This document shows positions 1 to 64,000 of a stretch of 64,000 nucleotides of DNA, piece by piece. Position 1 is the first letter of the stretch. Each line of letters starts with the position of its first letter. The position numbers and the translations under genes were made by a program. The DNA is taken from the NCBI RefSeq assembly GCF_001904615.1, contig NZ_MRBY01000012.1, positions 1-64,000 on the forward strand, given 5' to 3'. The notes beneath the pieces were generated by a model. That model saw only the letters and a program-made list of their open reading frames with translations. It was not told the origin of the DNA and did not search any database. Origin of the DNA: [Limnothrix rosea] IAM M-220 (GTDB lineage: Bacteria; Cyanobacteriota; Cyanobacteriia; Cyanobacteriales; MRBY01).

Positions 1-14
1 AAGATGAAACGATA

Positions 15-302
15 TCAAGCTGGCTTAGACAATAATTTTTTGCTGAAGATCCTTGCTGATTCGGGCATATTTTGACCTCTTTTTTTGATGCGATTACCCT
101 GCTTTCGCAATTTTTTATTATCTTCCTGAAAACGAAAGCGGGTGATGTACCCATAGACCGCAATGAATGTTAATGGGATAAAGGCAAATAAAGCTGTTTC
201 CTTAGCCTCTGCAGTACACTCCGAAGCAAAATCAGTGAGAGAACTTCCCACTGCCAAAAAACAAAATATTAATAATCCCTCTAACCATTTATTTAATTTC
301 AT
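15..302 (-). CDS. small two-helix membrane protein, hypothetical
   Basis: A 95-residue protein I do not recognise. Two hydrophobic stretches (about residues 8-23 and 38-53) are followed by a strongly basic tail rich in Lys and Arg (about 60-80), so it is probably an inner-membrane protein with a cytoplasmic C-terminus. The ATG at 302 opens the hydrophobic region cleanly. The gene sits alone, and the next 350 bases hold no convincing gene. No function is assigned. Confidence 0.5.
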   Translation of the reverse strand: MKLNKWLEGLLIFCFLAVGSSLTDFASECTAEAKETALFAFIPLTFIAVYGYITRFRFQEDNKKLRKQGNRIKKRGQNMPESARIFSKKLLSKPA

Positions 303-331
303 AACTAATTTTTAGTGGCTTGATTTGATCA

Positions 332-450
332 TTATTTATCAGTCCAATTGTTCCCGCAATCTTTGTGATGACTGTTTTTCCTGTTATGACTTCTTTGAGT
401 TCGAGTATTTCTAGACCCGCATTTTGGGCATTTTGGAGTAATGATTTCAT
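332..450 (-). pseudogene. zinc-ribbon relic (transposase-like N-terminal finger)
   Basis: The minus strand reads CPKCGSRNTRT, then about 15 residues later KDCGNNWTDK and a stop. This resembles the CxxC...CxxC finger found at the start of IS1-type InsA proteins and similar transposases, but the second CxxC has lost its first Cys (HHKDC). No catalytic domain follows or precedes it. The open frame continues upstream to 562 only by reading through the CRISPR-like repeats, so that extension is probably not coding. It is likely a fragment of a lost mobile gene, and could be chance. Confidence 0.25.
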
Positions 451-472
451 TAGATGATGCATTGGCGCACTC

Positions 473-584
473 TTCTTTCTCACCATCAAATCCTGACCAC
501 GGGACTGAAACAGTAACACCCCGCTTCAATGTCAACAAGATGGCGTTCTTTCCAACCAACAAATCCCGATCGCCGGACTGAAAT
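473..584. repeat. two degenerate CRISPR-like direct repeats with one spacer-sized gap
   Basis: Positions 473-511 and 546-584 align without gaps over 39 bases, with about 31 identities. The first ends in GGGACTGAAAC and the second in CGGACTGAAAT. The period is 73 bases, leaving 34 bases between them. The ends resemble the GGGA(C/T)TGAAAC terminus common in cyanobacterial CRISPR repeats, and the spacing equals one repeat plus one spacer. No third repeat and no cas gene lie nearby, so at most this is a decayed remnant. The second copy contains a HIP1-like CGATCGCC, which adds some chance similarity. Confidence 0.35.
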
Positions 585-655
585 ACGATCGCCGTTGTAT
601 TGAGTGATAGCTGAACTTTCCTCTAGGATAAAAAGTAGATATCTTTAGGATTGCC

Positions 656-1855
656 ATGCGAACCATTGCTGCTATTAACGAAAAAATCCTCGCGAAACAA
701 GCTGTGGTTTGGACAGTCGAAGAAGTAAAGGCAAAGGTCGCGGAGTGGGGGATCAAAAAAATTGCGGCGACGGTGGATGTCGTGACCACAGGCACCTTTG
801 AGCCGATGGAATCCTCTGGGGCAATGCTCAATCTTGGTCATACTGATCCGCCGATCAAAATTCGTAAATGCTGGCTGGATGGTGTGCCTGCCTATCCGGG
901 TTTGGGGGCGGTGGATATCTATCTTGGGGCAACGATGCCAGAAGATTTAAGTGAACAGGAAATGAGCGTTAGCGAACTGGGCGATCGCCCCACACCCCAG
1001 CGCGGTGGCGGCCATGTGATTGAAAATTTAATCGCGGGCAAATCTGTCCATTTACATGCCATCGGTCAGGTAACAGACTGCTATCCCCGCAGCAGCTGGG
1101 ACAACAACATTACTAAAGATCAAATTAATCAGTTTTATTTGTTTAATCCCCGTAACCTTTATCAAAATTTTATTGTGGGCGTAAATGGTGGCGATCGCCC
1201 GTTACATACCTACCTCGGTCCTTTGCAGCCGCGCCTAGGAAATGCCGTCTATGCCTGCTCCGGCGCAATGTCTCCACTATTAAATGACCCCGATTTAAAC
1301 CTGATTGGTATTGGCACTAAAATTTTTTTAGGAGGAGGAATCGGTTATGTCGCTTGGGAGGGAACGCAGCATTTTCCGCTCCAAAAACGATTACCGAACG
1401 GTACGCCCCTCGGCCCTGCGGCAACCTTAGCCCTCATCGGCGATGCGAAACAAATGGATACCCGCTGGATTCGTGGTTGTTATTTCACAAAATATGGCCC
1501 TTCGTTAATGTTGGGAGTGGGTGTACCATTACCTGTCCTAGACGAAGCCGTGATTGCCCGCTGTGCTGTACAGGATAAGGAAATTGTGGCACCTGTGATG
1601 GATTTCTCGATTCCCCGCCGGGTGCGCCCAACCTTTGGGTTAGTCAGCTATGGACAATTAAAAACAGGGCGCTTAACCATTGATGGTCGTACAGTAAAAG
1701 TTGCCCCGGTCACAAGTTTGTATTTATCGGGTCAGGTTGCCCAAACCCTGAAACAGTGGATTGAGGCGGGAGATTTCACGCTTACTGAGGCTGTAGCTCC
1801 AATTACTGGCGATCGCCCCTTCTTGGCTCAGGAACAATGGCAACAAAAAATCTAA
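656..1855 (+). CDS. DUF39 homocysteine biosynthesis protein
   Basis: This 399-residue protein matches the DUF39/COG1900 family in full length. In methanogens a family member inserts sulfur to make homocysteine from aspartate semialdehyde. Visible conserved parts are KCWLDGVPAYPGLGAVD (Cys72), VTDCYPR (Cys142) and YACSGAMSPLL (Cys201). These cysteines are candidates for the sulfur-carrying sites. The ATG at 656 follows a TAGGATTGCC stretch. No ferredoxin partner lies next to it. Its cyanobacterial role is not established, so the product name comes from the family rather than from proof in this lineage. Confidence 0.8.
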   Translation: MRTIAAINEKILAKQAVVWTVEEVKAKVAEWGIKKIAATVDVVTTGTFEPMESSGAMLNLGHTDPPIKIRKCWLDGVPAYPGLGAVDIYLGATMPEDLSEQEMSVSELGDRPTPQRGGGHVIENLIAGKSVHLHAIGQVTDCYPRSSWDNNITKDQINQFYLFNPRNLYQNFIVGVNGGDRPLHTYLGPLQPRLGNAVYACSGAMSPLLNDPDLNLIGIGTKIFLGGGIGYVAWEGTQHFPLQKRLPNGTPLGPAATLALIGDAKQMDTRWIRGCYFTKYGPSLMLGVGVPLPVLDEAVIARCAVQDKEIVAPVMDFSIPRRVRPTFGLVSYGQLKTGRLTIDGRTVKVAPVTSLYLSGQVAQTLKQWIEAGDFTLTEAVAPITGDRPFLAQEQWQQKI

Positions 1856-2036
1856 TACTAATTTTGTTGCAAAATCGGTCATCCGGTACAGCATCACTAC
1901 AATAGTAGAAACGAACTAGACACTAGAGGGCTATTTGTGACCTCATCCCTTGCGATTCCTAGATTCAATCAGTATGATTTGATGAGATTTTTTGTCAAAC
2001 CCTGGGCAAGGCGGGGAAATTGGGTCACGAAATATT

Positions 2037-3308
2037 ATGACTGACACAGCACCAGACGCGGGTAGTGATCCGATTATTGCGGCATTGCAACGTGCTTATG
2101 CCGCATCTTTTGAGTTGGAATTGTCAAAGGGTAGTGAACGCAACCGGGGCATTGTGGCGATCGCCGATGCCATTGAAGCACAAATTCCAGCGATTTTAGA
2201 AGCAAATACCCTTGACCTTGAAGCAAGTCGAGAAATGGCTGTTTCGGAGCTTATTCTTGATTGGTTAAAGCTGACACCAGAACGTTTAACAGAAACCGTT
2301 GAACTATTACGCCAGCTCGTAGATCTGACCGATCCGCTGCAACGGGTGAGTAATGCACCTTATCAACTGAGTGCCTACCAGAGTTATTACCAGAGGATGC
2401 CCCTCGGTGTCATTAGTTTGATCCATGAGGCTTTTCCAGAACTGGGGGCGATCGCCGCTGGACTATGCCTGAAAACCGGTAATAGTCTGATGATTCGTGG
2501 GTGTGGCGACGGGAGCAACTCCAATCAGCTGATTTCTCAGATTATGCAAATTGCTCTAGCCGATGCTGGCTTCCCCGCCGGTTGTGTCGAATCCGTGTCC
2601 TCTGAGCAGGGTTGCACCGTCCAGAAACTCGTGACCCAAGACCGTTACCTAAATTTGGTCATTCCCTATGGTCGCCCAAGCCTGATCCAACAGGTGGTAC
2701 AACAGGCCACAGCGCCCGTTCTGCGCACCACCATGGGCAACTGCTATATGTATTTATCTCCCACGGGAGACCATGACCTCGCCCACTGGATTATCACCGA
2801 TAGTCATCGCTACGAGCCGGATGCGGTTAATGCCGTCGAAAAAGTTTTGATTAGTCCCGACCAAAAGCCCTCCAGCCTTATTGGTTTATTTAAGTCTCTG
2901 CAAGATGGAGGGTTTCGCCTCAAGGGGGATACCGAACTTGTTAAGGAATTTCCGGAGCACCTCGACCCCACGCGCGGCACAGAATGGCGGTCTTCCTATC
3001 TTGATCGTGTTGTCGCTTTCCGGATAGTGGATGACCTCTCGGCGGCGATCGCCCTCATTAACCGTTCCTCTGGCGGTCATGCAGACTGCATTGTGACAGA
3101 ATCCTATCAAGAGAGTCGGCAATTTGCGACGGAGATTGATAGCGCTTTAGTCTATGTAAATTCTTCGCCCCGTTTTTCCCGCCATCCCCAAGGCAGTGAT
3201 TCGGTATTTCTGGGAATGTCCAATCAAAAAGGAAACCATCGCGGTTTAATCGGTTTAGAAAGCTTTACGACAGTGAAGCAAGTTGTCCAAGGAGATGGCA
3301 GAATTTAA
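2037..3308 (+). CDS. ProA-like protein (glutamate-5-semialdehyde dehydrogenase family) lacking the catalytic Cys
   Basis: A 423-residue member of the gamma-glutamyl phosphate reductase family, which normally makes glutamate-5-semialdehyde for proline synthesis. Family landmarks are present: MPLGVISLIHEAFPE, AGLCLKTGNSLMIRG, YLNLVIPYGRPSLI and LVYVNSSPRFS. The active-site segment, usually P-x-x-C-N-A, reads EPDAVNAVEKVLI here, with Val264 in place of the nucleophilic Cys. FGLGAEIGIS near the C-terminus is also altered to SDSVFLGMS. I therefore infer a non-catalytic paralogue, with the true ProA elsewhere in the genome. ATG 2037 is preferred over an in-frame TTG at 1992. The amidase gene follows 32 bases downstream, probably in the same operon. 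Confidence 0.8.
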   Translation: MTDTAPDAGSDPIIAALQRAYAASFELELSKGSERNRGIVAIADAIEAQIPAILEANTLDLEASREMAVSELILDWLKLTPERLTETVELLRQLVDLTDPLQRVSNAPYQLSAYQSYYQRMPLGVISLIHEAFPELGAIAAGLCLKTGNSLMIRGCGDGSNSNQLISQIMQIALADAGFPAGCVESVSSEQGCTVQKLVTQDRYLNLVIPYGRPSLIQQVVQQATAPVLRTTMGNCYMYLSPTGDHDLAHWIITDSHRYEPDAVNAVEKVLISPDQKPSSLIGLFKSLQDGGFRLKGDTELVKEFPEHLDPTRGTEWRSSYLDRVVAFRIVDDLSAAIALINRSSGGHADCIVTESYQESRQFATEIDSALVYVNSSPRFSRHPQGSDSVFLGMSNQKGNHRGLIGLESFTTVKQVVQGDGRI

Positions 3309-3340
3309 GGCGATCGCCATTCGTCTTTGGAGCCAATCTT

Positions 3341-5107
3341 TTGCTTAAGTCTGCTGCTGTTGGTCTGTTTACTAGCCTTTCTCTCGCTACGCCTGTTCTT
3401 GCCCAAAATATCCGTACCAGCGATCGCCTCCACCTGAGCTATCCCCCGACTAACCACCAAACCACCGCAGAACAAATCTTTTTCATTGGCTCCGCCCCAA
3501 ATAACGGCACAGTCACAGTGAACGGACAAAACATTAACCGCAGCCCCCTCGGACATTTTGCCCCTAGTGTGCCCCTCCAAGTCGGCAGCAACGAGTTTAC
3601 CCTAGAGTTTCGCAACGCCAATGGTCAAACCTCTCAGATCCGCCGTACCATCACCCGCTTAGCGAATACCCCAACCGTTTCCAATAGCCTCGAAAACCTC
3701 TATCCTGCCGTCGATATTGCCCGCCAACCGGGAGAATTAATTTGCTTCCAAGCCCAAGCCCCTGAAGCCGCCCAAGTGTCAGTGCGCCTTGCCAACCAAA
3801 GCATTCCCCTACAGCCCCAAGCCTCCATTAGTCTCCCGCCCAATTCTGCGGTGCTGACCCTAACGAATGATGCCTTGGTAACGGGCTTTTCTGGTCAACA
3901 TCAAGGGTGTCATTCCTTTGGGCAAATCGGCAATCTAGGCAAACCGACTTACACCATGACCCTCAATGGCGCAACCAGTACCACCACCAGTGTCGGAACC
4001 CTCGAAATACTTGATGCCCAAAATCCTGAGGCGATCGCCGTCACCTCCTTCGCTGGCGTTGCCCGTACCGGCGCGAGCACCAACTTTTCGCGTCTAACGC
4101 CCTTGCCCCAAGGAACCCAAGCTAGCGTCACCGGCAAAGAAGGGGAATGGTTGCGTTTAGACTACGGTGCATGGCTTAAAGCCGCCGAAACAACGACTCT
4201 CAATACCACTGTGCCGCCTCGCTCAATCATTAGAAGTGTGCGCTCCCAAACCTTTGTCGATAGAACAGACGTGATTTTTCCGCTACAAACCCCTGTTCCC
4301 GTCACCGTCCAACAAAGCGACGACACCTTTACCCTCATTTTGCATAACACCACCGCCCAAACGGATACCATTTATCTGTCCCAAAGTCCCGTCATTCGTC
4401 GCCTCGACTGGTATCAACCGGAGCCTGATCTGATTCGTTATGATTTTCGTCTCAAGCAAGGGCAGCAATGGGGCTACGAGCTGAATTATGCAGGCACAAA
4501 TTTAGTTTTATCTTTGCGTCACCCACCGCAACTATCGGCAAATTCTTTGGCTGGTTCCACCATTTGGCTGGATCCCGGACATGGCGGCACAGAGTTCGGC
4601 GCAGCAGGCTCTACTGGCTATCCTGAAAAAGCAATTAATCTGGTTATTTCCAACAAAATCAAACAGGCTCTCGAAGCAAAAGGGGCGATGGTTTCCATGA
4701 GCCGCACTGAGGATGTCAATGTCTCGTTAGGCGATCGCCAAAAAATGATTCGTGAACAAAAACCCACTGTCGCTCTTTCGATTCATTACAATGCCCTACC
4801 TGATGCTGGTGATGCGGAAAATACGGCTGGAATTGGCATGTTTTGGTATAACGCCCATGCCCATGATTTGGCGCAGTTTCTCCATGACGAGCTAGTGCAA
4901 AATTTAAACCGTCCATCCTATGGGGTTTTCTGGAATAATCTTGCTTTGACCCGTCCCCATGAGGCTCCCAGCGTTTTGCTCGAACTGGGTTTTATGATTA
5001 ATCCCACCGAATTTGAATGGATTACCGACCCGGCGGCACAGGATCAACTGGCCGGGGCGATCGCCGACGCTGTAGAAAATTGGCTCATGATAAAGACAAA
5101 AAGATAA
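3341..5107 (+). CDS. N-acetylmuramoyl-L-alanine amidase (Amidase_3)
   Basis: A 588-residue secreted cell-wall hydrolase that cuts the bond between muramic acid and the stem peptide. The N-terminus is a signal peptide ending ATPVLAQ. A beta-rich region of about 380 residues follows, partly AMIN-like, and the catalytic Amidase_3 domain starts near residue 405. Zinc and catalytic residues are visible in LDPGHGG, the Glu of YPEKAINL, the His of SIHYNA and LLELGFMIN. The start is TTG 3341: no ATG or GTG exists in frame between the proA stop and this codon. The last codons lie inside a 281-bp tandem duplication shared with the converging tolC-like gene. Confidence 0.9.
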   Translation: MLKSAAVGLFTSLSLATPVLAQNIRTSDRLHLSYPPTNHQTTAEQIFFIGSAPNNGTVTVNGQNINRSPLGHFAPSVPLQVGSNEFTLEFRNANGQTSQIRRTITRLANTPTVSNSLENLYPAVDIARQPGELICFQAQAPEAAQVSVRLANQSIPLQPQASISLPPNSAVLTLTNDALVTGFSGQHQGCHSFGQIGNLGKPTYTMTLNGATSTTTSVGTLEILDAQNPEAIAVTSFAGVARTGASTNFSRLTPLPQGTQASVTGKEGEWLRLDYGAWLKAAETTTLNTTVPPRSIIRSVRSQTFVDRTDVIFPLQTPVPVTVQQSDDTFTLILHNTTAQTDTIYLSQSPVIRRLDWYQPEPDLIRYDFRLKQGQQWGYELNYAGTNLVLSLRHPPQLSANSLAGSTIWLDPGHGGTEFGAAGSTGYPEKAINLVISNKIKQALEAKGAMVSMSRTEDVNVSLGDRQKMIREQKPTVALSIHYNALPDAGDAENTAGIGMFWYNAHAHDLAQFLHDELVQNLNRPSYGVFWNNLALTRPHEAPSVLLELGFMINPTEFEWITDPAAQDQLAGAIADAVENWLMIKTKR

Positions 5108-5635
5108 GAGTGAAGACACGGGGACGCTGGGACAAGGTGAGAGGAAGACGAAAAGAGCATTTGTTTATGAACAAGGCTAGAAAAATTTTCAGCACATTCA
5201 CCCTTTCTCCCAATCTGATTTCATTGCAAGTGTCCCGTGGCGTAAGCAAAACACTCACCCCTTCCCCGAGTCACCCGCTCTCCGTCTCTATCTAATTTGC
5301 GGGTATAACCTCAATTTCCTCACCGACACTGACCTCACGCTTAAGCTGAGCAGTAGAAGATTGGCTCGTGATGAAGACAAAAAGATAAGAGTGAAGACAC
5401 GGGGATGCTGGGACAAGGTGAGAGGAAGACGAAAAGAGCATTTGTTTATGAACAAGGCTAGAAAAATTTTCAGCACATTCACCCTTTCTCCCAATCTGAT
5501 TTCATTGCACGTGTCCCGTGGCGTAAGCAAAACACTCACCCCTTCCCCGAGTCACCCGCTCTCCGTCTCTATCTAATTTGCGGGTATAACCTCAATTTCT
5601 TCACCGACACTGACCTCACGCTTAAGCTGGGCATA
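5074..5635. repeat. 281-bp tandem duplication spanning two convergent gene ends
   Basis: Two near-identical copies, about 5074-5350 and 5355-5631, are offset by exactly 281 bases (TGGCTC at 5081 and 5362; TTAAGCTG at 5341 and 5622). Each unit holds the last codons of the amidase, the intergenic spacer, and the last codons of the tolC-like gene on the minus strand. Only a few base differences separate the copies, so the event looks recent. The middle now contains orphan 3' ends of both genes that are not attached to a reading frame. Short open frames across it are by-products. Confidence 0.9.
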
Positions 5636-7813
5636 GGAGCGGTTGTAGTCCGTAATTGCTTGCTCCAGATTATTTTGAGCCGTTGTTAATTCAGTTTGAG
5701 CAGAAATGACATCGGTTTGAGTGCCGACTCCTGCCCTAAAACGAAGTCTCGCTAGGCGTAAACTTTCATCTGCGAGATCGACAGCAACGGAAGCCGTTTG
5801 GATGTTGCGCTCGCTCGCCTCTAGATTAAAATACGCCGTTTCTACCGCAAGGCGAATCTGATCACTGCGATTTAAAAAACGGTTCTCGGCGATCGCCTGA
5901 TCCACCTCCTCTTGGTCAGCACGGGCATTGGCTGCACCACCATCAAACAAATTCCAACGCACCCTTGCACCAACGGAGAAACCATCAGCAGTATCAAGGT
6001 CATCATCGTAAATTTCGAGGAGGTCATAGTTGGCAAAGACACTAACCTGAGGGCGAATATTTGCCAGGGCAATTTCCTTTTGGTAACCATCAATTTCCCG
6101 CTGTAGGAGTTGTTGGCGTAGCTCTTCCCGTTGTTGCAGCGCTAATAAAATGCTCTCCTCTAGGGACAGTTCCCAACGTCCTGCAAGGTCGATCTCATCG
6201 GCAGCGCGAGGGTCAGCATTACTCGGTAAATTTAACAGTTGTGCCAGTTGGCGGCGGACAGTGTTTTGGCTGGCATAGGCGCGGGTCAGTCTTTGCTGGG
6301 CATTGGCCACTTCTACCTGGGCACGCAACACATCAAATTTTGTGCCGAGACCTGCTTCCTCTAATTGTTCAGCATCACGCAAACTCCGTGACGCTTCAAC
6401 CACTGCACTTTCTTCAATGGCAGTTTGGGCACTGGCACTTTGTAGGTCGTAGTAGGTTGTGGTCGCGATTAAACGGGTTTCTTTGGCAATGCGCTCGACA
6501 TCTAGCTCGGTAATTTTTAATTGGGTACTGGCGGCATCAATTTGCCCGGAGCGCCTGCCCCCTGTGTAAATGTCATAGCTGAGTTCTAAACGGCTATTGA
6601 GGGATGTGCTTGCCTCAGACTCGTCATTGCCAATGCGTTCGGCCTGTAGCTCTGCGCCAGCTGTTTCGGAGCGGACTAAATCAGTCTGACTCGTTAAGGT
6701 GGGGTATTCGGCGGCGATCGCCTCCCGGAGAGAAAATTTTGCCCGCTCGTAGGTGAGCTGTGCTTCACGCAAATCTTGGTTAGCCGCTAAAGCTCGTTCG
6801 ACTGTTTCCGCTAATGTCAAATTTAAGATTTCGCTAGCAAGAACCTGTCCTGCTTCCGTTGGTGGGATGAGTAAGTCATCATCAATGGGTGACAGTAGCC
6901 GTTGTAATTCTTCGTTGATGCGAAATTCTTCGGGGATTTCACTGACGCTGGGAATGCGACGGGGGGTCTCAGCCATTTGCTCCGGCTCTTCGGGGGCAGC
7001 AACCGTTTCGGCTGGTGCTATTTCGCGAGGTAACGTGGGGACTGTGTCCTCTGTTCCTTGGGCAATGAAAGTCACTTCAGTTTCCGGCTGGGGCTGCGCT
7101 ACGGCAACGGTTTTAGACTCGGCTGTCATTACCTTCTGGGGGGCGATCGCCGGAGAAAATTCACCGAGATGTTTAAAGGTTTCAGGTTGAGTTGTCCGCT
7201 CAGGAAGGACTGCAACCTTCGTCATAACGTTAGCGGGCATCAAACTCCCCTCGTTGGGTAACGGTTTTAAGAGGGAAATTCTTTGGGTAACAGGCTGGGA
7301 TTTGAGGGCAAGGGTGGCAGAGACTAAACTATTTGGCTCCAATACTTCTACTTGTATGGCTGAATCTTGCGCTGTTGCTTGGGCTGGTACTGGATTGGCG
7401 ATCGCCTCAGATGTGTCTACTGGCACCCGGGTGAGGAGAGTTTTTGAAGTAATGGCGGGGGGCTGTTGCTGGATACTCCCTTGGGGGAATGCCGCTGCTA
7501 ATTCAATTTGAGGTGCGCTCAAACTACCAATATTTGCGAGGAGTTCTGGAGCGATAACCACAGACTGGTCGGATTTTATGGGGCGAAAATCATTGAGATT
7601 TAGGGCGACAAGGTTTTTCTCTGTATCTTTCGCGTTATGGCTGACAGCCGGCTCGCCGATTTCTAAAAGATCTATTGGCTGCTGCGTAAATTCTGCGGCG
7701 GACACTGGCATAACAACAGTTGCCGGTGTTTCTTGGGCGATCGCCAAACCGCCTGATCCAAAAATAACAACGCTGCTAGTACTAATGGTAAGAAAATGAC
7801 GGTAGGCAAGCAT
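5573..7813 (-). CDS. TolC-like outer-membrane efflux protein
   Basis: The C-terminal 430 residues are a typical TolC/OEP protein with two repeats of long amphipathic helices (LTLAETVERALAANQDLREA, RARWNLFDGG, RLRFRAGVGTQTDVISAQTE). It forms the outer-membrane channel for RND or ABC exporters and for type I secretion. A long low-complexity Ala/Pro/Glu region of about 300 residues precedes it, which is common in cyanobacterial homologues. I chose ATG 7813 because it directly begins a signal peptide ending GGLAIAQ. An in-frame ATG at 7903 would add 30 residues in front of it. Its last codons are duplicated downstream in the 281-bp repeat. No pump gene is adjacent; an RND pump lies at 49.7 kb. 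Confidence 0.9.
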   Translation of the reverse strand: MLAYRHFLTISTSSVVIFGSGGLAIAQETPATVVMPVSAAEFTQQPIDLLEIGEPAVSHNAKDTEKNLVALNLNDFRPIKSDQSVVIAPELLANIGSLSAPQIELAAAFPQGSIQQQPPAITSKTLLTRVPVDTSEAIANPVPAQATAQDSAIQVEVLEPNSLVSATLALKSQPVTQRISLLKPLPNEGSLMPANVMTKVAVLPERTTQPETFKHLGEFSPAIAPQKVMTAESKTVAVAQPQPETEVTFIAQGTEDTVPTLPREIAPAETVAAPEEPEQMAETPRRIPSVSEIPEEFRINEELQRLLSPIDDDLLIPPTEAGQVLASEILNLTLAETVERALAANQDLREAQLTYERAKFSLREAIAAEYPTLTSQTDLVRSETAGAELQAERIGNDESEASTSLNSRLELSYDIYTGGRRSGQIDAASTQLKITELDVERIAKETRLIATTTYYDLQSASAQTAIEESAVVEASRSLRDAEQLEEAGLGTKFDVLRAQVEVANAQQRLTRAYASQNTVRRQLAQLLNLPSNADPRAADEIDLAGRWELSLEESILLALQQREELRQQLLQREIDGYQKEIALANIRPQVSVFANYDLLEIYDDDLDTADGFSVGARVRWNLFDGGAANARADQEEVDQAIAENRFLNRSDQIRLAVETAYFNLEASERNIQTASVAVDLADESLRLARLRFRAGVGTQTDVISAQTELTTAQNNLEQAITDYNRSYAQLKREVSVGEEIEVIPAN

Positions 7814-8147
7814 GTATTTCTGCAGGGGGTCAGGGAACTGGGGTGAAGCGATTTCACTAGGTAACAGATGCCGAGAAATGTTAAACAGAGAAACTAATGT
7901 CATAGTGTAGGCTAAAAACTCAAAACTTTAACTAGCATCAGAAAACACTACCAAGGAAATCTTAGTCAGAGTGTAACGAGATTTTTTAGGAATTAGGTTA
8001 AAGTTTTAGTCAAGTTTTGCGCAATTAGTGGGAAATAAATGCAAAGTTCGCGAAATCTTCTACTGTGCATAGCACCATGGCGATCGCCACGGATATCACC
8101 GATCTCCAATACTTTTTGACTTCTGCCAAAGCTTAAATTAGCCAAAA

Positions 8148-8540
8148 TTATTTCACTTTAATGAGCTCCACCTCAAAAATGAGCAGAGCATTAGAGGGAA
8201 TCACACCCGGGTAGCCATACTCTCCATAGCCTAATTCTGGGGCAATATAGAGTTCCCATTTTGAACCTTCTTCCATGAGCTGGAGCGCCTCAGTCCAGCC
8301 TTTAATAACGCCATTAACCGGAAATTCCGCCGGAGCGCCTCGCTTGTAGCTAGAGTCAAATTCGCTGCCGTCGAGTAAACGCCCAGCATAGTGAACGCAG
8401 ACAACATCCGTAGCGGCGGGAGATGCGCCTGTGCCCTCAATAAGGACTTTGTATTGGAGGCCAGAATCCGTTGTAACGACACCTTCTTTCGTCTCATTTG
8501 TGGCTAGAAATTCGATGCTTTCCTGTAGGTTATCGGTCAT
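8148..8540 (-). CDS. FKBP-type peptidyl-prolyl cis-trans isomerase
   Basis: A 130-residue single FKBP domain that speeds proline isomerisation during protein folding. Recognisable parts are TDSGLQYKVLIEGTG, VCVHYAGRLLDGSEFDSS, FPVNGVIKGWTEALQLM and IPSNALLIFEVELIKV. I see no signal peptide when the ATG at 8540 is used, so it is probably cytoplasmic. The frame stays open upstream to 8648, but those residues are not FKBP-like. It is monocistronic, with a MITE-like repeat on its upstream side. Confidence 0.9.
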   Translation of the reverse strand: MTDNLQESIEFLATNETKEGVVTTDSGLQYKVLIEGTGASPAATDVVCVHYAGRLLDGSEFDSSYKRGAPAEFPVNGVIKGWTEALQLMEEGSKWELYIAPELGYGEYGYPGVIPSNALLIFEVELIKVK

Positions 8541-8624
8541 GGTTGCTCTTAATAAAAAAAGTAAGTTGTGGCGGCGAAGTCTGATGTCTATAGTCGTAGT
8601 CGGCAAGATCGGCAGGGATTTAAC

Positions 8625-8759
8625 ATGTTTAAACGCCCACAGGATCAAGCTTTCAAGCTTATTAGATATCTTAACCTTGATGGCTTTGACTATCGGTTAT
8701 GGGGACAGAAACTTTGCCAAGAGGTTATTCTACAGGACGAAAACTACCTAGGAGATTAA
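8625..8759 (+). CDS. possible 44-residue protein, hypothetical
   Basis: The short frame starts at an ATG preceded by GGCAGGGATTTAAC, a usable ribosome site, and runs divergently from the FKBP gene. The product is hydrophilic and mixed in charge (MFKRPQDQAFKLIRYLN to the end LQDENYLGD), with no membrane segment or known motif. Its amino-acid make-up looks protein-like, but the length is too small to be sure. It may be a fragment of a larger lost gene. Confidence 0.3.
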   Translation: MFKRPQDQAFKLIRYLNLDGFDYRLWGQKLCQEVILQDENYLGD

Positions 8760-8827
8760 AGTTAAACTTGTTCGATAACGCATTAAGTAAAGGGAGAAGC
8801 TGAACAAAATACATTCTGCACCAGAGA

Positions 8828-9034
8828 TAATTAACGTGAGTTTTGCTTAAGCATGCTCGGAAGTACGACGCGGTGAATGGGAGAGCGAGAGATCGGGAGA
8901 TATTTCTATGCAAACAATCCTACTAGCTTTCAAAAAATGCAAATTTTCGTTGCTTCCCCGTGTCTTTCCCTCTCCGTGTCTCCTTTTCTCTAAAGAATTT
9001 TGGCTACATTCTTATCCATAACTGACGTTAATTA
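8828..9034 (+). repeat. MITE-like interspersed repeat, copy A
   Basis: A 207-bp element bounded by a 13-base inverted repeat, TAATTAACGTGAG at 8828-8840 and CTGACGTTAATTA at 9022-9034, with one mismatch. Inside are TGCTCGGAAGTACGACGCGG, GAGAGCGAGAGATCGGGAGA, a GTGTCT(C/T)-rich minisatellite of about two units, and ACATTCTTATCCATAACTGA. An inverted, longer copy lies at 55.0 kb and a diverged copy at 58.3 kb. It carries no gene. It separates the smc 3' end from the region upstream of the FKBP gene. Confidence 0.8.
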
Positions 9035-9077
9035 GGCGATCGCCCCGGCCCCGACCAACTATGGCAGCTTGGTAAAA

Positions 9078-12000
9078 CTACAATTCGATCCCCAGCACCT
9101 GAGTATAAGCGCCGCGAGCTTGGGTGACACCGATCGTTCTCTGGGAAGCCTCGATCATAGGACGACGCAAACTTACCACCAAAAATTGTGCCCCTTCCGC
9201 CTGTTTTTTTACCATTTTCGATAGGCGCTCTACATTGGCTCCATCGAGGAACATATCCACCTCATCAAAGGCATAGAAAGGCGACGGGCGATATTTTTGC
9301 AGCGAAAAGATAAAAGACAAAGCCGTCAAAGATTTTTCTCCACCGGACATCGAACTCAACCGTTGAACAGGCTTCCCTTTCGGGTGAGCAACAAGGTTCA
9401 AACCGCCAGCAAAAGGGTCTTCCGCATTATCCAGTTGGAGATAGCCATCACCATCGGATAGGCTTGCAAAAATCACCTTAAAGTTTTCGTTGACCGCATC
9501 AAAGGCTTTTTTGAATTCTTGAAAACGACGGGTAGTAAAACGCTCAATTCTCGCGAGAACTTCCATGCGTTCCTCTTGGAGAGTATCTAGTTTCTGGGAA
9601 AATTCGCCGAGCCGTTCTTGGGTTTTTTCGTATTCTTTAAGCGCCAGCATGTTGACGGGTTCTAGCTCTTCAATTTTCCTTTGGGTACGGCGAATGGTGC
9701 GTTGGAGTTTTTCGACTTGCTCGGTAATGGCGGTCAGTGCCTGTTTGAGATCGTCGGGAATTTCCGCTAGCTCCAGAAAAGATTCATCGAGATCTGCTGG
9801 TAATTCGGCTTCGTGCTCTTGAATTTGCTGCTGGAGGTGTTCCAGGGATGCGGTGCGTTCTGTTTGGGTTTCTTTGAGTTTTTCGAGTTTCCAGTGGGCT
9901 TCCTGTTGGGATTTTTGTAGTTGCTTAAGGGATAATTCCTTGGCATCTCGCTGCTTTTTCGCATCACCCATTTGTTCGGATAATTCGGCTAATAATGTCT
10001 CTGTCGAGGTGATTTCGGTTGTGACTTGATCGAGTTGGGTTTGGATAATCTCGATTTGCCCAGTCACTTCTTCCCGTTGCTCACTAATTTCTTGTAAGCG
10101 GGTTTCGTCGGTATTAAGTTTGTCGGTGAGACGGGCAATTTGGGAACTGAGATTGGTGATTTTTGTGTTGGCTGCGGCGAGGGCTTGCAGGCGATCTTGC
10201 AATGCTGCTTCTTGGGTTTTGATGGTCTTTTGGATGGTTTGCCATGCGCTGTGGGTTCCTGATTCTTCGAGTTGGGCGAGTTGCCCTTGTAAGGTGGTTA
10301 ATTTTGTTTCGAGTTCGGGCAAGTTTGCGTCGAGTGCTTGGAGGCGATCGCCTTCTTTTTGTAAGTCTGCACGATTCATCTCAAGGGACTTTTGCAACTG
10401 TTGGGCAATGGGTCGGAGGCGACTTAATTCTCGTTCGATTTGTTCGACCCGCAACCGTTGTTCCCGTTCTTTCTGACGGGTTTCATTGAGCTGACTGGAT
10501 AATTCTTTAACGCGGTCTTCTTTCTCTAAAAACGTATTTTCGGTGTAGCGCAGCAAATCATTAATCTCTTCGAGGCGATCGCGCAGGGCTGTGACCTCCG
10601 CCGATTCCCCCATCGCCATACTGCCAAAATGCAACGTTGAGCGTTTTGAGACACTACCACCCGTCATCGCCCCAGAGGTTTCAAGCAGTTCGCCATCAAG
10701 GGTGACAATGCGGGTTTTGCCCATAAAACTGCGGGCTTGGTTCAGACTTTGGAATACGGCGGTACTGCCAAAAACATACCGAAAAACGTCTTCGTAGCGC
10801 GGATCGCACTGGATTAAATTCACCGCAAAATCCACAAACCCCTGGGCATAGCGCGGAATGCTATTGGTCTGAAGTTTTGGGGCACGCACTTTATTTAACG
10901 GCAAAAAAGTGGCTCGTCCAGCCCGCTGATTTTTTAGGAGATTAATCCCGGCTGATGCGGTGAGGTCATCTTCGACGATCACAAAACCGAGGCGGCCACC
11001 TGCTGCAATTTCGAGGGCAAGCTGATAATTTTTCTCTACCTGACCCAGCTGCGCCACTAAGCCATGGACACCGGGTAATTTGGCATTCAGGATCGCCTTC
11101 GTCGCGAAGGTTCCTTGGGCTTCCTGTTGCGCTTGGGAACGGGCTTCTAATTTATCTAACTGCCGCTGTTTATCTCGTAATTCTCGTTCGAGGCGATCGC
11201 CAGTTTCTTTTTCTAGCCGCAGATTCTCTTCCGCATTGGCAAACTTCTGTGCCAGACTTTGGATATCCGTTTGCGTTTGGGTCAGTTGCGCTTGGTATTG
11301 TTCGAGGTCGGTTTCCTTTTGGGCAATTTCGATGTTGGTTTCGGCAAGCTGTTTCCCTTGCTCTGCAATCTTTTGGTCGAGCTGACTCGTCCGTTCCCGT
11401 AATTGCGCCTGCTCCGTGCGTTGGGGCGTTAAGGTGCGTTGCAAATCCTGCACCTGTCGCGATAGTCCCGCCTGTTCTTGCACCCATGCCTCCGAAGAAC
11501 TAGCCAACTCATCTGCTTGTATACGGCTCTGCTCCACTGTTTCTAAAGCTTTTTGACGTTCTGCCTCAAGTTTGGGTAGCGTCTCTTCCTGCAACGTTAG
11601 TTTCTCTTCTTCTAACCGCAACAATGTTTGTTGATTGGATTGGATTTCCCCTAAAAGCTGGGTCTGAATGGACTGCGATCGCCCCTGTTGGGTTGTGAGT
11701 TCACCTCGACGCTGTTCCCATTGACTACGCTTCGCCTTTTGCGTTGCGAGCTTCGACGCGACCGAAAGTTGCTCATCCTCACCGAGGGCTTTTACCTTGG
11801 CATTAAGGGTTTCTAATTCTTTATTTGTCTCGAAAATTTCCGTATCAAGATTATTAATCCGTTGATTTAGTTCCGCCCGTTCCCTTGCCCCCGACGCGAT
11901 ATCCGACTGTAATTTCTGCTCCTGAATTTGCAGCGATCGCCAAACCAATAAAACTTCCCGTTGCTGTTGTCGCGCCAGGTCAATTTTTAGCCGCTGGTAC

Positions 12001-12707
12001 TTTTCCGCCTTAACCCGGTCATCCGCCAACTTTTCGAGAGTACGTTCTAATTCAGTGCGAATAATATTGCACTTATCTTCCCGTTCCTTCACCTCATTGA
12101 GAGTCGAACGAGTCTGGTCAATTTTGCGGTCAAATTCCGCGACTCCCGCCAACTCATCAATAATTTCCCGCCGCTCCCGCGAGTTCATCGTGATAATGCG
12201 TGTCACATCACCCTGAAGCACCACGTTATAACCTTCAGGATAAATACGCAGACGATTTAACTGCTCATGGAGCTGCCCTGCCGTGCAAACTTCACCATTA
12301 ATCAAATACGTCGAAGAATAACTCCCACTTTTTGTGACCCGTAGCTTCCGCGTCACTGTCCAATCTGTGCTGCGAAATTGGCTTAAAAGTTCCTGTAATT
12401 CAGACTCATCTTTTTCTTCTGCGTCGTATTGCTGCGCCAAATCCCCAAGGTCAAACGTTACCGAAACCGTCGTTTCCGCTGCACCTTTTCCAGAAGCCTG
12501 CTTGGTATTAATCAAATCCGGCAGACGTTCTGCCCGCATCCCCCGCGAACTCGCCAAACCCAAACAAAATAAAATGCCATCAAGAATATTGGACTTGCCC
12601 GACCCATTCGGCCCTGAAACGACAGTAAAACCCGGCAACAGAGGAACTGCAACCGTGCCACCAAAGGATTTGAAGTGGGTCAGCTCAATTTGCTTGATAT
12701 GCACCAT
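9078..12707 (-). CDS. smc: chromosome segregation protein SMC
   Basis: A 1209-residue SMC ATPase, full length. It forms the condensin-like ring that compacts and segregates the chromosome. The Walker A GPNGSGKSN is at about residue 32-40, followed by a long coiled coil, a globular hinge near 520-680 (PGVHGLVAQL to TLDGELLETSGAMTGG), a second coiled coil, the signature SGGEKSLTALSF near 1120 and Walker B YAFDEVDMFLD near 1145. The ATG at 12707 places the ATPase head at the N-terminus as expected. ScpA and ScpB are not in this window. Confidence 0.97.
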   Translation of the reverse strand: MVHIKQIELTHFKSFGGTVAVPLLPGFTVVSGPNGSGKSNILDGILFCLGLASSRGMRAERLPDLINTKQASGKGAAETTVSVTFDLGDLAQQYDAEEKDESELQELLSQFRSTDWTVTRKLRVTKSGSYSSTYLINGEVCTAGQLHEQLNRLRIYPEGYNVVLQGDVTRIITMNSRERREIIDELAGVAEFDRKIDQTRSTLNEVKEREDKCNIIRTELERTLEKLADDRVKAEKYQRLKIDLARQQQREVLLVWRSLQIQEQKLQSDIASGARERAELNQRINNLDTEIFETNKELETLNAKVKALGEDEQLSVASKLATQKAKRSQWEQRRGELTTQQGRSQSIQTQLLGEIQSNQQTLLRLEEEKLTLQEETLPKLEAERQKALETVEQSRIQADELASSSEAWVQEQAGLSRQVQDLQRTLTPQRTEQAQLRERTSQLDQKIAEQGKQLAETNIEIAQKETDLEQYQAQLTQTQTDIQSLAQKFANAEENLRLEKETGDRLERELRDKQRQLDKLEARSQAQQEAQGTFATKAILNAKLPGVHGLVAQLGQVEKNYQLALEIAAGGRLGFVIVEDDLTASAGINLLKNQRAGRATFLPLNKVRAPKLQTNSIPRYAQGFVDFAVNLIQCDPRYEDVFRYVFGSTAVFQSLNQARSFMGKTRIVTLDGELLETSGAMTGGSVSKRSTLHFGSMAMGESAEVTALRDRLEEINDLLRYTENTFLEKEDRVKELSSQLNETRQKEREQRLRVEQIERELSRLRPIAQQLQKSLEMNRADLQKEGDRLQALDANLPELETKLTTLQGQLAQLEESGTHSAWQTIQKTIKTQEAALQDRLQALAAANTKITNLSSQIARLTDKLNTDETRLQEISEQREEVTGQIEIIQTQLDQVTTEITSTETLLAELSEQMGDAKKQRDAKELSLKQLQKSQQEAHWKLEKLKETQTERTASLEHLQQQIQEHEAELPADLDESFLELAEIPDDLKQALTAITEQVEKLQRTIRRTQRKIEELEPVNMLALKEYEKTQERLGEFSQKLDTLQEERMEVLARIERFTTRRFQEFKKAFDAVNENFKVIFASLSDGDGYLQLDNAEDPFAGGLNLVAHPKGKPVQRLSSMSGGEKSLTALSFIFSLQKYRPSPFYAFDEVDMFLDGANVERLSKMVKKQAEGAQFLVVSLRRPMIEASQRTIGVTQARGAYTQVLGIEL

Positions 12708-12820
12708 AGGCGCAAGGGAAATCTGTAGAGATAGGACGGACTAAAATTTTAGCGTTAGAGCGTTAGCATAGAACAAATATTCTCAAAAATCATCTTGTTT
12801 TTAAACCAAGTATTAAGACA

Positions 12821-13555
12821 ATGATTACAGCTCAAGAGAAAATACAGGTTCTTTCACTTCCAATGGATGATCCTGAAAGCATAGACAAACTGTATGAAAT
12901 TCTATTTATATATATTGGTAAAATTCAAAATGCTGACCAAGGGATTTTTAGCAGTTACCAAGCACCTCGGTTTCACTTTCTACTACAACAGCTATTTTTA
13001 CTCTTAGAATCACAAAATTCAACATCGTTTATAAAGAAATTTAAAGTAAAGCTCAATATGAGAGCCAGAGGTATAGATAAAATTCTCAATGATATATTTC
13101 TGGCTTATAAAAAACGATTAACTAGACAAAACAAATTTCGAGATTCTGAAGCAGTTAACTTATTAAATAAATTAGAAATAGAACTGGAATCAATTTATCC
13201 CAAAATCAAAGAAGACTATGAAAACTTTCACCCGATCCGGCAGCTCGGAGCATTGCCGTCGTCACACAAGAATAGGATCAGTCAGCTGATTCAACACGTA
13301 GTGAGCTTAATCGAGATAGATAATAACTTAAGGCCTAGAAAGAAAGCTGCAGCCATGAAGTATTTAGAAAAAGCCTTACAAGAATTCGATGCAGTAGACA
13401 TGGAAGAAGAATTAGGAGGCGATCGCCTCAGTACAGAAGAAAAAATGGCGATTGTGGAACGTTTGTATGGTTGCGCTGCAACTGATGAATCTGCACCAAT
13501 GGATGAAGAGGTTGATCAAATCTTGTTTGAAGGACTGATGGAGAAATATAAATAG
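12821..13555 (+). CDS. large putative antitoxin/partner of PIN toxin
   Basis: A 244-residue protein of unknown family, mostly helical and charged. Its last 40 residues (LSTEEKMAIVERLYGCA, then MDEEVDQILFEGLMEKYK) resemble the short C-terminal segment of small antitoxins paired with PIN toxins. Its stop codon TAG overlaps the GTG start of the PIN gene by one base, so the two are translationally coupled. The usual partners of such toxins are about 70-90 residues, so the 190-residue N-terminal part is extra. The gene is AT-rich compared with its neighbours smc and the 14.3-kb gene, which suggests transfer. An antitoxin role is inference. Confidence 0.6.
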   Translation: MITAQEKIQVLSLPMDDPESIDKLYEILFIYIGKIQNADQGIFSSYQAPRFHFLLQQLFLLLESQNSTSFIKKFKVKLNMRARGIDKILNDIFLAYKKRLTRQNKFRDSEAVNLLNKLEIELESIYPKIKEDYENFHPIRQLGALPSSHKNRISQLIQHVVSLIEIDNNLRPRKKAAAMKYLEKALQEFDAVDMEEELGGDRLSTEEKMAIVERLYGCAATDESAPMDEEVDQILFEGLMEKYK

Positions 13556-13965
13556 TGAAAGTTTTGTTTGATACTAATGTCATCCTTGACTTTTTTATGA
13601 AACGTCAGCCTTTTAACGAGAATGCAAAAATATTGTTTGATGCGATCGCCAACGATAAGATAGAAGCTTTTGTTTCTGCCACATCAGTTAAAGATATCTA
13701 TTCTTTAATGTCCGTAAAAACTAAAGATAAAGAAGGAGCACTAGAAGCTGTCAAAGAATTACTGAAGATTATGACAATTTGTGATGTAAATAAACGTACT
13801 TTAGAAAAAGCAATTGAACTTGGATATAAAGATTTTGAAGATGCCATTCAAGTTGCAGCGGCTGCACCAGTGGATCTTCAATTAATTGTTACTCGAAATC
13901 TAAAAGACTTTAAAAACTCTCCAATTCCCGCGGTGACTCCTGAAATCTTGATTGCCCAAATTTAA
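13555..13965 (+). CDS. PIN-domain ribonuclease toxin (VapC-like)
   Basis: A 136-residue single PIN domain, probably a Mg-dependent ribonuclease. Acidic residues sit where expected: Asp6 in LFDTNVILD, Asp47 in TSVKDIYSL (often Glu), Asp93 and Asp96 in YKDFEDAIQ, and the TRNLKDF strand with Asp118. Translation starts at GTG 13555, overlapping the TAG of the upstream gene by one base. In VapBC-type systems the toxin is held inactive by the protein encoded just upstream. The domain itself is secure. Toxicity is inferred from family and gene order. Confidence 0.8.
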   Translation: MKVLFDTNVILDFFMKRQPFNENAKILFDAIANDKIEAFVSATSVKDIYSLMSVKTKDKEGALEAVKELLKIMTICDVNKRTLEKAIELGYKDFEDAIQVAAAAPVDLQLIVTRNLKDFKNSPIPAVTPEILIAQI

Positions 13966-14290
13966 GCTTTTATGATTTTAAGACTGATTGCTCGATAAAT
14001 TCTTCAAAGGTTTTTGCGGCGATCGCCCCATTTATCGCCCCATTTATCGCCTCAGAAAGTTCTAAATTTAGAGAATGCTTTTCAAGTTGGGCTTCGTAAA
14101 AACCAACAGATTTGCCAAAACGCCGCTAAAAAATTTCGCTGAGTACCGTTTTTAAATAATTTGTTTGTCGTAATTGTTGATCTCGAAGATCTTTTTCTTG
14201 CTGGCTAATGAATTCTAAAAGTTGCTGGAGGGATCACGCTAAAATCCCTAACTCATCGGGGCGATCGCCGAAATTGTGGCCGCAACATGA
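13966..14290 (-). pseudogene. relic with HAMP-like end, two in-frame stops
   Basis: The minus strand carries a protein-like frame from about 14270 to 13972 that is broken by TGA near 14238 and TAG near 14128. The first part reads GDRPDELGILA, stop, SLQQLLEFISQQEKDLRDQQ, resembling the end of a HAMP linker and its coiled coil from a membrane sensor. The part after the second stop (RRFGKSVGFYEAQLEKH) ends at TAA near 13972. A 12-base tandem duplication (CGCCCCATTTAT twice, near 14025-14050) lies in it. I read it as the decayed end of a signalling gene. The family call is weak. Confidence 0.35.
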
Positions 14291-14348
14291 GCCGGATCTA
14301 CAGCCATAAACAGTCAATAAAATATCTTAAAACCCCTAGAGAGGCAAC

Positions 14349-15644
14349 TTACATAATTTGCTTCAAGAAAGAAACATCCGCATCCCCAAAATGCACACTT
14401 AAGGCAATATGCAAATTTTCCAATGATTTAACTAACCAAGGAACACCATCTTTCGAATGGGACTCATAATGGCTAAACAAAATCGAAAAACGCCGCTCTA
14501 AATGAGGTTTTGCCTTACCACACATGAGAACCAACTTCAAAAGTAAAGCAACCGTTGCCGTAGGCCCCAAATTTGTGATCATATCCACGAAGATATAGTG
14601 CTCAGGATTTTGCGGGCTATCAACCACCAAAAAATTAAGCAATTGACTAGTCGTCCGCATCATTAACAATTCATTGGGGCGATGGTCATCATAGCGGGGC
14701 AAGATGGTTTGTAATTTCTGGTAAAGCCGCTTATTAAACTGCAAATCACCATATTTTCGATCAACACTTGAAACCAAATACCCAAAAAGCTCATTTTTAA
14801 ACTCGTGATAGGACACCACTTCCGAGCTGCGCCGTAAAAAATGCCGCGATAAATCTCGATAGCTATGACCCCTTTCCGGCTTCCCGACAAATCTTTTTAA
14901 GGCCGTGCCAAGCTCCCTTTCCGTGAGCAAGGTCGGGTTGTGGACACCATGGAGCATACGACGCGCCTGCTTCATCGATTGCGTGCGCCGCGCTAGCTGA
15001 GCAAGACGAACTTGGTAAGTCACGTACTTGGATAAATCAAGTTCAAAGGAGCGCTGAATTCGTTCTTGGACTTGCCGTACGGTTTGTTGGTGCTCAATGC
15101 TACTGTCTTCGCTGAGCAAACAATGCTCATAAAGGTAAGGATAGCGACGAATGAGCTGACCTACGGGGATATTGTCATCACTCCAAGTGAAATCTTTCCC
15201 CCCAATCTCGATCACCCGCGACAGACGTTGTAGTGTCAAATATTGCTCTGTCTTAATAAAGTCGGCAACAAGCTGTCGGAGTCGACGGGAAAAGCGAGAA
15301 GTCGAGAGATTCGGTGGCGGTACAGATTTAAATAAATCCACCAGTTTGGGAATGGCTTTTTGGAGCTGTGGGTGGATCTGCCAACGGTTAATGAGAATGT
15401 GGCAACAGCGATTCAAAATATACTTAAAATCTTCGTCAATGGCCGGATCATTGAGAACTTCATGGAGGGCTTGTTTGAGTTCTTCGTTGGGGGCATCGCG
15501 GCCTTCTAGGAGGAATTGTTGAAATTGAGGGAGTAATTCTTCCGGTGTTTGTGTTTGAACGGAGTAGAGTAAATAGTCATACAGCTTCTGCTCGGCATAG
15601 GTTGTATGCCTTAGAGGGGATACTAGAGGAGAAGCTTTAGTCAC
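14349..15644 (-). CDS. conserved cyanobacterial hypothetical protein
   Basis: A 431-residue soluble, helix-rich and basic protein without signal peptide or membrane segment. I recall similar proteins only as unnamed conserved cyanobacterial genes. Notable stretches are RFSRRLRQLVADFIKTEQYL, YRDLSRHFLRRSSEVVSYHEFK and a C-terminal half of regular amphipathic helices. It starts at GTG 15644. No ATG fits the N-terminal SPLRHTTYAEQKLYDYLLYS segment better. The gene stands alone. No function is proposed. Confidence 0.75.
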   Translation of the reverse strand: MTKASPLVSPLRHTTYAEQKLYDYLLYSVQTQTPEELLPQFQQFLLEGRDAPNEELKQALHEVLNDPAIDEDFKYILNRCCHILINRWQIHPQLQKAIPKLVDLFKSVPPPNLSTSRFSRRLRQLVADFIKTEQYLTLQRLSRVIEIGGKDFTWSDDNIPVGQLIRRYPYLYEHCLLSEDSSIEHQQTVRQVQERIQRSFELDLSKYVTYQVRLAQLARRTQSMKQARRMLHGVHNPTLLTERELGTALKRFVGKPERGHSYRDLSRHFLRRSSEVVSYHEFKNELFGYLVSSVDRKYGDLQFNKRLYQKLQTILPRYDDHRPNELLMMRTTSQLLNFLVVDSPQNPEHYIFVDMITNLGPTATVALLLKLVLMCGKAKPHLERRFSILFSHYESHSKDGVPWLVKSLENLHIALSVHFGDADVSFLKQIM

Positions 15645-16106
15645 GCTGTTTCTTTTTTGGGTAGGGTTAATGGAACAGAAAAGGGAAAAGGGAATAATTT
15701 AATCTGGCAGTTAAAAAACTGATGTACCCGAAACAATTATAGAAAGGCGGAGGGGTGAGTCGGTGGGTGGAGTATTTCTATTTTAAGTAAGTCTTTTTTT
15801 TGTGAAATATTGGTTTTGTCAAAAATTTTAGAGTTGTTGTGGGGGTTTAGGGATGAGATTATCTTATTATCCTACCTTTATCCTAGGGTTGATACTGCGA
15901 AAATACCGTAAGAATTTAGTGAAGATTGTCTGGGCGATCGCCGTTTTTTTCTGTCGTGTAAATGAGAGTGTTTTCGTTTTTTTATGATGGTTGTTTGCTT
16001 TGTCCATGGCTGGGGCTAGGGTAAGTTGTGGTTGATCGGGAGAAAGATTGGGTTAACTGGTGGGACAAAATGACATAAGATGCCTGAAAGTTGCGCTTGA
16101 TTTTCG
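15645..16106. other. intergenic region, nothing identified
   Basis: The 460 bases between two divergent genes hold the likely promoters of both. One HIP1 site lies at about 15934-15941. I see no tRNA, terminator or protein-like frame. The stretch is AT-rich with several T runs, and a small RNA cannot be excluded. Confidence 0.4.
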
Positions 16107-16112
16107 GTGGTT

Positions 16113-17456
16113 ATGGGTATTTCGTTAGATTTATCGCTGTTAACAGAAATTTTGGGGCAAAATCTCCAGCGATCGCCTGTTAATTTTGCTAATGGCACAG
16201 TACGAAGTATTTCGACGGATACAAGGGAAATTTGTGCCGGGGATCTGTTTGTGGCTTTGGTGGGTGAACGTTTTGATGGTCATGACTATGTGACACAGGC
16301 AGGGGCAGCTGGGGCGATCGCCGTGATTACGAGCCGAGAGGTTGAGACGACTTTACCGCAATGGATCGTGGCGGACACGGTACGGGCCTACCAAGATCTT
16401 GGCCATTGGTGGCGTAAGCAGGTTGATATTCCGATCATTGGCATTACGGGCTCGGTGGGGAAGACCAGTACGAAGGAATTGATTGCGGGAGTTTTGGCGA
16501 CCCAAGGGAATGTGCTCAAAACGGAAGCGAATTTTAATAATGAAATCGGTGTGCCCAAAACGCTGCTCAATCTTACAAAAGACCATGATTTTGCCGTCAT
16601 TGAAATGGCGATGCGTGGTAAAGGGGAAATTGCTCGCTTAGCTGAGATTGCTATGCCGACAATTGGCATTATTACAAATGTTGGCACGGCACACATTGGT
16701 CGGCTTGGGTCTCGGCAGGCGATCGCCGCCGCGAAGTGTGAACTACTGGAATTTATGCCGGATACGAGTGTGGCAATTCTCAATGGTGATGATGAGCGGT
16801 TAATGGCGACAGCTAAAACGGTGTGGTCGGGGCACACTCTAACCTATGGTTTGGCCAAGGGTGAGTTACGGGGCGAATATGATGATGCGGGGACGTTAAC
16901 GGTCGCAGATCACATCTTTTCTCTGCCTTTAGCGGGGAAACATCATGCCTTAAATTATTTGGCTGCATTGGGTGTGATGCAGGTTTTAAACTTGGGTTGG
17001 GCGCAGCTCGAACAGGGGATTTCCTTAGCGATGCCGAAGGGACGCTCCCAGCAAATCCAGTTACCCAACGATATTGTTTTGTTCGATGAAACCTACAATG
17101 CTGGTGTGGAATCGATGTTGGCGGCTCTAGAGCTATTAAAAAGTGCGAAGGGCGATCGCCATATTGCCGTGCTCGGAACCATGAAAGAGTTAGGGGCATT
17201 TGCGCCAGAGCTCCACCAACAAGTGGGCGCAAAAGTTGAGGAGCTACGGCTTGATCAATTGTTTGTCTTAGCCGACGAACCGGTAGCGGAGGCGATCGCC
17301 ACGGCAGCACCCAACATTTCCAGTCAATGTTTTACCGACCATACTGCCCTCATTACGGCCTTAACATCCGAGCTAAAACCCGGCGATCGCATCCTGTTTA
17401 AAGCCTCAAACTCCGTCGGTCTCAATCGCGTTGTAAAGGCTCTACAGGAAAATTAA
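16113..17456 (+). CDS. murF: UDP-N-acetylmuramoyl-tripeptide--D-alanyl-D-alanine ligase
   Basis: A 447-residue Mur ligase that adds D-Ala-D-Ala to the UDP-MurNAc tripeptide, the last cytoplasmic step of precursor synthesis. The N-terminal uridine-binding domain has STDTREICAGDLFVAL. The ATP loop is GITGSVGKTSTKEL near residue 110. EANFNNEIGVPKTLLNL and FDETYNAGVESM are diagnostic of MurF. ATG 16113 is preferred over GTG 16107. Its stop codon shares the palindrome TTAA (17453-17456) with the stop of the converging PilC-like gene, so the two genes overlap by four bases. Confidence 0.95.
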   Translation: MGISLDLSLLTEILGQNLQRSPVNFANGTVRSISTDTREICAGDLFVALVGERFDGHDYVTQAGAAGAIAVITSREVETTLPQWIVADTVRAYQDLGHWWRKQVDIPIIGITGSVGKTSTKELIAGVLATQGNVLKTEANFNNEIGVPKTLLNLTKDHDFAVIEMAMRGKGEIARLAEIAMPTIGIITNVGTAHIGRLGSRQAIAAAKCELLEFMPDTSVAILNGDDERLMATAKTVWSGHTLTYGLAKGELRGEYDDAGTLTVADHIFSLPLAGKHHALNYLAALGVMQVLNLGWAQLEQGISLAMPKGRSQQIQLPNDIVLFDETYNAGVESMLAALELLKSAKGDRHIAVLGTMKELGAFAPELHQQVGAKVEELRLDQLFVLADEPVAEAIATAAPNISSQCFTDHTALITALTSELKPGDRILFKASNSVGLNRVVKALQEN

Positions 17457-18376
17457 TTGGGTAAATTTAGCACCAATAAATCCAGCATTTGGGAACCCGC
17501 AAAAAAGACAAACAAGCCAAAACTTACCAAACTAATCAACATCACCTGTAAATTAAGAACTTGAATCGCGCGACGTAGATCCCGTTGGTAGTAGTACCGA
17601 ATTTGTTCAAAACTTTTTGATAATGTCCCTGCCGCCTCGCCAGTACGAATCATCTGTACAACCATCGGTGAACAATAGGGCTGCACGGTGTCTGATAGTT
17701 CCTTACCGCGACGCACCTGTGGTTCAACGCGTCGCATCATTTGGTTGATCACTGGGTCAGGAAAATCGCGTTTCAGCCAATCTAAAGCTGAGCCGAGGGA
17801 GATGCCGCAATCTAGGGGCAGCTGCAAATAGCTGAGGTTAATCATGGTCTGGAAAGCAAATAATCTTTTAAAAGGCGGCACATAGCGGAGGCGATCGCCG
17901 AGAGGCGGCCAGTGGATTGCACCATAAATAAAGCCGACTAAAACGAGCGCCACACCAGTGGCCACTAACCAAAAACTTAAACTCGTGACCACACCACCGA
18001 GCAATAAAAAAAAGACCATTGTCCATGACCACACCATGCGAAAAAGTCGTAGCACCATGCCACGAATTAAACGACGACGGGCCACTATTTCCGTCAAGGT
18101 TTTCGCTAAATCCTCACAGGCGATCGCCAAAGCACCACTTTTTTCAGCCAGGCCAACCACAGCCATCACCCAAGGCGAAAATTCCTGACCTAAAGACTTA
18201 AACGCCGCCGCCAAACTTGCACCACGCTCCAATTGGAAGCCCACCTGTTGCCAACGGAGCTGTCCCTTCCCTTTAGTCTTCATCGATGCGAGTCCCACAG
18301 CCTGACCGATCCCCACACCAGCCTTGAGCATCGCTGCTAGCTCCTGAAAAAAAATTGCCTGTTGCTGCTCATTCAT
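17453..18376 (-). CDS. type II secretion/type IV pilus PilC-like inner-membrane protein
   Basis: A 307-residue protein with two T2SSF domains, the fold of the PilC/GspF platform that couples the assembly ATPase to pilin export. The first domain covers about residues 5-100 (LAAMLKAGVGIGQAVGLAS, AAVVGLAEKSGALA-type helix). Two or three membrane helices lie at about 108-160. The second domain follows (LSYLQLPLDCGISLGSALDWL, VQMIRTGEAAGTLSKSFEQI), and a terminal helix ends the protein. It is shorter than true PilC (about 400) and no pilB or pilT is nearby, so it is an orphan paralogue whose partner is unknown. Confidence 0.75.
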   Translation of the reverse strand: MNEQQQAIFFQELAAMLKAGVGIGQAVGLASMKTKGKGQLRWQQVGFQLERGASLAAAFKSLGQEFSPWVMAVVGLAEKSGALAIACEDLAKTLTEIVARRRLIRGMVLRLFRMVWSWTMVFFLLLGGVVTSLSFWLVATGVALVLVGFIYGAIHWPPLGDRLRYVPPFKRLFAFQTMINLSYLQLPLDCGISLGSALDWLKRDFPDPVINQMMRRVEPQVRRGKELSDTVQPYCSPMVVQMIRTGEAAGTLSKSFEQIRYYYQRDLRRAIQVLNLQVMLISLVSFGLFVFFAGSQMLDLLVLNLPN

Positions 18377-18540
18377 AACTGCCGTTAAAGCCCAAAATCG
18401 CTCGATAGTGACGGTTTCTTGCCCACCGATAAGTATTTCTTCTTAGGTTTTTTGGCGATCGCCCTACCCATGCTCCTAGGCTAATGCGATAATTGATTTT
18501 CGTGACGACCTTTAGTAAAGATTTTTGAGTCAAAAAATCC

Positions 18541-19113
18541 ATGATGTCAGCCCGGCGATCTATTTTTATGCGTCTTTTCCTTAGCTTCTGCATTGTCTTA
18601 GTCACAATGCTCTCGACCTGTATCTCCCCGGCTTGGGCTGGTCTGAACGACGATCGTTACGACGGCAATATCTTTGTGCTTTACGCCGGTAACGGTTCCC
18701 TAGTTCCTCCCCGACTGAGCCTCAAGGAAACCCGCGATCGCCAATTACCCGCCCTGATTGTGTTCTACGTTGACGACAACAGCGACAGTAAGCGTTTTGC
18801 CCCCATCGTCTCCGAAATTCAGTCTTACTACGAAAAAGTAATTAGCATTATCCCCGTGGCAGTCGATTCGATTCCCATCAAACAAAGCTACAGCAAAGAC
18901 GAAGTTGGCTATTACTACTCCGGCAAAATTCCCCAAACAGTCATCCTCGACCAGAACGGTAAAGTTTTATTTGACGAAGTCGGCCAAGCAGACTTTAACG
19001 ACATCGACAACACTTTTCGTAAGCTCTTTGATCTCCCACTACGTGAAGGCAAAAACCTCCTTAAACCGAGTCGAGCTTTCAACGAATACAACTCTGGCTA
19101 CGAACCCCAATAG
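18541..19113 (+). CDS. thylakoid membrane photosystem I accumulation factor
   Basis: A 190-residue exported thioredoxin-fold protein. The signal peptide ends at ISPAWAG. The mature start, DDRYDGNIFVLYAGNGSLVP, and the core LIVFYVDDNSDSKRFAPIVS plus GYYYSGKIPQTVILDQNGKV match the family that NCBI names PSI accumulation factor. The usual CxxC of thioredoxins is absent (DDNSDSKR), so it is not expected to act as a simple disulfide reductase. ATG 18541 is taken; ATG 18568 would give a shorter signal. A clear terminator follows at 19158. Confidence 0.8.
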   Translation: MMSARRSIFMRLFLSFCIVLVTMLSTCISPAWAGLNDDRYDGNIFVLYAGNGSLVPPRLSLKETRDRQLPALIVFYVDDNSDSKRFAPIVSEIQSYYEKVISIIPVAVDSIPIKQSYSKDEVGYYYSGKIPQTVILDQNGKVLFDEVGQADFNDIDNTFRKLFDLPLREGKNLLKPSRAFNEYNSGYEPQ

Positions 19114-19157
19114 TTTATCTTTGCCTAACCCAACCTAAAAAAATAATCAAAATCAAG

Positions 19158-19183
19158 TCAGCTCTTCAGGGCTGATTTTTTTT
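19158..19183 (+). terminator. Rho-independent terminator
   Basis: A 7-bp stem (TCAGCTC/GGGCTGA, one G-U pair) with a TTCA loop is followed by eight T residues. It lies 45 bases after the PSI accumulation factor gene. Confidence 0.85.
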
Positions 19184-19799
19184 GGGATAACGAGATAAAA
19201 TCACCGTAGTTTTGCCCAGAATGTTGAGGCGATCGCCAACACATAAACATTGCGCATCAAAATCAAATACCCCCCTTTTAAGAACAGAACAATCTCAAAA
19301 CCACGAAACCCCACCATAGAATCAATTAATAACCCATAAATTGACGATTCTTGACTGATGATTCCCTTGTTTAAAATAATTCTGTTTCCCGATTTATCCC
19401 CCTTTCAAAGAGCGAAGACAAAACCAGACAGAACCCCAGTCAATCTAGACAAAATCCAATTAATCCCAGCAATCATCAAGGCTCAAAAAAGACATAGCCT
19501 TGCCTCCCATAATCACTTAGAGGCAAATTTTCCGCGAACTGCGACCACCTCTCAGAAGCCCTGAGCTTCCCCAAACAAAACAGAACAAAACAAAATAGTC
19601 ACCCACTCTTTATTCAGAATCACGACACCTTTGACCCCATAATTTTTCTCAAAACTAATTGCCCATAAAAATTACCGCCATCAAAGACTAAAGACAAACT
19701 AATCAGCATATCAATAGTATTTAAGGCGGTAAAAAAAGCCGAGAAACTAAAGTGTTTTTCTTAACTTAGATTTCGTTAAACATAACAAAAACCTTCGCA
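19184..19799. other. AT-rich intergenic region, nothing identified
   Basis: About 600 bases lie between the terminator and the cpcG 3' end. A 68-codon frame at 19358-19564 has no protein-like pattern or ribosome site, so I do not call it. One HIP1 site is present near 19230. No RNA gene is evident. Confidence 0.4.
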
Positions 19800-20555
19800 T
19801 TAGCTCTTGCGGTAAGGAACAGAAGCCAAGCTAATATTCGCAGTAGAAATTTGCACACTCACCGTAGGAATCTTCGCACTACGAGCCATGTTCATATACA
19901 TTGGCAACGAAGGATCGCCCGCTTTAGGCATAGCCTCAGGAGCACGGAAGCGACGGACAGCATTCTGCCAAACAACCCGTGGGAATCCAATCTGAGCACG
20001 ATAGTAAGCATCGTAGCGAGGAGACTTAATGTTGAAAGGAGTTTCACCTTTGTCACGGCTAGCCAAAGTCCGACGACGTTGGTAAGGCACAGTATCATAA
20101 CCAAAATTATCTAGGTACTCATCAGTGCCTAATAATTCATCAATGAAACCAGCAACACCCTTAGTGCCGATCACGATAGACCAAGCAATCTTCTCGCGCT
20201 CACTGTATACATCCCGTCCAAGGACACGTTGTACACACTGCTCAACGAAGCGATAGTTATTATTTTTAGAATAAAAACTGTTTAGGTAGGTTTCAGAGAG
20301 TAATAGCCCACGAATGAAGTCACGGACAGTAATCTGGCCGTTCCGTAGCTGAGACTCTAAAAACTTCTCACGATCCGCCTTAAAAGCGTGGAAGAAAATT
20401 TGACGATATGCAGCATCGATCAACACGTCCCAGTCAGAATTACTAATGACATTTTCTGTGGTGAAAATAAAAGCCTGCTCATCGCCTCTGGGGTCATATC
20501 CCGCTACCCGGCCATTTTGGCTAGAAGGGGCATATTGTAATAATGGAATTGTCAA
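19800..20555 (-). CDS. cpcG: phycobilisome rod-core linker polypeptide
   Basis: A 251-residue linker that joins phycocyanin rods to the allophycocyanin core of the phycobilisome. The conserved PBS linker domain occupies about residues 15-165 ([77 protein letters not shown]). A CpcG-type C-terminal tail follows. It does not end in the hydrophobic anchor of CpcG2/CpcL, so it is the core-attached CpcG1 type. It is monocistronic. The 270-base upstream region should hold its promoter. Confidence 0.93.
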
Positions 20556-20828
20556 ATCAGACCTCCGCTATATCAGAAGACTTTGAAAAAAGAATATTTC
20601 TTACTGATTAGCATAGAGGAGTAAAGGACTTTGCCTGAGAAAGATTAACAAATATTACAAAAAATAACACTTGCCACTTCAGTCTCTGTCTATTCCTAAA
20701 GCACAAATTCCCAAAAAGCCTATTTTTAGAGACCTTTAGCTACTAATAAACCAAATCTTGTTTTTATGAGAGTCAGGATAATTGGCTACATTTTAAAGCA
20801 ATTTGATTCAACAAAATACGTCAACAAA

Positions 20829-22577
20829 TTAGTAACTAACGGTGTCAAAATTTTGGAAAATATTTTTTTCTAATATCTCTGCTGACACCGGTCGACCAAG
20901 AAAGTAGCCCTGAACAATGTCACAACCATAGTCATTGAGTACTGCTAATTCTGAATTATTTTCAACACCTTCCGCAATGACGGTGAAACCTAGGGCATGG
21001 GACATTTCTATCAGGCCTTTGGTAATGGCTGCATTAACTTTGCTTTTATGGAGATTATTTACAAAACAGCGATCAATTTTAAGAATATCCCACGGAAACA
21101 GTCGTGTGTAATTAAACGAAGAGTAACCTGTCCCGAAATCGTCGATCGCAACTTTAATGCCGACCTGTTGGAGTTGCCTTAACTTGTCACTTAAGACGTG
21201 AAAATCCTCAATCAAAATAGACTCTGTAATTTCAATATCAAGATCTTCTGGATTGAAGTCCTCTTCTGCCAAAATCTGAAGAATGTCATGGCAAATGTAT
21301 TCGTAATTTAGTTGGTATCCTGAAAGGTTGATGGCTAGGCGAAGATCGGCTTGGTAGGTTTTTTGCCAATAACGTACTTCTGAGGCTGCCATGCGTAAAC
21401 TCCAGTAGCCGATTGATTGGATTAAACCGGTTTCTTCGGCGATGGGAATAAAGTCCGCTGGTGAAATCTGACCGAGGTCTGGGTGATGCCACCGTAGTAG
21501 GGCTTCAAAGCCTGAAACTTTTCCGGTAACGAGGTCAATTTGTGGTTGATAGAAAACATCGAGCTGATCTCGTTTTAAAGCGTAGTGTAGTTCTGTTTCT
21601 AGGACAGCGCGCTTTTGACTATTGATGTATTTTTCGCCTTCGGCAAAGAAGCATTTTTCGGCACTAAATTTGGCTGAGTTACTCAGGGTAGAGCGGGCGA
21701 CTTGGATCAGCTCATCGAGGTCATGGCCGGAGCGGGGATAGAAGCTAATGCATAGGCGAGCGTCGAGAAAAATTTCCTGATCGTCAATGATGTAGGGGGT
21801 TTGAAATGATTTGACAATGGCTTGGGTCAACTGACTAGCGTACTGTTGTTTGTCTACTGGGTTGTGTAGGAGTGCAAATTCGTTATCGCTAATGAGTGCG
21901 AGTTCGCCATTTTCCCCTAGGAGTTCGCTAATTCTTACAAAGACTTGGCTAAGTAGTTGGTTGTACTGTTCGTAGTTGAAAATTTGTTTGGCTGTGTCGT
22001 TTCGTTCTAGCTGAATCAGACAGAAGGGCAGGTGAAATGTGCTGCGGGGCTGGTGGATTTGTTGATTGTCTAAACGGTTTACGAAGAAGTTGAATTGGTT
22101 TAAAAGGTGATAAAGGTTATTAAGTCCGGTAATGGCATCTTGAGCTTGTTTGCGGGTGGGGGAGTCTTCTAGGCGTTGAATGTAGTCTTCGTAATGGGCG
22201 GTGATGGCTGCTTTTTTCTTGAGTTGTGATTGGATTGTCTCTAGGAGATCGTGGCGACTAAAGGGCTTGGTAATATAGTCGTCTGCGCCGAGGTGCATGC
22301 CGCGACGGATGTCTTGTCTTGCGTCTTTTGCGGTGAGGAAAATAAAGGGGATTGTGCGTGTTTGGGGGTTTTGTTTGAGGAGCTCTAAAACTTCGTAGCC
22401 ATTCATTTTTGGCATCATAACGTCGCACAGTATTAGGTCTGGTTTGAGGTCTAGGGCGATCGCCACTCCTTCTTGACCATTGCACGCTGTGGTGACGGCA
22501 AACTGTTCTCGTCTAAGGACTGCTGCAGTACTAAGACGTACCACTTCTGTATCTTCAATGAGTAAGATGTTAGGCAT
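20829..22577 (-). CDS. response regulator with degenerate GGDEF and EAL domains
   Basis: A 582-residue signalling protein. The receiver domain (1-120) has the phosphorylation site Asp52 in LILCDVMMPKMNG. A GGDEF domain follows in which the signature reads SDNEF (about residue 235), so it is unlikely to make c-di-GMP. The EAL domain keeps FEALLRWHHP, ESILIED, DDFGTGYSSF, KIDR and EGVEN, so it is probably an active c-di-GMP phosphodiesterase controlled by phosphorylation. No histidine kinase is adjacent. ATG 22577 directly begins the receiver fold. Its upstream region is shared with the divergent SPOR-like gene. Confidence 0.9.
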   Translation of the reverse strand: MPNILLIEDTEVVRLSTAAVLRREQFAVTTACNGQEGVAIALDLKPDLILCDVMMPKMNGYEVLELLKQNPQTRTIPFIFLTAKDARQDIRRGMHLGADDYITKPFSRHDLLETIQSQLKKKAAITAHYEDYIQRLEDSPTRKQAQDAITGLNNLYHLLNQFNFFVNRLDNQQIHQPRSTFHLPFCLIQLERNDTAKQIFNYEQYNQLLSQVFVRISELLGENGELALISDNEFALLHNPVDKQQYASQLTQAIVKSFQTPYIIDDQEIFLDARLCISFYPRSGHDLDELIQVARSTLSNSAKFSAEKCFFAEGEKYINSQKRAVLETELHYALKRDQLDVFYQPQIDLVTGKVSGFEALLRWHHPDLGQISPADFIPIAEETGLIQSIGYWSLRMAASEVRYWQKTYQADLRLAINLSGYQLNYEYICHDILQILAEEDFNPEDLDIEITESILIEDFHVLSDKLRQLQQVGIKVAIDDFGTGYSSFNYTRLFPWDILKIDRCFVNNLHKSKVNAAITKGLIEMSHALGFTVIAEGVENNSELAVLNDYGCDIVQGYFLGRPVSAEILEKNIFQNFDTVSY

Positions 22578-22877
22578 TATCTAGGCATGACAGCATTAGG
22601 GGGAAAATCGACGTCATTTTTAATACTATGACTACCATCTGGACATTTTAATTAAATGCGCCTTGGTGAAGAATGACAGGGATGAACATGTTGCAGTGTT
22701 TATGTTAACAATCATTTAAGCTCGGTGCTTCGGGGAGAAACATTCTCATATATTCGGTGCTATCCTTTAAAAATCAATGTTTAATAATCAATGTTTAACA
22801 ATTTTATGCGGTTTTTTTCAACCGTAATTACAACAGTAATCAAGTAAGTCGTAAAAAATAAAAAAGGAGTCCTTCGA
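22578..22877. promoter_or_regulatory. divergent intergenic region with short direct repeat
   Basis: The region lies between the EAL gene and the SPOR-like gene. It contains AATCAATGTTTAA twice in tandem (about 22773-22799) and ends with AAAAAGGAGTCCTTCGA directly before the ATG at 22878, a strong ribosome site. Promoter positions cannot be fixed by eye. Confidence 0.4.
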
Positions 22878-24062
22878 ATGAGCCAGACTGTTTCAACGAT
22901 CTCGAATAACCCATCTTTAGAAACTGCTCTGGGTAGTTTGGAACTTGATCTGGATTCTGAATTGAGAAGGTATCGTCGTCAGATCGTCACGGCGGGCGAT
23001 CGCCCTGAAATGGTTGACTCCCATGCTAATCTTGCGGGGAACAAACTCAAAGCGCCACAACCTGACGTGATTGATGTCGTTTCGGAAGTAGAAACTGCAT
23101 CGTCCAATTCTAGTTTTAGTCATATTTCTCTCCCAACACCTGAAAATCCGAGCTCCTATTCTCCTGAGGTGTTGCAAGCGCTGGAATCTTTACAAGAGCA
23201 AGGTGGCGGCGAGCAGTCTGCTAACGAAGAGCTTTTAAATTTAGAAAATCGTGATGTTCTGCCGCAAGACTATTTAGATTCTTCGGAAGAGCTACTGAAA
23301 ACCCTAGAGCGGGATGGGGAAACTCCAGAAAGTGCTGCGAAGGATGTTCAGTGGACTCCCCTCCGAGCCAGTCTGGTGGGAGCGGGCATTGTCGGTTTGA
23401 CTTTGCTACTTTTTGCAATTTTATTTCCTAATGTTTTGTTTCCTTCTGCTTCCCAAGATGTTGCAGATTTAGAGGCAACGGATGCTTCGACTGGTGAGGT
23501 CAGTCCAGCCCTTGCACCGACAACGGTAAATTTGGCCTCGGAAGAGTTTTTGGACCTCAGTCTTGATAATCTCAGTGTGGTTGACCCGAATGAAGCGGTG
23601 GCGATCGCCCCAACAGCGGAATCGACAAACCCCAATCCAAATACTGAGGCTACTCCTGTGCCCCAGCCAACTCCCATACCGGAACCCCTTGTCCCTCCCA
23701 CTGGACGGGAGGATCTCGCCTCTGCTCTATTGCCCCCTTCGTTACGTCCGCAGCCCCTCACTCCATTTCCTGTTACCCCCCAAGTTGCCGCGACCCAACC
23801 GACTACGGCAACGCCGTTAGTTACTCCTGATGGTCTGAAGATTGATTATTACTATGTCATTTTCCGTAATACCAGTTCGCCAGCTTTGACGAAGGCACAA
23901 ACCCAAGTAAGCGACGCTTTTATACGGACTTTTCCCACCGGGCGAGCGATTCAACTCGCCGAAGTGTCCACTGCTGGAGCGGCAGAATCCCTTGTGCAGA
24001 AATTTAGGAGTGCCCAAATTGCCGCAGAAATTTACCATCACCAACTCACGCCAGCGCCATAA
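22878..24062 (+). CDS. single-span membrane protein with SPOR-like C-terminus
   Basis: A 394-residue protein. The acidic cytoplasmic N-terminus (about 1-155) is followed by one membrane helix at about 158-182 (LVGAGIVGLTLLLFAILFP). A Pro/Thr-rich linker and a C-terminal domain of about 70 residues (YYYVIFRN, VSDAFIRTFP, RAIQLAEVSTAGAAESLVQK) come next. This end resembles SPOR domains, which bind denuded peptidoglycan glycans at division sites. It has a strong ribosome site (AAAAAGGAG). A pspA paralogue follows 57 bases downstream and is likely co-transcribed, suggesting an envelope role. The SPOR call is by pattern only. Confidence 0.7.
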   Translation: MSQTVSTISNNPSLETALGSLELDLDSELRRYRRQIVTAGDRPEMVDSHANLAGNKLKAPQPDVIDVVSEVETASSNSSFSHISLPTPENPSSYSPEVLQALESLQEQGGGEQSANEELLNLENRDVLPQDYLDSSEELLKTLERDGETPESAAKDVQWTPLRASLVGAGIVGLTLLLFAILFPNVLFPSASQDVADLEATDASTGEVSPALAPTTVNLASEEFLDLSLDNLSVVDPNEAVAIAPTAESTNPNPNTEATPVPQPTPIPEPLVPPTGREDLASALLPPSLRPQPLTPFPVTPQVAATQPTTATPLVTPDGLKIDYYYVIFRNTSSPALTKAQTQVSDAFIRTFPTGRAIQLAEVSTAGAAESLVQKFRSAQIAAEIYHHQLTPAP

Positions 24063-24119
24063 ACTAAATGCTCTCAAAAAATACGTTAGATTGAATTTAG
24101 AGGGCTAAAGGTTGGAATA

Positions 24120-24719
24120 ATGGGCTTCTTCGGAAATTTTCGACAAGGTGTATATCGGCTGTTTCGGGATGAAGAAAATCCGGAAATTATCCTTGAGCAA
24201 ACCCTCTGGGAAATGGAGCAAAAGTTAATTCAAATGCGGCGTAGCGTAGCCCAGGCTGTTGCTAGTTCTAAACGGGTTGATCGTCAGCGGCAACAGGCGA
24301 TTATTTTGGTGCAACGGTGGCAAAATCGGGCGCAAATGGCTTTGGCCTACGGCGACGAACTGCTGAGTAAAGAGGCGATCGCCCGCAGTCATAGCTATCA
24401 AACAGTCGCCACGAATCTAACAAAGCAAGGACAAGAGCAAAAAATATTTATTGAAGATGTCCGGGAAAATTTGCGCGATCTAGAAACAAAAATCAATCAG
24501 ATAAAAATGCAAAAAGAAATGTACATTTCCCGCATTCGATCTGCGCTAGCTCAACAGCAATTGCACCGTCTCAGGGCTGAAATGGAAGCCGGTATACTAG
24601 AGCCGGCGATCGCCAACCTTGAAGCATCAATGTGGTCTTTAGAAGCAGAAAATGATCTCCATGATTCCCTTGAAGCCAAATTTCTCGCCCTTGAAAAACG
24701 TGCTAACTTAGCCGAGTAA
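24120..24719 (+). CDS. PspA/IM30 family protein
   Basis: A 199-residue coiled-coil protein of the PspA/Vipp1 family, which binds stressed membranes as oligomeric rings or rods. It opens with the amphipathic helix MGFFGNFRQGVYRLFRDEENP, followed by LEQTLWEMEQKLIQMRRSVA and long heptad-rich helices. It lacks the extra C-terminal helix of Vipp1 and is shorter than usual (about 220-260), so it is a separate paralogue. It lies just after the SPOR-like gene, suggesting shared control in envelope maintenance. Confidence 0.8.
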   Translation: MGFFGNFRQGVYRLFRDEENPEIILEQTLWEMEQKLIQMRRSVAQAVASSKRVDRQRQQAIILVQRWQNRAQMALAYGDELLSKEAIARSHSYQTVATNLTKQGQEQKIFIEDVRENLRDLETKINQIKMQKEMYISRIRSALAQQQLHRLRAEMEAGILEPAIANLEASMWSLEAENDLHDSLEAKFLALEKRANLAE

Positions 24720-24780
24720 TAGGATAATTGAGACTTCTAGCAGCTAAACAGAATGGGTTTGCCCGGTTTTTAATAGGCAC

Positions 24781-24806
24781 AAAAAAACCTCTCATTTCCG
24801 AGAGGT
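24781..24806 (-). terminator. Rho-independent terminator (minus strand)
   Basis: On the minus strand CCTCTC...GAGAGG with a 6-base loop is followed by seven T residues. It would end transcripts from the outer-membrane protein gene that stops at 25116. The remaining intergenic bases, 24807-25115, show no other feature. Confidence 0.75.
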
Positions 24807-25115
24807 GCAGGCTAAATTAGCTGATAACAATACTGGGATAGTTATTTCGACTAAATCTGAGAAAGTTAATCCTTTAAATTTCCATGGAATAAAGATTTTA
24901 GAAAATCGACCTATTGTACTTTCTTTTATAGTCATTTCGAATAAGGTCTAGAGACTCTCTTCTGTCCTTCCTTGGGGCAGTTTTTCCTATGGGGAAAGAG
25001 TTGCAGAAAGCTATGCCACTGACACTAATTTTCCCTTAGACTTTAGCGAACAAAAGAATTCTATTTCTGATTCGAAACTACTATAACTGGAAATAACCAC
25101 CGGTTTTCTCAGCAA

Positions 25116-25727
25116 TTAATTACGGTGGGGAATAGCGTATCCGACACCAAATACCACACCAATATCGGTATTATCATCGGCAAAGCCAACATTTACCCCA
25201 AGATTCCCGACCCAATTTTTCGCAAAACGATAGTCCATGCCACCGGTCACAAGAAAATCAGCATCTTCATCGCTACCAGTATCAAAAGCGACACCACCGC
25301 CGATGTAGGGCGTAAATGAATTTTCGACAAAGGGGTCACGGCCACGCAGCGTAAAATCATAGGTAATGGGCACAGTAATGACTGCATCGTCACCGAAAGA
25401 AACGCCGGGACGGACAGAGATATTGTTCGTAATCGCCACTTTACTAATGACGGCAAAGCCACCATCTGCAACGCCTTTGTCTTCGTCACTGAGACCAATA
25501 TTCGCACCGATACCAACGTAGCTGTATTTTTCAGATGCGCTAGTTTCTGGGTAGCGTTCGCGACCTTGGGCGATCGTGATTGGTTCAGTGGAAATGGTTG
25601 TGGCTTGGTTCTGGTGGGTTGCTGCGGGGATAGAAAATTCGCCCACTTGCTGGGCTTGAGCTGGGGATGCATTGACTGTCGCTAGGGCGATCGCCACAAC
25701 TGGCATCAAGTATGTAATGTTTTTCAT
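25116..25727 (-). CDS. outer-membrane beta-barrel protein
   Basis: A 203-residue exported protein. From the ATG at 25727 the signal peptide runs to ASPAQAQ. The mature part from about residue 70 has alternating strands with aromatic ends (YSYVGIGANIGL, SFTPYIGGGVAFDTG, FLVTGGMDYRFAKNWVGNLG, FGVGYAIPHRN), typical of small OmpA/OmpW-like barrels. Its cargo or role is unknown. An upstream in-frame start at 25802 adds residues that disrupt the signal peptide. Confidence 0.75.
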   Translation of the reverse strand: MKNITYLMPVVAIALATVNASPAQAQQVGEFSIPAATHQNQATTISTEPITIAQGRERYPETSASEKYSYVGIGANIGLSDEDKGVADGGFAVISKVAITNNISVRPGVSFGDDAVITVPITYDFTLRGRDPFVENSFTPYIGGGVAFDTGSDEDADFLVTGGMDYRFAKNWVGNLGVNVGFADDNTDIGVVFGVGYAIPHRN

Positions 25728-25854
25728 CGACGAATCGGCTCCTCTAAACACAAAATATTCGTTCTCTTGTTTTTGACGCAAAGAGATCCATTTCTGTGCC
25801 AATTGTAAGAGTTTACTTTGCTATTGGGATTTTTTACTAACGGGCTGTGGTCGA

Positions 25855-26145
25855 TTAGCTCAGCTTTTCACGACTCCACTGCTGACCATGGCGATCGCCG
25901 TAAAAAGTCAAAATATCTGTAATGATTTGGAGTTTTTCTGCGGTAAATGTTTCTGGATAACGAATAATCATCGCGCCAATTTGACTTTGATGATAATCAA
26001 ATGCGGGCGATCGCTGGGGTTCGAGTTCAACCTCTAGCCCGACAATCTGTCTAAGATGGGCTGCCACTTCGCGGTAAACAGCCAGAGATAACCCTTTTAA
26101 AATAAGTTTTTCGGCGATCGTTTCAGGGAGGGTCTTTTGCATCAT
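25855..26145 (-). CDS. conserved hypothetical protein
   Basis: A 96-residue soluble protein I cannot name. It has an alpha/beta pattern (LPETIAEKLILKGLSLAVYR, IVGLEVELEPQ, IGAMIIRYPETFTAEKLQII). It starts with two Met codons, either of which could be used. It is on the same strand as its neighbours but is spaced far enough to be a separate unit. Confidence rests on its length and composition. Confidence 0.55.
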   Translation of the reverse strand: MMQKTLPETIAEKLILKGLSLAVYREVAAHLRQIVGLEVELEPQRSPAFDYHQSQIGAMIIRYPETFTAEKLQIITDILTFYGDRHGQQWSREKLS

Positions 26146-26297
26146 TACGGAAAGCAGAACACAATGACTCCCAATTCTACCCCTAAAGCAGAAGCCGCCC
26201 CAGAAACCGAAGGCGACCCGCTATCAATATTATTAATGTATTAAATTATTAATACCATTCGAGCTTTAGGAACAGACAACCAACCTAGCTGAATACA

Positions 26298-27149
26298 TTA
26301 ACCCTCAGAAGCCTCAACCTCTGACCCAGTGGACTGGCTACCACTCCGATCAGCGAGTAACACATCTTCAATCTCTTTATAAACCTCAATCCCTAATTGC
26401 TCAAGAACAACAACGGGAGAATTGCGGCGGAAATCAACCCGCTTCACCTTAACTTGACCGTCAGCAATAAAATCACCCACTTGAACATAGCGGCTAAACT
26501 CTTCATTGGGTGCCTTAACCATAATGTTGTCTACACCGTTGAGCTGAATAATGCCTGTTACCTGCGTTTCCTCTGCAAGTTGCGCGATCGGTGCTGCCGG
26601 TAAAACAGGGGAAAAATCCAAAGTTGAAGAAACCGAGCTACCGGTAGGATCTGCACCAAGACTCACTAATGACGCATTATTATTTCCATTACCAACGTTT
26701 CCGCTAGCGTTAGCGTTACTATTCGTTGGCGCAGGTGCGGGTTGAGGAGTAACACGAGGAACCGATGGCACGTTTTGGGGAGGGGTAACTGGCTCTGGCG
26801 GCGGCTCTGGTGCAAAGACGACCGTTGGGCTAAATGCGATGTCCGCAAAAGGATCTGTGCGGCCTTCAGCCGTTGCATTACGACGAGCATCAGGATCGGT
26901 GGAAGGAATAAATACAGGATTTAGACTAATGCCGGTGAGGATATCTGATGGCTGTCCCTCATCTTCGGCTTCTGCGGTAGGCGCAGGATCGGGAGTGGAT
27001 GCAGGCGCTGTTGCTGCTGGAGGCGCGGCTTGCTCCGTTGCAGGCTGTCCGGAGGTGTCTGTCGGGGTCTCTTCATCCCCACCGGAAGAACAGCTGCCCA
27101 CAACAATAGTCAGGGCAAGGGCAGGTAAGAGTAAATAAAGTTTACGCAT
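26298..27149 (-). CDS. lipoprotein with PilP-like C-terminal domain
   Basis: A 283-residue protein with a lipoprotein signal (LTIVVGSC, lipid Cys at about 20). A long Pro/Ala/Thr/Asn-rich linker of about 170 residues follows, then a small beta domain at the end (VTGIIQLNGVDNIMVKAP, YVQVGDFIADGQVKVKRVDF, VVVLEQLGIEVYKEI). That end resembles the PilP/GspC-type beta fold, in which a short value-and-offset motif repeats around VGD. It is probably anchored in an envelope membrane with the domain in the periplasm. No pilus genes flank it, so the role is open. Confidence 0.6.
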   Translation of the reverse strand: MRKLYLLLPALALTIVVGSCSSGGDEETPTDTSGQPATEQAAPPAATAPASTPDPAPTAEAEDEGQPSDILTGISLNPVFIPSTDPDARRNATAEGRTDPFADIAFSPTVVFAPEPPPEPVTPPQNVPSVPRVTPQPAPAPTNSNANASGNVGNGNNNASLVSLGADPTGSSVSSTLDFSPVLPAAPIAQLAEETQVTGIIQLNGVDNIMVKAPNEEFSRYVQVGDFIADGQVKVKRVDFRRNSPVVVLEQLGIEVYKEIEDVLLADRSGSQSTGSEVEASEG

Positions 27150-27410
27150 GGCGGGGAAACCTCGACATTCACGATGCTGGGTGGACTGCTAACAAAATAA
27201 TAGGAGAAATGAACCAAGAAAAGTATTTCTTGCTGTAGATGCAGGGTTAATACAAGGACAATGTTGCCATCTAAATCAATAATACCTTGATTTTTTTGAG
27301 AAACTAACAGTCATAGTTGACTAAATGTTGCAAGTTTTTGCTTTGAAGCGTCCTACGGGCTAAGAATTTCACTTGGATTATTAACTTTCTTTTTTCTTTT
27401 ACTAAATCTC

Positions 27411-28202
27411 ATGCTGCGATCGCCTTTCCGAAAAATCACCACATTACTAAGCGTTTACTACGCCTATATGGTGGAATACCGAGCTGAACTTTTTTTCTGG
27501 GTGCTCTCCGGGTCGCTACCGATGATTTTGCTGGGGGTCTGGACAGAAGCTGCCAATTCTGTAGAGCTGCAACTGTCAGCTTTGGACTTTGCCCGGTATT
27601 TTATTGCCGTATTTGCGATTCGCCAATTTACGCTGGTCTGGGTAATTTGGGATTTCGAAAAGGAAGTTTCAGAAGGTAAGCTGTCATTTGCTCTGCTACA
27701 GCCGATTGATCCTGCATGGCGACATTTAGCTGGCCATATGTCGGAGCGACTGGCTCGTCTACCTTTTATTGCCGTGCTTGTTTTTGTGTTTTTTGTTGTT
27801 TATCCCGATGTCCGCTGGGTGCCTTCCTTTGGGCAGGTTTTACTATGTCTCTTCACGACGGCGATCGCCTTCGGTATGCGTTTTTTAATGCAGTACACCT
27901 TTGCCATGGCAGCCTTTTGGGTCGAGAAAGCCAGTGCCATTGAGCAAACATGGTTTTTGTTTTACATTTTTCTATCGGGCTATATTGCCCCCCTCGAAAC
28001 CTTTCCGCCATTAATGCGTGAAATTGCCTTACTCACCCCTTTTCCCTATGTTATTTATTTTCCTGCTGCGATCATCATGGGATTACCTGTACGTTTGTGG
28101 GAAGGCCTTGTGGTGATGGCGGTATGGAGTCTGATTTTCTTTGTCCTGAACCGCTATTTTTGGCGTAAAGGCCTAAAGCATTATGCCGGCATGGGAGCCT
28201 GA
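27411..28202 (+). CDS. ABC-2 type transporter permease (COG4587-like)
   Basis: A 263-residue integral membrane protein with six predicted helices and the ABC-2 pattern: RAELFFWVLSGSLPMILLGV near the start, FEKEVSEGKLSFALLQPIDP in the first cytoplasmic loop, and FPYVIYFPAAIIMGLP near the end. Family members pair with a separate ATPase and a second permease to export unknown substrates. Neither partner is next to this gene, so they must be elsewhere. ATG 27411 overlaps a HIP1 site. Confidence 0.8.
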   Translation: MLRSPFRKITTLLSVYYAYMVEYRAELFFWVLSGSLPMILLGVWTEAANSVELQLSALDFARYFIAVFAIRQFTLVWVIWDFEKEVSEGKLSFALLQPIDPAWRHLAGHMSERLARLPFIAVLVFVFFVVYPDVRWVPSFGQVLLCLFTTAIAFGMRFLMQYTFAMAAFWVEKASAIEQTWFLFYIFLSGYIAPLETFPPLMREIALLTPFPYVIYFPAAIIMGLPVRLWEGLVVMAVWSLIFFVLNRYFWRKGLKHYAGMGA

Positions 28203-28311
28203 GAATCTTGAACTTTTATTGAGTTCTATCGATGAATATAAAGTAAATTCCTAAAATTGTCTCAATAAAAAAGCATCAAAATCTTATTTTAAAAAAAAGG
28301 AATCTTACTAA

Positions 28312-28488
28312 ATGGCTTATCAAATCGAAGATGAAGACGGCAAGCTCAATAATTTTGCCGTAGAACCCACAATGTATAAAGCAGAACCAAAAACTGGTGA
28401 TGCGCAAAAAAATACTGCCATAATCGGCATTATTGGCGCTGTACTAGTCGTTGCCCTGATTGCTGTAACGTTTGTTATCTCAAGCTAA
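28312..28488 (+). CDS. psb34: photosystem II assembly protein Psb34
   Basis: A 58-residue protein with a soluble N-terminus containing DGKLNNFAVEPTMYKAE, the motif shared by Psb34 and high-light-inducible proteins, and one membrane helix (IIGIIGAVLVVALIAVTFVI). Psb34 binds the CP47 side of PSII assembly intermediates. The ATG at 28312 follows AAAAAAAAGGAATCTTACTAA, giving a good ribosome site. The start, frame and stop (TAA 28486-28488) were read directly from the DNA. Confidence 0.85.
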   Translation: MAYQIEDEDGKLNNFAVEPTMYKAEPKTGDAQKNTAIIGIIGAVLVVALIAVTFVISS

Positions 28489-28584
28489 AGTTTTATACTC
28501 GCTAACCTCAATCCAGACACCGCCTATGGAAGTCAGGGCTACTATGGAATTGTCATCACTCGCTTACATTATGAGGATTTGACC

Positions 28585-28695
28585 ATGACAAATGGCCTGT
28601 TAGTGATTGAGGTTATTGGCGTTGTTGCTGTGTCCTGTGCTGTATTGGCTCCAATTCTTTGCTGGGTTCTCCCCCATCATTTTTATGCCTCTTAG
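28585..28695 (+). CDS. possible 36-residue membrane microprotein
   Basis: ATG 28585 follows TGAGGATTTGACC, a plausible ribosome site. It encodes one hydrophobic helix (LLVIEVIGVVAVSCAVLAPI) ending in CWVLPHHFYAS. Size and topology are like the small photosystem subunits, but I cannot match it to psbX, psaI, petL or the others with confidence. It lies 96 bases after psb34 and before a terminator, so the two may share a transcript. Confidence 0.35.
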   Translation: MTNGLLVIEVIGVVAVSCAVLAPILCWVLPHHFYAS

Positions 28696-28761
28696 ATTCT
28701 TTTTTAGGCTTAAAGCAATTTAGAAAAATGCAGCTTTTTTCAATTTAAATTTTTTCAATTT

Positions 28762-28790
28762 AAAAAGGAGTGATGTTTATCGCTCCTTTT
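28762..28790. terminator. bidirectional terminator-like hairpin
   Basis: AAAAGGAGTGAT / ATCGCTCCTTTT forms an 11-12 bp stem with a GTTT loop. It lies between psb34 with the microprotein gene on the plus strand and the 53-residue gene on the minus strand, and could stop both. A TTTTTTCAATTTAAA direct repeat (two copies) sits just before it. Confidence 0.65.
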
Positions 28791-28919
28791 GTTCGGTTGA
28801 CTATTTTTTCGCAAACGGCAATCTCTGCATTGAATGTCGGCAAAGATATGTATATTGTCATTTTGTTCCTAAGGAAAGCCAGTTGACAAGGAACTTTTTA
28901 GAACGAACTTTTTGGGTTC

Positions 28920-29081
28920 TTATTTACTGGCGATCGCCTCTCGAATCCAAGACCGAAATAGCTTACCTTCTTTATCCGTAAACCAGTGGGCGACAAGACG
29001 AGTCTCCGTCGCTTGATTTCCCAAAAAAACAGGACAAGACAGCTGTTTTTGTGGTGTCGAAACATGACTTTGGGTTGTCAT
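28920..29081 (-). CDS. 53-residue hypothetical protein
   Basis: The ATG at 29081 is preceded on the minus strand by AAGGAGGGTTACAAGCA, a strong and well-spaced ribosome site. The product is soluble and compact (CPVFLGNQATETRLVAHWFT, then GKLFRSWIREAIASK). The last residues are encoded by a HIP1 site. It looks like a real small gene too short for default gene callers. I do not know its family. The 29082-29492 stretch beyond it has no gene I can support. Confidence 0.5.
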   Translation of the reverse strand: MTTQSHVSTPQKQLSCPVFLGNQATETRLVAHWFTDKEGKLFRSWIREAIASK

Positions 29082-29492
29082 TGCTTGTAACCCTCCTTGG
29101 CGGATTCCGTATTAAGGCAAGGTAAACGGCTTAATGATTCCTTAACCTAGTTTTATTCTATTAACTCATTGCCTAAAACAAAAATACTAGGGTGCAAAGT
29201 TTACAAAACTCCGGTGGCCATATTGAGAAATGTTAAAGATGCTGTCGGGGCGATCGCCCAAGCCGCCATGATCACCACTCCTTAACAATCCGTTACGAAC
29301 TTCATCAAACAACACAATTCGAGAGTGGAAAATGCTCCAATTCGAGTTAGTCTGAATAATGTTTCGCCCTAAATTTTTCCGAAAAAGTCCTTGCCACGTA
29401 AAGGGTTCAGGATGTTTAGGACAGAAAACAATTGAGAGTATTTTTACCAACTCCTCCCATTAACAATATTTCTTTAAAAGTTCTCAAGCGAT

Positions 29493-30527
29493 ATGGCAGC
29501 CCTGCAGACAGATAAGAAGACATTGATCGACCAACCCGTTCCCCCCAGCGATTCCAAAGCGCGTGTGAGCGCCTTTATGAAAGGAATTCAAGACACAATT
29601 TGTGCTGGACTCGAAACTGCTGATGGGGCAGGGAAATTCAAAGAAGATGCTTGGGAGCGAGAAGAAGGAGGCGGTGGCCGTTCCCGGGTGATGACCGAAG
29701 GAAATATCCTTGAGCAGGGCGGTGTGAATTTCTCTGAGGTTTGGGGCGAACAGTTGCCTCCCTCTATCTTGAAGCAATGTCCCGAAGCGGCAGGTCATAA
29801 TTTTTATGCGACGGGCACTTCTATGGTTTTGCATCCCCGTAGTCCTTTTATTCCCACGGTGCACCTAAATTATCGTTATTTTGAGGCGGGTCCTGTTTGG
29901 TGGTTTGGTGGTGGTGCAGATTTAACGCCTTACTACCCCTTCGCTGAAGATGCGGCTCATTTTCACCGAACCTATAAAGCGGCTTGCGATCGCCACCATC
30001 CCGAATATTACAACGTCTTTAAGCGCTGGTGTGACGAGTACTTCTATCTCAAGCACCGTAACGAAACCCGGGGTGTGGGTGGTTTGTTCTTTGATTATCA
30101 AAATGGTGTGGGTGAACTTTATAAAGGCCCCTTAGCCAATAAAGCTGCCGCAGAGCATAGTCGTCAGCTCAATGAATTGCCCCCAAGAAGTTGGGAAGAA
30201 ATCTTTGCTTTCGTCCAAGATTGTGGCGGTGCTTTCTTGGATGCCTATGTGCCGATCATTGAGCGCCGTAAAGATATTGAATATGGTGACCATGAGCGCC
30301 AGTTTCAGTTGTATCGCCGAGGCCGCTATGTTGAGTTCAACCTCGTTTATGACCGTGGCACAATTTTTGGTTTACAGACCAATGGGCGCACAGAGTCGAT
30401 TTTGATGTCTCTCCCTCCCCTCGTTCGCTGGCAGTATAACTACAGCCCTGAACCGGGTAGTCGTGAAGCGGAACTTTATGAGCGTTTTCTGAAGCCCCAA
30501 GATTGGGCGAATTGGCAGGAATCCTAA
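29493..30527 (+). CDS. hemF: coproporphyrinogen III oxidase, aerobic
   Basis: A 344-residue HemF. It decarboxylates coproporphyrinogen III to protoporphyrinogen IX with O2, feeding heme and chlorophyll synthesis. Diagnostic parts are [61 protein letters not shown] and the C-terminal [17 protein letters not shown]. The length is normal and the frame is intact. The start ATG at 29493 fits. The gene is monocistronic. Confidence 0.97.
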
Positions 30528-30735
30528 ATTATTAGGTTACTGGCCATCAAAAAACTGGGGAATATTACTAGGCTTGGTGGCGGTTATGGGCGATCGCCCA
30601 GCCAATAATTAGTGTATTTCTCAGTAAATATGCGCAAATTTGCTGCGGATCGGCAACGAAGCAAATAATATTGAGTATGATGAGACATGAATTTATAAGC
30701 TGCTCTTATCTGCACTTAGCAATTGGGAGGTCTGT

Positions 30736-31140
30736 GTGATTCCGATCGAACAAGCAACGCATACTGCATCAGACGGAACAACAATTATTGTTTTGACTCC
30801 AAGTGGACGGCTTGATATCAGAACAGCATGGCAATTTCGCCTAGAGCTACAACAATGTATTTCCAAGCTGAGTCCCCATGTCGTGATTAACCTTAGCCAG
30901 GTGAGTTTTGTCGACAGTTCGGGTCTAACGGCCCTTGTCGCTGGCATGCGTGATGCTGATAAAAATCAAGGTAGTTTCCGAATTTGCGAAGTTCATCCTG
31001 AATCTCGTCTAGTTTTTGAAGTCACCATGATGGACTCTGTTTTTGAGATTTACGAGACGCAAAAAGAAGCGCTGGAAACAGTTCCCCGCGGTCGTCAGGC
31101 AACGGCTTCTGGCGGCAATGAGTCTAAGGCTGCAATGTAA
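30736..31140 (+). CDS. STAS-domain anti-sigma factor antagonist
   Basis: A 134-residue SpoIIAA-like protein. The STAS fold spans about residues 10-110, and the phosphorylatable Ser lies in VSFVDSSGLTALVAGMR. Such proteins bind an anti-sigma kinase when unphosphorylated. GTG 30736 is preceded by TTGGGAGGTCTGT, a strong ribosome site. The Ser/Thr-rich tail of about 20 residues is extra. No RsbW-type kinase or PP2C phosphatase is adjacent. Confidence 0.85.
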   Translation: MIPIEQATHTASDGTTIIVLTPSGRLDIRTAWQFRLELQQCISKLSPHVVINLSQVSFVDSSGLTALVAGMRDADKNQGSFRICEVHPESRLVFEVTMMDSVFEIYETQKEALETVPRGRQATASGGNESKAAM

Positions 31141-31235
31141 AATATGCGGGTTACTATTTTAAAATTCAAGAGCGAGTAGAGGGTCTGTTTATGTTGGTGA
31201 ACGAGACATCTACTCTATGGCATCAGGGTCAGGTT

Positions 31236-32693
31236 TTAGCGGTCTGCAACTGAAAGCATTTCTCCGAGATTAATACGGTTACCGCCTGAGGCGATCGCCT
31301 GTTGTAAAGCCTTACGGGTTGATTTCACTAAATCTGTTGGCAACATGGCTAGGGTTGGCACAATGGAGTTGATGCCAATGCTAATAGTCACATATTCATT
31401 GATGGGAGACTGGAGATGATTAATTTTGAGCTTGGGAATACTGGAGAGGATTTGATCGGCGAGGAATAACGCGCCATCTAGGTCGGTATTGGGTAAAATT
31501 ATGCCAAATTCTTCTGGGCTACATCGAGCGACTAAATCGGCAGGTCGTTGACAGACAAGGGCGATCGCCCAGGATACTTGTTGCAGACATTTTTGTGCGA
31601 GTTCTTCGCCATAAACTTCGTAGTAAAGATCAAAATGATCAATCTTGCACCACATCACCGTTAGCGGTAAATCTTCGCGGGCAAGGCGTTGCCATTCTTT
31701 TTCTAAAACTTGCTCAAAACGGCGGGCGTTGGGAATCAGAGTCAGTTCATCGGTGGTATTGCTAGCTTCGATCTTCTGTTTGCTGCTAGTCAGTTGTTGA
31801 TCGAGCTCGTATTGATGGATGGCGATCGCCATTTGATTACTCAGAACTTCAATAAATTCAATTTCTTCAGCGAGCCATTCCCGTTGTTGATAACAGCTAT
31901 GGAGCAATAACACTCCCCAAAGATGTTCTTGGACAATAATCGGAAAACTCAGACAGGTTTTTACCTGAAGCTGTTGCAAGAGGGTGTTAATTTTACGGAC
32001 TGATTCGTTCTTTGTTGTTTCTACATGGTTGCATTGCAATTGACTATAAAAATTCCAGACCCAAGGATTATTTTGAAAATAAGTGTAGTAATCTTTATAG
32101 CCTGCATCGTAGGCCCTCACCGACCATTCAAAGCGCATTCCCTCCGGTGCTTTTCCGTCTAACTGATAAATGATTGCCCTTTCTACAGCAAAAACCTGAC
32201 CAATATGGTTGACAACATTGCGTAGAATTTCCTTTGGCGATCGCTTTTGAATCGTTTGCGATACCAACATTGTCAACAGCTCTTGTCTTTTTTTGACAAC
32301 GAAAGCAGCACCATGATGATCAAATTGGAGACCTGCCGAGCCACGAAACTGCCAAATGCGCCCAAGAACTAACTGTTCAAGACGGATAGGCTTGCTTGAA
32401 ACCTCAAAACTACGGCCATCAATAGTATGTAAAAGCTCTTGAGTTTCTAGTAGAGGCTGGGTTTCAGTATCATGCACCTCATGGATAAACTCTTCTTCGT
32501 CCCGAAACAAACTACCGATGTAACTTATTTGGCTCTCATAGGACATCTCATAACGCACTTCACGAGGAATCCGAAAAGCTTGAACAAACGCATCGTTAAT
32601 TAATATCTGCCCTTGGCGATCAAGACTTACCAATACTCCCCAATCAAAGGAGTCGATAAATGCCTGAATCATAGTCTGTTCTTTATCTTTCAT
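31236..32693 (-). CDS. PAS/GAF protein with degenerate GGDEF domain
   Basis: A 485-residue cytoplasmic sensor. A PAS-like domain lies at the N-terminus (FDWGVLVSLDRQGQILINDA). A GAF domain of the phytochrome-like type follows (NVVNHIGQVFAVERAIIYQL, CLSFPIIVQEHLWGVLLLHSCYQ), but no chromophore Cys is in the usual place. The C-terminal GGDEF-like domain reads RCSPEEFGIILP where R-GGDEF is expected, so cyclase activity is unlikely and it may act as a c-di-GMP or GTP sensor or dimeriser. ATG 32693 is preferred over TTG 32711. The divergent sps gene begins 1.1 kb away. Confidence 0.8.
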   Translation of the reverse strand: MKDKEQTMIQAFIDSFDWGVLVSLDRQGQILINDAFVQAFRIPREVRYEMSYESQISYIGSLFRDEEEFIHEVHDTETQPLLETQELLHTIDGRSFEVSSKPIRLEQLVLGRIWQFRGSAGLQFDHHGAAFVVKKRQELLTMLVSQTIQKRSPKEILRNVVNHIGQVFAVERAIIYQLDGKAPEGMRFEWSVRAYDAGYKDYYTYFQNNPWVWNFYSQLQCNHVETTKNESVRKINTLLQQLQVKTCLSFPIIVQEHLWGVLLLHSCYQQREWLAEEIEFIEVLSNQMAIAIHQYELDQQLTSSKQKIEASNTTDELTLIPNARRFEQVLEKEWQRLAREDLPLTVMWCKIDHFDLYYEVYGEELAQKCLQQVSWAIALVCQRPADLVARCSPEEFGIILPNTDLDGALFLADQILSSIPKLKINHLQSPINEYVTISIGINSIVPTLAMLPTDLVKSTRKALQQAIASGGNRINLGEMLSVADR

Positions 32694-32968
32694 GGATAAC
32701 GAGATGCCCAAAAACTAAAAGGTTATGTCCTCGGATCCTGAGAATGCTTGCATTATGTCAATTAACATCGCATCGCGAAGTATAGACTGATTCACCGAGT
32801 TAGTGCTGTCTTCTACGACCATTTTGGCTAACGATCCGTATGTTTAGGGAATGATTTCACAATTTGTTTTAAGTTACTTATCTTATTGCTAGCAGGGGTT
32901 TATTCTACAGAGGTTGGAGGTATATTAACGCGGCAAAAAAACACTTTTGATAATGGCGTAATTAAGCT

Positions 32969-33232
32969 ATGGGCGCTCCCCTGTTGGTAGGACGGTTTGG
33001 CCCTAGTGAACGGGATCCCAACGCCGACTTGGGCAAAATACTGCTGGGTTCGACCAGTATGCTCACCGTGGCGATCGCCTCCCTCCAGACCTTCCCAAAC
33101 TACAATACCCTTCCAGAGAAACACCTATCCCCAACGACAAAACCACCAGCAACTAAACCAGAAATCGCAGAAAAAACCATTGTCCTAACACAAGACAAAA
33201 ATCAACAGACATTATTGAAAAAGCCCCCATAA
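32969..33232 (+). CDS. dubious open frame in the long gap before sps
   Basis: The segment 32960-33110 is richer in GC than the AT-rich DNA around it. Its plus frame has a protein-like start (PLLVGRFGPSERDPNADLGK, MLTVAIASLQTFP) that ends in a Pro/Lys-rich tail. It may be a gene fragment or a small gene. The minus strand is also open here. I cannot assign a family. The rest of the gap, 33233-33776, is very AT-rich and presumably contains the sps promoter, plus one weak AAAAATC/GATTTTT hairpin near 33573. Confidence 0.2.
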   Translation: MGAPLLVGRFGPSERDPNADLGKILLGSTSMLTVAIASLQTFPNYNTLPEKHLSPTTKPPATKPEIAEKTIVLTQDKNQQTLLKKPP

Positions 33233-33776
33233 AGTGGACAAGCATTACCGATGAATATCCGCAAATCCCCAGCAAAATCCAGAGTAAATATTTTTTAAAA
33301 CATCTTAAATATCAGTTTTTTTACCTTAAAAAATCAAAGAAACCCATATATAAACAGAAGAATCCAAAACAATACCAAGCAAAAAAACCATAACCTTTTA
33401 TTCTTTTTGAATTACATCCCGACCAATACATTACAGATACTACTTGATAGAAAATAGCCTGACCCTATTTTTTATTTCTCAATATCTACTTATTTCTAAA
33501 TATCTATTTGTTGAAGAAGATTGTTTTTCTTAAAAAATGACAAAGCAACAAAAGAGAACAAGGTAATACTAAAAAAAATCTGAAGATTTTTGTCCTTTCC
33601 ATCGAAAGAGACAGGATGTTTTTTAAGATTATGCTAGGAGATTATTGACCCATCTAACGGGGCTGCTAGTGCGTTATCATAAACAATATTCGCACAGACT
33701 GAGACGCAATTGGAAGACCCCATAAACCCTTTTCCGATAGTGCTTTTCGTTGATTTCAGGTGACATTAAAACATCT

Positions 33777-35930
33777 ATGGCTAATCAAGAAAAATATATT
33801 TTATTAATCAGTATTCACGGCCTTATTCGGAGTACTGAACTTGAACTAGGGCGAGACTCAGATACTGGTGGTCAGACCAAATATGTCGTTGAGCTAGCAG
33901 AAGCCCTATCCACCTCGCCAGTGATTGGAAAAGTCGACCTGATGACGAAGCTCATTGACGACGAGACAGTAAGCAAAGATTATGCCCAGCCCCTTGAAGC
34001 CATTAACAACAAAGCTCACATTGTTCGTATTTCCTGCGGCTGTGACGACTATCTTCGTAAAGAAGACCTCTGGGATTATTTGGACAACTTTGCTGATAAT
34101 GCCCTCACCTATCTAAAAGCCCAAGACCGTCTTCCAGATATCATCCATACCCACTACGCCGATGCTGGATATGTGGGAGTTCGTCTTTCCAACCAACTTG
34201 AAATACCCCTTGTCCATACAGGCCATTCTTTAGGACGTAGTAAGCGTAAACGTTTGCTTGCGAGCGGCATAAATAGAGAAACCATCGAAGCTCGCTACAA
34301 TATCACCCGTCGTATTAATGCCGAAGAAAATACCCTCGCCTCAGCCCAGCGCGTGATTACCAGTACGAATCAAGAAATCATTGAACAATATGCCCAATAC
34401 GATTTCTACACACCGGATCGGATGCGCATTGTACCGCCGGGAACTGATTTAGAGAGATTTCACCCAGCTGATGGTACAGAGTGGGAACATCCTTTATTTC
34501 ATCGCCTCAGATCTTTTCTTCGGGAACCCAATAAACCCATTGTTTTAGCTTTATCACGCCTTGATCAACGCAAAAATATTCGAGTTTTAATTGAAACCTT
34601 TGGGGAATCGCCAGAATTACAAGAAAAAGCAAATCTTGTGATTTTTTCTGGTACACGTGAAGACATTCGTAACCTTGAGGCAAATGCCCAAACTATTTTT
34701 ATTGATTTGCTCTTGGCTATTGACCGCTATAACCTCTATGGTAAGGTTGCCTATCCTAAACATTTAACCTTTGAAGAAATCAGTGGAATTTATCGTCTTG
34801 CGGCTCTTTCAAAGGGGGTCTTTATCAATCCGGCCCTCACAGAACCTTTTGGTTTGACTTTAATTGAGGCTGCGGCCAGTGGATTGCCAATTGTTGCGAC
34901 GAAAGATGGTGGTCCTGTTGATATTATTAGAAATTGTCAAAATGGCTATCTGATTGATCCGCTAGATACAAAGGATATTGCTGCTCAGCTACTAAAAATT
35001 TTAGGTGAGAGTGAGCAGTGGCAAAAGTTTGCTCAAAATGGCTTGGAGAATATCAAGAAATACTATACTTGGGAATCTCATATAGAGAGCTATCTAGAAG
35101 TATTGCAGCCTTTATTTGAAAGAAAGGTTGATGCTAAATTAGAGTCTGTTGCACCTCGTAATAAGCTTTTCCATACTGGTGCAATTATTACGACACTTGA
35201 TCAAAATTTATTGGGTTCTTCTGACTCTTTAGAAGAGTTGGTTGAGGTTTTAGAGAATAACCAAAAGAATATTAGTTTTTGTATTGCTACTGGCCGTCGA
35301 TTAGAGTCGGCGCTAAAGGCAATTCGTGGCCTCGGTATTCCTCAGCCTGATGTTTTGATTACGGGTTTGGGTACTGAGATGTACTATGGTAAAAGTCTAA
35401 CGAAAGATGAGGCTTGGCAAACTCATATTGACTATCGCTGGAATCGTAAGCGAATTGTTAAGCTATTGTCTACAATGGTGGGTTTAAATATTCAAAGTCA
35501 AGAGAGTCAAACGGCTTATAAGATTAGTTATTTTTATGATCCAGAGCTTGCGCCGTCTATTGATCAAATTAAGCGTTTACTGTTACAAAATGAGCAGAAT
35601 GTAAATCTTTTTGTTTCTTTTGGTCAATATTTGGATATTACGCCAATTAGGGCTTCAAAGGGCTATGCATTGCGCTGGTTTGCAGAGCGTTGGGGTATTC
35701 CTCTGGAGCGTATTTTGGCAGTTGGTGGTTCTGGTGCTGATGAAGATATGATGCTTGGTAATACGCTGTCTGTTGTTGTGGCAAATCGCCATCAGGAGGA
35801 GCTATCGGATTTGGCAAAGGTTGAGCCTATTTATTTCTCGGAGCAACAGTTTGCTGCTGGGATTTTAGATGGTATTGAGCATTTTAATTTTCTCGAATTG
35901 TGTGATGTGGCGAAGCTGGAAGTGGGTTAG
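33777..35930 (+). CDS. spsA: sucrose-phosphate synthase
   Basis: A 717-residue bidomain SPS that makes sucrose-6-phosphate from a nucleotide-glucose and fructose-6-phosphate. The GT-B glycosyltransferase part (1 to about 455) has GRDSDTGGQTKYVVELAEAL at the start, HTGHSLGRSKRKRLL and the EPFGLTLIE motif near 355. The SPP-like HAD tail starts near 460, but its first motif reads TTLDQNLL near residue 471 instead of DLDxT, so the nucleophilic Asp is missing and the tail is probably structural. ATG 33777 is preferred over TTG 33750. It heads the sucrose cluster. Confidence 0.95.
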   Translation: MANQEKYILLISIHGLIRSTELELGRDSDTGGQTKYVVELAEALSTSPVIGKVDLMTKLIDDETVSKDYAQPLEAINNKAHIVRISCGCDDYLRKEDLWDYLDNFADNALTYLKAQDRLPDIIHTHYADAGYVGVRLSNQLEIPLVHTGHSLGRSKRKRLLASGINRETIEARYNITRRINAEENTLASAQRVITSTNQEIIEQYAQYDFYTPDRMRIVPPGTDLERFHPADGTEWEHPLFHRLRSFLREPNKPIVLALSRLDQRKNIRVLIETFGESPELQEKANLVIFSGTREDIRNLEANAQTIFIDLLLAIDRYNLYGKVAYPKHLTFEEISGIYRLAALSKGVFINPALTEPFGLTLIEAAASGLPIVATKDGGPVDIIRNCQNGYLIDPLDTKDIAAQLLKILGESEQWQKFAQNGLENIKKYYTWESHIESYLEVLQPLFERKVDAKLESVAPRNKLFHTGAIITTLDQNLLGSSDSLEELVEVLENNQKNISFCIATGRRLESALKAIRGLGIPQPDVLITGLGTEMYYGKSLTKDEAWQTHIDYRWNRKRIVKLLSTMVGLNIQSQESQTAYKISYFYDPELAPSIDQIKRLLLQNEQNVNLFVSFGQYLDITPIRASKGYALRWFAERWGIPLERILAVGGSGADEDMMLGNTLSVVVANRHQEELSDLAKVEPIYFSEQQFAAGILDGIEHFNFLELCDVAKLEVG

Positions 35931-35935
35931 GTGTG

Positions 35936-36775
35936 ATGGATAAATTATTACTTTGTACGGATCTTGATCGTACTTTGATTCCTAATGGTCAACAGCCGGA
36001 GTCGCCGAGGGCGAGGGATTATTTTGCCAAAGTGGTGAGTCAGCCCCATGTGTGTTTGGCTTATGTGACGGGTCGTCATTTGGCGCTTATTGAAGGGGCG
36101 ATCGCCGAGTATGGGTTACCGCAGCCAGATTTTATTGTGGCGGATGTGGGGACTAGTATTTATCAAGCGGATGGAGAGGGGCAATGGCGGCGATCGCCGG
36201 AGTGGGATGGTGAGTTGGCGGCAGATTGGCAGCAAAGAACGGCTCAGGATTTAGCGCCATTGGCGACAAAAATTGCTGATTGTCGTTTACAGGAATCAGC
36301 AAAGCAAGGTTTACATAAACTGAGTTGTTACATCAATTTGGATGCATCGATTCAGTCGATTATTTCCCAAGTAAAAAATGAATTTGAGATGGCAAAAATC
36401 AGGGCGAATTTCATCTGGAGTATTGATGAACAGGCAGATATTGGCTTGTTAGATATTTTGCCCCATCGTGCCAATAAATACGAAGCGATTACTTTTTTGA
36501 TGAAGAATCACGACTTTTATCTATACAATACGATTTTCTCTGGGGATAGTGGTAATGATCGTGATGTGCTGATTAGTCCTATTAAATCTATCGTCGTCGC
36601 CAATGCTCCCCGTGATTTAAAGCAACAACTGCTGACTGATATTCAATCTTTTAAGCGTAAGGATACTCTATATTTTGCGATGGGTGAGTTTGTCGGGCTG
36701 AATGGAAATTATAGTGCAGGTATTGTCGAAGGGATTTGTCATTATTTCCCAGAGTATGTATCACTAATTTGTTAG
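35936..36775 (+). CDS. spp: sucrose-phosphate phosphatase
   Basis: A 279-residue HAD phosphatase that removes phosphate from sucrose-6-phosphate. The catalytic motif CTDLDRTLIP is intact, unlike the SPP-like tail of SPS. The other motifs are YVTGRHL, the Lys region and FSGDSGNDRDVL with the metal-binding Asp residues. It starts 5 bases after the sps stop (GTG 35933 or ATG 35936), so it is translationally coupled. Together these two genes complete sucrose synthesis. Confidence 0.93.
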   Translation: MDKLLLCTDLDRTLIPNGQQPESPRARDYFAKVVSQPHVCLAYVTGRHLALIEGAIAEYGLPQPDFIVADVGTSIYQADGEGQWRRSPEWDGELAADWQQRTAQDLAPLATKIADCRLQESAKQGLHKLSCYINLDASIQSIISQVKNEFEMAKIRANFIWSIDEQADIGLLDILPHRANKYEAITFLMKNHDFYLYNTIFSGDSGNDRDVLISPIKSIVVANAPRDLKQQLLTDIQSFKRKDTLYFAMGEFVGLNGNYSAGIVEGICHYFPEYVSLIC

Positions 36776-36820
36776 GCGATCGCCCGTTCCAGAAAATTGA
36801 GATGACATAGCAGGTAGTCA

Positions 36821-37702
36821 ATGAATCATCAACCCAGCATAATCTTCGGTGAAGTGCTTTGGGACTGTTTCCCTGACGGTAACAAAGTTTTAGGGGGAGC
36901 ACCATTTAATGTGGCTTGGCATTTACAAGCTTTTGGCCAAGCACCGATACTAATTTCCCGGATCGGTGATGACTCAGCAGGGCAAAAAATTTTGCAGGCA
37001 ATGGGGGATTGGGGCATGACCCTAGACGGTGTACAAGTTGACCCAAAGTTAGGGACTGGAATTGTCACTGTTAGGCTAAAAGATGGACAGCCCAGCTATG
37101 ATATTGAACATCCAAAGGCATACGATCATATCGATAGTTATTTATTTCCAGATTTTCCGACGAAATCATTGCTATATCATGGCTCTTTAGCCATTCGAAA
37201 TGATATATCAAAGCAAGCTTTAGCCACTTTGAAAACATCGATTTCGGGAACAGTTTTTTTTGATGTTAATTTCCGTGATCCTTGGTGGACGGCGGAGACG
37301 ATTCAACACTTTTTATCAGAAACGACTTGGCTGAAGCTTAATGACGAAGAATTGCCGGCTCTCGTCCCTAATTTACAGGATAGAGATGAGCAAATAGCGA
37401 CTTTATTTGAGCAAAGAAATACGGAATATATTCTGCTGACTGAAGGGGCTGCTGGGGCAACTCTCATCCCTCGACAGGGCGATCGCCTCAACATCAAACC
37501 GGATAAAACGACGACTGTTGTGGATACTGTCGGTGCTGGAGACGCTTTTTGTAGCATCTTATTGCTGGGGATCTCCTTAAACTGGCCTTTGGCACAAACC
37601 TTAGAAAGGGCACAAACCTTTGCTAGCGCCATCGTTGGCATTCAAGGGGCAACCACCACCGATAAGAATTTTTACCAACTCTTTCAAGATGCATGGTTTT
37701 AG
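36821..37702 (+). CDS. frk: fructokinase (PfkB family)
   Basis: A 293-residue sugar kinase of the PfkB/ribokinase fold. It has GGAPFNVAWHLQAFG near the N-terminus and the anion-hole/catalytic-Asp motif DTVGAGDAFCS near 240. The neighbours make fructose its likely substrate: amylosucrase downstream releases fructose, which this enzyme would return to metabolism. It follows spp by 45 bases with a HIP1 site between them and is likely in the same operon. Confidence 0.9.
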   Translation: MNHQPSIIFGEVLWDCFPDGNKVLGGAPFNVAWHLQAFGQAPILISRIGDDSAGQKILQAMGDWGMTLDGVQVDPKLGTGIVTVRLKDGQPSYDIEHPKAYDHIDSYLFPDFPTKSLLYHGSLAIRNDISKQALATLKTSISGTVFFDVNFRDPWWTAETIQHFLSETTWLKLNDEELPALVPNLQDRDEQIATLFEQRNTEYILLTEGAAGATLIPRQGDRLNIKPDKTTTVVDTVGAGDAFCSILLLGISLNWPLAQTLERAQTFASAIVGIQGATTTDKNFYQLFQDAWF

Positions 37703-37875
37703 CTTTGCAATCATCAATTTTCTGGAACGATCAATTTATACTTAATGACGAAAGGCCAAGCGGTATAAACAGTCAGTTAGTCGTTCGAGCTCCCATTACC
37801 CCAGCAAATCACCTCGAACCATTCCCCGCTACCTTTTCACCTACTACTCGGCTCGCAACATAAGGCAGTTTTTTC

Positions 37876-39867
37876 ATGTACGAACAGTTGTCCCATTCAA
37901 TTTTGAATGAAATTCTCGACCACCTCGAACCAGAATTAAAAGACCAAGAACTCAACCACTTTTATACTCGTCTCGGAGCCAATTTCTATAGTCTTTTTTC
38001 CCTCTTTCAAAAACTTTACGGTCGCCGCCATGACTTTAAAGAACAATTAGAAAAATTAGTCGCCGTAATGGCTCGACAATACATTCGGCGATCGCCAGAA
38101 TTACGAGCCGTTGATCTAGCCCGAGAAAAAGACTTTAATTGGTTTCTCAACTCGACATGGGTCGGTATGCCATTGTACGTTGATGGCTTTGCCGATGACT
38201 TACCAGACCTGCAAACCAAACTAGATTACTTTACAGAACTAGGCATTAATTTAGTCCACCTAATGCCGATCCTAGAATGTCCACAAAACGCTAGTGACGG
38301 TGGCTACGCTGTTAGCAACTATCGCAAAATCAATCAAAAAGTAGGTGATTTAGAAGATCTCCTAAACCTCGCCCAAAAGATGCGTCAAAGGGAGATTTTA
38401 CTAGCCCTAGATATTGTCGTTAATCATACTTCCGACGAACATGAATGGGCAGAAAAAGCCCGTCAAGGCGATGAAACCTATCAGAAATATTATTATATGT
38501 TTGATAGTCGGGATATTCCCGATATGTTTGAGAAAAGCTTGCCAGAAGTCTTCCCCGAAACATCTCCCGGAAATTTCACTTGGGACGACAAACTAAATAA
38601 ATGGGTAATGACTGTTTTTAACAGCTATCAATGGGATTTAAACTATCAAAATCCCGCTGTCTTAATTGAGATGGTAGATATTATTTTATTTTGGGGCAAC
38701 CAAGGTATTGATATTTTACGCCTAGATGCCGTTGCTTTTCTTTGGAAAAAATTAGGTAGTTATAGTCAAAATGAAGAAGAAGCCCATATTATTTTGCAAA
38801 TCTTTAAAGACTGTTGTCAAATTACGTCACCGGGTGTCATTTTCATTGCTGAGGCGATCGTTGCACCGATGGAAATTGTGAGATATTTCGGTGAAGATGC
38901 CATTCAAGCAAAGGAATGTGAAATTGCCTATAACGCAACTTTTATGGCCTTACTTTGGGATGCTGTTGCCACAAAAAACACACGATTATTAGTACAAGGT
39001 TTAAAGAATATTCCCGAAAAACTACAACGAGCCACTTGGTTAAATTACATTCGTTGTCACGATGATATTGGCCTAGGCTTTACCGATGCAGATATTGCCC
39101 AAGCGGGCTATGAGCCGCGATCCCACCGGGAATTTTTGATTAAATATTTCACTGGACAATTTGAAGGGACTGACGCTAGGGGTTTATTGTTTGGACAAAA
39201 TCCGAAAAATAATGATGCCAGACTGTCGGGAACTTTAACTTCTTTGATTGGCTTAGAGACAGCTTGTGAACAACAGGATCATGAAAAAATTCAGCTTTGT
39301 GTTCAACATATTTTATTGCTACACAGTATGATCTGTTCTTTTGGCGGCATTCCGTTAATTTATTATGGCGACGAAATTGGTACGTTTAATGATTATTCCT
39401 ATGTGGGTAATTTGAGTAAGGCAAATGATACGCGTTGGGCACATCGCCCAAAAATCAATTGGCAAAAGGCGGAATTGCGCAAGGTCAAGGGTACGATTGA
39501 ATATCAAATTTTTACAGCTTTACAACGCATGATTCAGGTGAGGAAAAAGACAAAGTCTTTTGCTGATTTTAATAATCGTGTCATGCTAAATATAAATAAT
39601 GAGCATATTTTTGCCTTCGTTCGTACGCAAACAAAACGACAAAATAATGTTTTAGTTGTCGGTAATTTTTCAGCGACTTACCAATATTTGGATTTAGATA
39701 CTTTTGATTGTTATCCGTTTGATTGTAGTCAACGGGATTTGCTGACTAATCTTTACTCTGGTAAGCCACCGGAAATTTTTGATCGCCAATTGGTTCTGCC
39801 ACCGTTTGCTTTTTATTGGCTGATTGAAGATGAAAGACCAAGTTTTGATGGGGCTATTATTAATTAA
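37876..39867 (+). CDS. ams: amylosucrase
   Basis: A 663-residue GH13 enzyme that transfers glucose from sucrose to an alpha-1,4-glucan and frees fructose. The helical N-terminal domain is followed by the TIM barrel: DGGYAVSNYRKI, LALDIVVNHTSDEHEWA, the nucleophile Asp in DILRLDAVAFLWKKLG, the acid/base Glu in IFIAEAIV, and RCHDDIGLGF. The length fits amylosucrase (about 630-660) rather than sucrose phosphorylase (about 490). It lies 173 bases after frk and completes a sucrose synthesis-and-use cluster. Confidence 0.92.
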   Translation: MYEQLSHSILNEILDHLEPELKDQELNHFYTRLGANFYSLFSLFQKLYGRRHDFKEQLEKLVAVMARQYIRRSPELRAVDLAREKDFNWFLNSTWVGMPLYVDGFADDLPDLQTKLDYFTELGINLVHLMPILECPQNASDGGYAVSNYRKINQKVGDLEDLLNLAQKMRQREILLALDIVVNHTSDEHEWAEKARQGDETYQKYYYMFDSRDIPDMFEKSLPEVFPETSPGNFTWDDKLNKWVMTVFNSYQWDLNYQNPAVLIEMVDIILFWGNQGIDILRLDAVAFLWKKLGSYSQNEEEAHIILQIFKDCCQITSPGVIFIAEAIVAPMEIVRYFGEDAIQAKECEIAYNATFMALLWDAVATKNTRLLVQGLKNIPEKLQRATWLNYIRCHDDIGLGFTDADIAQAGYEPRSHREFLIKYFTGQFEGTDARGLLFGQNPKNNDARLSGTLTSLIGLETACEQQDHEKIQLCVQHILLLHSMICSFGGIPLIYYGDEIGTFNDYSYVGNLSKANDTRWAHRPKINWQKAELRKVKGTIEYQIFTALQRMIQVRKKTKSFADFNNRVMLNINNEHIFAFVRTQTKRQNNVLVVGNFSATYQYLDLDTFDCYPFDCSQRDLLTNLYSGKPPEIFDRQLVLPPFAFYWLIEDERPSFDGAIIN

Positions 39868-39915
39868 TGAATTAACGAATGAATCAACAAATTCTCTTTT
39901 GTTTTAAAGTTTGCT

Positions 39916-40662
39916 TTAAAGTAATGTACTAAGAATTTCTGGGGTAAGTTCTTTGGTTCCCGGAAGAACAATATCTGCGCCAACGTCTTGTAGATTTGAT
40001 GCATACATATATTCTTTGTCATCGCCGGTTTGGGCGTGGGGAGGAATCACGCCGATCGCCCGCCATTGTCTTGTGGGTTCTTGCTCGGCGGCATTGCTAA
40101 TAACTTTCATATCAGCCGCTGTATCTCCTACATAGGCTACGGGTAGTCCGGGGGTGTCTGGTGGCTCTAGTTGGGCGATCGCCGCAAAGAGTCCCGTGGG
40201 GTCAGGTTTTTCTGGCGCATCTTCCATGGCGATCAAAATCGGATCTGTTAAACCAAGACGCTTTTTGAGGACAAACTCTGCTGAACGCCGCATCGCACCG
40301 CTAAAAAAACCCCAGCCTAAGCCATGGGCCGAAAGTTGCTCAAAATACTCTGGAGTCACAAGTAAAGGCTCTTCTGTGATGTAGCCATCAAAGTTTTTAC
40401 CGCGATATTTATCCTGAAAGAACTGCACCAGCTCGTCATAGTCCACCGCAATATCCTCATCCCAGCGTTTAATCAATTCCTGCGATGCTTTCCAATCGTT
40501 ATTCCAGAGGCCTTCAGCTTTGAGACTGTCAATCTCCCCCATAGAAGGGCGATATGCTCCTTTTGTATAGTGCTCCACGGTATCAGCGAGGGCACGACGG
40601 TAAGACCGACCTTCATCGCGTACGACACCATCAATATCAAAAATAACTAAACCTTTTAACAT
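39916..40662 (-). CDS. HAD hydrolase, TIGR01548 family
   Basis: A 248-residue HAD-superfamily protein of the TIGR01548 group known from cyanobacteria and plants. Motif I is FDIDGVVRDEG, then FFSGAMRRSAEFVLKKRLG, and motif IV is YVGDTAADM. All catalytic positions look intact, so it should be a phosphatase of unknown substrate. It converges with amylosucrase, 49 bases away. I do not see evidence linking it to sucrose metabolism. Confidence 0.85.
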   Translation of the reverse strand: MLKGLVIFDIDGVVRDEGRSYRRALADTVEHYTKGAYRPSMGEIDSLKAEGLWNNDWKASQELIKRWDEDIAVDYDELVQFFQDKYRGKNFDGYITEEPLLVTPEYFEQLSAHGLGWGFFSGAMRRSAEFVLKKRLGLTDPILIAMEDAPEKPDPTGLFAAIAQLEPPDTPGLPVAYVGDTAADMKVISNAAEQEPTRQWRAIGVIPPHAQTGDDKEYMYASNLQDVGADIVLPGTKELTPEILSTLL

Positions 40663-41095
40663 GGCTTATATCTCCACTGATATCAGTTTAAATTGCAATA
40701 AAATCAGAATATAGATTACTAAATGTCAGCCTATCTCTTCATCCTTCTTACATCAATTGCAGTGCTTTTTTAGATTTTATTAACAATTTTGATAGTATTG
40801 CTTGAATATTTTCAGCAATGCAGCAGCCATGAATTTAGTGTCTTAATTTGCTCACTTTAAGGTATGAAATCATATTCTCCCTTGAATCTATAGCCAATTT
40901 TGTAGCGGCTTAAAATATATTTCAATACCGTAAAAATACGCAATTTGATTAAAAGAATGCCCTGAAATAGGCCATTGTCTGCTGAATGACTGGATAATTT
41001 TGGACAAAAAGCTGACGGAATTAACTTTCATTCTTTTTTGCTACCGGGCTAAAAAGTTATGGTTAACTTGTAGGTGAATTTGTCTGCCCACTCGC
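40663..41095. other. AT-rich intergenic region
   Basis: About 430 bases lie between the divergent HAD and tpsB genes. They contain no protein-like frame, HIP1 site or RNA gene I can see. They presumably hold both promoters. Confidence 0.4.
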
Positions 41096-41116
41096 TTGTT
41101 ACTCAACGATACGATT

Positions 41117-43343
41117 ATGATTTGGCGTTTTCTTGTCCGTCGCTCCCAAACCTGTTCGCTGGCTTTAAAGCGTTTATTGATCGGTGTCGTCGTCTTGACT
41201 GCTGCTGGTATCGCCAGTGAGCAAACGGCTCAGGCTGTTGCTTCTGAAATGTTGCGCTTGGAGCAAGGGACACATGGGCCTTTAGAGGATGAGCTTGCGG
41301 CTCTTCACATTCAAGCCAAGCTGGGTCAATTAACGCAACCACAAGTGGTTCAACTGGCACAAAGGGAAATAATATCTGCGGATATGTTGCCGCAACCTGT
41401 GGCGATCGCCCCAGAGGTGGTCTCCCCGGTGCAACCAGAATTTTCTGAAATTACTCTACCGACACATTTGTCTGATGAACTTAGTGTTGCCATTGAAGCC
41501 ATCGAAATGCCGGTGGAGCAAGAAAATAATTTAGCGCCTGTCGCAGTTGAGCTATCGGACGAATTGACGCTCTTTGCTGATGCTGCTGCTGTCGAGGAGC
41601 AAGTTAAAACGCAAATTATGGCGATCGCCGCCCCACAAATAACCACACTCCTCGCACAAAATCCCAACTCGAATACCGAGCCCTTACCGGAAGTTGAACC
41701 TTTACCGGCGGCACCCAGCCCGACCCAAACCATTGAGGAGCCTACGCCCACTCCTGCTGTCACCCCAACCAACGGCGATCGCGTCATTACCGTTAACCAA
41801 ATTCAAGTGACGGGCAGTACTGTTTTTGGAGAGGAAGATTTTGAGCCAATCTTAGGCGAGATTACCAGCGCTAATGTCAGTTTGGATGAGCTTAACCAAG
41901 CAGCTGATCGTATTACACAGCTTTATCTTGAGCAAGGTTATATTACTTCCCGGGCAATTGTGGTGGAAGATTCCCTAGCCACTGACATAATTGAGCTGCG
42001 GGTGATCGAAGGTAACGTTGACGCGATTAATCTCCGTGGTAATGAGCATATTAACGATAGCTATCTCCTCAGTCGTTTACGTTTAGGCACAAAGCAGCCC
42101 CTCAATACGAGTAATCTTGAAGACCAACTGCGACTGCTAAAACTGAACCCGATTATTGACAATATTGAAGCCACCCTCAAGGCTGGAGCAGGGATTGGAG
42201 AAAGTGATCTAGATATTATGATCACCGAGGCGAATACGGTTTCTTTGAATCTCGGCGTTGATAATTTTTCTCCTGCTAGCGTCGGTTCAGAGCGCATTAC
42301 GGCCAATTATGCTCAACAGAATCTCACTGGGGGCGGCGATCGCCTCGGCGTTGGCTATATTCGTACCACCCGCGGTGGCGCAGAAAGCCTAGACGTAAAC
42401 TACACCCGACCAATCAACGCCAAAGACGGGACAATTACTTTGCGGGGTGTGTGGAGTAGTAACCAAGTTATTCAAGAACCCTTTGACATTATGTTCCTCT
42501 ATGGGCTAATCAATAAAAGCTCAGTGGAGTAGTAACCAAGTTATTCAAGAACCCTTTGACATTCTAAATATTCGCGGCGAATCAGAACGGTACGAATTGT
42601 CCTACCGTCAGCCCATTATCCGCAATCCCCGTGAAGAATTTGCTTTAGGGCTAGGCTTCACCTACCAAGACGGTTTAACTTTCCTAGGCGACGAGCTATT
42701 CGGCTTCAATATCGGTACGGAAGATGGCAAAAGTACAACCAGCGTCCTTAAATTTTCCCAAGAATACATTAAACGCCAACCAGCGGGGGCTTGGTCCCTG
42801 CGCTCCCAATTCAGTATTGGTACAGGTTTGTTTGACGCGACAACTAATGATGCCCCCATTCCCGACGGTCATTTTTGGAGCTGGCTCGGACAAATTCAGC
42901 GGGTCAAGCTCTTGAATCCCAATAATCTATTAGTTATCCAAGCAGATCTACAACTGACACCCGACACATTACTGCCTTCCCAACAATTTGTGATCGGTGG
43001 TGGTCAATCGTTACGGGGCTTCCGGCAAAATGCCCGTTCGGCTGATAATGGTTTCCGTTTTTCTGTAGAAGATCGCATTACCCTTGCTCGTGACGAATCT
43101 GGGGATGCGGTTTTTCAGCTCGCACCTTTTTTTGATATGGGGACTGTTTGGAATAGTGATAATAATCCCAATGTACTGGCAGACCAAAAATTTTTGGCGG
43201 GTATTGGTTTAGGGGCTTGGTGGCAAATTGAAAAGGGTTTCACGGTGCGTTTTGACTATGCTCTGCCGCTAGTTAATCTCGATGATCGCGGTGATAACTG
43301 GCAGGATGATGGCTTGTATTTCAACGTGAATTATCTTTTCTAA
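41117..43343 (+). pseudogene. ShlB/FhaC/HecB-family two-partner secretion transporter (TpsB), frameshifted by a 73-bp insertion
   Basis: The product would be an outer-membrane two-partner-secretion or Omp85-type transporter. A signal peptide and an Ala/Pro-rich region come first. POTRA domains follow from about residue 225 (VNQIQVTGSTVFGEEDF, LYLEQGYITSRAIVVE, NAINLRGNEH-like), then a 16-strand barrel ending FNVNYLF. The frame breaks at a stop at 42530-42532. The barrel resumes in another frame from the second copy of a 40-bp direct repeat (42451-42490 and 42524-42563). Removing 73 bp rejoins the two halves exactly (WSSNQVIQEPFDI then LNIRGESERYEL). ATG 41117 is preferred over TTG 41096. No TpsA substrate gene is nearby. 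Confidence 0.88.
42451..42563 (+). repeat. 40-bp perfect direct repeat inside tpsB
   Basis: GTGGAGTAGTAACCAAG... (40 bp) occurs at 42451-42490 and again at 42524-42563, separated by 33 bases of unrelated sequence. Both copies encode the same peptide, but the 73-base offset shifts the frame by one. Deletion between the copies would restore the gene. Confidence 0.95.
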
Positions 43344-43396
43344 AAACTATCTTTTCTAAAAACTATCTTTTCTAAAAACTATCTTTTCTAAAAACT
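43333..43396 (+). repeat. four 16-bp tandem repeats across the tpsB stop codon
   Basis: ATCTTTTCTAAAAACT is repeated four times without change. The first copy contains the last codons and the TAA of tpsB; the other three trail behind. A slippage product. The 3' end of the protein is not changed by it. Confidence 0.95.
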
Positions 43397-43482
43397 AAAA
43401 TTGGTGGGTTCTGTTTGATGAAAATTTTTTAGTGTCGTGACATGGTCAATAGCTTACTTCACCCACCCTATAGTTTGAGTGA

Positions 43483-44115
43483 TTAACGACGGCGGCTGTC
43501 GAGCTTTTTATAAACATCTCGCAAATCGACGTTATGGTGGGCGATCGCCACGAGGGCATGATAGAAAAGATCGGCTACTTCTCCGGCAATTTCGTCCTTC
43601 TCATCGTCTTTGCAGGCCATGACCACTTCGGCGGCTTCTTCGCCAATTTTTTTGAGAATTTTATTATCGCCCGCAGCGAAAAGACTATTGGTATAGGAAC
43701 CTTCTTTTGGATGATCGCGGCGATCGCGGATAACATTAAAGACCTCAGAAAGGGTATCCGCAGCAGGGGCAGATTTCTCAGAATTCACTTGGTGAAAACA
43801 GCTACGTTCGCCTGTGTGGCAAGCAATATCACCAATCTGTTCAATGCTCATTAAAATTGCATCACTATCGCAGTCGTAGCGCAGGGCTTTGACATTTTGA
43901 AAGTGACCGGACGTTGCGCCTTTATGCCACAGCTCTTGGCGGGAGCGGCTCCAATACCAAGCTTGCCCTGACTCCATGGTTTTTGTGAGGGATTCACGGT
44001 TCATCCAAGCCATCATTAAAACCGTGCCATCGAGATAATCTTGGGCGATCGCCGGCACAAGCCCCTGTTCATTAAAACGAACCTTATCAAGTGGAATTGC
44101 GCCAACTAAACTCAT
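43483..44115 (-). CDS. hisIE: bifunctional phosphoribosyl-AMP cyclohydrolase / phosphoribosyl-ATP pyrophosphatase
   Basis: A 210-residue two-domain enzyme for histidine steps 2 and 3. The N-terminal HisI domain has [25 protein letters not shown] and CHTGERSCF with the zinc and metal ligands. The C-terminal HisE domain has [24 protein letters not shown] and [11 protein letters not shown]. Both domains look complete. It is a lone gene, as is usual for scattered his genes in cyanobacteria. Confidence 0.95.
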
Positions 44116-44162
44116 GCCTTAGATCTCCTAGCTATTAGAACAAAAAAATTTAACAAATAAAC

Positions 44163-44192
44163 AAAAAAGAAAGCCCAAGTTTTTGAGCTTTC
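44163..44192 (-). terminator. Rho-independent terminator after rpmA
   Basis: On the minus strand GAAAGCTC...GGGCTTTC with a 7-9 base loop is followed by a run of T residues. It lies about 80 bases after the rpmA stop. Confidence 0.75.
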
Positions 44193-44269
44193 CTAGTATA
44201 GACGGCAGGGATTATTTCCCCAACCAGTATTTCTTTCAAACGTATCTTTGAAACTTACGCACTTGCAAT

Positions 44270-44536
44270 CTATGCAGTCGCGTCAGCCGGGTAAACACTA
44301 ACCTTACGGCGGCCACGCTTGTAGTGTTCAAACTTGACAACACCATCAACAAGGGCGAAGAGGGTATCGTCGCCACCACGACCAACGTTGTTACCGGGGT
44401 GAACCTTGGTGCCACGCTGACGGATTAAAATGCTGCCAGTCGTAACAGTTTCGCCACCATAGCGTTTTACGCCGAGGCGTTGGGCGCGCGAGTCGCGACC
44501 GTTACGAGTACTACCTGTACCTTTCTTATGTGCCAT
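44270..44536 (-). CDS. rpmA: 50S ribosomal protein L27
   Basis: An 88-residue bL27 of normal length, located at the peptidyl-transferase site of the 50S subunit. It begins [20 protein letters not shown] and contains [19 protein letters not shown]. There is no cleavable N-terminal extension of the Firmicute type. It is the second gene of the rplU-rpmA operon, with a 73-base spacer. Confidence 0.97.
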
Positions 44537-44609
44537 TACTAATGCTCCTAAATACTGAACGTCGTAAAAATAATTTTAACGGTTAGTTGCGAAGAAAAAC
44601 GGTGAGAAA

Positions 44610-44960
44610 TTAAGCTTCTGCGGGCTTTTCTGCAACGACTGTGCCACCGACTTTGATCGAATCAATCATAAAACGAGTGAAATATTGGCGATGACCACGC
44701 TTTTTTCGGGTCTTTTTCTTGGGAAGCATTTTGTAGACGATTACTTTTTTCGCCCGACGTTGATCCACAACTGTGCCTTCAACGGTTGCGCCGTCAATGA
44801 AGGGTTGACCAACGGTGACACCGTTGTCGTCGCTCACGAGAAGTACTTTGTCGATGGTGTAGTTGTCGTCAACTTCGGCATCAATTTTCTCGATGTCATA
44901 GAAACGACCGGGTTCAACGCGGATTTGCTTGCCGCCAGTCTCAATAATTGCGTAACTCAT
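44610..44960 (-). CDS. rplU: 50S ribosomal protein L21
   Basis: A 116-residue bL21 (MSYAIIETGGKQIRVEPGRF, KVIVYKMLPKKKTRKKRGHR) that binds 23S rRNA. The order rplU then rpmA is conserved in bacteria. The ATG at 44960 is followed by the typical start. The upstream region to 45135 may include a leader, but I see no clear L21-leader hairpin. Confidence 0.96.
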   Translation of the reverse strand: MSYAIIETGGKQIRVEPGRFYDIEKIDAEVDDNYTIDKVLLVSDDNGVTVGQPFIDGATVEGTVVDQRRAKKVIVYKMLPKKKTRKKRGHRQYFTRFMIDSIKVGGTVVAEKPAEA

Positions 44961-45135
44961 TTGAATATTATTTTGTATGGGTTGCCGTACAGGTAGTAAT
45001 TCTTCGTTTTTGCAAATGGGAAAAATTACATTTTATGTGTCACCTGATCCGAGCAGGATATTGCAGACACAATCATCAATAATAGTTTTTCTGTTTAGCT
45101 TCGTCAACTAAGATCCTTGTTTGTGCTGCGTGGGT

Positions 45136-46065
45136 CTAGGGATCAAGGGAGGCGATCGCCTTTTTGATCACAGCAGCGGAATGATCGAGGGCGGCTTTTT
45201 CGATCTCATTGACAGCGGGCTCAATGACGCGTTCGGCACCGTTGATACTGACAATTGTCGGTAGGGAAATGGCTAAATCTCGATATCCGAAAACTCCTTC
45301 TTGGACTCTAGATACGGTCAAAATACGGCGATCGCCCCGGAGGATCCATTTTACTAAGGTGGCGGTGACTAGGCCGATGGCATGGTTTGTAACGCCTTTT
45401 CTCTGGATAATTTCGTAGGCGGCCGTGCGGACTTCTGTCGCAACGCGTTTCTCTTGCTCTGCTGTCCAGTTTGGCCAAGTTTTAAGGCTGATGCCGCCGA
45501 GGGTGGCACTAGACCAAAGTACCACTTCCGAATCGCCATGTTCACCTGCTACTTGGGCGTGGATCGAGCGGGGCTCAAGGTTTAGTTCTCGTCCTAAAAT
45601 TTGCCGGAGTCTTGCGGTGTCGAGCATTGTGCCTGTGCCGACCACCTTTGCTGGCGGTAGTCCGGAGGCCTGCTGGAAGACATAGGTCAAAACGTCGACA
45701 GGATTACTGACAATGATCACGGTGCCTTGATAGTCCACAAATTCTGAGGCGATCGCCCGCATAACGGCGGCATTATCCCGGAGTAAATCGAGGCGGGATT
45801 CCGTGGGAGAGCCATTACGTCCCGCTGTAATAATGACGGCATCGGTCTGCTGAAGCGCGGGTAGGTTATCAACTTGCTGCACTGTCGCCGTGGGATAAAA
45901 CGACGAACCATGGGCTAAATCCATCGCCTCACCTAGGGCACGCTCTGAATTTTTATCGTGAAGTAATAATTTGCGGGTGACACCGGACGTTAACAGGGAA
46001 ATGGCCACACTTGCGCCAACGGAACCTGTCCCGACGATACCGACGGATGTTTCAGAAAAAGCCAT
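45136..46065 (-). CDS. L-lactate/malate dehydrogenase family protein
   Basis: A 309-residue NAD-dependent 2-hydroxyacid dehydrogenase. The Rossmann start VGIVGTGSVGASVAISLL, the substrate Arg in DTARLRQIL and the catalytic His in GEHGDSEVVLWSS are LDH-like. The specificity loop, which in LDH reads NQxxGETR and in MDH carries Arg, reads NGSPTESR, with Gly85 at the position of Gln102. The substrate is therefore uncertain: lactate dehydrogenase is the best family call, but not malate-type. The gene is monocistronic. Confidence 0.85.
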   Translation of the reverse strand: MAFSETSVGIVGTGSVGASVAISLLTSGVTRKLLLHDKNSERALGEAMDLAHGSSFYPTATVQQVDNLPALQQTDAVIITAGRNGSPTESRLDLLRDNAAVMRAIASEFVDYQGTVIIVSNPVDVLTYVFQQASGLPPAKVVGTGTMLDTARLRQILGRELNLEPRSIHAQVAGEHGDSEVVLWSSATLGGISLKTWPNWTAEQEKRVATEVRTAAYEIIQRKGVTNHAIGLVTATLVKWILRGDRRILTVSRVQEGVFGYRDLAISLPTIVSINGAERVIEPAVNEIEKAALDHSAAVIKKAIASLDP

Positions 46066-46298
46066 AGTCTACACCATTGAAGATATCTACTCTGCATAGT
46101 AGCGATCTTTGTTTAAGAAGGGTTTGTGTATCTGGTCTATTTTGGGTCTGGGAAACAAATGCCGAAATAGCGGTAGTGGCTTTCGCGGGTAATGTGCCTG
46201 AGCGGTTTGCTTATAATTCTGATTTTTTTTAAGTTTCGGGAAAAAACTTGTAGCTGTGGGAATAACGATTAGGATAGGTTTTGTATTAATTTGCCCTA

Positions 46299-48698
46299 AT
46301 GAGTTCTGCCATGTCTGCGATCGCCGCTTTTTGTGCATTAAATTGTGCCGTTACTCCTTTGCCGGCAAATGCTGCCATGCAGCCACAAATCATGGCTCAA
46401 ATTCCCACAAACGTCGGACCGCAAGCGAGATTGCCAGAACAAGGTTTAAATGGTGTTCAAAGGGATACTACACAACCTCTATTTTCCCAAAAGCACTCAG
46501 CAGCAGAGTTGTCTCCTTTAGGTGTGGCAGGCGATCGCCAAGGGAGCGAAGAGTCCGCCAGTAATGCTGTTATACCACCACCACCAGTCGCCCAAATCCC
46601 GACCGATGTAGAACCCCAAGAGATAGACACAGATCAACCTACTTTGGAGCCGGTTTTTGAACCCCTAGACATCGAAGCAGTAGAACAGCCTAGGACAGCA
46701 CCGATTTTTAACGGTGTGCAAATCGAGGATCGCACGAGTGAGGAGCAGCAGCAATTTTCATTAGAAGAGCCCACAACGCCAGCATCGGAAGAAACAGAGG
46801 CCGAACTACGGGTGCTCGAAGTGATCGGCGATCGCCAAGAATTCGATGAACTAACCAATATCGTCACAGCAGTAGGAAATGTGGTCGTTCGCTTTAATGA
46901 ATCAGTCCTCACCTCAGATCGACTACAAATTAATCTCAACTCAAAATTGGCGATCGCGGAAGGAAATGTAGCATTACAGCGAGGCCAACAACTACTTCGA
47001 GGCGATCGGTTTGATTATTTCTTTGTCCAGAACCGTGGCTTTATTCGTGAAGCCCAAGGCGAAGTGTCCCAAAGAGATTTAAGCCAAGATCTCAGCGCCG
47101 AGCCAACCACCTTTGTGTCCGACCCCTCAAACCCAGCGCTACTACTGAACGAAAGACTACTACTAGAACAACCCATCACAAATGTCAGAGGCAGCGGCGA
47201 TGGTTTAAATATCTTACTGGGTAGCGATCGCAACATTAATAGTCAGACATTATTTAATCGCGAATCCGGGACAGTCAGTCGAGTCCGCTACTATGCCGAA
47301 GAAATGGAATTTTTCGAAGATCGGTGGGAAGCCAAAAACCTGCGACTGACCAACGATCCCTTTAACCCACCAGAGCTACAAGTTATTGCCTCCACCGCCA
47401 CCTACCAAGACATCGATGAGTTTACGAGCGAGTTAGTGACGACAGATACCCGCCTTGTGATTGACGACAAGGTTTCATTACCGATTTTTCCCCGGACTTA
47501 CCGCTTTGACAGCTCCGATGACGAAGGTATTTTTAGCCTTGTGTCAATTGGTTTTGACGATGAAGATCGCGGTGGTTTTTTTATTCAGCGACGATTTACA
47601 CTCTTTAAAAATCAGCAAGGACGTTGGACTGTTACACCACAATACCTTGTCCAAAAAGCCCTATTTCCAGAAGCCGGATTTGGCGGCAATGAAGCAGAGT
47701 CCAGCATCCTCTCCCCCGATGTCTTTGGCCTAACCACAAAATTTAATTACAACTTTAATCAACGTGTTTTTGCCGTCGCCCGCGCCTCCCTTCCCAACCT
47801 AAACTTTGATGATTTAGAAGATAACCTCAAGGTGAATTTTCGGTTTGAGCAGCGCCTCGGCAACCTCGCAAATCCCTTTCGCCTCAGCCAAGAGTTTAAT
47901 TACCGCGATCGCCTCTTTAATGGTTCTCTCGGATTCCAGCGAGTACAGAGAAGCCTCGGACTTGTTCTGCGATCGCCGCTATATCGCCTAGGAAATTCAG
48001 GATTTAGCCTCAACTATCAAACGAGCTTACAAAATATCACCGCAACCACTGACCGTCGCGAGTTACTGGGAGAGGATTCTCCTCGAAGGGGCGAAGTTAA
48101 CTTAACCCGTTATCAAGCCTCTGTCAGCCTGAACCATACATTACCAATTTGGCAAGGAAAAGAACTACCTGCCACACAAGAAGCAGGTTTGCGCTTTACG
48201 CCGAGACCAGTCATTCCCTATGTTTTTCTGAGAACAGGCGTTCGTGGAATTTCTTCCCTTTACAGTAGTGGTAACCAACAAGTTTTAGGTAGTGCTCGTA
48301 TTGGTTTGCAGGGGCAATTTGGCAATTTTTCCCGCGATTTCTTTGATTACACAGGTTTTAATATTGACTATTCCATCACAACAAGAGGCGCAATATCGCC
48401 CTTCTTATTTGATCGTTCTGCGGATATCAGAATTCTCTCCTTTGGCCTTACTCAGCAAATTTATGGGCCGATCCGGGCTGGTTTTCAAACTAGACTAAAT
48501 CTAGACCGGAATGAAGCTATTAGCACAGATTATTTTCTCGAATATAGTCGCCGAACCCACTCACTTCTAATCCGCTATAACCCCGTCCTAGAAATTGGTT
48601 CATTTAATTTTAAAATTAACGACTTTAACTGGAATGGCTCTACAGATCCCTTCGTCAATCAGGAGATTCGCCCCATTATTGATGGCGTTATTCCTTAA
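46299..48698 (+). CDS. DUF3769 outer-membrane protein with OstA/LptA-like domain
   Basis: A 799-residue cyanobacterial LptD-related protein. The signal peptide ends TPLPANAAM. A low-complexity region follows, then an OstA-like domain at about 180-260 (VTAVGNVVVRFNESVLTSDR, AIAEGNVALQRGQQLLRGDR), and from about 290 the DUF3769 barrel rich in aromatic strands (FIQRRFTLFKNQQGRWTVTP, FSLNYQTSLQN-like). A role in lipopolysaccharide or lipid placement in the outer membrane is inferred from the OstA domain. Many HIP1 sites lie in the coding region. Confidence 0.85.
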   Translation: MSSAMSAIAAFCALNCAVTPLPANAAMQPQIMAQIPTNVGPQARLPEQGLNGVQRDTTQPLFSQKHSAAELSPLGVAGDRQGSEESASNAVIPPPPVAQIPTDVEPQEIDTDQPTLEPVFEPLDIEAVEQPRTAPIFNGVQIEDRTSEEQQQFSLEEPTTPASEETEAELRVLEVIGDRQEFDELTNIVTAVGNVVVRFNESVLTSDRLQINLNSKLAIAEGNVALQRGQQLLRGDRFDYFFVQNRGFIREAQGEVSQRDLSQDLSAEPTTFVSDPSNPALLLNERLLLEQPITNVRGSGDGLNILLGSDRNINSQTLFNRESGTVSRVRYYAEEMEFFEDRWEAKNLRLTNDPFNPPELQVIASTATYQDIDEFTSELVTTDTRLVIDDKVSLPIFPRTYRFDSSDDEGIFSLVSIGFDDEDRGGFFIQRRFTLFKNQQGRWTVTPQYLVQKALFPEAGFGGNEAESSILSPDVFGLTTKFNYNFNQRVFAVARASLPNLNFDDLEDNLKVNFRFEQRLGNLANPFRLSQEFNYRDRLFNGSLGFQRVQRSLGLVLRSPLYRLGNSGFSLNYQTSLQNITATTDRRELLGEDSPRRGEVNLTRYQASVSLNHTLPIWQGKELPATQEAGLRFTPRPVIPYVFLRTGVRGISSLYSSGNQQVLGSARIGLQGQFGNFSRDFFDYTGFNIDYSITTRGAISPFLFDRSADIRILSFGLTQQIYGPIRAGFQTRLNLDRNEAISTDYFLEYSRRTHSLLIRYNPVLEIGSFNFKINDFNWNGSTDPFVNQEIRPIIDGVIP

Positions 48699-48779
48699 AT
48701 AACTCAGACTCTAATCTCTAAAGATGTCGTAGCCAGAGAAGAGTCAATCGGGGTAATAGAAATAGAAAATAAGACTTGA

Positions 48780-49184
48780 TCAATCTTCACCGGCAACTTG
48801 GAGTCTATATTCTTCCGCCGTCATTGTCTCAGCTAGCATGTCGTCATCGAGATTATCGACTCGAACCTTAAGAAACCAACCTTCTTCGTAGGGGTCTTCG
48901 GCGATCGCCTCTGGACTATCGATGACCATTTGGTTGCGGTCAATGACAGTACCTGAGATCGGAGCATAAAGATCCTCAACGGCTTTCACGGATTCGATAG
49001 AACCAAAGGTTTCCCCAACCTCAAGGGCATCCCCTTCTTCTGGTAGCTCAAGGAAAACAATGTCGCCTAGTTCATCAATGGCAAATGCGCTAAGTCCGAT
49101 GGTGGCAATTTCTCCGTCAAGTCGAATGTACTCGTGACTATCGAGATAGCGAAGATCATCTGGGTATTCAAGTTCCATAGTCAT
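48780..49184 (-). CDS. gcvH: glycine cleavage system H protein
   Basis: A 134-residue lipoyl carrier that shuttles the aminomethyl group among the P, T and L proteins in photorespiratory glycine breakdown. The lipoylated Lys67 lies in [18 protein letters not shown]. The start, [20 protein letters not shown], and the tail [11 protein letters not shown] are typical. It stands alone; gcvP and gcvT are not in the window. Confidence 0.96.
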
Positions 49185-49747
49185 TTCCCAAAAATGAAAG
49201 ATATTCCGGGTTCAAACGAGAATGAATGGTTTTTATCCAGTCTGTGACCCCTTCGGCTACTCTATTCCGGAATTTTGCCAAGATCAAGACCTATTTGGAA
49301 AATTGTTACTTATTGCTGATCTTACTGGGAAAATGTGGGGAAAAAAGCCTAGGCATTTCCCCTTATGGAGTGGGTGGAGGCTGGTGAAATAGTGCTGCCT
49401 CTAGACGATCGCTTTGGTCTGCTGGTCTATAAATATACGGAAATGAGGCAATTCGGCGATTTAAATCACTTTCTGGTGGCCTTTCAAGCTATGCTCCATT
49501 TGCCAACTCATATACTGCGTCATCACCCGACTGGCTTTCCAGATAGTCCCCAAGGGTTTTTGATTTGGAAATAGTTGGGATCATGATCATTGTGTTCTCG
49601 CACCAGCTTGCGTCTCATTCTATCTACTGGTTGAGCTCAGGGCTTGATTCCCCAAGATTCTCTGAGCAAATTATCTTGATAAAACCTAAAGAAAAGGCGA
49701 TCGCCCTACAATAGAGCTTGTAATAAATCGCAACATTCACCGCTGCC
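49185..49747. promoter_or_regulatory. intergenic region containing the gcvH leader
   Basis: About 560 bases. The part next to gcvH reads GCCGAAGGGG on the minus strand (49248-49257), a weak echo of the glycine aptamer core. The part next to the pump gene carries one HIP1 site near 49699. A 69-codon frame at 49365 has no support. Confidence 0.35.
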
Positions 49748-52700
49748 ATGTCCTTCCATGTCTCCGCTTGGTCGATTAAAAATCCAGTGCCGACCCTCGT
49801 AGCATTTATCATCATGACCATTGTGGGGATTTACTCTTTCCTCAATTTGGGCATCGATAATACGCCCAATATTGATGTGTCAGCGGTAATCGTCAATGTG
49901 GCGCAACCCGGTGCTGCGCCGGAAGAAATCGAAACGGAAATCACCAAAAAAATTGAAGATGCGGTGGCGAGTTTGGCCGATATTGATCAGCTCACCTCCA
50001 CCGTTACCGATGGCAGTTCCCAAACAGTGGTGGGTTTTGAGTTGGGGACAGACACCGACCAAGCCACGAATGATGTACGGAATGCGATCGCCGAGATTCG
50101 GTCTTCGTTGCCCCAGGATATTACCGACCCAGTCGTCCGAAAACTGGATTTTGCGGGCGGTGCGGTAATGACCTATGCCTTGTCGTCGGATCAGCGCAGT
50201 GTGGAAGAATTGAGCGATTTGATTGACCGCAAAATTAGTCGAGAATTAGTCAACGTCAAGGGTGTTGCGGAGATTAAGCGATTAGGGGGCGTTGACCGAG
50301 AAATTCGTGTGGATCTTGATCCAGAATTACTTCAGGGTCTGGGTATCACCGCATCCCAAGTGAATACCCAAATTGCCCAATTTAATGTGAATCGCCCCGG
50401 TGGACGGGTGGAGCTGGGGGGCAATGAGCAAAATGTTCGTACCCTCGGTAGCGCTGAAAATATTCGCGAGCTTCAGCAATATCCGATTTTGTTACCTAAT
50501 GGCGATCGTGTTGCTTTAGCAGCCCTAGGTCGTGTCGAGGATAGTTTCCGGGAACCCCGTGTGGCTGCGACTTTGGATGGACAAGCTGTGGTCGCATTTT
50601 CTGTGTTGCGGAGTCCCGGTAGTACTGTGGTTGGGGTTGATCAAGGCATTCGGAAGGCGATCGCCGAACTGGAAAAAACATTATCAGAAGACCTCAATTT
50701 CCAACTCATTTTCACCCGTGCCAACGAAATCCAAGCATCATATGATGGCACCGTTTTAGCCCTCGTTGCCGGTTGTCTTTTAACCGTGTTGACGGTGGGA
50801 ATTTTCCTCAAGGATTGGCGTGCAACTCTGATCACAGCAACCGCTTTGCCCCTCTCCATTGTGCCGACATTTTTTGTGATGCAGTGGCTCGATTACACCC
50901 TGAATGGCATGACCCTGCTGGCGTTAGCCCTGGCGATCGGTAACTTAGTAGACGATGCAATTTGTATGATCGAAAATATCGACCAACATTTGCAAATGGG
51001 GAAACGACCCTTCCAAGCAGCCGTTGATGGGGCGATGGAAATTGGTTTAGCCGTTGTGGCCACCACTGCAACCATTGTGGCGGTCTTTTTACCTGTGGCA
51101 TTTATGGGGGGTGTACCGGGGCAATTTTTCCAACCCTTTGGTGTAACGGTTGCCGTTTCAACAATGTTCTCAACCCTCGTGGCGACTACCATGACCCCGA
51201 TGTTGAGCGCCTATCTCCTCAAATCAAAACTAGATGGCTTTAAAGCTGATAAGCAACCCGGTACGTACCGCAATATTCTGACTTGGGCTTTGCGTCACCG
51301 CATCACGACTTTGCTAATTGCCCTAGCCTTTTTTATCGGCAGTCTTCAGCTTGTGCCATTTATTCCCAAAGGTTTATTTAGCAGTAGTGATACGGGCATT
51401 AGCACAGTAACCTTTGATTTGCCCCCCGGCTCGACCCTCGAAGATAGTAAAAAAGTGATGGCCTATGTGGGCGATCGCCTCGACGAGAATCCCGCCGTAA
51501 AAAGTGTTTTAGCAACGGCAGAAAATGTTAATAGCGGTTTAATTTACGTCAATTTAATCGATCAAGCAGAACGTATTTCCCAAAAAGAATTTGAACGAGA
51601 GATGCGCCAAGAATTTCGTAAAATTCCCGGAGCTAGAGTCGCATTCCGCAGTAACGGCGCAGGTGGTGGCTCCAAGGATTTAACCATTGTTCTCAAGAGC
51701 GAAGATTCGGAAACCCTCCTGCAAACCGCTCAAACCCTTGAAAAAGAAATGGCCACCATTCCCGGCTTAGTGGAAATTGGATCTAGTGCCAGCCTTGTTA
51801 AACCAGAACTAATCATTCGCCCCGATCCCCAGCGAGCAGCAGACTTGGGGGTTTCCGTTTCTGCCATTTCCCAGACCGCCTCCCTTGCCTTGATTGGTGA
51901 TACCGAGTTTAATTTGCCGAAATTTAATTTGAGCGATCGCCAAATCCCCATTCGTGTGCAGCTCGACCCAGAAAAGCGACAAGATATCGATACCCTGAAA
52001 AATTTGTTAGTTCCCAGCAGCACCGGAGAATTAGTCCCCCTTGCCGCCGTCGCCGATTTGAAATTGGGGAGTGGTTCCGCCCAGATTGACCGCTTTAACC
52101 GCTTCCGTCAGGTGGAAGTGGGTGCAAACCTTGAAGGTGTCGCCCTAGGGGATGCTTTCGTGAAAGTGAACGCCTTACCTGTCATGAGTCCATTACCCCC
52201 ATCCGTCACCCTCGAACCTTCCGGCGATGCAGAAATTATGCGGGATATCTTTAGCCGCTTCCTTACGGCTCTAGGTGCAGCCATCATGTGTATCTACGCC
52301 ATTTTGGTATTGCTCTACAACAACTTTTTGTATCCTCTCGGCATTCTGTCGGCACTACCGTTATCAGTTGGTGGCGCGCTAATTGGTCTGATGATTGCCC
52401 AAAAGGAACTAGGCTTATTTGCCCTCATCGGTATTGTTCTGCTGATGGGCTTGGTGACGAAAAATGCCATTCTGCTGGTTGATTTTTCCCTAGCGGGTAT
52501 GAGGGAAGGTAAAACCCTTAAAAATGCTTTGCTAGATGCTGGCGTTTCCCGTTTACGTCCCATTTGTATGACATCCCTTTCTACCATTGCCGGCATGACT
52601 CCCATTGCCCTAGAGCTTGGCGCTGATGGCGCAACTCGCAGTCCCATGGCGATCGCCGTGATCGGAGGCTTTAGTACCTCGACGGTTCTCACTTTAATTG

Positions 52701-52807
52701 TTGTGCCCGTCCTCTTTACCTACATCTATAACGTCACCCAATTCCTGTTAAAACCTTTTCGCGCTGCCCAATCTGATCCTCAGCCCATCGAAACCAGTCA
52801 GGTATAG
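49748..52807 (+). CDS. RND efflux pump permease (AcrB/HAE1 type)
   Basis: A 1019-residue resistance-nodulation-division transporter that drives proton-coupled export from the periplasm through a TolC-like channel. Twelve membrane helices with two large periplasmic loops are visible. The proton relay keeps the Asp pair in GNLVDDAICMIEN (about residue 400) and the Lys in GLVTKNAILLVDF (about 900). No membrane-fusion protein gene is adjacent, and its TolC partner may be the one at 5.6 kb or another. The substrate is unknown. Confidence 0.94.
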   Translation: MSFHVSAWSIKNPVPTLVAFIIMTIVGIYSFLNLGIDNTPNIDVSAVIVNVAQPGAAPEEIETEITKKIEDAVASLADIDQLTSTVTDGSSQTVVGFELGTDTDQATNDVRNAIAEIRSSLPQDITDPVVRKLDFAGGAVMTYALSSDQRSVEELSDLIDRKISRELVNVKGVAEIKRLGGVDREIRVDLDPELLQGLGITASQVNTQIAQFNVNRPGGRVELGGNEQNVRTLGSAENIRELQQYPILLPNGDRVALAALGRVEDSFREPRVAATLDGQAVVAFSVLRSPGSTVVGVDQGIRKAIAELEKTLSEDLNFQLIFTRANEIQASYDGTVLALVAGCLLTVLTVGIFLKDWRATLITATALPLSIVPTFFVMQWLDYTLNGMTLLALALAIGNLVDDAICMIENIDQHLQMGKRPFQAAVDGAMEIGLAVVATTATIVAVFLPVAFMGGVPGQFFQPFGVTVAVSTMFSTLVATTMTPMLSAYLLKSKLDGFKADKQPGTYRNILTWALRHRITTLLIALAFFIGSLQLVPFIPKGLFSSSDTGISTVTFDLPPGSTLEDSKKVMAYVGDRLDENPAVKSVLATAENVNSGLIYVNLIDQAERISQKEFEREMRQEFRKIPGARVAFRSNGAGGGSKDLTIVLKSEDSETLLQTAQTLEKEMATIPGLVEIGSSASLVKPELIIRPDPQRAADLGVSVSAISQTASLALIGDTEFNLPKFNLSDRQIPIRVQLDPEKRQDIDTLKNLLVPSSTGELVPLAAVADLKLGSGSAQIDRFNRFRQVEVGANLEGVALGDAFVKVNALPVMSPLPPSVTLEPSGDAEIMRDIFSRFLTALGAAIMCIYAILVLLYNNFLYPLGILSALPLSVGGALIGLMIAQKELGLFALIGIVLLMGLVTKNAILLVDFSLAGMREGKTLKNALLDAGVSRLRPICMTSLSTIAGMTPIALELGADGATRSPMAIAVIGGFSTSTVLTLIVVPVLFTYIYNVTQFLLKPFRAAQSDPQPIETSQV

Positions 52808-53045
52808 CTCCCCTCCAGTTTCCCCCATGACCAATTCAACAATTTCTAGGAAAAGGGGACTTTAAAATAAGAAGACGCGGGCATATTGCCATGAACAGTT
52901 GACAGATATCAGAGACGCGGGGATGTTGCCATTGTGCTTACCTAGCTCTCAGTAAAATTTTTGAGCTGGAGAAATCTCCCCTGCGTCGTGTCACCATTTC
53001 AGACTTTGCTTAACCAAACTCAGGTTAAATCGCCCATGTAAAGAC
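52808..53045. repeat. intergenic region with 20-bp imperfect direct repeat
   Basis: AGACGCGGGCATATTGCCAT at 52873-52892 recurs as AGACGCGGGGATGTTGCCAT at 52913-52932, offset 40. The GACGCGG word also occurs in the MITE-like family, so this may be its decayed debris. No gene is seen. Confidence 0.5.
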
Positions 53046-53070
53046 AAAAAAAATCTGGGGAGACCCCAGA
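53046..53070 (-). terminator. Rho-independent terminator after psbH
   Basis: On the minus strand a 7-bp stem TCTGGGG/CCCCAGA with a 3-base loop is followed by eight T residues, about 40 bases after the psbH stop. Confidence 0.9.
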
Positions 53071-53107
53071 CCAAAGAATATTTTATGAAGATTGCAAAAT
53101 AAATGCT

Positions 53108-53311
53108 TTAGAGACCAAGGGCGGTCCAATCGACTTCAAAGCCGTCGAGAATCAAAGAAGAGTTGTAAATCTGGAGGATGATTAAAAGGAATACCAAAAA
53201 TAAAGCCATGAATACGCCCATCAAGGGAGTTGTGCCCCAACCAGGGGCGACTTTACCGTATTCAGAATTCAGAGGCTTGAGAATGTCTCCCAATCGAGTA
53301 CGCTGTGCCAT
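53108..53311 (-). CDS. psbH: photosystem II reaction-centre protein H
   Basis: A 67-residue single-span PSII subunit that stabilises the QB site and CP47 attachment. Its sequence [20 protein letters not shown] and [20 protein letters not shown] match PsbH well. The cyanobacterial protein lacks the plant phosphorylated N-terminal extension. It is divergent from psbN, 80 bases away, the usual arrangement. Confidence 0.97.
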
Positions 53312-53391
53312 AGGATTCAGATATCGTAAAGGATTTTTGTAATGTTCCGTAATATTATAGAGGAAGAGTACTCATAATCTGAGATATAAAC

Positions 53392-53523
53392 ATGGATTCT
53401 GCAACAGTTCTTAGCATCGGTATTGCTGCTGTCGTGATCGCTGTAACAGGTTTTTCTGTTTACACAGCCTTTGGCCCACCTTCTGTGGAGCTTGAGGATC
53501 CCTTTGAGGATCATGAAGACTAA
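53392..53523 (+). CDS. psbN: PsbN protein
   Basis: A 43-residue thylakoid protein with one helix ([20 protein letters not shown]) and the conserved [19 protein letters not shown] end. PsbN is needed for PSII repair and assembly in plants and is not a PSII subunit. Reading from ATG 53392 gives a complete frame to TAA 53523. It is divergent from psbH. Confidence 0.96.
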
Positions 53524-53621
53524 GGGTCATTCCTCGGAATGGTGATTTAGTTTTTTGTTCACGATTTTTTTAGTAAAGTGATACGACAATATTTTTATTT
53601 GAGATAGTCGAAATACTTGGG

Positions 53622-53645
53622 CAGTCCTACGGGGCTGTTTTTTTT
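53622..53645 (+). terminator. Rho-independent terminator after psbN
   Basis: CAGTCC/GGGCTG forms a 6-bp stem with one G-U pair, followed by eight or more T residues, 100 bases after psbN. Confidence 0.8.
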
Positions 53646-53702
53646 GGCTAAGGGGCTGGGCGATCGCCGCTCCCATGGGCAGAGTCTAAAAAAACAATAG
53701 GT

Positions 53703-54848
53703 TTAGGACAAGTTACGAAAACAAAGTTGAGCGCTGTTTGTTATGGCGCGACACTGCTGCCACCATAGCGCAGGAACAAAAAGGGCTTGTCCAGCGGTGA
53801 GAGTCAGCTCATAAAATTTTGCCTCAGCACATCGCGGGTAACGTTGCTTGTTGTAGTTGGCTAAGTCGATGGGGCTTGTCCAATTATCGTTGCTGTAAAG
53901 AAATTCGCTTTGCCAAGGAGCCGCCAGAGACCAGTGGCTTTCACCCCAAACTTGTACCATCAATAAATCTTCGAGTTTTGCCTGTAGGGGAAATGGCGAA
54001 AATGTTGGCTGTAGCCACAGAAATGCTTGATTGGAGTCTGGCTCGTCGCAGTTTAGATAATGGAGGAGGAGGGGATAGGCTTGATAACAATCGGCGATCG
54101 CCTCTGCGCCCAGTTCGATCAGGTCAAAGTTGAGATACACCTGCGGCTCGGTTGTGCATAAATAGTCCCCCAGACTGGTAATCGTTGTGGCATTTGTTTT
54201 TGTCGCCGTTGCAGGGGCTGAGAGTTCAGGAAAATCGAAGCTTATAACCGGATGCTCAGGAAAAGCTTGGGCAAGGGTAGTCTGGGTATACCAAGGGCGA
54301 TCGCCGCCTAGATTTTTCAGGATCACAGGACGATTAACGCGTAGATAATTCTGTTCAAATACCGCTTTGGAAAGCTGCCCATAAACATCAAGTGTTTCAG
54401 GTGAAGCTTGTTCTTTTTCTCGGTATAGTTCCGCAATTAATTCATATTGTTGTAGCGATCGCCACCGGGGTTGTATATAACTAAAACTCACTTCTTGGGG
54501 CAAAGAAAAAACAATATTATGAGCAGTTTCTTGGGTCATCCCCTGCCCCATTAAAATCTCCACCAAACTTTGATCTGAGACACCCCGTAACTTATTTTCA
54601 ACGAGCCATATTTGCCAACTTTCATCGAGGGTATAAAGTGCCGGGATCGGTAGGGTAGCCGGTGCTTGGGGCGTAGATATTGTACCCTCGGCGTTTGACA
54701 TCGTTTTATCATCGTCATCAGATGATTTGATACCAAGAATTCCAAGGGCAATCGTAACTTTTTCCTGAGCTGAAGTTTCTGGATCGCTCAATCGCTGCTG
54801 GAGAAAATCCAAAGCATTTTTTTGTAGTTCTTTCAGGTCTTTTGCCAT
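53703..54848 (-). CDS. cupin-like (JmjC-type) protein with missing metal ligands
   Basis: A 381-residue protein. A charged N-terminal region is followed by a UBA-like helix segment (LVEILMGQGMTQETAHNIV), then a cupin_8/JmjC-like domain from about residue 165 (VFEQNYLRVNRPVILKNLGG, FYELTLTAGQALFVPALWWQ). The iron ligands HxD and the distal His expected from active hydroxylases are replaced: PLQAKLE where PLHxD is usual, and WWQQ where WWH is usual. It is probably not an active dioxygenase and its role is unknown. The start ATG at 54848 is clear. Confidence 0.7.
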   Translation of the reverse strand: MAKDLKELQKNALDFLQQRLSDPETSAQEKVTIALGILGIKSSDDDDKTMSNAEGTISTPQAPATLPIPALYTLDESWQIWLVENKLRGVSDQSLVEILMGQGMTQETAHNIVFSLPQEVSFSYIQPRWRSLQQYELIAELYREKEQASPETLDVYGQLSKAVFEQNYLRVNRPVILKNLGGDRPWYTQTTLAQAFPEHPVISFDFPELSAPATATKTNATTITSLGDYLCTTEPQVYLNFDLIELGAEAIADCYQAYPLLLHYLNCDEPDSNQAFLWLQPTFSPFPLQAKLEDLLMVQVWGESHWSLAAPWQSEFLYSNDNWTSPIDLANYNKQRYPRCAEAKFYELTLTAGQALFVPALWWQQCRAITNSAQLCFRNLS

Positions 54849-55013
54849 TTAGAAATCACTATTTTTAATAAACTTTAAACTTTAAACTTTAAAACATAAT
54901 TTTGGGTCGTAAAAATAAATTTCAAATATAAAAAATTAATCCAATAGCATGTGAAATTCTTTGCCTATGTTCACCAGCCCATCGCAGTTTAGGCGATCGC
55001 CAATAGAACAACC
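54849..55013. other. AT-rich intergenic region with short repeats
   Basis: The segment carries ACTTTAA repeated three times around 54867-54890 and one HIP1 site near 54993. Beyond it lies the second MITE-like copy. No gene is seen. Confidence 0.4.
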
Positions 55014-55253
55014 TTAGAATAACGTCAGTTATGGATAAGAATGTAGTCAAAATTCTTTAGAGAAAAGGAGACACGGAGAAGGAGAGACACGGAGAAGGAG
55101 AGACACGGGGAAGGAGAGACACGGGGAAGCAAGGACAATTTGCATTTTTTGAAAGCTAGAATTGTTTGCATAGAAACATCTCCCGATCTCTCGCTCTCTC
55201 ATTCACCGCATCGTACTTCCGAGCATTCTTAAACAAAACTCACATTAGAATAA
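55014..55253 (-). repeat. MITE-like interspersed repeat, copy B (inverted)
   Basis: This is the reverse complement of the 8.8-kb element, longer because it holds about four 16-base minisatellite units (GAGAGACACGGAGAAG) where copy A has about two. It is flanked by a 9-base direct repeat, TTAGAATAA at 55014-55022 and 55245-55253, which looks like a target-site duplication around the ends CGTCAG...CTCACA. It carries no gene, so it would be a non-autonomous element. Confidence 0.8.
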
Positions 55254-55301
55254 TTGAGTGCCATCAATGATTCACTAAAATTTATCCTGCCAAGCACCCA
55301 C

Positions 55302-55327
55302 AAAAAAAGCGGAACAGAAAGTCCCGC
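55302..55327 (-). terminator. Rho-independent terminator after guaA
   Basis: On the minus strand GCGGGAC/GTTCCGC (7 bp with a 5-base loop) is followed by seven T residues, about 40 bases after the guaA stop. Confidence 0.8.
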
Positions 55328-55365
55328 CGTTTAAGTGAAATTAAAATTAATTCAATGTGAGATTT

Positions 55366-56979
55366 CTATTCCCACTCAATAGTTCCGGGGGGTTTAGAAG
55401 TGATATCATACACGACGCGATTCACCCCTTTCACCTCATTAACGATGCGATTAGAAATCGTCTCAAGCAGCTCATAGGGCGGTCTTGCCCAATCAGCAGT
55501 CATACCATCTTCACTAGTGATCATCCGCAAAACAACGGGGTGAGCATAGGTGCGCTTATCGCCCATAACGCCAACACTACGGATCGGCAGCAAGACCGCG
55601 AAGGCTTGCCAAAAATCACTATAGATATTTTGCTTTTTGATTTCGTCCCGCACAACCCAGTCAGCATCCCGGAGAATATTGAGACGCTCAGAGGTCACTT
55701 CACCAATGATGCGAATCGCTAAACCGGGCCCCGGGAAGGGATGGCGGCGGATAATTTCATCGGGTAGGCCAATATTGGCTGCAACCTTACGCACTTCGTC
55801 TTTAAAAAGTTTACGAAGCGGCTCCACCAGTTTGAAGCGTAGGTCTTCAGGCAGACCACCAACATTATGGTGACTCTTAATTTTGACCGCGACGCGTTCA
55901 CCCGTTTTGGGATCAACGTTAGTATCGGCAGATTCGATCACGTCAGGGTAAAGCGTTCCCTGAGCTAGGTAATCAAAGGGGCCTAGACGCTTAGACTCTT
56001 CTTCAAAAACAGCGATAAATTCGTGGCCAATCAGCTTACGTTTTTTCTCTGGGTCAGTCACGCCATGGAGCAAATTGATAAAGCGATCGCGGGCATTGAT
56101 ATATTCAACGGAGATATTAAATTGCTCATCAAAAATCTCCATCAACCGCTCCGGCTCGCCTTTGCGCATGAAGCCTTGGTCGATAAACATGCAGGTCAAC
56201 TGATCCCCGATCGCCCGATTTAAGAGAAAAGCAAGGGTCGAAGAATCCACACCGCCGGATAGGGCTAATAAAACTTTCTGGTCACCAATGCGGGCACGAA
56301 TTTCCCGGATGGCATCTTCCACAAAAGCTTCCGTTGTCCAAGTCGGCTCACACTCACAAATGTGATAAACAAAATTACGAATTAGCGCCATCCCATCTTT
56401 GGAATGGACAACTTCTGGGTGGAACTGTACACCATAAAGCTTACGTTGGTGGTCGGCGATCGCCGCACAGGGCGTATTGTCCGTGTGGGCAAGAATATCA
56501 AAACCATTAGGGAGATCAACACAAGAATCACCATGACTCATCCACATGGTTGACCCCTCGCCCACATTAGTCAGCAGATCCGTGGGGTCATCGATCTGGA
56601 GAGAAGCCTTACCATATTCCGCATGTTTAGCTCGTTCTACCGTACCGCCAAGCTGTTTCACCATTAGCTGCATACCATAGCAAACCCCCAGCACGGGAAT
56701 ACCAAGCTCCCAAATCTCTGGGTCGCAGGCAGGAGCATACTCGTCATATACCGAACTGGGTCCCCCGGAAAGAATAATGCCCCGGGGATTGAGCTGCCTT
56801 AGTTGCTCTGCAGTGGTGCGATAGGAAATCACTTCAGAATACACTTCTGTTTCGCGAATTCGGCGGGCAATCAACTCAGAATATTGAGAACCAAAGTCTA
56901 AAATTACAAGCATTTGTCGTTGCAAATTGTTGGCTTTAGAGTTTGTGTTTGTGGTTTTGTTGAGAGAAGTAGTGGTCAC
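55366..56979 (-). CDS. guaA: GMP synthase (glutamine-hydrolysing)
   Basis: A 537-residue enzyme that aminates XMP to GMP. The class I amidotransferase domain has [20 protein letters not shown], the nucleophile Cys in [10 protein letters not shown] and His/Glu in FHPEVVHS. The ATP-pyrophosphatase loop [16 protein letters not shown] and the C-terminal dimerisation domain ending GTIEWE follow. The frame is open to 57201, but the upstream part is not GuaA-like. The start is GTG 56979, giving the usual N-terminus. ATG 56913 (MLVIL) is a less likely alternative. It is divergent from moaA. Confidence 0.95.
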
Positions 56980-57265
56980 GTTCAGCAGAGATCCCTCGTG
57001 AAGTAGATAATGAAGTGCAAACAAATATAAAATTTTTGCATTCCGAACGGTTGCAACGCGATGAAGATGGGCTGCACCATAATGCTCGGTAAAGAAACTT
57101 GCTGAAAAAGTTTTAGAAAAAAAGGGTATTAAAAGAATTAAATATTCAGAACAAAATAACACACATTGTTTCTTTGCGAAAGTCTGATCTAAACAAGACA
57201 AAATATTTTTATTTTCTGTATCCTCAAAGTAGGTTTTTATTAATTCTTCGGGGTCAATCGCCGAT

Positions 57266-58255
57266 ATGAATAAGGTTGATTATCTGCGCATTAGCCTAAT
57301 TGATCGTTGCAATTTTCGTTGTCGCTATTGTGTTCCAGATGACGCGGAGCTGCAGTATTTGCTTACGCCTGAACTGTTAACCAATGATGAGATCGTCACC
57401 TTGCTTCGTGAGGTTTTTATTCCCACGGGTTTTCGTAAATTTCGACTAACCGGTGGTGAACCCTTACTCCGTCCAAACCTTGTTGAGCTTGTTGCGGCGA
57501 TCGCCCAATTGCCAGAAGTCGAAGATTTGTCGATGACGACCAATGCGTTTTTACTAGAAAACCTTGCCGCAGATTTGTATGAAGCCGGCCTAAACCGTCT
57601 CAATATCAGCCTTGATTCCCTTAACCAAGAAACCTTTGATCAAATTATTGGCAACTACGGTAAAAGCCGCTGGGAACCAACTTGGCGAGGAATTTTAGCC
57701 GCTTACGATGCAGGGTTTAATCCCCTCAAACTTAATGTTGTCGTAATTCCCGGCGTGAACGATCACGAAGTCTTGGATTTGGCGGCACTCACCCTAGAGC
57801 GCAACTGGCACGTGCGGTTTATTGAATTTATGCCTATCGGGAATGGAGAGCTATTTGATGAACGAACTTGGATTCCCTCAGAAGAATTGCGCCAACGCAT
57901 CCGCAAAAAATGGGGTTTAACAGAAGGGCAAATCCAAGGAAATGGCCCCGCTGATGTGTTTCAAATTCCGGGGGCGAAGGGGACAGTCGGATTTATCTCG
58001 CAAATGTCGGAATGTTTCTGCGATCGCTGCAATCGGATGCGGCTATCAGCCGATGGTTGGCTGCGACCTTGTTTACTCAATGAATCTGACCAAATTGACC
58101 TCAAATCAGCTTTGAGAAGTAATGTCAGCACTGAAGTATTGCGCGATAAAGTCAAGTATCTTCTGGAGATCAAACCAGACGTGAATTTCAAGCTACGGGA
58201 TATGGGTACAGATCAAGGACAGTATTCCCGCACCATGTCCCAAATTGGCGGTTAG
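57266..58255 (+). CDS. moaA: GTP 3',8-cyclase (molybdenum cofactor)
   Basis: A 329-residue radical-SAM enzyme that starts molybdopterin synthesis from GTP. The N-terminal cluster motif is C15-x3-C19-x2-C22 in [10 protein letters not shown]. The C-terminal second 4Fe-4S cluster is in [20 protein letters not shown] and [17 protein letters not shown] marks the SAM-binding GGE motif. It converges with moaE, and the third MITE-like copy lies between the two. MoaC and other moa genes are absent here. Confidence 0.95.
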
Positions 58256-58283
58256 TCTGAAAACCTGAGTTTGGTCTGAAAAT

Positions 58284-58500
58284 GGTCTGGAATGACGACG
58301 CGGCGAAAGGGAGAGCGAGTGATCGGGCGATTTTTTATTCAAACAATTCTAGGAGTCAAAAAATGCGAGTGTCCGTTGATGTCCCCGTGTCTCCCCCTCT
58401 CCGTGTCTCCCCTCTCCGTGTCTCCCTATCCCAATGTCCCCGTGTCTTCAAGGTATTCGGATAACTCCTTAACCCGAACCGAACTGACGTTTCTAAGGCA
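58284..58500 (+). repeat. MITE-like interspersed repeat, copy C (diverged)
   Basis: The copy lies between convergent moaA and moaE, in the same orientation as the 8.8-kb copy. Shared words are GACGACGCGG, GAGAGCGAGTGATCGGG, TTCAAACAATTCTAG, a GTGTCTCCCCTCTCC array of about four units, and AACTGACGTTTCTAAGG at the right end. The left end is less conserved, and no clear target-site duplication is visible. It is older or more damaged than copies A and B. Confidence 0.65.
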
Positions 58501-58519
58501 TTTACGCTCAATCCTTAGC

Positions 58520-58984
58520 TCAAGAAACTTCGGTGGCGGCGCGACAACCCTGCACCCACTCGCTTTCGCCATCAGCAAAAAACTCTTTTTTCCAAATCGG
58601 TGCATTGTGTTTGAGGGTATCAATGCCAAATTTACAAGCCGCAAAGGCTTCGGCACGGTGGGGGGTGCTGACGGCAATTAAGACACTAATTTCACCGATG
58701 ACCAGCTTGCCAACGCGATGGTGAATGACAACTCGATTTGTGTCAGGCCACTGTTGCCGAATTTGGTGGGCTATTTGCTGGAAGACGACTTTCGCCATCG
58801 GCTCATAGGCTTGATATTCCAGATATTTTACCGCTTGTCCGTTGCTTTGATTGCGCACTGTTCCGCTCATCACCACCACTGCACCACTGCTCGGATCTTC
58901 ACACTGCTGATAAACGTTATCGAAGGATAGCGGTGCGATGGTAATGACAAATTCGTCATTGGGATAAGTGAGAACGGTAGGCAT
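58520..58984 (-). CDS. moaE: molybdopterin synthase catalytic subunit
   Basis: A 154-residue MoaE that moves sulfur from MoaD thiocarboxylate onto precursor Z. Recognisable parts are SSGAVVVMSGTVRN, YLEYQAYEPMA, HHRVGKLVIGEISVLIAVS and the catalytic Lys in HNAPIWKKEFF. It is complete. The start ATG at 58984 is supported by the alignment start. It is convergent with moaA. Confidence 0.93.
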   Translation of the reverse strand: MPTVLTYPNDEFVITIAPLSFDNVYQQCEDPSSGAVVVMSGTVRNQSNGQAVKYLEYQAYEPMAKVVFQQIAHQIRQQWPDTNRVVIHHRVGKLVIGEISVLIAVSTPHRAEAFAACKFGIDTLKHNAPIWKKEFFADGESEWVQGCRAATEVS

Positions 58985-59084
58985 TTTATTAATTTTGTTT
59001 TTTATAGGGCGCGTTCAAGGTTGCGGGATGGACAAACGCCTATGCTAGTTTAAAATACTCTTTTCTTTTGACGCAAAATCGCCC

Positions 59085-59741
59085 ATGTCTTTGCAACTCC
59101 GTGTTTATGTTCCTGACCATCCCCTCGTAAAACATTGGTTGGCGATCGCTCGCGACAAGAATACACCGACACCTTTATTTAAAACAGCCATGAAGGAGCT
59201 GGGAAAGTGGCTGACCTATGAAGCGGCTCGCTATTGGTTGCCGACCCTTGAAGCGGCGGTGGAAAGTCCTGTTGCCCCGGCCTCTGTCACCCTAATTCAT
59301 CCCCAAGCGGAAATTGTGGCAATTCCAATTTTGCGGGCTGGTCTCAGTCTCCTTGAGGGGGCACAGGAAGTGATTACGGCCAATGCGACCTATCATCTTG
59401 GCTATGGGCGGGATGAGGCTAGTTTAGAGGCCCGTTGTTATCTTAATAATCTCCCCGCAGAATTTTCTGAGGAAACTCGCGTCTTGTTGCTTGATCCGAT
59501 GTTGGCCACGGGCGGTACGATGATGGCGGCGATGGCCGAGGTGGTCAAGCGGGGTGTTAATCCGGCAAATATTCGCATTGTTTCTACGGTGGTGGCTCCC
59601 CCAGCGCTGCAAGCCCTTAGCAATGCCTATGAAGGATTACAGGTTTATACGGCGATTATTGACCAGGAGTTGAATGGCAAGGGTTATATTGTGCCTGGTT
59701 TGGGAGATGCTGGCGATCGCAGCTTCGGTACGGGGTCTTGA
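59085..59741 (+). CDS. upp: uracil phosphoribosyltransferase
   Basis: A 218-residue PRPP-dependent salvage enzyme that turns uracil into UMP. Landmarks are VPDHPLVKHWLAIARDKNTP, AIPILRAGLSLLEGA, the PRPP loop VLLLDPMLATGGTMMAAM and IDQELNGKGYIVPGLGDAGDR for uracil binding. It is of normal length. The 250-base region after it shows nothing recognisable. Confidence 0.95.
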   Translation: MSLQLRVYVPDHPLVKHWLAIARDKNTPTPLFKTAMKELGKWLTYEAARYWLPTLEAAVESPVAPASVTLIHPQAEIVAIPILRAGLSLLEGAQEVITANATYHLGYGRDEASLEARCYLNNLPAEFSEETRVLLLDPMLATGGTMMAAMAEVVKRGVNPANIRIVSTVVAPPALQALSNAYEGLQVYTAIIDQELNGKGYIVPGLGDAGDRSFGTGS

Positions 59742-59991
59742 TATTGCCAGTACTAAGGCTGGGTTTAATCCCGGGGTGAATTTTAGTTTGAGTCAATTTT
59801 TAAGATGGTAATGGAGTCTGTTGAGGCCCTTGGCAATGGTGAGATGGGCGATGAAAACGGCGCAAACTTTGCCGACGATTTGTATAAAATATGACTTAGC
59901 AAAGACTTTGCAAAATTCCCTAGGCAAGAGCGATCCCAACCGTTAAGCTGTAAAGAAGATTGAGATTGAGAAAGCGTAAGGAATCAAAGTC

Positions 59992-60291
59992 ATGAGTCAG
60001 CGTTCAGGGTTCGGTAGCGGTTTTTTGCTGGGTGCATTATTTGGTGGTGTTGTCGGTGGCGTTGCTGGGGCGATCGCCGCATCTCGGATTCGGCAGCAAG
60101 ATGGTGTTGCCAGTGAAGGAGAGTGGATTGATGGCGATGCTCCCCTTACGTTTAACAGCGAGGAAAATATGGAAGTTGCCCGCCGTAGCCTAGAAAATAA
60201 AATTGCCCAACTGAATGGGGCGATCGACGATGTTCGTCAACAAATGTCCGTAATTCATTCCACTAACGGCCAAGAACACAGCAATTCCTAA
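59992..60291 (+). CDS. YtxH-like small membrane protein
   Basis: A 99-residue protein with a Gly-rich N-terminal helix (GFLLGALFGGVVGGVAGAIAA) and a charged helix (MEVARRSLENKIAQLNGAID) that could be a short coiled coil. The size and order resemble YtxH/DUF883-type envelope stress proteins in cyanobacteria, but I cannot be precise. It lies just before the YggT gene, separated by 76 bases, likely in the same operon. Confidence 0.6.
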   Translation: MSQRSGFGSGFLLGALFGGVVGGVAGAIAASRIRQQDGVASEGEWIDGDAPLTFNSEENMEVARRSLENKIAQLNGAIDDVRQQMSVIHSTNGQEHSNS

Positions 60292-60367
60292 TAACCGAAC
60301 TGATGCTCGGTGAATAATCAGTTAGAATCAAATCTAAGTAAATCTTTTCGAGCGGTTATAACAACTT

Positions 60368-60634
60368 ATGGACGGCGCACAATTGTTACAGGACAGTATT
60401 GGCAACTTTGTCCAAATTTATATCATTCTCCTCATTGTGAGAATTTTACTGAGCTGGTTTCAGACTGCCGACTGGGCGATGCAAGTTATGGGTTTTTTGG
60501 CGCCCGTCACCGACCCCTACCTAAACTTTTTCCGTTCGTTTATTCCGCCCCTCGGTGGTATTGATCTATCTCCGATTGTGGCCATTTTCTTATTGCAAGC
60601 CGTTGGCGGTGCTTTGGGTAGCACTATTTTCTAA
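60368..60634 (+). CDS. YggT family membrane protein (Ycf19-like)
   Basis: An 88-residue protein of two membrane helices with the YggT signature LNFFRSFIPPLGGIDLSPIV. Ycf19/YggT proteins are linked to membrane and nucleoid organisation and to osmotic tolerance in some bacteria. A second member lies at 62.7 kb. It is complete and followed by a terminator. Confidence 0.85.
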   Translation: MDGAQLLQDSIGNFVQIYIILLIVRILLSWFQTADWAMQVMGFLAPVTDPYLNFFRSFIPPLGGIDLSPIVAIFLLQAVGGALGSTIF

Positions 60635-60676
60635 CGCATTTCATCACGACAGAAAAACTAAATTTAGCTTTTGCAG

Positions 60677-60708
60677 GGGCGTTTTACGAAACGTCTCTAT
60701 TTTTTTTG
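60677..60708 (+). terminator. Rho-independent terminator
   Basis: A 9-bp stem (GGGGCGTTT/AAACGTCTC with two G-U pairs) is followed by a T run. It lies about 45 bases after the first yggT gene. Confidence 0.8.
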
Positions 60709-60833
60709 CGGAGTTTGTTTTCATAACGTCGGCAAAACGAGACAAAAATTTCTAGTCTCGAAAAGGCGATCGCCAAGGCAACCGCTACCATAGACATAAT
60801 CAAAAAATCCAAACAAAAACTGCCAGACTTTCT

Positions 60834-61109
60834 ATGGATGCCTTCAGCCCCTACCCTCCCGAATGGATCCAGAACGCGACCCATGCCATGAGCTTTTGCT
60901 GTCCCACCTGTGGCAAGACACCACTAAAGGCAAAACGCGCTTGGCTAAACCGCTATGCCCCCGTCACGGATGCTCTACATCGCCGCCGTTGGCAGGAATT
61001 TTACGAATGTGAGTGCGAAACAATTTGGTGGGCCTGGAGCACAGACCGCCCGCCATCTCCCTACCAAAAAGATGAAGGCACAGATGAATTCCGCCGTGGT
61101 CTTTACTAA
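60834..61109 (+). CDS. small zinc-ribbon-like conserved protein
   Basis: A 91-residue soluble protein with CCPTCGKTP near residue 22 and YECECETIWWAWSTDRP near 58, giving a possible Cys4 zinc site. It is similar to unnamed small cyanobacterial proteins. It precedes accC by 150 bases, with a HIP1 site between. No function is proposed. Confidence 0.6.
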   Translation: MDAFSPYPPEWIQNATHAMSFCCPTCGKTPLKAKRAWLNRYAPVTDALHRRRWQEFYECECETIWWAWSTDRPPSPYQKDEGTDEFRRGLY

Positions 61110-61259
61110 AGCGGGAGTCAAACCGCTGCTACTCAAGGTTTTTAGTCTTCACAGGGCGATCGCCCCCAACCGAAACCCGCTTGCCGAGCGTGACCCCTTG
61201 CCATGATAATGTTGGCTACCCATCGACCGTTTTTGGGAAGCAAACGCCAATAAACCACC

Positions 61260-62603
61260 ATGCAATTTTCAAAAATTCTCATCGCCAATCGCGGAGAAGT
61301 CGCGCTACGGATTATTCATACCTGCCAGGAACTCGGCATCAAAACAGTTGCAGTTCACTCCACCGTAGACCGCCACGCTCTCCACGTACAGCTTGCCGAT
61401 GAGAGTATTTGTATTGGCCCGCCCCAGAGCAGCAAAAGCTATCTAAACATCCCTAATATTATTGCCGCGGCTCTCAGTAGTCACGCCGATGCGATTCATC
61501 CCGGCTATGGTTTTCTCGCGGAAAATGCCAAATTTGCCGAAATTTGTGCCGACCACCAAATTACCTTTATCGGCCCCGCCCCAGAGGCAATGATTGCCAT
61601 GGGCGATAAGTCTACGGCAAAAAAAACTATGCAGCAGGCAAAAGTGCCGACGGTTCCCGGTAGTCCCGGTCTTGTCCCGACAGAAGAGCAAGCCTTAGAA
61701 ATTGCTGGCAAAATGGGCTACCCCGTGATGATTAAAGCAACGGCAGGTGGTGGCGGTCGTGGTATGCGTTTTGTCCAGAACCCAGAGGAACTGCCGCGTC
61801 TATACCGTTCAGCTAAGGGCGAAGCAGAAGCGGCCTTTGGTAATGGTGGTGTCTATATCGAAAAATTTATTGAACGTCCCCGCCACATCGAATTTCAGAT
61901 TATTGCGGATCAATATGGCAATGTGGTGCACCTAGGGGAGCGGGACTGTTCGATTCAACGTCGTCATCAAAAACTTCTTGAAGAAGCTCCCAGTGCTATT
62001 TTGACCCCCAAACTCCGGAAGCGTATGGGGGAGGCTGCGGTTAAGGCTGCTAAATCCATTGATTATGTGGGTGCTGGCACAGTGGAATTTCTTGTCGATA
62101 AAAATGGTGATTTCTACTTTATGGAGATGAATACCCGTATTCAGGTGGAGCACCCTGTGACGGAGATGATCACTGGACTAGATTTGATTGCTGAACAGAT
62201 TAAAGCAGCCCAGGGCGATCGCCTCAGCTATGGCCAGAAAGATATTGAGCTGCGCGGTCATGCCATCGAATGTCGGATTAATGCCGAGGATCCAGACCAT
62301 GATTTCCGACCGACACCCGGCAAAATTAGTGGCTATCTTCCCCCCGGTGGCCCCGGTGTGCGGATGGATTCCCACGTCTATACTGACTACGAGATTTCCC
62401 CTTACTATGATTCTTTAATTGGTAAGTTGATCGTTTGGGGACCCGATCGAGATACTGCCATTCGTCGCATGAGACGTGCCCTACGAGAATGTGCCATTAC
62501 AGGGGTTTCGACCACCATTAGTTTTCATCAAAAGATTTTAAATCATCCTGTTTTTTTGGAGGCAGATGTTGATACTAATTTTATTCAGCAGCATATGATG
62601 TAG
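61260..62603 (+). CDS. accC: acetyl-CoA carboxylase biotin carboxylase subunit
   Basis: A 447-residue ATP-grasp enzyme that carboxylates biotin on AccB for malonyl-CoA synthesis. The visible motifs are [16 protein letters not shown] at the start, the Gly loop [13 protein letters not shown], the catalytic [18 protein letters not shown] and [18 protein letters not shown]. Length and frame are normal. AccB is not adjacent, as is common in cyanobacteria. Confidence 0.97.
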
Positions 62604-62715
62604 GTTTTCTGGTTTTTCTTTCGCTGCTCTTGAATGAGAAAGATCGATCAAGTCCTGATGCCAAAAAAGTTAGGATAAGGAATATTTTTATCGAAATGTT
62701 TGCGAGGATTGTTTC

Positions 62716-63003
62716 ATGACTTGGTTGTTGGCCAGCACGATTACTTTAAATTTGCTTTTGGGAGTAATGACTTTACTCTTCATTTTCCGCATTGTGCTGA
62801 CTTGGTATCCCCAGGCTGAATTGACGAAGTTTCCTTTGAGTTTGATTGCGTTCCCAACGGAGCCCCTCCTTGCCCCCACCAGAAAATTGGTGCCTCCTTT
62901 AGGTGGTATCGATATTTCCCCTGTAATCTGGGTTGGTATCGTCACTTTGTTGCGGGAAGTTTTGCTGGGTCAGCAGGGGATTTTAGTGATGTTGTCTCGT
63001 TAG
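62716..63003 (+). CDS. YggT family membrane protein
   Basis: A 95-residue two-helix protein with TEPLLAPTRKLVPPLGGIDI, the YggT signature, and a helix at each side. The ATG at 62716 follows GCGAGGATTGTTTC, a usable ribosome site. It is a second YggT paralogue in the window, flanking accC with the first. It is 112 bases downstream of accC. Confidence 0.85.
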   Translation: MTWLLASTITLNLLLGVMTLLFIFRIVLTWYPQAELTKFPLSLIAFPTEPLLAPTRKLVPPLGGIDISPVIWVGIVTLLREVLLGQQGILVMLSR

Positions 63004-63090
63004 GGTAAATCTGGATTAGCGGTAACCTCAATGGAACCGTAATGATTGGTTTTCGTCTTTCATCGTGGTACAGGTCTGAAGGAATTTGTG

Positions 63091-63570
63091 ATGCGACGGA
63101 TATTTGTAGCAACAGTATTGGGAGTTTTGGGTCTTGGAGTGGCGATCGCCCCAGCTGCTGCCCAACGTGCCCCGAAACAATCAGTCTTTGAAAGTGTGAC
63201 GCTCCGGTCTGGATTTCGCCCTGATCCGTATATTCTGCGGGGAGTTAGTGGCGGTGATATGGCGGCAAGGGAGCGTTTAGGGGTTCGGCAGTCCCCGACG
63301 GGAGCTTGTTTGGGATTTATTGATCAGCGAGCTGACCATCGCATTAAACTCGCCACACATTTTAATTATTTAAAGCTGGCTGTAGAGAGTGATGGTGATA
63401 CGGTTTTGGCGGTGCGTGGCCCTGGTGGTACTTGGTGTAATGATGATTCTTCGGATCAAGATCCCGTCATTGCCGGGGAATGGAAGGCCGGAGAATATGA
63501 CGTTTGGGTTGGTTCTCGCCAAGAAAGTCGCTTTTACCCCTATAGTTTGCAACTGACTCAAGTAAAGTAA
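63091..63570 (+). CDS. exported hypothetical protein
   Basis: A 159-residue secreted protein. From ATG 63091 the signal peptide runs to APAAAQR. The mature part has two Cys residues (GACLGFIDQ, GTWCNDDSS) that could form a disulfide, and a beta-rich end (GEYDVWVGSRQESRFYPYSL). Its arrangement recalls peptidase-inhibitor or pre-peptidase-type beta domains, without proof. An in-frame start at 63046 would add 15 residues in front of the signal peptide. It is placed just before hom. Confidence 0.65.
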   Translation: MRRIFVATVLGVLGLGVAIAPAAAQRAPKQSVFESVTLRSGFRPDPYILRGVSGGDMAARERLGVRQSPTGACLGFIDQRADHRIKLATHFNYLKLAVESDGDTVLAVRGPGGTWCNDDSSDQDPVIAGEWKAGEYDVWVGSRQESRFYPYSLQLTQVK

Positions 63571-63646
63571 TCGCTTACTGGTTCCAGTGGATCAGCTAAT
63601 AGGTGATAATAAACACATCTTATTGATGTTGCGCTAGAGAAATATT

Positions 63647-64000
63647 GTGGCTATCGGAATCGGTTTATTAGGCTTAGGAACAGTTGGGACAGGGACGGCA
63701 GAAATTTTGCTTACGCCTCAGGGTCGTCATCCACTGCTCGGTGAAGTCATCCTCAAGAAAGCTGGGGTGCGATCCCTTGATAAGCCTCGTAAAGTTGACC
63801 TGCCAGAGGGCTGTCTCACCACGGATCTCAAGGCGATTGTGGCGGATCCAGAGGTGGATATTGTGGTGGAGCTACTAGGGGGGATCGAGCCTTGCCGAAC
63901 TCTCATCCTAGAGGCGATCGCCAATGGCAAACACATTGTTACGGCCAACAAGGCAGTGATTGCCAAACATGGCGAAGAAATTTTTAAAGCAGCCAACCAA
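63647..64000 (+). CDS. hom: homoserine dehydrogenase, 5' part
   Basis: The first 118 residues of an NAD(P)-dependent enzyme that reduces aspartate semialdehyde to homoserine. The nucleotide-binding start IGIGLLGLGTVGTGTAEILL and VDIVVELLGGIEP followed by GKHIVTANKAVIAKHGEE are typical. It begins at GTG 63647 and runs off the window edge. Homoserine leads to threonine and methionine, and its substrate links by pathway to the DUF39 protein at 0.7 kb, though they are far apart. Confidence 0.9.
   Translation, partial: MAIGIGLLGLGTVGTGTAEILLTPQGRHPLLGEVILKKAGVRSLDKPRKVDLPEGCLTTDLKAIVADPEVDIVVELLGGIEPCRTLILEAIANGKHIVTANKAVIAKHGEEIFKAANQ

Follow-up and report, generated by a model that had tools for sequence, protein, structure and literature searches.

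An insertion the size of a CRISPR repeat–spacer unit splits a cyanobacterial TpsB gene and may derive from off-target integration by Cas1-Cas2

The DNA analysed here (the window), a stretch of 64,000 nucleotides from Limnothrix rosea IAM M-220, contains a gene for an outer-membrane TpsB (ShlB/FhaC-type) transporter that is split by 73 bp associated with a perfect direct repeat. This raises the question of whether the gene carries a device that turns it off and on, or the scar of some other event. The whole gene occupies positions 41117–43343 of the forward strand, with its start set by conservation with the congener G005, and looks intact apart from the split. It encodes the two domains expected of a TpsB protein, POTRA_2 (PF08479) and the ShlB barrel (PF03865), but divided between two reading frames. 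The upstream ORF (41117–42532) specifies an N-terminal extension, the POTRA domain (PF08479, E=1.2e-18) and the start of the PF03865 barrel, and terminates at a TAG (42530–42532) that lies within the second repeat copy. The downstream part (42525–43343, same strand) supplies the remaining barrel (PF03865, E=1.4e-21; PF01103, E=1.8e-12) one base out of frame; it is open up to 43343 and has no good start codon, the earliest usable one being a TTG at 42597. The 3′ end of the gene coincides with four exact tandem copies of a 16-bp unit (TATCTTTTCTAAAAAC, 43332–43397) that holds the gene's final codons together with its stop. A single further TpsB is encoded in the genome, at C10:31815–32630, where it adjoins a TPS-domain protein; there are five TPS-domain proteins genome-wide, all on contigs other than that of the window.

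The interruption is built from two 40-bp copies (42451–42490 and 42524–42563, forward strand) that are identical at 40 of 40 positions and enclose a 33-bp filler (42491–42523). The chance expectation for a repeat pair of this length is zero matches, even when three mismatches are allowed, and across the 4.07-Mb genome neither the 40-bp repeat nor the 33-bp filler is found anywhere but at the TpsB locus. An insertion of 73 bp does not divide evenly into codons and so shifts the reading frame of the gene. Both copies translate to WSSNQVIQEPFDI; copy 1 belongs to the upstream frame, and copy 2 to that of the 3′ part, which is offset by one. The structural claims of the original prediction are therefore borne out: two identical 40-bp copies around a 33-base spacer do offset the TpsB frame by one and are not a product of chance, and a 73-bp deletion between them would restore the frame, as each copy encodes the same residues in its own frame.

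A TpsB match was found in 55 of the 60 genomes searched, and the close orthologues listed have long open frames, with the exception of a shorter fragment match in the draft assembly G007. Two congener orthologues, from G005 and G004, were aligned as DNA; in both, the sequence is present as a single copy without the 73 bp. The 3′ part of the split gene is 93% (G005) and 84% (G004) identical in protein sequence to these open orthologues. Since both orthologues are open and single-copy, the 73 bp represent a derived insertion. In both halves of the gene, most differences from G005 are third-position changes, and no further stop was seen, which marks the break as recent. The perfect identity of the two copies had been attributed either to a recent origin or to repeated switching; the codon-position pattern and the lack of further stops favour the former, and the absence of the repeat from the congeners, together with the foreign filler, speaks against the latter.

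We surveyed spaced repeats over 2.73 Mb, two thirds of the genome, setting apart CRISPR arrays, coding-periodic repeats and simple sequence. Seven isolated, non-coding-periodic pairs remain after filtering at spacings of 30–600 bp (42, 45, 72, 73, 85, 475 and 530 bp), and the three spaced at 72, 73 and 85 bp have copies of 36–40 bp and share one anatomy. Besides the site in the window (40+33=73 bp), these are C8:112071 (L159:12071–12191), a perfect 36-bp repeat with a unique 49-bp filler (36+49=85 bp) that starts at the stop codon of metG and is missing from five congeners, and C33:32579 (L249:12579–12688), a 38-bp repeat with one mismatch and a unique 34-bp filler (38+34=72 bp) in an intergenic region that is not conserved. 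Taking the first site as given and assuming an even spread, the chance that at least two of the other six pairs fall within 68–85 bp is about 0.014, a modest test whose interval was taken from the native CRISPR arrays, including a single 85-bp unit, and whose hypothesis was formed after the data had been seen. A small control of 0.57 Mb from other cyanobacterial loci contains nine spaced repeats. Most of these are hairpin-like, simple or coding, and in no case is a copy length of 35–41 bp combined with a unique filler of 30–50 bp. Candidates at L225, L246, L250, L255, L236, L192 and other loci of the genome were dismissed as coding or periodic repeats or simple sequence.

The unit size of 73 bp points to a CRISPR repeat-plus-spacer unit, and the genome encodes the machinery that makes such units. 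Three cas1 loci are present. Contig C17 carries a type I-D module with Cas1 (above the cut-off of that model), Cas2, Cas4 and Cas6, whose array comprises about 205 copies of a 37-bp repeat. C12 encodes an RT-Cas1 fusion together with Cas2 and has three arrays of 35-bp repeats, and C34 has a Cas1-Cas2 pair near type III-B Cmr2, Cmr3, Cmr4 and Cmr6, with an array of 36-bp repeats. Glu, His and Asp at the expected active-site positions (E153, H218 and D230 in the alignment) are invariant in all three Cas1 proteins, and the I-D Cas1 closely resembles a solved Cas1 chain along its entire length (7cr6, E=3.5e-190). Native repeat-plus-spacer units, counted over 279 spacers, measure 68–85 bp; the sizes of 72 bp (87 units) and 73 bp (58 units) rank among the commonest, and 85 bp is represented once; the units at the three isolated sites, of 73, 72 and 85 bp, lie within this range. 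An A directly before the I-D repeat shows no near-constant preference once all repeats are counted. Within the I-D array (L184:262–15530) a run of spacers recurs about 1,087 bp further on, marking a segmental duplication, and two proteins of the 23S-rRNA-intervening-sequence (four-helix) family are encoded between the I-D cas1, cas4 and cas6 genes (L184:17193–17567 and 18288–18659).

We propose, at a probability of roughly 0.6, that the 73-bp insertion in the TpsB gene arose by non-array (off-target) spacer integration by Cas1-Cas2. In such an event the cell's own adaptation complex would integrate spacer-sized DNA not at a CRISPR array but in the chromosomal TpsB gene, joining the two prespacer ends to opposite strands about 37 bp apart. 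Gap filling would then duplicate the stretch between the joins, yielding a repeat–spacer–repeat structure in which a duplication of about 37 bp could appear as 40 bp through three bases that match by chance; slippage or recombination could later delete the repeat pair. If the duplication is read as the 37-bp register within copy 1 (42451–42487), the filler, our proposed spacer, becomes 36 bp long, and the resulting 37+36 bp is a common I-D unit size. This register has G...C borders, as does the 36-bp repeat at C8 exactly. Off-target attack by Cas1-Cas2 in vitro favours G (PMC6895254), and non-array integration in vivo under Cas1-Cas2 overexpression is attributed to Nivala et al. 2018 in passages of PMC11788318 and PMC9456107. 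The duplications at the three sites (40, 36 and 38 bp) compare with native repeats of 35, 36 and 37 bp, their exact borders being blurred by chance matches. Several observations count against off-target integration. The 40-bp duplication is longer than any native repeat and requires the 3-bp chance match, the 85-bp unit at C8 is equalled by only 1 of the 279 native units, and random genomic 38-mers resemble the native repeats as well as the targets do.

The same structure might instead have been produced by an accident of replication or repair, in which template switching or end joining generated a short duplication and captured or copied a filler with no CRISPR enzyme involved. Duplication with filler is a general class of mutation, spaced direct repeats are present in other cyanobacterial loci too, and the dissimilarity of the targets to CRISPR repeats fits such an origin as well. 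The filler of a templated accident, however, usually originates nearby or in the same genome, whereas the three spacer-sized fillers here have no second occurrence in the genome at up to three mismatches; copy length and unit size also cluster at CRISPR values. We therefore regard an ordinary duplication as an unlikely origin, and rate as less probable again an assembly or sequencing artefact, in which an unmerged overlap of contig ends or a chimeric read tail would create a false repeat–filler–repeat. The draft consists of 92 contigs and holds structures that invite this suspicion, namely a 10-N scaffold gap between 62-bp near-identical direct repeats spaced at 136 bp (L238:14496–14693), which is probably an unmerged contig overlap, and a 70-bp perfect direct repeat spaced at 77 bp at the start of contig C1 (L115:1–147). 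The third-position bias, which indicates that the broken gene is otherwise constrained, could be read in the same way. Yet the structure at 42451–42563 contains no N and is well away from either end of its contig, at 42 kb of 91 kb, the fillers have no other match in the genome, and similar sizes are common to three sites, of which C33 has copies that differ by one mismatch, as expected of an old event.

The original prediction, in which the 73-bp segment would be gained and lost repeatedly as a phase-variation device switching TpsB off and on, finds no support, and we consider it very improbable. Its appeal lies in the frame being regained by loss between perfect repeats, with the same residues encoded by both copies, but any perfect duplication can be reversed in this way. 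The repeat is missing from both congener orthologues aligned as DNA, and we know of no mechanism by which the identical 73 bp, foreign filler included, would be regained. Moreover, the look-alikes at C8 and C33 lie outside coding sequence, which indicates that the structure is not built into the TpsB gene. Off-target integration is accordingly the best supported explanation, followed by ordinary duplication with filler and then by an assembly artefact.

No convincing protospacer was found for the fillers in the genome itself, viral contigs, phages or plasmids. The best match, to a Staphylococcus phage (24 bp, 92%), was discounted as being at chance level, and comparison of the fillers with the native spacers gave matches of chance length only. 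These missing protospacers say little, because about 160 native spacers searched against the phage collection gave no match either, and because the spacers of Arthrospira, another cyanobacterium with RT-Cas1, very rarely have matches in public and virome data (PMC5513706).

Several known systems resemble the split TpsB gene to different degrees. With off-target Cas1-Cas2 integration it shares a spacer-sized insert, a chromosomal non-array site, the presence of Cas1-Cas2 in the cell and a border starting with G; its duplication, with borders blurred by chance matches, may likewise correspond to roughly one CRISPR repeat. To our knowledge, most evidence for off-target spacer integration comes from E. 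coli overexpressing Cas1-Cas2 and from work in vitro, whereas the present host is a cyanobacterium with I-D, III-B and RT-Cas1 modules, the insertion breaks a gene, the target is unlike the native repeat and the duplications measure 36–40 bp. Repeat-mediated phase variation of surface proteins likewise involves a frame-shifting direct repeat in a surface-protein gene whose deletion restores the frame, but the TpsB insertion differs in its foreign filler, in the lack of recurrence in the relatives examined and in the similar scars outside genes. Scars of transposons or insertion sequences with target-site duplication also consist of direct repeats around an insert that is missing from relatives. 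The known target duplications of insertion sequences are about 2–15 bp, however, far shorter than those described here, and a 33-bp filler that occurs once in the genome is too short for an element.

If off-target integration is the correct explanation, the TpsB gene and the two sister scars would provide a natural case of gene breakage that exposes a mutational cost of adaptive immunity in nature. It would also define a countable signature, an isolated duplication of repeat length with a foreign spacer-sized filler, that could be compared between genomes with and without cas1, and it cautions against taking such repeats for phase switches. A broader and more tentative reading, which we think doubtful as it stands, is that the CRISPR adaptation machinery of this cyanobacterium, perhaps RT-Cas1, acts as a recurrent natural insertional mutagen. 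Three or more single-spacer scars outside arrays would then be its work, including the one that inactivated a surface-transport gene, and such scars could possibly seed new arrays. RT-Cas1 is able to use RNA too.

Tandem repeats of other kinds are also present in the window. Positions 5072–5633 hold a 281-bp tandem duplication whose two copies are 97% alike, and a 16-bp tandem repeat (GAGACACGGAGAAGGA) is present in 3.9 copies at 55068–55129.
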